Below are positions 1 through 20,089 of a DNA stretch of 20,089 nucleotides, piece by piece. Location of the stretch: positions 1 through 20,089 of the IMG/VR virus record IMGVR_UViG_3300021962_000844; one strand, written 5' to 3'. The stretch is from a virus. The notes beneath the pieces were generated by a model. It saw only the letters and a list, made by a program, of their open reading frames with translations. It was not told where the DNA came from and did no database searches. A program made the position numbers and the translations under genes. The stretch's first letter is position 1, and every line of letters begins with the position of its first letter.

Positions 1-2
1 TT

Positions 3-155
3 GTAGGTTATTTACCTGGCTCAGGTGACACTTTAGGTGTCGTTGCAGAATTTTATAGCCCTCACCCAGTATGGACTGAAGGGGAAGACCCTTCACAAAC
101 TGTCACACAAGGAAATGCAATCACATTAGGTGGTTTTAACGGATTAAACAATTAA
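3..155 (+). CDS. 3' end of an upstream gene, probable structural protein (partial)
   Basis: An open frame runs from the window edge and stops with TAA at 153-155, giving the last 50 residues of a protein. The visible part is rich in Gly, Thr, Pro and Asn, has no charged clusters, and ends in GGFNGLNN, as is common in beta-rich virion proteins. The next gene starts 11 bases later on the same strand, so it probably belongs to the same late operon. By T4 order, tail sheath or tail tube genes could lie near here, but I do not recognise the family from this fragment and make no assignment. Confidence 0.6.
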   Translation, partial: VGYLPGSGDTLGVVAEFYSPHPVWTEGEDPSQTVTQGNAITLGGFNGLNN

Positions 156-166
156 TTATAAAAAAA

Positions 167-1417
167 ATGGGAGATTTAAAACCTATTGGAAGTGAAAAAT
201 TAACAGGACAGGCGAAACTTGCAAGAATCATGGAAATTGCAAGATATGGTGAAGCACCTAAGTCCGAGATAAATGAGACATCTACTAAAGAATACTCACG
301 TGTATTAGCAGATGGTTACACTTATGCTATCATCAAAGAAAAATCAGGATACATCATCAAAAAAGGTATCAACGAATCTGAGTTGGAATATATTGAACCA
401 ATGAAGAATAGAAAATATCACAAATCATTTTCACAAGCAATGAAAAAGGTTAATTTGGTTGCTGGTGAATTGAATAGGTTACATGAAAATCATGAGGGTT
501 TATCTTTATTTGGTGAGCAAAAAAAGTTTGTTTTAAAAACTCCTGAAAGTGAAGTGGACGTGACTCCCGCACCGTCGGATGAACCAACTGATATTGCGGT
601 TGATTCAGAACCTCAAACTGATGATGAGTTGGATATTGATATGAGTGCCGATGAAACACCTATGGGTGATGAGACGGATTTAGATATTACTGCGGATGAT
701 GAAGCTGAAGGTGACATCGATACCGATTTGGATGTTGAAATGGGAGGTGATGAAATGCCGAACGCAGATGATGAAGAAATGAGTTTCAAAACCATCGAAA
801 AATTAACAGGTAAGTTGGGACAAAAATTAAGAAAAATGGATCAAGCTGAGGGTTTATCGTCAGATAATATGAAGTACGTTATAAATTCCATTTTGTCTGC
901 TTTGGATTTAGAAAACTTAGATGAGGCTGATAGAGAAGACATCTTAGCGTATTTCGATGAAGATGAAGACAGTATTGATTATGGTGTTGATGATGAATCA
1001 GATTTAGATGTTGAAGTTGGTGATGAGCTTGACTTGGACATTGATTCGGATGTTGAACTTGAACCCGAAACTCAAGAAGTTGAAATGAAAGAAGACGATG
1101 GGAATAATACCAACGAATTATATTCTGAGTCAAAAATTGATAGAGTACTTTCTAAGTATTATAAAGAAACAGAATCTGAACAAACTTTGAATGAAAATAA
1201 GAAGGTTCAGAACTTCTTAAAAAACAAGATTAAAACTGTTTCTGTTAAATCAATGATTAGGGAATTCGCGGAAACTGTTGAGCAGGAATTGGCGTCAGAG
1301 TTTTTAGTGAAAGAAAGTGATAACCTGAAATTCATCGGTAAAACAAATTTAAAAAATTTGGTTTTTGAAGCTGATGGTAAAGAAGTAAAAATTACACGTT
1401 CAGGTGAGATATTATGA
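167..1417 (+). CDS. Acidic protein of unknown function, probable internal or structural virion protein
   Basis: 416 residues, family not firmly recognised. Residues 1-125 form a mixed-charge N-terminal part starting MGDLKPIGSEKLTGQ and containing a Tyr-rich stretch. Residues about 125-205 are an Asp/Glu-rich low-complexity linker. A compact predicted helical segment at about 203-265 (KLTGKLGQKLRKMD, then NMKYVINSILSALDLENL) looks like a folded domain. A second acidic linker follows, then a Lys-rich C-terminal part from about 320 with SMIREFAETVEQEL. The acidic-linker architecture resembles prohead core or scaffold-like proteins, but this is inference. The ATG at 167 is preceded by an A-rich tract with no Shine-Dalgarno. 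It overlaps the next gene by ATGA, so the two are probably translationally coupled. Confidence 0.8.
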   Translation: MGDLKPIGSEKLTGQAKLARIMEIARYGEAPKSEINETSTKEYSRVLADGYTYAIIKEKSGYIIKKGINESELEYIEPMKNRKYHKSFSQAMKKVNLVAGELNRLHENHEGLSLFGEQKKFVLKTPESEVDVTPAPSDEPTDIAVDSEPQTDDELDIDMSADETPMGDETDLDITADDEAEGDIDTDLDVEMGGDEMPNADDEEMSFKTIEKLTGKLGQKLRKMDQAEGLSSDNMKYVINSILSALDLENLDEADREDILAYFDEDEDSIDYGVDDESDLDVEVGDELDLDIDSDVELEPETQEVEMKEDDGNNTNELYSESKIDRVLSKYYKETESEQTLNENKKVQNFLKNKIKTVSVKSMIREFAETVEQELASEFLVKESDNLKFIGKTNLKNLVFEADGKEVKITRSGEIL

Positions 1418-1824
1418 GTTTTTTAATCTACGTAAACGCTCTCGGACCTAATTATAAGGGAGACAATATTTACGAATTCATTTTTGGTGAAAACGTAGAT
1501 AATGTTGAGGGTGATTACTGGGATTATGAACCTGCAGGTGGAAAACCAACACCACCAAATATAGAATTTATTAAGTCAGTCGGAGTTTTGAAAAATTCAG
1601 AAATAAATCTGAACCTCATTCAAAATTCCGATTTTTTTTCAGTATATGATGCAGTTGAAAATGTAATTGCGTTGGCTTGGGAAAACACTGATTCAGAGTA
1701 TGTAGTTAATGGATATAAAAGATTAGTTTTTCATTACGGTGAAGATATTGCTAGTGTAAAAGATAAATTATACGAACGGGATACCGTTTTAAAATTCGAT
1801 AAAAATTTAGTTGAAAATGAATAA
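1414..1824 (+). CDS. Conserved-looking hypothetical protein in the late operon
   Basis: 136 residues, not assigned to a named family. It is a compact, aromatic-rich protein without signal peptide, membrane segment or low-complexity tract: YVNALGPNYKGDNIYEFIFGE near the start, a Trp/Tyr-Gly-Pro stretch at about 33-50, then a mixed alpha/beta C-terminal half with ALAWEN and RLVFHYGED. Its start overlaps the stop of the preceding gene (ATGA) and its end overlaps the next start (ATGAATAA), so it is embedded in a coupled series of four genes leading to the terminase. The position suggests a virion or assembly role; nothing in the sequence shows a catalytic site. Confidence 0.8.
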   Translation: MSFLIYVNALGPNYKGDNIYEFIFGENVDNVEGDYWDYEPAGGKPTPPNIEFIKSVGVLKNSEINLNLIQNSDFFSVYDAVENVIALAWENTDSEYVVNGYKRLVFHYGEDIASVKDKLYERDTVLKFDKNLVENE

Positions 1825-2587
1825 ATTGAACCCAAAAATAGTAAGTTTGATTAAAGAAGGATTCAAGTATGAAACCCTTCGACAGTTGGATAATAAACAA
1901 ATCGATGCGCTTTATAAAAGAATAGTGTCTGAAGTGACTATGGTTAGTAAAAGTGACACAGACACAATCAATAGACTTAAGTCAGAAAAAAAACCTTTTG
2001 AGGTTTACGAGGACGATACTCTTGATGATGAAGATGCTTTGGGAGCAATGGCAATGCAAGGTGACACCGGACAGCAGATGCCTCACGATGCTGATGATAT
2101 GGCACCAGACGGTATGAGTGATGATTCAGATGATGACAGAAAGATGATGTCGGACGGAGAGGTTAAAGAAAAGTTTCAATCAAAAGCACAGCAAGGTTAT
2201 TTCTTTGCTAGATGTGAAGAAGAAGGTCCAAAATCTAAATGGTGTAAAATGGCAGATGAATTTGCATCCAAAACTAAAAATTGGAAAAAATTACCTGAAA
2301 AAGTAAAAACAGAATCTTTCGATGAAAAAGTTGACATTATAGAGTCAACTTTACTAAATTTGATTCATAAGCACCTACCACCTCAAATGAGCAAAAAAGA
2401 TTTTTTAGAGTTAGTTGAAGCAGATACAAAAGAAGCACCAACAAAAACCCCAACTAAGACTCCAAGTAAACCAGAAAGGAAAACCCCATATCAACCTAAA
2501 CATAAGCCAGCTCCAAAAGCTGAACTTCCCAAAGAATTAAAGTTTGGAAGTTTAAAAATTAAATTCAAGGATGAAAAGAAAGATTAA
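1817..2587 (+). CDS. Hypothetical protein with acidic linker, small two-Cys module and Pro/Lys-rich tail
   Basis: 256 residues from the ATG at 1817. A TTG two codons upstream (1811) is in frame, but the ATG gives the ATGAATAA overlap seen again at 13694-13701, so I prefer it. Residues 1-60 are helical and basic. Residues 62-116 are Asp/Met-rich and disordered-looking. Residues 118-165 hold a compact module, FFARCEEEGPKSKWCKMADE, with Cys133 and Cys143, followed by a Lys-rich helix. Residues about 205-240 are repeats of Thr-Pro-Lys type. Two other proteins here (13969-15648 and 15834-16298) also carry short Cys/Lys modules beside low-complexity linkers. A DNA-associated internal head protein is possible but unproven. 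It overlaps the next gene by 17 bases. Confidence 0.75.
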   Translation: MNKLNPKIVSLIKEGFKYETLRQLDNKQIDALYKRIVSEVTMVSKSDTDTINRLKSEKKPFEVYEDDTLDDEDALGAMAMQGDTGQQMPHDADDMAPDGMSDDSDDDRKMMSDGEVKEKFQSKAQQGYFFARCEEEGPKSKWCKMADEFASKTKNWKKLPEKVKTESFDEKVDIIESTLLNLIHKHLPPQMSKKDFLELVEADTKEAPTKTPTKTPSKPERKTPYQPKHKPAPKAELPKELKFGSLKIKFKDEKKD

Positions 2588-3833
2588 CGAAGCACCTATA
2601 TCTTATGATTCACCCGAAAGGATGGATCCGAGTTTACAGTCCAAATTAGAAAAAGGAGAAACACCATTTTCAGAAAATCCAGCTTTACCAAGTTCTGAAC
2701 CTGATTCTTTTGAAGAAATAATTGCATCCAAAAGATTTAAAGATGTCGTTGAAAAGGTAAAAAGATATACTGGTTTACAAACCGTAACAAATCAAAATGC
2801 ATTCATGCAGTTACAAATGATGATGATGAATGCGGTACGTGAAGTAAAAGGTATAGAAAACAGACATACAGAGGAACTTGAAAACTTGGCAATTGAATTA
2901 GTAAAGAAAGAGTTGGCAATACCTGAGGATGCTTTTCAGTATGATGTCCAACTATCAACGGGTATGGGACAGGTTGACACAAGTAAAATGAGGAAAACTT
3001 CAGAAGAACCTACACCCGAAGAAATACAACAAGAATTTAACGTATCTGAAGATGAAGCTGAAGAGGACATTTTGAATTTCATTGATGCGTTCGAAAAATT
3101 CGACTTGGAAAAAGCAAAAAGAAGATTTATCAACTCACTTATACAAGGAGCATCTAAGAAAGGACATTATATGTTCGAATTAATAAGTACAGAATTGAAT
3201 GCAATCGATAATAGATTATTGAATCTTTACGGGGTTTTAATGTCTATTAATGATTTGTTATATTGGGTGATGCCTGACGAAATGATGCAAATGATGAGTG
3301 GTTCGGGACAAAGTGCTGAGGGTAGTACGGAGGTTGATCCAGAAACTGATCCTCCAACAATTAAAGCTAAAGGTTTATTTTTCCCCATTCTTGTTCACGA
3401 AATTATCAAAGGGGTTTATGAAGTACTTGGAAGTCAGGGATTGCCTGATGATCCCAAGAAGGCTGAAATGGTTATGGCGTCCCAAGACACTCTTCCTTAT
3501 GAAATATGGGATTTAAGGTTAGGTCCCGTAATTTGGGAAAAGTTTGTAGAGGCATATCCTGACGAACTTTTTGAAGATGACATGAGAGAAATTCAAAATT
3601 ATTTATTCTCAAGATTTTCAATGCTAACAACTGAAGAATTCTTCGAAGTCGCTAAATTAATATTGTCAGGTTCAAAAGAAGGTAAAACTGTTGTTAAAAA
3701 AATGGTTGACGAAATTGTAGAAGAATTGCGTAACGAAGAGTATAAATCAGTAATGGATTTGATGTCGGACGAAGAAGATGATGACGACTTTACAGATTTC
3801 TTAGGTTCTTTGGGGATAGGACCTTCAAAATAA
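2571..3833 (+). CDS. Large hypothetical protein upstream of terminase, probable structural protein
   Basis: 420 residues, not assigned to a family. The N-terminal 50 residues are polar and Pro-rich. A helical domain follows with FKDVVEKVKRYTGLQ and a Met-rich stretch QLQMMMMNAVREVKGIE at about 84-100. An acidic linker lies around residues 140-170. The middle (about 190-250) is helix-rich with LNLYGVLMSINDLLYWVMPDE. A more conserved-looking domain at about 260-345 contains FFPILVHEIIKGVYEVLG. The end is acidic (DEEDDDD) and closes with FLGSLGIGPSK. There is no signal peptide or clear transmembrane helix. It starts inside the previous gene (17-base overlap) and ends 23 bases before the terminase. 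The position corresponds loosely to where T4 has gene 16, but length and sequence do not look like a small terminase. Confidence 0.75.
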   Translation: MKRKINEAPISYDSPERMDPSLQSKLEKGETPFSENPALPSSEPDSFEEIIASKRFKDVVEKVKRYTGLQTVTNQNAFMQLQMMMMNAVREVKGIENRHTEELENLAIELVKKELAIPEDAFQYDVQLSTGMGQVDTSKMRKTSEEPTPEEIQQEFNVSEDEAEEDILNFIDAFEKFDLEKAKRRFINSLIQGASKKGHYMFELISTELNAIDNRLLNLYGVLMSINDLLYWVMPDEMMQMMSGSGQSAEGSTEVDPETDPPTIKAKGLFFPILVHEIIKGVYEVLGSQGLPDDPKKAEMVMASQDTLPYEIWDLRLGPVIWEKFVEAYPDELFEDDMREIQNYLFSRFSMLTTEEFFEVAKLILSGSKEGKTVVKKMVDEIVEELRNEEYKSVMDLMSDEEDDDDFTDFLGSLGIGPSK

Positions 3834-3856
3834 ACTACTCAAAATGATAAACCCCT

Positions 3857-5614
3857 TTGACAAAAGAACAAGTATTACTCGAATATGCTAAGTGCTTAAA
3901 GAATACACCTTACGCGCTTAAAACTTATTTGCAAACATACGATAATACACAGTCAAGATATGTCCCTTTGGAATTATTTCCAGATCAGGTTCACCTGATT
4001 GAGGACTATGATACTTTTGAGGAAAATATCGCACTGAAGTACAGACAAGCAGGAGTGTCTACAGTTACTTCAGCATGGGCATCGAAAAGATTGGTTTTTG
4101 CAAAAAAAACTAAACCTGAAAAAATTCTGATTATCGCCAACAAGCAAGACACTGCAATTGAAATGGCAAATAAAATTCGTTCGTTTGTGGAGCAGTGGCC
4201 TTCATGGGTTGGGGTTGGTTTTTCTAATGAAAAAAATGCTCAAAAACATTTTAAATTAAGTAATGGTTGTGAAGTTAAAGCGGTTGCAACATCCAAAGAC
4301 GCTTTGCGTGGGTATACTCCCACGATATTGATATTTGACGAAGCCGCATACATTGATGCTGATGAAGATTTCTGGTCGGCATGTATGGCTTCCCTTTCTA
4401 CGGGTGGTAAAGTAATTGTAATTAGCACCCCTAACGGATTCGATCCAATATATTATGGAATCTACGAACAAGCACTCAGAGGTATGAATGATTTCAAGAT
4501 TACCGAAATGTTTTGGTATAGGGACCCGAGGTATTCCAAAGATTTGAAATTGTTAAAAGTGAAAGATATTGTCCATTACATGTTAAACAGAGAGGATTAC
4601 AAGGATGATGAAATAACTTTGGATTATAGTGATGTATCACCAAGAGAAAGAAATTTTGAAGAAATTAAAACAAAATTTAATGATGGTTATAAACCATACT
4701 CATCTTGGTTTGAATCTATGGCAAAAAAACTCAAGTTTGACAGAAGGAAAATCGCACAGGAATTAGAATGTAATTTTTTAGGTTCGGGTGATAGTGTTAT
4801 ACCTTCTGACACAATAGAAAGAATCAAAGAAAATTATATTACCAATCCTGAACATAAATTCATGGGAGGAGCTTTATGGCAGTGGAAAGAACCTGTAATG
4901 GGACATAAATACATTATGGGTATTGACGTATCTCGTGGTGATTCCGAAGATTTCACAACTTTTAGTATCATCGATTTTGATGAAAGAGAGCAGGTATTGG
5001 AATACTTAGGCAAAATTCCACCTGACGTTGCGGCTGAAGTTGCAATCAAATGGGCGGTTATGTATAACGCATTTGTGGTTATTGATATCACTGGGGGCAT
5101 GGGTGTATCAACTTCAAGGAAAATGCAGGAACTTGGGTACAAAAATCTATATGTTGATGGGGTTAATTTTGCTGACAAATGGAAATACAATCCAAAGGCG
5201 GATGAAAAGATACCTGGAATCAATTTTAATAGCAAAAGGGTTCAGATTGTCGCCGCATTCGAAGAGGCTTTGAGACATGGATTTAAAATAAGATCCAGCA
5301 GACTTTTGAACGAATTGAATACTTTTGTTTATGTTAATGGGCGTCCCGATCACCTTAAAGGGCAACATGACGATTTAATTATGGCTTGTGCAATGCCGAT
5401 ATATGTTGGTGAAACTTCATTTGCCCAACTTGACAAAGTCACTGAGGTTACAAAGGCTATGGTTGAAAGTTGGACTGTAAATTCTATACCCAATAACCAT
5501 GTTACTGACTTCGATCCGAATGTTCCTGTATTCCCAAATGAGAGACTGAGTCAATTCAACACTAACCCTACAAGAGAAGAGTATTTGAAGTATTCTTGGT
5601 TATTTGGCAAATAA
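3857..5614 (+). CDS. 17: Terminase large subunit, DNA-packaging ATPase and nuclease (T4 gp17-like)
   Basis: 585 residues, the packaging motor that pumps DNA into the prohead through the portal and cuts the concatemer. ATPase domain: a Walker A variant KYRQAGVST (61-69), Walker B ILIFDEAA (157-164, Asp161 and Glu162), and the coupling motif STPNG (190-194). Walker A lacks the usual GK[ST] lysine; Lys61 at the motif start may substitute, as in several phage terminases. Nuclease domain: Asp357 in MGIDVSRGD, Asp410 in VVIDITGG, and His504-Asp505-Asp506 in GQHDD, matching the acidic triad pattern of gp17. The start is a TTG. A stop lies in frame at 3848-3850, and the next in-frame ATG falls after Walker A, so an upstream start is needed. 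An ATG at 3844 is in another frame and terminates after 15 codons. Confidence 0.95.
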   Translation: MTKEQVLLEYAKCLKNTPYALKTYLQTYDNTQSRYVPLELFPDQVHLIEDYDTFEENIALKYRQAGVSTVTSAWASKRLVFAKKTKPEKILIIANKQDTAIEMANKIRSFVEQWPSWVGVGFSNEKNAQKHFKLSNGCEVKAVATSKDALRGYTPTILIFDEAAYIDADEDFWSACMASLSTGGKVIVISTPNGFDPIYYGIYEQALRGMNDFKITEMFWYRDPRYSKDLKLLKVKDIVHYMLNREDYKDDEITLDYSDVSPRERNFEEIKTKFNDGYKPYSSWFESMAKKLKFDRRKIAQELECNFLGSGDSVIPSDTIERIKENYITNPEHKFMGGALWQWKEPVMGHKYIMGIDVSRGDSEDFTTFSIIDFDEREQVLEYLGKIPPDVAAEVAIKWAVMYNAFVVIDITGGMGVSTSRKMQELGYKNLYVDGVNFADKWKYNPKADEKIPGINFNSKRVQIVAAFEEALRHGFKIRSSRLLNELNTFVYVNGRPDHLKGQHDDLIMACAMPIYVGETSFAQLDKVTEVTKAMVESWTVNSIPNNHVTDFDPNVPVFPNERLSQFNTNPTREEYLKYSWLFGK

Positions 5615-5641
5615 ACTTTAGTTTAATTATCTAAAGATTAC

Positions 5642-5662
5642 TATTTATTATAAAATTCGTAC
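5642..5662 (+). promoter_or_regulatory. Late promoter-like element before the portal gene
   Basis: The element TATTTATTATAAAA starts exactly 21 bases before the portal ATG. The same 14 bases at the same spacing occur on the minus strand before the gene starting at 17809. It contains TATAAAAT, close to the T4 late promoter TATAAATA. Promoter function is inferred from recurrence and position. Confidence 0.55.
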
Positions 5663-7510
5663 ATGGCAGATAATTTGACAGTTTGGCAAAGATTAAGTAA
5701 GGTTTTCGGTCCTGATTCTACACTGGATCAGCAGAGTCCTGTTTATCAATTTGATAAAAAGGAACTGTTGAGAACAACTTCCAAACAAGAGTACGAGAAA
5801 GAAAAACTTGAAGCACAGCAAACATTATATCTTGGACAACAATGGGCAAAGGTTGAAAGTAATCTCTACACCCAGTCTGTGTATTACGAACCAACAAGAC
5901 TTTCGGCGTTCTACGACTATGAGAGTATGGAATACACACCCGAGATATCCGCCGCTTTAGACATCTATGCAGAAGAATCTACAACCACAAATGAAAACGG
6001 TTTCATGTTGCAGATTTATTCTGAGTCTAAAAGAATCAAGTCAGTACTAGCCGATTTGTTCAACAATAAGTTGGATGTAAATACCAACCTACCAATGTGG
6101 ACAAGAAATACTTGTAAATACGGTGACAATTTTGTTTATCTGAAATTAGATCCTGAAAAGGGAGTTGTAGGTTGTCAACAACTACCAAACATTGAGTTGG
6201 AAAGAATTGAAAGGGGTATGAAGTATAAACCTTTAGATCAGAACAAACAAGGTGAGAGTAGAGGTTTAAAATTTACATGGAAAAACAAAGATTTGGAATT
6301 CAACACTTGGGAAATTGCACACTTCCGTCTTTTGGGTGATGATAGAAAATTACCCTACGGTACGTCAATGTTGGAAAAGGCTAGAAGAATTTGGAAACAA
6401 CTTCTTCTTTCTGAAGATGCAATGATGATATATCGTGTATCACGAGCGCCCGAAAGAAGAGTATTCAAAGTATTTGTTGGAAATATGGATGATAAAGATG
6501 TTGAACCATATGTACAACGTGTTGCTAATAAATTCAAAAGGGATACAGTGGTGGACAACAAAACGGGTAATGTTGATTTGAGATATAATCAAATGGCTGT
6601 CGATCAAGATTACTTCATTCCTGTAAGAGATCCGAATGCACCTAACCCTATTGATACACTACCAGGTGCTACAAACCTTTCAGAAATTGCTGACATTGAA
6701 TATATCCAAAAGAAATTACTTACAGCGTTAAGAGTACCAAAAGCTTTCTTAGGATTTGAAGAGGCGGTGGGTGATGGTAAAAACTTAGCTCTACAAGATA
6801 TACGATTCGCAAGAACTATCAATAAGATTCAAAAATCGATGATTCAAGAATTGAATAAGATTGCAATCATCCACCTTTATGTTTTGGGTTTTGAAGATGA
6901 ATTGGCTAACTTTACCTTATCATTGACAAACCCATCTACACAAGCAGATTTACTGAAGGTAGAAAATTGGCAACAAAAAATTCAACTGTATAAAGATGCT
7001 GTTGCTGATCCAGGAAATGGTATACAACCCGTTTCATCATCTTGGGCTAAAAAACATATTTTAGGGTTTTCGGATGAAGAAATTAAATTAGACATCCAAC
7101 AACAACGAATCGAAAAAGCAGTTGCATCTGAACTGGAAAAAACACCTGAAGTTATTATACACACAGGATTGTTCGATAACATCGATAAATTATATGGTAA
7201 GAAACCTGGAGAAGAGGCACCTGAAGGTGGTGGGGAAGATGAGGGTGGAATCGGAGATTTAGGTGCAGATTTGGGTGGTGATTTAGGAGCCGAATTAGGT
7301 GGTGCCGGAATTACTGACACCGGAGGTGCTGAAACTGAAACACCTGAAACCCCTGTTGGTGAAACAGTCCCCGAGTCTAAAGAAAAGGATTTGAATTTAA
7401 TTTTGGAAACAAACGATTTTTTACAAGAAGATTTAGAGATTGATTTGTCCAAGGCAAAAACTCCCTTGAGTGAGATTTCAAAAAAACTTGGTGAGTTATT
7501 AAATGAATGA
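5663..7510 (+). CDS. 20: Portal vertex protein (T4 gp20-like)
   Basis: 615 residues. It would form the dodecameric ring at one capsid vertex through which DNA enters, and would dock terminase and then the neck. The family signature is clear: YEPTRLSAFYDYESMEYTP followed by EISAALDIYAEEST (about residues 75-106), the Trp-Thr/Lys-Tyr-Gly-Asp-Asn stretch near 145-155, and about residues 358-392 with LRVPKAFLGF and DIRFARTINKIQKSMI, all typical of T4-type portals. Residues about 515-570 are a Gly/Glu/Pro-rich low-complexity tail and the last 40 residues are helical. The length is somewhat above T4 gp20 (about 520), mostly because of this C-terminal extension. It lies 48 bases after terminase and has its own promoter-like element. 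No Shine-Dalgarno precedes the ATG. Confidence 0.93.
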   Translation: MADNLTVWQRLSKVFGPDSTLDQQSPVYQFDKKELLRTTSKQEYEKEKLEAQQTLYLGQQWAKVESNLYTQSVYYEPTRLSAFYDYESMEYTPEISAALDIYAEESTTTNENGFMLQIYSESKRIKSVLADLFNNKLDVNTNLPMWTRNTCKYGDNFVYLKLDPEKGVVGCQQLPNIELERIERGMKYKPLDQNKQGESRGLKFTWKNKDLEFNTWEIAHFRLLGDDRKLPYGTSMLEKARRIWKQLLLSEDAMMIYRVSRAPERRVFKVFVGNMDDKDVEPYVQRVANKFKRDTVVDNKTGNVDLRYNQMAVDQDYFIPVRDPNAPNPIDTLPGATNLSEIADIEYIQKKLLTALRVPKAFLGFEEAVGDGKNLALQDIRFARTINKIQKSMIQELNKIAIIHLYVLGFEDELANFTLSLTNPSTQADLLKVENWQQKIQLYKDAVADPGNGIQPVSSSWAKKHILGFSDEEIKLDIQQQRIEKAVASELEKTPEVIIHTGLFDNIDKLYGKKPGEEAPEGGGEDEGGIGDLGADLGGDLGAELGGAGITDTGGAETETPETPVGETVPESKEKDLNLILETNDFLQEDLEIDLSKAKTPLSEISKKLGELLNE

Positions 7511-7531
7511 TATTTATAAAATAAAATATCT
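7511..7531 (+). promoter_or_regulatory. Late promoter-like element before the 243-residue gene
   Basis: TATTTATAAAATAAAA begins 21 bases before the ATG at 7532 and fills the whole intergenic gap after the portal stop. Same core and spacing as the copies before the portal, protease and the gene starting at 17809. Confidence 0.5.
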
Positions 7532-8263
7532 ATGAAATCGTTCGGACAAATTAAAAGTAATTTTGAAACTGCTTTAGTTAAAAACTATGGTAAAGACTCT
7601 TTCAAGTCTATAATCAAAAACTTTAAAACCGTTGTTTTGGAGAGTAAAAGTCTTTCTAAGATTTTTTATCTTTATGATGACTTATTGACAAAAAAGTCTT
7701 TGTCCGAAGAAGTTGCTGTTGAATATCTGAATGAAAGTTTATCAACCTTAAAAGATTTAATAGAGAAATCCAAAGGTGAAATAGAATCTCTCCAAATGTG
7801 GGTTGATACTTTGGTTGAAAGCGATTGTGAGAATCAATACATCAATATTGATACGGTATTATACTCAAATTCAGTAACAAAATTACAACAAGTTGCAGAG
7901 GCTAAACTTTCAATAAAAAAGTTAATCACTTCCAAAGATACAACAAAACTAAACGAGTCACTCAATTTACCATTATCTTCAATGTTGAGAATAGCGACAA
8001 ACACATTCAACAATGAGTATTCACATTTAAACGAACAAGACAAAACTACACTCAAACATTTGTTGTCTTTAAATAAAACTGAGTTAGTTGAAGAATACAA
8101 CAAAACCAAGGAAGAGGTAATGTCGAAGTTAAGTGAATCGTTGAGCTCAAGTGAAGATTCGGATTTGAAGGAAACAATTCAGCAGACAATTAACAAAATT
8201 AATGAGTCAGAAATCGAGCTTGTTTCTTTGTACAAACTAACGCAACTGAAGGAAAATCTTTAA
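7532..8263 (+). CDS. Putative prohead core protein (by position)
   Basis: 243 residues, almost wholly predicted helical, rich in Lys, Glu, Ser and Leu, with heptad-like stretches such as LIEKSKGEIESLQMWVDTL (about 77-95) and a C-terminal segment ETIQQTINKINESEIELVSL. There are no catalytic motifs, signal peptide or membrane segments. In T4 the genes between portal and protease (67 and 68) code for prohead core proteins, so the same role is a reasonable positional inference, but the sequence is not recognisable as gp67 or gp68. Its stop overlaps the stop of the reverse-strand bS21 gene in a shared TTAA at 8260-8263. Confidence 0.7.
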   Translation: MKSFGQIKSNFETALVKNYGKDSFKSIIKNFKTVVLESKSLSKIFYLYDDLLTKKSLSEEVAVEYLNESLSTLKDLIEKSKGEIESLQMWVDTLVESDCENQYINIDTVLYSNSVTKLQQVAEAKLSIKKLITSKDTTKLNESLNLPLSSMLRIATNTFNNEYSHLNEQDKTTLKHLLSLNKTELVEEYNKTKEEVMSKLSESLSSSEDSDLKETIQQTINKINESEIELVSLYKLTQLKENL

Positions 8264-8454
8264 TCCTGTTCTTTTGATTTTACGGAATTAGTATAGACTG
8301 CTTTAAGTTTATCTTTTCGTCTTTGTACTGATTTTTTTACAAATTCCTGTTTTTTTCTAAGATACTCTAATTGTTTAGTTTTTATAACTTTATACTTGTA
8401 TTTTTTGAGTGCCTTATCAATGTTTTCACCTTTTTTTATTTCGATGTGAATCAT
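8260..8454 (-). CDS. rpsU: Phage-encoded ribosomal protein bS21, Bacteroidota type
   Basis: 64 residues, the usual length of Bacteroidota bS21. The N-terminal part IKKGENIDKALKKYK matches the family pattern (acidic/Gly-Glu-Asn-Ile-Asp, then Ala-Leu-Lys-Arg-Tyr-Lys). Next come a Leu-Arg-x-Arg-type stretch, Phe-Val-Lys-Lys-Ser-Val, and the C-terminal KAVYTNSVK. Tyr54 sits where Bacteroidota bS21 has the tyrosine implicated in contacting and hiding the 16S anti-Shine-Dalgarno. The protein would join the 30S platform, possibly replacing host bS21. The gene faces against its neighbours, sits between the core-like gene and the protease, and has its own promoter-like element and no Shine-Dalgarno. 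Host rpsU in Flavobacterium is reported to carry a strong Shine-Dalgarno for autoregulation, so its absence here is notable. Identification is by recalled family pattern. Confidence 0.88.
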   Translation of the reverse strand: MIHIEIKKGENIDKALKKYKYKVIKTKQLEYLRKKQEFVKKSVQRRKDKLKAVYTNSVKSKEQD

Positions 8455-8473
8455 AATTTTTTTTTAATAAATA
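8455..8473 (-). promoter_or_regulatory. Late promoter-like element before phage bS21
   Basis: On the minus strand TATTTATTAAAAAAAAA begins 19 bases before the bS21 ATG at 8454. It shares TATTTATTA with the portal copy, with spacing two bases shorter than the commonest 21. No Shine-Dalgarno-like sequence lies between it and the start. Confidence 0.5.
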
Positions 8474-8481
8474 TGAATGTT

Positions 8482-8522
8482 TTGACAGTTTTTGACAATT
8501 GTTAATTTAATTTTTATTATTG
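8482..8522 (+). promoter_or_regulatory. Candidate host-type promoter with duplicated TTTGACA
   Basis: TTGACA at 8492-8497 is followed after 17 bases by TATTAT at 8515-8520, a near-consensus sigma-70 layout. TATTATTG (8515-8522) also differs by one base from the Bacteroidota -7 motif TAnnTTTG, and the TTG fits the -33 motif. The -35 region is duplicated (8481-8490 and 8491-8500, 9 of 10 bases identical). It points toward the gene at 8557. It may be an earlier-acting promoter than the TATTTAT elements. Confidence 0.45.
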
Positions 8523-8556
8523 TACATATAATAAACATTTTACATTTATATGATTA

Positions 8557-9012
8557 ATGAAAAAAGGAAAAACTTCCAAGATAAACTTGTTCGAAAAGGC
8601 AAAATGTCATTACGGAACAGTAGATTCTAAAAATTTTAAGTCCGTCTATATCGTTTTACAAAGTTGGGTTTGTCCAAAAAAAGAACTAGAACAATGGGAA
8701 AGAACAACTTCTAATTTACACAGAAAAATAAAACATACGGTATGTGAGGTATTGGACTCACTTTATTTCGATAAAAATTTTATTGTTGATTTGGATTTGA
8801 GAAGTAGTGGAATTCAAATGGAAAAACGAAGTTTTATGAATTTGGAAATTACTTTGTTTTTAAAAAATGAAGTTGATTTCAAAAGTCCAATTTTGAAAGA
8901 CAAACTAAAAACTATCATTAGTAGTGTTTATAAGTTTGACTTATTAGACTCTGAACATTTCTCACTTCATAAAACAAAAACAGAAAAAGCAATAGATATT
9001 CAAGATTTATGA
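8557..9012 (+). CDS. Hypothetical protein between bS21 and the prohead protease
   Basis: 151 residues, not recognised with confidence. It is basic and alpha/beta in appearance: a Lys-rich N-terminus, VYIVLQSWVCPKKELEQWE near residues 31-49, a helix with LHRKIKHTVCEVLDSL, the strand-like VDLDLRSSGIQMEKRSFMNL, then ITLFLKNEVDF and a helical end. The DLDLRSSG/KRSFMNLEITLF stretch looks like a conserved core. Unlike most neighbours, its upstream region carries a host-type promoter candidate, and the nearest TATTTAT-like sequence (CATTTAT, 8543-8549) is only 14 bases from the ATG. It may be expressed at a different time. The protease gene starts 22 bases downstream. Confidence 0.75.
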   Translation: MKKGKTSKINLFEKAKCHYGTVDSKNFKSVYIVLQSWVCPKKELEQWERTTSNLHRKIKHTVCEVLDSLYFDKNFIVDLDLRSSGIQMEKRSFMNLEITLFLKNEVDFKSPILKDKLKTIISSVYKFDLLDSEHFSLHKTKTEKAIDIQDL

Positions 9013-9013
9013 G

Positions 9014-9034
9014 TATTTATATAAAAAAAATTCT
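9014..9034 (+). promoter_or_regulatory. Late promoter-like element before the prohead protease
   Basis: TATTTATATAAAAAAAA begins exactly 21 bases before the protease ATG at 9035. It shares the fixed-position TATTTAT followed by an A-rich run with the portal, core-like and 17809 copies. Confidence 0.5.
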
Positions 9035-9760
9035 ATGAAAGTTTTAAGTCCGAATGAGATTGGTAAAGGAATTCTTATTGAATACGATGCGGGGCACGTA
9101 TCACCCTACGATACGAGAAATCTCGAAGTTTTAAGAGAACAAAAAACCCAACTCGATTATTCAAAACCTTTTGAATTCTATGCGGTTTTGCAAAAGTTTA
9201 ACACCCCTAATCGTAACGGAAGAATTTATCCCGAAAAAGTACTTAGAAGAGAAGCCGAAAATTACAAAAAAGCTATTGAAAAAGGGACTGCACTTTCTGA
9301 ATTAAACCATCCTGAATCTTCATTGATTGACTTAGATAGGGTATCACATATCATCACAGATATTTGGTGGGAAGGAAATGTTTTGATGGGTAAGTTAAAA
9401 TTATTGACATCTCCTGGTTTTCATGAAAGAGGTGTGATTTCTTGTAAAGGTGATATGGCGGCGAACTATCTAAGACAAGGTGTTACCATGGGCGTCTCAT
9501 CTAGAGGAGTCGGTTCACTTGTAAAAAAGGGAGAACAAAATGAAGTTCAAGACGATTTCGAATTAATTTGTTTTGACTTAGTGTCTTCCCCGTCAACTCC
9601 AGGTGCATATCTATTTTCCAACAAGGAAGACAGATACAAATATGACGAGAACTTAGAAGAAGAAAAAAAATTAAAAGATGAAAGAGTTATATCATCAACA
9701 TCTAAAATGGATAAGTCACTTGACTTAATGAAAAAATTATCAGATTATTTGGGAAATTAA
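9035..9760 (+). CDS. 21: Prohead core protease (T4 gp21-like)
   Basis: 241 residues, the serine protease that degrades scaffold and trims the capsid protein during prohead maturation. The N-terminal strand region is followed by FNTPNRNGRIYPEKVL (55-70), typical of T4-type and related phage proteases. Candidate catalytic residues are His92 in SELNHPES and Ser155 or Ser156 in MGVSSRGVGS. The conserved FDLVSSPSTPGAYLF with Asp181 completes the pattern. The C-terminal 45 residues are charged and probably form the self-cleaved or core-binding tail. It is placed before the scaffold and capsid genes as in T4. Its likely substrate site in the capsid protein is I-N-E at residues 58-60. Confidence 0.93.
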   Translation: MKVLSPNEIGKGILIEYDAGHVSPYDTRNLEVLREQKTQLDYSKPFEFYAVLQKFNTPNRNGRIYPEKVLRREAENYKKAIEKGTALSELNHPESSLIDLDRVSHIITDIWWEGNVLMGKLKLLTSPGFHERGVISCKGDMAANYLRQGVTMGVSSRGVGSLVKKGEQNEVQDDFELICFDLVSSPSTPGAYLFSNKEDRYKYDENLEEEKKLKDERVISSTSKMDKSLDLMKKLSDYLGN

Positions 9761-9766
9761 TTAACA

Positions 9767-9973
9767 ATGGACGAAAAATATTTTATAGCAAAAGTACAAT
9801 ACGATTTGCCTGATGAAAACTCAGGACGTATTAAAAAAATCCGCGAAGAGAAATTAGTTCAAGGATACAACGTTACGGAAGTAGAGGCGAAAGTAACAAA
9901 AAAATTTGAAGGGTTTCCACATGATTGGAGAATCACTTCAGTAGCTGAAAGTAAAATTGATGAAGTTTTTTAA
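9767..9973 (+). CDS. DUF4494-like small protein
   Basis: 68 residues. The pattern YFIAKVQYD, basic turn, REEKLVQGYNVTEVEAKVTKKF, then WRITSVAESKIDEVF resembles DUF4494, a small family typical of Bacteroidota: an N-terminal strand, an E-x-Y/K-L-V strand, a T-E-x-E-A helix and a C-terminal strand ending in E-V-F. Its function is unknown. The gene begins 6 bases after the protease stop without a Shine-Dalgarno and is followed by a terminator, so it is the last gene of the protease unit. The family assignment is from memory of the pattern and should be treated as moderate. Confidence 0.7.
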   Translation: MDEKYFIAKVQYDLPDENSGRIKKIREEKLVQGYNVTEVEAKVTKKFEGFPHDWRITSVAESKIDEVF

Positions 9974-10001
9974 ATTTTTTATTTAATTTTTTTTGATTAA
10001 G

Positions 10002-10028
10002 ATCAGGACTCAGTCCTGATTTTTTTTT
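10002..10028 (+). terminator. Rho-independent terminator after the protease unit
   Basis: A perfect inverted repeat ATCAGGACT-C-AGTCCTGAT at 10002-10020 is followed by a run of T to 10028. Allowing for a minimal loop the stem is about 7 bp. It lies 28 bases after the stop of the DUF4494-like gene and separates it from the scaffold unit. Confidence 0.85.
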
Positions 10029-10069
10029 GATCCAAATATTGTAATGTCAAATTTTTTGTAAAATGGATA

Positions 10070-10085
10070 TATTTATAGAGTAAAA
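10070..10085 (+). promoter_or_regulatory. Late promoter-like element before the scaffold gene
   Basis: TATTTATAGAGTAAAAT begins at 10070, just after the terminator. It is 47 bases from the preferred ATG (10117), so this unit would have a longer A-rich leader than the other copies. The core matches; the spacing does not. Confidence 0.4.
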
Positions 10086-10116
10086 TAAACCAAAACGTTT
10101 GCAAAAAAAAATAAAG

Positions 10117-11649
10117 ATGAGTAATAAAGAAAAATCTTTAGTTGAAGAGGCATTACTACAAATGAAAAATTTGGAAGAAGCCGTTACACAAAACGCAAAA
10201 GGAATACTTGCTTCTACAATGAAGGAAGAAATCAAAGAATTAGTAAAAGAATCTCTTGAAGAAGAGATTGAAGAAGGAATGGAGATGAAAAGTTCAGAAG
10301 AAGAAAAAGAGTCAAATATGGCTGAACAAGCAGAAATGGAACTTGATATCGACGACACAGAAGAGGAATCTGATGAAGTAGAAAATGACGAAGAGGAAAT
10401 CGAGTTAGATTCTATGGATATCGATTCTGATGAATCTGACGAGGAAGAATTCGAACTTGGAATTGACGACGAGGAAGTTATGTTACCACTTGATTTGACA
10501 GGTGCATCTGATGAAGAAATTTTGAAGGTGTTCAAGGCAATGGGTGACGAAGACGGAATCATTGTTAAAAAGGACGGGGAAGAAATCCACTTGAAAGATG
10601 AGACTTCTGATGTTGAATATAAAATTGATCTTGGTGAGTCAGAAGAAGAGGAATCTATCGATGAAATGATGGATGACGATTTTGAAGATTTGGATGAAAT
10701 CGTTTATGAAATCGAACTCGATGAAGAAGAGGACGATGACGATGACGAGGAAGAAATGATGTCAGAAGAAAAAATGACAGTTTCTCCGAAAGGTGAAGGA
10801 ATGGGTAAACCTAAATTCAAGTATCCTTCTAAAATGAAGGGTGGTGTTACTGAAACTGAAGACATCGAAGAGATGACTGAAGGTGAAATGTCAGTAAAAC
10901 CAAAAGGTGAAGGAATGGGTAAACCTAAATTCAAGTATCCTTCTAAAATGAAGGGTGGTGTTACCGAAACCGAAGATGTCGAAGAAATGGAAGAAGAATG
11001 GGGAGGTAAGAAAGGTGATGACTCTAAGTCTCACAAAGATTACGAAACTACTGAAGAGTGGGGAGGTAAGAAAGGTGACGACTCTAAGTCTCACAAAGAT
11101 TACGAAACTACTGAAGAGTGGGGAGGTAAGAAAGGTGACGACTCTAAGTCTCACAAAGATTACGAAACTACTGAAGCTGCACGTACACTCGGAAACGGGA
11201 AAAGAAATGCAGCTAACAGACATTCTTTACCAAAAATGAAAGTAATTCCAAATCAAGCTCTAGCGGAAGAAGTTGAATCATTGAGAGCTAAAAATGACGA
11301 ATACAGAAAAGCTCTTAACATATTCAAAGACAAGCTCAACGAAGTTGCAGTATTCAATTCTAATCTCGCATATGCTGTTAGACTATTTACTGAAAACTCC
11401 ACGACTAAACAAGAAAAAATAAACATCCTAAGAAGATTCGACAATGTTGAAACTTTAAAGGAATCAAAAGCTCTTTATAAGACAATCAAAGATGAGTTGG
11501 TACCACAGTCAGTTGTTAGTGAGTCTGTTGAAACAAAATTACAACAAACACCAACTGCAGGTTCTTCAACAACTTTGATTGAGAGCAAAACTTATGAAAA
11601 TCCTCAATTCCAAAGAATGAAGGATTTGATGGGTAAATTAAATAAATAA
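10117..11649 (+). CDS. 22: Prohead scaffold/core protein (T4 gp22-like) with internal repeats
   Basis: 510 residues from the ATG at 10117; an in-frame TTG at 10099 would add six residues but is less likely. It forms the assembly core on which the capsid is built and is then degraded by the protease. The N-terminal 50 residues are helical (VEEALLQMKNLEEAV). Residues about 55-215 are extremely acidic. Two 38-residue basic repeats (216-291) and three 20-residue repeats (293-352) follow. The C-terminal 130 residues are the gp22-like part: a coiled coil LAEEVESLRAKNDEYRKAL, then NIFKDKLNEVAVFNSNLAYA and a helical region ending MKDLMGKLNK. The length is roughly double T4 gp22 (about 270), owing to the acidic and repeat regions. 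It directly precedes the capsid gene, as in T4. Confidence 0.85.
   Translation: MSNKEKSLVEEALLQMKNLEEAVTQNAKGILASTMKEEIKELVKESLEEEIEEGMEMKSSEEEKESNMAEQAEMELDIDDTEEESDEVENDEEEIELDSMDIDSDESDEEEFELGIDDEEVMLPLDLTGASDEEILKVFKAMGDEDGIIVKKDGEEIHLKDETSDVEYKIDLGESEEEESIDEMMDDDFEDLDEIVYEIELDEEEDDDDDEEEMMSEEKMTVSPKGEGMGKPKFKYPSKMKGGVTETEDIEEMTEGEMSVKPKGEGMGKPKFKYPSKMKGGVTETEDVEEMEEEWGGKKGDDSKSHKDYETTEEWGGKKGDDSKSHKDYETTEEWGGKKGDDSKSHKDYETTEAARTLGNGKRNAANRHSLPKMKVIPNQALAEEVESLRAKNDEYRKALNIFKDKLNEVAVFNSNLAYAVRLFTENSTTKQEKINILRRFDNVETLKESKALYKTIKDELVPQSVVSESVETKLQQTPTAGSSTTLIESKTYENPQFQRMKDLMGKLNK
10762..10989 (+). repeat. Two tandem 114-bp in-frame repeats in the scaffold gene
   Basis: Copies lie at 10762-10875 and 10876-10989. 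Each codes 38 residues with the basic core KGEGMGKPKFKYPSKMKGG followed by VTETED(I/V)EEM. The 5' quarter has diverged, while the core is nearly identical in DNA. They place Lys/Gly-rich patches inside a very acidic protein. Confidence 0.9.
10993..11172 (+). repeat. Three tandem 60-bp in-frame repeats in the scaffold gene
   Basis: Copies lie at 10993-11052, 11053-11112 and 11113-11172. Each codes EEWGGKKGDDSKSHKDYETT. Copies 2 and 3 are identical in all 60 bases; copy 1 differs at two synonymous third positions. This points to recent slippage or unequal recombination. Confidence 0.95.
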
Positions 11650-11670
11650 ACATCCTAAAAAAATATTAAA

Positions 11671-13473
11671 ATGGGAGCATTATTAGAATCAGGTCTTGTT
11701 GGTAACATCGGTCTTAAGCACTTGAAGGTTATCAAAGAAGACACAATCAACAAATGGGACAAATTAGGATTCCTTGAGGGTCTTAAAGGTCACTTAAAGG
11801 AAAACGTAGCTCAGTTATACGAAAACCAAGCTTCATACTTAATCAATGAGGCTGCGTCTACAACTGACTCAGGTTCATTCGAAACTGTAGTTTTCCCTAT
11901 CGTTAGAAGAGTTTTCTCTAAACTTTTAGCTAACGATATCGTATCAGTACAAGCTATGAACTTACCTATCGGTAAATTGTTCTACTTTGTACCAAAAATT
12001 CAAAACAGAGCAAATAACAGTCACTTCGCACCTATCGGAGCACCAAACGGTCCTACAGATCCAAACGTAGGTTACGGTACTGGTAAAAACCTTTACGATA
12101 GATTCTACGAAGGTACAGAACCAGGATTGGATCCTGAAGGTTTGTTCGATTACTCTAAAGGAGAATACTCAGCAAGAACTGTAAACTTGGTAACTCAAAG
12201 ATGGGTTGGTGATAGCTTATTAGCTTTCAACTACTTAGCAGATACAGAATACAGAAAAGTTCTTGTTGCAATGTCAGGTTTCAACAACGCAGGCGCTGGT
12301 AAACTTATCGGACCTGATGGTAACGAAATGGACAACGAAGCTTTCTTGGCGGGATTGACTATTAATGTTAATGGTAACTCAGCAATTAACTTCTTCTCAG
12401 GTATTACTGGTACTTCAGCAGTTTCAAACGGTAACTTGTTATTCAGAGTTGTAACACAACAATACGGTAAGGGTATCGTTCAGTATGGTTCACCAAACAC
12501 TGCAACTGTATTCCCAACTACTGGTAACGGTGGTACATACGACAACCTTTGTGATGCGAATGGTGTTATCTACTTGGAAATTGACACTCAAGTTCCATGT
12601 ACTGTAACTACTAATTCAATCGATGGTTATTCTGGTTTCACTACAGGTTCAGGTGCAACTAACGCTAATTCTGCGTTCACTGCAACTTACAGAATCTACA
12701 AAGAGTTGGAATTCGAAGATGCTATCGGTGAAGTTTCTTTCGACTTAGAGTCAGTAACTGTATCAGTTACAGAAAGAAAACTTAGAGCACAATGGTCTCC
12801 TGAATTAGCACAAGACGTTTCTGCATTCCACAACATCGACGCTGAAGCTGAATTAACAGCTTTATTGTCTGAGCAAGTTGCGGCAGAAATCGACCGTGAA
12901 ATCTTAAGAGACTTGAGAAAAGGTGCGGCTTGGAACCTACGTTGGGACTACAACGGATGGAAGAGAGGTACTACAGCTAATCCATTAACTCAGTACACTC
13001 AAAAAGACTGGAACCAAACTCTTATCACAGCTATCAACCAAATCTCTGCACAGATTCACAAATCTACATTGAGAGGTGGTGCTAACTGGATTGTTGTTTC
13101 TTCTGAAATCAGTGCTATCTTTGATGACTTGGAGTACTTCCACGTTTCAAACGCAGCTCCTGAGCAAGATCAATACAACATGGGTATTGAAAGAGTTGGT
13201 ACATTAGCAGGTAGATATCAAGTTTATCGTGATCCTTACTTCCCACCTAACACAGTATTGTTGGGACACAAAGGTACATCATTACTTGACACTGGTTACG
13301 TTTACGCACCATATGTACCTCTACAGTTGACTCCAACTATGTACAACCCATTCAACTTTACACCTATCAAGGGTATCATGACTAGATACGCTAAGAAGAT
13401 GGTTAACAACCGTTTCTATGGTAGAATCACAGTTGATGGTGTTAGAACATTCGACTTGAGAGAATTGAGATAA
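11671..13473 (+). CDS. 23: Major capsid protein (T4 gp23-like)
   Basis: 600 residues, the hexamer-forming shell protein with the HK97 fold. The family signature is clear: FETVVFPIVRRVFSKLLAND (70-89) followed by IVSVQAMNLPIGKLFYFVPK. Later come ERKLRAQWSPELAQDVSAFH with INAEAEL-type sequence (HNIDAEAELTALLSEQVAAE), and the C-terminal RVGTLAGRYQVYRDPY and ITRYAKK-like regions. A prosequence ends at a plausible gp21 site I58-N59-E60 before Ala61, giving a mature chain of about 540 residues. A Gly/Asn/Thr-rich stretch around 205-330 is probably a surface insertion. Codons favour AAC and TTC over AAT and TTT, unlike neighbours, as expected for the most highly expressed gene. It is 21 bases after scaffold and followed by a strong terminator. 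Confidence 0.96.
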   Translation: MGALLESGLVGNIGLKHLKVIKEDTINKWDKLGFLEGLKGHLKENVAQLYENQASYLINEAASTTDSGSFETVVFPIVRRVFSKLLANDIVSVQAMNLPIGKLFYFVPKIQNRANNSHFAPIGAPNGPTDPNVGYGTGKNLYDRFYEGTEPGLDPEGLFDYSKGEYSARTVNLVTQRWVGDSLLAFNYLADTEYRKVLVAMSGFNNAGAGKLIGPDGNEMDNEAFLAGLTINVNGNSAINFFSGITGTSAVSNGNLLFRVVTQQYGKGIVQYGSPNTATVFPTTGNGGTYDNLCDANGVIYLEIDTQVPCTVTTNSIDGYSGFTTGSGATNANSAFTATYRIYKELEFEDAIGEVSFDLESVTVSVTERKLRAQWSPELAQDVSAFHNIDAEAELTALLSEQVAAEIDREILRDLRKGAAWNLRWDYNGWKRGTTANPLTQYTQKDWNQTLITAINQISAQIHKSTLRGGANWIVVSSEISAIFDDLEYFHVSNAAPEQDQYNMGIERVGTLAGRYQVYRDPYFPPNTVLLGHKGTSLLDTGYVYAPYVPLQLTPTMYNPFNFTPIKGIMTRYAKKMVNNRFYGRITVDGVRTFDLRELR

Positions 13474-13480
13474 TTCTTCA

Positions 13481-13488
13481 AAAGGAGA
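13481..13488 (+). other. Orphan Shine-Dalgarno-like sequence after the capsid gene
   Basis: AAAGGAGA lies 8 bases after the capsid stop, but no start codon with an open frame follows before the terminator. It is the only strong Shine-Dalgarno-like sequence I noticed between genes. It may be chance, a decayed gene start, or a site for ribosome binding in the mRNA tail. Confidence 0.35.
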
Positions 13489-13496
13489 TAAAAACT

Positions 13497-13524
13497 AAGG
13501 GGGACTGAAAAGTCCCCCTTTTTA
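13497..13524. terminator. Two-way rho-independent terminator between capsid gene and reverse island
   Basis: A perfect stem AAGGGGGACT (13497-13506) with AGTCCCCCTT (13511-13520) has a GAAA tetraloop and is followed on the plus strand by TTTTTA. The minus strand has a T-rich tail (TTAGTTTTT) after the stem, so it can also end the reverse gene whose stop is at 13522-13524. Confidence 0.93.
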
Positions 13525-13701
13525 TTTTCTTTTTTTACAGTATTTCGAATCTTCTCCGAAGTACAAACACCTTAATATATTTAATTCTGATCTTTGTTCT
13601 TGATATTTATCACCAATGAAAGGACGATGTCCATTTCTAACTGCTTTAGTTATTTCATATTCAATTTGTACTATCCGTCTGAATAATTCTACTTTATTCA
13701 T
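13522..13701 (-). CDS. Small hypothetical protein (59 residues)
   Basis: 59 residues, starting MNKVELFRRIVQIEYE and ending in CKKRK, with Cys45 and Cys56 and a mostly helical, basic character. No family is recognised. The evidence that it is a gene is structural. Its ATG overlaps the stop of the upstream 78-residue gene in ATGAATAA, the same overlap as at 1817-1824, and its stop abuts a two-way terminator. It would be translated by coupling as the second gene of a two-gene reverse unit. Confidence 0.65.
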   Translation of the reverse strand: MNKVELFRRIVQIEYEITKAVRNGHRPFIGDKYQEQRSELNILRCLYFGEDSKYCKKRK

Positions 13702-13930
13702 TAGTTTCAGTATTTTTAGTAAATACTCTTAATGATTTAGAAATTACTTCACTTTCCTCTAATGAAAACAAACCTTTTGATTGAGAATATTTCAAAGATA
13801 AATTCAATATATAAAAAGCCTGTTCTGGATTCATATTTTCAACAAACTTGTCGATGTCAGATTGAGATGTATAGTTTATAGTTCCAAATAATTGTCCTAT
13901 AGGGTTTTTGGGTGTTTCTGATGATTCCAT
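13694..13930 (-). CDS. Small hypothetical protein (78 residues)
   Basis: 78 residues, first gene of a reverse two-gene unit between the capsid gene and the mosaic gene at 13969. The N-terminal 20 residues are polar. The rest is helical: SQSDIDKFVENMNPEQAFYI, then a Leu/Tyr-rich helix and LEESEVISKSLRVFTK. No family is assigned. It has no signal peptide or membrane helix. A 38-base divergent region separates it from the plus-strand gene at 13969, so both are probably driven from that gap. Confidence 0.7.
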   Translation of the reverse strand: MESSETPKNPIGQLFGTINYTSQSDIDKFVENMNPEQAFYILNLSLKYSQSKGLFSLEESEVISKSLRVFTKNTETNE

Positions 13931-13968
13931 AAATAATTCTGAGATATTTATATTAATAAAGTTATTCT
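13931..13968. promoter_or_regulatory. Divergent promoter region with TATTTAT element
   Basis: These 38 bases separate two divergent starts. On the plus strand TATTTATATTAATAAAG begins at 13945, 24 bases before the ATG at 13969. On the minus strand the same DNA reads TATAAATA, identical to the T4 late promoter core, 15-22 bases upstream of the ATG at 13930. The near-palindromic element could serve both directions. Confidence 0.45.
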
Positions 13969-15648
13969 ATGAAAAATATAAAAGAAATGACAACAAGTCA
14001 AAGCGATGGTAAGTTTGAAGGTAAATTAGTTTTAGGAAAACGAAATTTCTCCAAAGAATTAGCACCCTTTGATATTACTTTAGAAGATACTTTAGAGCCT
14101 GAACCCATCCATGAGGACTTAGCAGTTTGGTTTGGTAAAAAAAAGAAACCTAAGGGAAGTAAACAACCTAAAGGTCCTTGGGTGGATATTTGTCGTAAAG
14201 AGGATGGAAAACATCCCCCGTGTGGTAGATCGACTTCAGATAAGGGTGCGTATCCAAAATGTAGAGCTGCGGGAGTTGCGGGTAAAATGTCCGATGCGGA
14301 AAAAAAGGCGGCTTGTGCACAAAAAAGACGTGCAGAAAAAAAGGACACTCAAACGGGAAAAGGACAAAAACCCATCATGACTTCCCACAAAAAAAGGAAA
14401 CCAAAAAAAGAATCTGTACGTGAATTGGCAATAAAAGTTCTTCAAAGTATTAATGAAGAAAAAAACATTGATATTAAACCGTCTTCACGTGTAGAAAAAA
14501 ATATCTGTGAAACAAAAAAGTTTTGTTCGGCACAAGGTCCAATAACATTCGGACAACTTAAATCAATCATTTCTTTTGCAATTAATAAAAGATTGGGGAT
14601 ACATATGGGGGAAGGTTTTATAAAAGCATTGATTAGGTTATTACCTTGGTTCATACCTCAAATTGCGGTGGCAGGTTTTGTTGGTTCTGCTATGAGAGCG
14701 GCTAACAAAATTATCAGCCCTACTTTGAAGGAAACTTCATCTTACAAAACATGGTGGGCAAAAACCATATTGAAACTTTTCAATTTAGTTGAGGGTGAAA
14801 TAAATGCTACAGATCCTTTTAGTAAAATTTTCTTTATTGGAGATGGATTGATGCATTTAATGACAGAAGAATCTAAAATCCAATTTGCTGAATATATTTC
14901 TGATCTTGTTTCTACGAAATCTGATGATGAAGTTGTTCCTGATTATTTTGTAGAAAATGAGTTAAGGAATTGGATTAATCAAAAGTTTTTAATAAACCCT
15001 CCTTTGTCAACTGTGTCTAATATTGACAGGATGGATGAAGTTAAAAAAGTAAAAATTACAAAAGAGAATTTTCAAGAATACATAGGTATATTTGAAAAAG
15101 ACAAAAAAGATATTGTAAAATTATCACTATCGGAAAATTCGAATCATTATTGTGAGTTATATTATCTTGATATGTTAGACAATGTAAAAAGTATATCCAT
15201 AGCCGAAAAGTTTTGTAGAACCTCGGAATATTTAATTGAATCCGAAAACGGAAAATATTCAGAAATAAATTTTGTACCACCTGTTTCGGTGAGTTCAGAG
15301 GCAAAAAAAGGTTTAGATTATCGAAAAAAAGCGGGAGGTAAAGGGGGACTAACACCTGCACAGGCAGCAGCATCAAATAGAAGTGGAGAAACTAAAAATT
15401 TAGGTTCAGGTGTGCAGAGAGCGGTAAATCTTAAAAATAGAACCAAGTTATCACCTTCCACAGTGAAAAGAATGAAAGCATTTTTTGATAGACATCAAAA
15501 AAACAAAACAATTAACCCTGAAAATAGAGGAACACCTTGGAACGACAAAGGATATGTTGCTTGGTTATTGTGGGGTGGTGATGCAGGTTATGCGTGGGCA
15601 AGAAAAGTCGTTAGACAAATGGAGACGGCAGACAAAAAGAAAAATTAA
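13969..15648 (+). CDS. Large mosaic protein with Cys/Lys module and C-terminal Trp-rich module, function unknown
   Basis: 559 residues built of distinct parts. Residues 57-125 are Lys-rich with four Cys (75, 85, 98, 116): GPWVDICRKEDGKHPPCGRS then YPKCRAAGVAGKMSDAEKK; this looks like the small module named DUF5872 (tentative). Residues 190-345 are a helical domain with a hydrophobic stretch IKALIRLLPWFIPQIAVAGF (218-237) and FVENELRNWINQKFLINPP (328-345). Residues 360-440 are mixed. The end (479-552) is SGVQRAVNLKNR, SPSTVKRMKAFFDRHQKNK and GYVAWLLWGGDAGYAWARKV, a module I believe recurs in other T4-like phage proteins. No catalytic site is evident. A virion-internal or DNA-associated role is possible. 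Its stop overlaps that of the reverse 53-residue gene in TTAA. Confidence 0.75.
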   Translation: MKNIKEMTTSQSDGKFEGKLVLGKRNFSKELAPFDITLEDTLEPEPIHEDLAVWFGKKKKPKGSKQPKGPWVDICRKEDGKHPPCGRSTSDKGAYPKCRAAGVAGKMSDAEKKAACAQKRRAEKKDTQTGKGQKPIMTSHKKRKPKKESVRELAIKVLQSINEEKNIDIKPSSRVEKNICETKKFCSAQGPITFGQLKSIISFAINKRLGIHMGEGFIKALIRLLPWFIPQIAVAGFVGSAMRAANKIISPTLKETSSYKTWWAKTILKLFNLVEGEINATDPFSKIFFIGDGLMHLMTEESKIQFAEYISDLVSTKSDDEVVPDYFVENELRNWINQKFLINPPLSTVSNIDRMDEVKKVKITKENFQEYIGIFEKDKKDIVKLSLSENSNHYCELYYLDMLDNVKSISIAEKFCRTSEYLIESENGKYSEINFVPPVSVSSEAKKGLDYRKKAGGKGGLTPAQAAASNRSGETKNLGSGVQRAVNLKNRTKLSPSTVKRMKAFFDRHQKNKTINPENRGTPWNDKGYVAWLLWGGDAGYAWARKVVRQMETADKKKN

Positions 15649-15806
15649 AATTTTCTTTGTTTTAAACCTATACTGTATTTTGTAAAGTTATCGTATAAAT
15701 CTGGTTTCATTTCCATGAAATAATCTACGGCACTATCCACTGAAGCTGCTTGTGTTTCCATAATAACTTGTTCATTTTCAGAAAGGATGTAGGTAACTTG
15801 GTTCAT
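15645..15806 (-). CDS. Small hypothetical protein (53 residues)
   Basis: 53 residues, MNQVTYILSENEQVIMETQA and so on, ending in KQRKF. The pattern of a short beta hairpin (TYILSENEQVIMETQ) followed by a helix (SVDSAVDYFMEM) suggests a small alpha/beta fold. No family is recognised. It starts 27 bases after the stop of the preceding reverse gene, and its stop overlaps the stop of the convergent plus-strand gene in TTAA (15645-15648), as for bS21 at 8260-8263. It is the last gene of the reverse operon and is too short for usual gene-finding cut-offs. Confidence 0.6.
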   Translation of the reverse strand: MNQVTYILSENEQVIMETQAASVDSAVDYFMEMKPDLYDNFTKYSIGLKQRKF

Positions 15807-15833
15807 GTTGGAAATTTTTTGCTAAGATATGAT

Positions 15834-16298
15834 TTATTTTTTACCTGAACAATATTTTCCTGAACATTTTTTTTCACCATCTAAACCGGGCATAGTTCCT
15901 TTACATACTTGTACGGCGTAACCATTGGCATATGCAGAAGGGTAAACTTCAAATTTAGCCTTTGCTGCTGACTTACCCCGAGCACAAAGAGTTGTGTCCT
16001 TCTTTTTTTTCTTTTTTTTACCTTCCTCTAATTCAACAAAATCTACATATTGGGATTCTTTTTCCATTTCATTCTTAAAAAAGTCAAAAACCTGATCGAT
16101 GTTTGTCTTAGCTTCGGATATATGATCATCCGCCCAATCGTGCCCTCCTTGTAGTATTTCTTCTATCATGTCAGCATCCATTTCTAACATCATGTCGATT
16201 TGTCTTCTCATTTGTTTCAAATTACTGAAGAACATATAATTTTCAGTATAATTTTCTTTCAAAATTCTACGAATAGTGTTTCTTAGTTGTGCACTCAT
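15834..16298 (-). CDS. Small protein with helical N-terminal part and C-terminal Cys/Lys module
   Basis: 154 residues. Residues 1-80 are helical, starting LRNTIRRILKEN, then a Met/Asp-rich stretch and GGHDWADDHISEAKTNIDQVFDFF. A Lys-7 run (94-100) links to a compact module with four Cys (105, 132, 145, 150): LCARGKSAAKAKFEVYPSAY then ANGYAVQVCKG. That pattern is a recurring small module of T4-like marine phage proteins (tentatively DUF5872-like), related in style to residues 57-125 of the 13969 gene. It overlaps the upstream 504-residue gene by ATGA, so it is translationally coupled. Metal or nucleic-acid binding is a guess from the Cys and Lys content. Confidence 0.75.
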   Translation of the reverse strand: MSAQLRNTIRRILKENYTENYMFFSNLKQMRRQIDMMLEMDADMIEEILQGGHDWADDHISEAKTNIDQVFDFFKNEMEKESQYVDFVELEEGKKKKKKKDTTLCARGKSAAKAKFEVYPSAYANGYAVQVCKGTMPGLDGEKKCSGKYCSGKK

Positions 16299-17809
16299 AT
16301 TTTGTTTACAATTTGGAATGTTAATTCTCTTTTATAAGTATTTGTTTCATAATCAGAAAGTACTTTTATATCAACATAATATTGATTGGGAACTTTATCT
16401 CTTGTGTCGAATATGAAATAATAGGCGTCAGGAGTTCGGTTAATTCGTGTCCAATCCTGAACTTGAACTTCTGTGTTAGCACCCTCTCGTACATACACCC
16501 GGTAATATGCCTGAACATCATTCAGAACTTCATTTGTTGTATATGCTTTTTTTATTGTAACATTAACCTTACGAACGTCAGTATTTAATATTTTTTCGTT
16601 TTGTTTTATACCCGAAAAATCGAAACCGTATATTGATGGATCTTTTGTGGATGAACCAATTTGGTAGTAACCTGTACTCTGCTTTATGACAAATTCATTA
16701 GTGACTAATCCAACATCAACACCATTTATTGTAATACCACTCCACTGATCATAAAACATACAAGGAGTTGTCTGTCCTGTAATAATTGGTACACTAACCT
16801 CATATACCCCTTCAGTCACTAAACAAGTGGATAATCCCGTATAACTACTACCCAAATATTCTTCATTTGAATTCAAGATGTTCACAATAGGTAGATTGTC
16901 AAAGTTTGTGGGTTGTCCATTTATGTATGAATAAAGATAAAGTTTGTTGACTTTATTTTGATAAAATGAATTTCGGTCATCTAAAATTAAATCGTCGTAA
17001 TTTGTTTCTAAAAATGGCTCATAGAAAGTTTGGGTATGACGAGTAAAGAATCCAACTGAATAATTCTCCGTTAACCCTGAGATATTTTCAATTGCAGGTA
17101 CATATGCAATACCCCAACCTGTAAATCCTGAAGTGTTTCCTGTCAAAACTTCATTTATTTCATTTGTCATGTCGAATTCTATGTTTTCGTTTCCGAATTC
17201 GAAATGTTGTGTTGCCACAATGGTAAGTCCCGAGTAATTGTAACAACTGTCACCTGATAAAGAATTGGTGTTGTCATAAATTCCGGGTTGTCCCCAATTT
17301 GACACTGTCTCTGATTGGTACCAGTTCGACGGACGACTTGAAAAACTTTTGTCTGTTTCTAATGCTAAAGATATTGTTGAACCATTACTCGAGTTCAAAT
17401 TTGTTGCGGAATTGTAGTAATCATAACCAACACCTTCGTCCCAAGTTTGTCCTGAACCTGTACAACCCGAAACAGGGATTCTGAAAAGAATTAAATCAAA
17501 TGAAGTTGCCCTTCTTCTACCTTCAGATGTTGTGGTGTTCAATAACTCAGTGTCAAAAGCGGACGTGTTCGTCATTTTTAACGTGTGTGAGACGCTTTTA
17601 CTACAACCTGTAGAAATTGTACCATTATAATATAATTGTCTCAGTTGCGACAAATCAATGTCAAAAATGAATCTACTAAATCCTATTGGGGAACTCAAAT
17701 CTTGAACACCTCCATAAAAAAGTTCTGTCACAGGGTTTCTCCCTGTGTTAGTATATGAATTGGATATTATGGTGTTATTTCTATTGAAATAGGATCTGAA
17801 AATTGACAT
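16295..17809 (-). CDS. Probable tail or baseplate-associated structural protein
   Basis: 504 residues, beta-rich, with high Asn, Thr, Ser, Gly and Tyr and few Lys/Glu clusters, typical of phage fibre or baseplate-decoration proteins. The N-terminal part FRSYFNRNNTIISNSYTNTG followed by FSRFIFDIDLSQLRQ (44-58) looks like a conserved attachment region. A stretch at 202-236 (FEFGNENIEFDMTNEINEV, then GWGIAYVPAIE) recalls DNRLRE/CBM-like jelly-roll repeats of secreted proteins, but only weakly. The C-terminal third has Ig- or fibronectin-like alternating strands and ends ELTFQIVNKI. There is no signal peptide. It has the best-conserved TATTTAT element upstream and overlaps the next gene by ATGA. 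Exact role unknown. Confidence 0.75.
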   Translation of the reverse strand: MSIFRSYFNRNNTIISNSYTNTGRNPVTELFYGGVQDLSSPIGFSRFIFDIDLSQLRQLYYNGTISTGCSKSVSHTLKMTNTSAFDTELLNTTTSEGRRRATSFDLILFRIPVSGCTGSGQTWDEGVGYDYYNSATNLNSSNGSTISLALETDKSFSSRPSNWYQSETVSNWGQPGIYDNTNSLSGDSCYNYSGLTIVATQHFEFGNENIEFDMTNEINEVLTGNTSGFTGWGIAYVPAIENISGLTENYSVGFFTRHTQTFYEPFLETNYDDLILDDRNSFYQNKVNKLYLYSYINGQPTNFDNLPIVNILNSNEEYLGSSYTGLSTCLVTEGVYEVSVPIITGQTTPCMFYDQWSGITINGVDVGLVTNEFVIKQSTGYYQIGSSTKDPSIYGFDFSGIKQNEKILNTDVRKVNVTIKKAYTTNEVLNDVQAYYRVYVREGANTEVQVQDWTRINRTPDAYYFIFDTRDKVPNQYYVDIKVLSDYETNTYKRELTFQIVNKI

Positions 17810-17830
17810 TACAAACTTTTATAATAAATA
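17810..17830 (-). promoter_or_regulatory. Late promoter-like element before the 504-residue gene
   Basis: On the minus strand TATTTATTATAAAA begins 21 bases before the ATG at 17809. It is identical over 14 bases and in spacing to the element before the portal gene on the other strand at 5642. This pair is the strongest evidence for the motif. Confidence 0.6.
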
Positions 17831-17852
17831 TCGAAAAGTATGAAATAGAAAT

Positions 17853-18656
17853 TTATTCCACTTCATATATAATTTTCATCGTCAAATTATAAATAGATTC
17901 GGGTGTACAATTTTGTTCATACCACTCAATTACATTTGCAGAAAGATACTCCCATTCTTCTTGAGTGGTATTTTTTATTACATCCTTAGCATGTTCAAAA
18001 TTATCAACTAAAAGATAATGTTTGTTTTGTTCCAACTTATTGAAATATTCCACACTTACCTCCCTTGTAAACAAAGGTACAACACCCATACCCATATACT
18101 CAACATCTCTTAAACACTTTGGACCAACACCTGTGAGAGATAATCCAAATTTATGTTGGGACATAAATCTAATATAGTCCTCGTAATTCAAGGGGGATAC
18201 TTCGTCTGTTAGACTAAAGTTTTCTACTACATCACCCCAATTGTGATTTCGATTTCCTCTTCCTCTTGCTCCCGTACCAAAAAAAATACTTTCATATGGG
18301 CGTTGACTGTATGATTTTATTCCTTCAGATCTCAACTTTTCATATCTAATTGGATGGGTGGGCCAAAAGGTCCACCTGTAAGTCCCATCAAACGGGACAA
18401 ATTCATTTGCCATTAGACACTTTTGCCAACCAAAACGTATTCTAGTATCCCAAAGTGGTTTATCATACAACAAGTACTTACCAATCTCTTCTAACCAAAC
18501 ATGACTTTCAATATATTGTCCAACCAAATTGTCTTCGAATTCTTCTTTTGTGATTGGTACCAATTCAACCAAACCTTTTTGTTTCCATATTTTTAAAATT
18601 TCTCGAAAACAACAACCCGAATGTTTATCGATTGTTGGTACGTGTATTTTCAACAT
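17853..18656 (-). CDS. Glycosyltransferase-like protein (exostosin/GT-B type), embedded among tail genes
   Basis: 267 residues. The C-terminal two thirds have the hallmarks of a GT-B glycosyltransferase nucleotide-sugar domain: RPYESIFFGTGARGRGNR (119-136) as the first strand and loop, then KFGLSLTGVGPKCLRDVEYM (169-188) followed by GMGVVPLF. This recalls the exostosin pattern of Ser-x-Phe-x-Leu, Gly, then Arg-x-x-Glu-x-hydrophobic-x-Gly-x-hydrophobic-Pro. The N-terminal domain is short (about 115 residues, MLKIHVPTIDKHSGCCF), so it may be a reduced form. It could modify virion proteins or host sugars; the sequence does not say which. Its ATG overlaps the preceding gene's stop (TAATG), so it is coupled to a baseplate-like gene. 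It could instead be a catalytically dead fold. Confidence 0.65.
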   Translation of the reverse strand: MLKIHVPTIDKHSGCCFREILKIWKQKGLVELVPITKEEFEDNLVGQYIESHVWLEEIGKYLLYDKPLWDTRIRFGWQKCLMANEFVPFDGTYRWTFWPTHPIRYEKLRSEGIKSYSQRPYESIFFGTGARGRGNRNHNWGDVVENFSLTDEVSPLNYEDYIRFMSQHKFGLSLTGVGPKCLRDVEYMGMGVVPLFTREVSVEYFNKLEQNKHYLLVDNFEHAKDVIKNTTQEEWEYLSANVIEWYEQNCTPESIYNLTMKIIYEVE

Positions 18657-20089
18657 TAGTTGATTCTAATTTTATTATTGAGAACTGTTTGTTGAGCGGT
18701 TTGTAACTTGGTGAGTAACTTCGAAATTGTTGAGTTTCCGTCTATTGCCGTTGGAAGGGCGGGTTGTCCATGATAGGGGTGTACATGCAAAACCAAAAAA
18801 TTTACTATGTCATTCAACAAAATTAATAATTCTTCACCTCTAACAGTTGATGAAGTGTTCAGTTGTAAATCTTTTAAGAACGATTCTGAAACACCATAGA
18901 GTGTATTTGTCAAATCTATTTTTTTATCTCCAGCACCTTCACTGGTATGTGACAACAAATATAGAGTATCTCCACCAAAAATACCGACAGTCTGAAGTTC
19001 TGTAGTTTTTGTTATATTTTCCTCAGTTTCTAAGACTGATTGTGTCGGCACACCAATGGTATCTTTTTCGTAGACTAAATCATATCCCTCAGACGAATCT
19101 GTCACATTAAGTTTTATTTGTGACATCATTGTGGCAACGTTTAATGTCCCTGTAAAACCGTTTTGCAGACTTATATTTTTGATATATTCATAAGTTGTTT
19201 GTGATGGGCGAAAATAAAATGGAAACTGATAAGTTATTGGGGTATTTGTTTGCTCAATTAATCCGTTGTTGACTTCTTTGATAAAGGTATTGATAGTCTC
19301 AACAACCTCTTCAATTGTTAAGTTGGTGAAAGGTATCACGAGTTGTAAAGAAACGTAATCTGTCAAATCAGTATCTACCACAAAATTGTTTGTGAGTACA
19401 GCTTCCTCCTGTTTCAAATTGTACAAGTAGATTCTACCTGTGAAACTATTTTGAGTGTTTTCAGGGTTGTCTAATTGATATTCGATAAGTTTTTTACAGT
19501 AGGTGTTTTGTTCTACAAATCTCAAACGTTTTTTAGGTTCACCTATTTTTGTTGTTTCACCAAAATTTGATAATTGTAAAAAGGCTCTGTTTACGTTCCC
19601 AACAGGAGGGGTATTACGCCTTAGGGTGGTACCAACAATTTTACCGGCACGTAGTATAACCTCATTTTCTTTAAGAATAACATCTGAGTTAAATCTACCT
19701 AAAATTGCATTGTCACCCGGTTCGGGATAGACTCCAGTACTCGACTCGTTACTATATGGTATTCTTGCGGGTGCTTGTGTATTACCAAAATTTATTTCAT
19801 ACTGTGAGTTTTTAAGAGGGGTGGGGGGTAAATTTTGAGCTCCGTCGTCTAACCAAGTTTTTGCGTTTTGAAACTCCTCTAAATTTGAATTGTTTGGGGT
19901 TGAAAAAGGTCCTTGTAAATAGAAACGATTTTTGGTTGCTTGGTAAGCCGAATCTTGGTATATAATGTGAACATACTCATTGACTTTAGGAACTTGAAAT
20001 ACAAAGTAAGGTAATAATGGTAAAACAACAAAGGGATCTTTTTTTGTCCATTTATCTTTTTTTTCATCAAAGTCAGGAAAGGATTTCAA
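18656..20089 (-). CDS. Probable baseplate structural protein, OB-fold/spike-like (partial)
   Basis: At least 477 residues; the frame runs off the window end, where the first codon is a TTG that is probably internal. Residues 18-65 (KKDPFVVLPLLPYFVFQVP, EYVHIIYQDS, NRFYLQGPFSTP) look like the OB-fold-type entry domain of baseplate hub proteins. Residues about 120-150 give PEPGDNAILGRFNSDVILKE followed by EVILRAGK. The rest is beta-rich with a helical stretch LTIEEVVETINTFIKEVNN. Near the end is HVHPYHG (His435, 437, 440), an HxH motif followed 30 residues later by the C-terminus LNNKIRIN. HxH motifs bind iron in some phage spike tips, but position and context differ here. It heads or continues the reverse tail operon and is coupled to the glycosyltransferase-like gene. 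Confidence 0.65.
   Translation of the reverse strand: MKSFPDFDEKKDKWTKKDPFVVLPLLPYFVFQVPKVNEYVHIIYQDSAYQATKNRFYLQGPFSTPNNSNLEEFQNAKTWLDDGAQNLPPTPLKNSQYEINFGNTQAPARIPYSNESSTGVYPEPGDNAILGRFNSDVILKENEVILRAGKIVGTTLRRNTPPVGNVNRAFLQLSNFGETTKIGEPKKRLRFVEQNTYCKKLIEYQLDNPENTQNSFTGRIYLYNLKQEEAVLTNNFVVDTDLTDYVSLQLVIPFTNLTIEEVVETINTFIKEVNNGLIEQTNTPITYQFPFYFRPSQTTYEYIKNISLQNGFTGTLNVATMMSQIKLNVTDSSEGYDLVYEKDTIGVPTQSVLETEENITKTTELQTVGIFGGDTLYLLSHTSEGAGDKKIDLTNTLYGVSESFLKDLQLNTSSTVRGEELLILLNDIVNFLVLHVHPYHGQPALPTAIDGNSTISKLLTKLQTAQQTVLNNKIRIN

Follow-up and report, generated by a model that had tools for sequence, protein, structure and literature searches.

The closest described cellular system to the gene reported here is the autoregulated rpsU of the Flavobacteriales. 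In Flavobacterium johnsoniae, rpsU is controlled by its own product, bS21, through an extended Shine-Dalgarno (SD) sequence that is read by bS21-free ribosomes (McNutt et al. 2023, PMC9976891). A Y54A substitution lifts an F. johnsoniae rpsU reporter 3-fold, indicating that residue 54 matters; bS21 is essential in this organism, and without it ribosomes are poorer at initiating on messages that have no SD (PMC9976891). The same study discusses phage bS21 and suggests the circuit as a possible counter-defence.

Phages that encode bS21 have also been described. Chen et al. 2022 (PMC9723584) presented 47 phage genomes, predicted to infect Bacteroidota, in which bS21 is reversed in a block of terminase, portal, protease and capsid genes. 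In that study, all phage bS21 proteins have an aromatic residue at position 54, Tyr54 is proposed to stack on A1534 and block the anti-SD, the N-terminal helix is divergent and placed where mRNA would bind, and metatranscriptomes show bS21 transcribed with late genes. A phage-encoded bS21 from a different host group, that of Pelagibacter phage HTVC008M, entered E. coli ribosomes but left them about 5% active (Mizuno et al. 2019, PMC6375957). The link between phage bS21 and the anti-SD switch, which a sequence-only reading of the present locus had offered as new, is therefore largely in print already, both in Chen et al. 2022 and in McNutt et al. 2023. The present analysis describes a further member of the published group, puts numbers on the SD contrast and proposes that a promoter accounts for the leader. 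Neither the SD contrast nor the promoter motif is reported in the sections of Chen et al. 2022 consulted, and the open-licence papers searched do not state that the SD of host rpsU is missing from phage bS21 leaders.

The window, as we call the whole stretch analysed, comprises 20,089 nucleotides of viral DNA and matches a 72,885-base viral contig with 100% identity throughout, at bases 26589-46677 of the latter. The bS21 gene (8260-8454, minus strand) lies reversed between the portal gene with its follower and the prohead protease gene, with terminase and capsid genes flanking. On the plus strand are a T4-type terminase large subunit (3857-5614; PF03237, E 6e-14; phrog_2, E 6e-38), a portal protein of the T4 gp20 type (5663-7510; PF07230, E 1e-80), a prohead protease of the gp21 type (9035-9760; PF03420, E 1e-23) and a major capsid protein of the gp23 type (11671-13473; PF07068, E 1e-72). 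The convergent neighbor of bS21 (7532-8263, plus strand; 243 aa), whose 3′ end overlaps the bS21 stop, is functionally unassigned, with no confident Pfam family and a weak PHROG tail-fiber match (E 0.002). The divergent neighbor (8557-9012, plus strand; 151 aa) has no match in Pfam or PHROG; of 33 distinct phage loci (including L281-L285), 32 have a divergent ORF of about 146-153 codons 94-122 nt from bS21, and the window copy may correspond to the co-transcribed bS21_CN (fam498) that Chen et al. 2022 describe. The gene at 10099-11649 carries in-frame direct repeats (10786-11176) that encode EEWGGKKGDDSKSHKDYETT and KPKGEGMGKPKFKYPSKMKGGVTETED units. The window resembles the phages of Chen et al. 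2022 in the reversed bS21 within a block of TerL, portal, protease and MCP genes, in the retained Tyr54, in N-terminal divergence from the host protein, in a proposed late expression and in the separate clustering of phage and host bS21; five clades are described there, and we found no difference in kind.

The proposal that the reverse gene encodes a 64-residue bS21 of the Bacteroidota type that keeps Tyr54 was confirmed from the sequence by profile, homology and fold comparisons. Translation from the ATG (8454-8452, minus strand) yields MIHIEIKKGENIDKALKKYKYKVIKTKQLEYLRKKQEFVKKSVQRRKDKLKAVYTNSVKSKEQD, with Tyr at position 54 and a phage-type segment, YKYKVIKTKQ, at residues 19-28. The span considered in the sequence-only reading (8260-8473) corresponds to this gene together with 19 bases of leader, at whose far end stands a TATTTAT motif. 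A Pfam profile search returned PF01165 (Ribosomal_S21) at 41.4 bits against a curated cut-off of 27 (E 1.1e-10). The closest relative of solved structure is F. johnsoniae bS21 (7jil; E 2.9e-10), which aligns without gaps over residues 1-60 and places Y54 on Y54, and the protein joins Tyr54 to the GENIDxALKxYK-type N-terminus characteristic of Bacteroidia. An AlphaFold2 model (pLDDT 83, pTM 0.39) shows the helices of the bS21 fold, at residues 12-26, 28-36 and 41-63. With this model as query, all ten Foldseek matches were bS21-sized chains from ribosome structures (query-normalized TM 0.51-0.70); the best E was just 0.079, such weak values being expected at 64 residues.

For comparison, viral loci were collected with the window protein (69) and with the F. 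johnsoniae protein (21), the two sets partly overlapping, and host loci comprised 80 whose bS21 is closely related to that of F. johnsoniae and 90 from a class-wide search of the Bacteroidia. Position 54 is Tyr in 34 of the 35 distinct phage proteins and His in the remaining one; among 138 distinct host proteins, 131 have Tyr there. Nearly fixed differences between phage and host lie in the N-terminal half, namely K8 versus D/E, Y21 versus K/R, V23 versus F, I24 versus D/E, K27 versus G, Q28 versus T/V, and E/D/N30 versus K/R; these agree with the divergent positions that Chen et al. 2022 give. A tree of 136 bS21 proteins, built on 64 columns and poorly resolved in its inner branching, places 34 of the 35 phage proteins in one clade (SH-aLRT 99) apart from all hosts.

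The sole phage protein outside this clade, L151 (contig IMGVR_UViG_3300002520_000085), is nested among host bS21 and is 77% identical to that of F. johnsoniae. Its residue 54 is His, its leader carries the TAnnTTTG element of host genes, and its neighbors lie on the same strand; it may represent a separate acquisition or a host fragment. The tree does not serve to assign a host, since the phage clade nests in no host group or family. The bS21 type and the SD-less genes of the window phage fit a Bacteroidota host. The better portal matches among isolated phages include a Flavobacterium phage (37% identity), which a Microcystis phage outranks, and a protein search of the isolated-phage collection gave only three distant bS21 matches, in unannotated metagenomic phages. 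The T4-like Microcystis phage Mel-JY01 (PP395634.1) has an annotated RpsU (L309:22183-22410) on the same strand as its late genes; by eye, this protein has no tyrosine at the Tyr54 place, and its leader includes an AAAAGGA stretch.

These protein differences bear on the first of three alternatives, proposed by Chen et al., in which phage bS21 would use its altered N-terminal half to re-specialize ribosomes toward phage messages, anti-SD hiding being kept without being the point. The nearly fixed residues, the well-supported phage clade of 34 and the placement of the N-terminal helix by Chen et al. (PMC9723584) where mRNA would bind all point toward such a role. However, YKVIKTKQ was one of the six patterns used in the locus search, which somewhat inflates the apparent conservation of this segment, although some loci recovered with host-based patterns (L157, L161) keep it or nearly so. 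On balance we regard this alternative as possible but doubtful.

SD potential was measured by pairing the 25 bases upstream of each start codon with the anti-SD tail UCACCUCCUUUCU in ViennaRNA duplexfold. The window bS21 leader scored +1.6 kcal/mol and contains no SD. Across 37 distinct phage bS21 leaders the median was 0.0 and the strongest value -4.2 kcal/mol, whereas the 55 distinct Flavobacterium rpsU leaders all contain a strong SD (median -19.8, weakest -18.4 kcal/mol). The extended SD that defines the autoregulated circuit, taken as pairing below -13 kcal/mol, was absent from the window gene and from all 37 phage leaders; the phage gene thus shares with Flavobacteriales rpsU (PMC9976891) its protein family and the position of Tyr54, and differs in this defining element. 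The contrast with Flavobacterium is complete, yet phage bS21 resembles the other genes of these phages, which overall show no SD excess over mock windows; in the parent contig, 7 of 84 genes reached -7 kcal/mol, versus 10 of 84 mock windows. The sequence-only reading was accordingly right that this gene, like the phage's own messages, is SD-less. Beyond Flavobacterium, the class-wide Bacteroidia leaders (n=90) had a median of -2.25 kcal/mol and only 20% fell below -9, a figure that is not a phylum-wide rate because the set was drawn from the higher-scoring Pfam matches. McNutt et al. 2023 (PMC9976891) report a strong rpsU SD in about 80% of Flavobacteriales and in none of the Bacteroidales.

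The absence of any SD excess across the phage genomes accords with a second alternative, in which the gene simply supplies bS21 to complete 30S subunits during host shut-off and being SD-less is the phage default, with no selectivity or regulatory meaning. That bS21 is essential in F. johnsoniae, and that ribosomes without it start more poorly on SD-less messages (PMC9976891), also speak for it, and the promoter placement described below leaves scant room for an SD. Residues that are nearly fixed in phages and differ from those of hosts, along with a phage clade that has long evolved separately, hint at a role beyond the supply of copies, and we hold this alternative, too, only tentatively.

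The motif TATTTAT, 19 nt upstream of the bS21 ATG (8467-8473, minus strand), is probably the core of a phage late promoter, judging from its distribution. Of the 41 distinct leaders of phage bS21, 40 contain it, with its first base 13-30 bases from the ATG, and the one leader without it is that of L151, whose bS21 is close to the host protein. Only 3 of 170 host leaders contain it, and 148 of the 170 carry TAnnTTTG, the host promoter element that TATTTAT replaces in the phage gene. Within the window it precedes 5 of 18 genes (P 7e-8), bS21 being left out of the test because the motif was first noticed there. It lies 21 nt upstream of the portal gene (5642-5648, plus strand), the gene at 7532-8263 (7511-7517, plus strand), the prohead protease gene (9014-9020, plus strand) and the gene at 16295-17809 (17824-17830, minus strand), and 24 nt upstream of the gene at 13969-15648 (13945-13951, plus strand). 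This sharing of the motif with portal, prohead protease and other late genes supports late expression of the window bS21, and the late-gene setting proposed for it earlier is likewise supported.

When all 7-mers were ranked in five large bS21-phage contigs, TATTTAT came top at -13 to -11 (60 genes, 88-fold) and again at -27 to -18 (62 occurrences, 27-fold). The enrichment at about -12 and about -21 is seen in L171-L190 and L287-L302 and covers structural genes, and genes of the -21 class have an A-rich run 11-14 bases past the motif start. TATAAAT, also considered as a late promoter, is only weakly present upstream in the sense strand and is not concentrated there as TATTTAT is. In open-licence papers we found no report of TATTTAT enrichment in these phages. 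Read as a -10-like element, TATTTAT at -12 would make the message leaderless, whereas at about -21 some 9 bases of leader would remain; over all the spacings, predicted leaders are about 7-12 nt long or absent; for the window bS21, transcription is predicted to start near 8461, leaving a leader of about 7 nt (AAAAATT). By comparison, 87% of predicted F. johnsoniae transcripts have leaders of over 10 nt, with a mean of 33 (PMC6847099). Flavobacterium phage immuto also has the motif before 4 genes at -13 to -11 and 17 genes at -31 to -18, and no bS21 annotation was found in the stretches examined; the motif is thus not tied to bS21 and is a wider feature of such phages, and a tie between bS21 carriage and leaderless-like late genes is not established. 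The weakest alternative, that TATTTAT is a translation signal in the message leader, draws on its favored distances from start codons and is improbable given that two distance classes (about -12 and about -21) have one core, that -12 is exactly where the -10 element of a leaderless message would lie, and that the reverse-strand bS21 is preceded by the motif just as the forward late genes are.

The T4 late promoter consists of a TATAAATA core recognized with the sigma factor gp55. The present phages resemble T4 in their T4-type head genes and in a short core element placed just upstream of late genes, and differ in the core itself; TATAAATA was not found in the sense strand as a T4-type late promoter, its place being taken by TATTTAT, a sequence that occurs within the T4 core when the latter is read as its reverse complement. 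A further likeness is an ORF with weak gp55 similarity in five larger relatives of the window phage that also carry TATTTAT (L173:9381-10142 and L183:7612-8367, minus strand; L301:8622-9377, L179:6832-7590 and L289:15401-16156, plus strand). Matches to phrog_234 (gp55-type) were weak, with per-genome E from 9e-5 to 6e-3, library-wide E of 0.014-0.078 in four of the five and an hhalign E of 0.009 at a probability of 5%; G013 had none. This ORF of 251-253 aa is conserved in the five large bS21 phages and is a candidate sigma factor for TATTTAT. As another late-sigma candidate, phrog_12791 had no match anywhere.

Taken together, these observations suggest a late replacement bS21, made outside the SD-based control of the host, that keeps the anti-SD hidden; in our estimation this reading has an even chance of being correct. 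The phage protein would be made late and join host 30S subunits, probably displacing host bS21, and its Tyr54 would tuck away the 16S 3′ tail, such that ribosomes stay blind to SD sites, a state that would suit phage messages lacking SDs. With the putative promoter so near the ATG, the bS21 message would have a leader of only about 7 nt, and the host feedback, which needs an extended SD and bS21-free ribosomes, could not act on such a near-leaderless, SD-free message. By filling bS21-free ribosomes, the phage protein should also keep the host rpsU message off. The sequence itself establishes the bS21 identity, Tyr54, the lack of an SD and a promoter-like motif common to other late genes; ribosome entry, anti-SD hiding by this protein, the start site and the effect on feedback are inferences.

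Escape from host feedback, which the sequence-only reading had drawn from the missing SD, is thus plausible, and the contrast with Flavobacterium on which it depends is real. The case for an evolved escape is weaker than that reading implied, because SD-less is the default across all genes of these phages, because a strong SD is also missing from most of the rpsU genes sampled outside Flavobacterium, and because the predicted leader could hardly hold an SD; the missing SD probably follows from the placement of the promoter close to the ATG. Against the late-replacement reading, genes without an SD are the rule in these phages and for most genes of Bacteroidota, so that its absence may be no adaptation, and a host whose rpsU lacks a strong SD would present no feedback to escape. 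The low activity that HTVC008M bS21 left in E. coli ribosomes (PMC6375957) also speaks against it. A more elaborate version, in which the feedback-exempt protein locks host rpsU off and its altered N-terminal half aids 30S starts on leaderless or near-leaderless TATTTAT late messages, seems unlikely to us as a whole.

Flavobacteriales ribosomes hide their anti-SD, and its exposure is used almost only for the control of bS21. If a phage provides the protein and is exempt from this control, it would offer a clean natural test of ribosome-composition switching in infection. With the SD contrast and the predicted very short leaders, an idea so far discussed in broad terms yields precise predictions, for which existing F. 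johnsoniae strains are suited as a test system.
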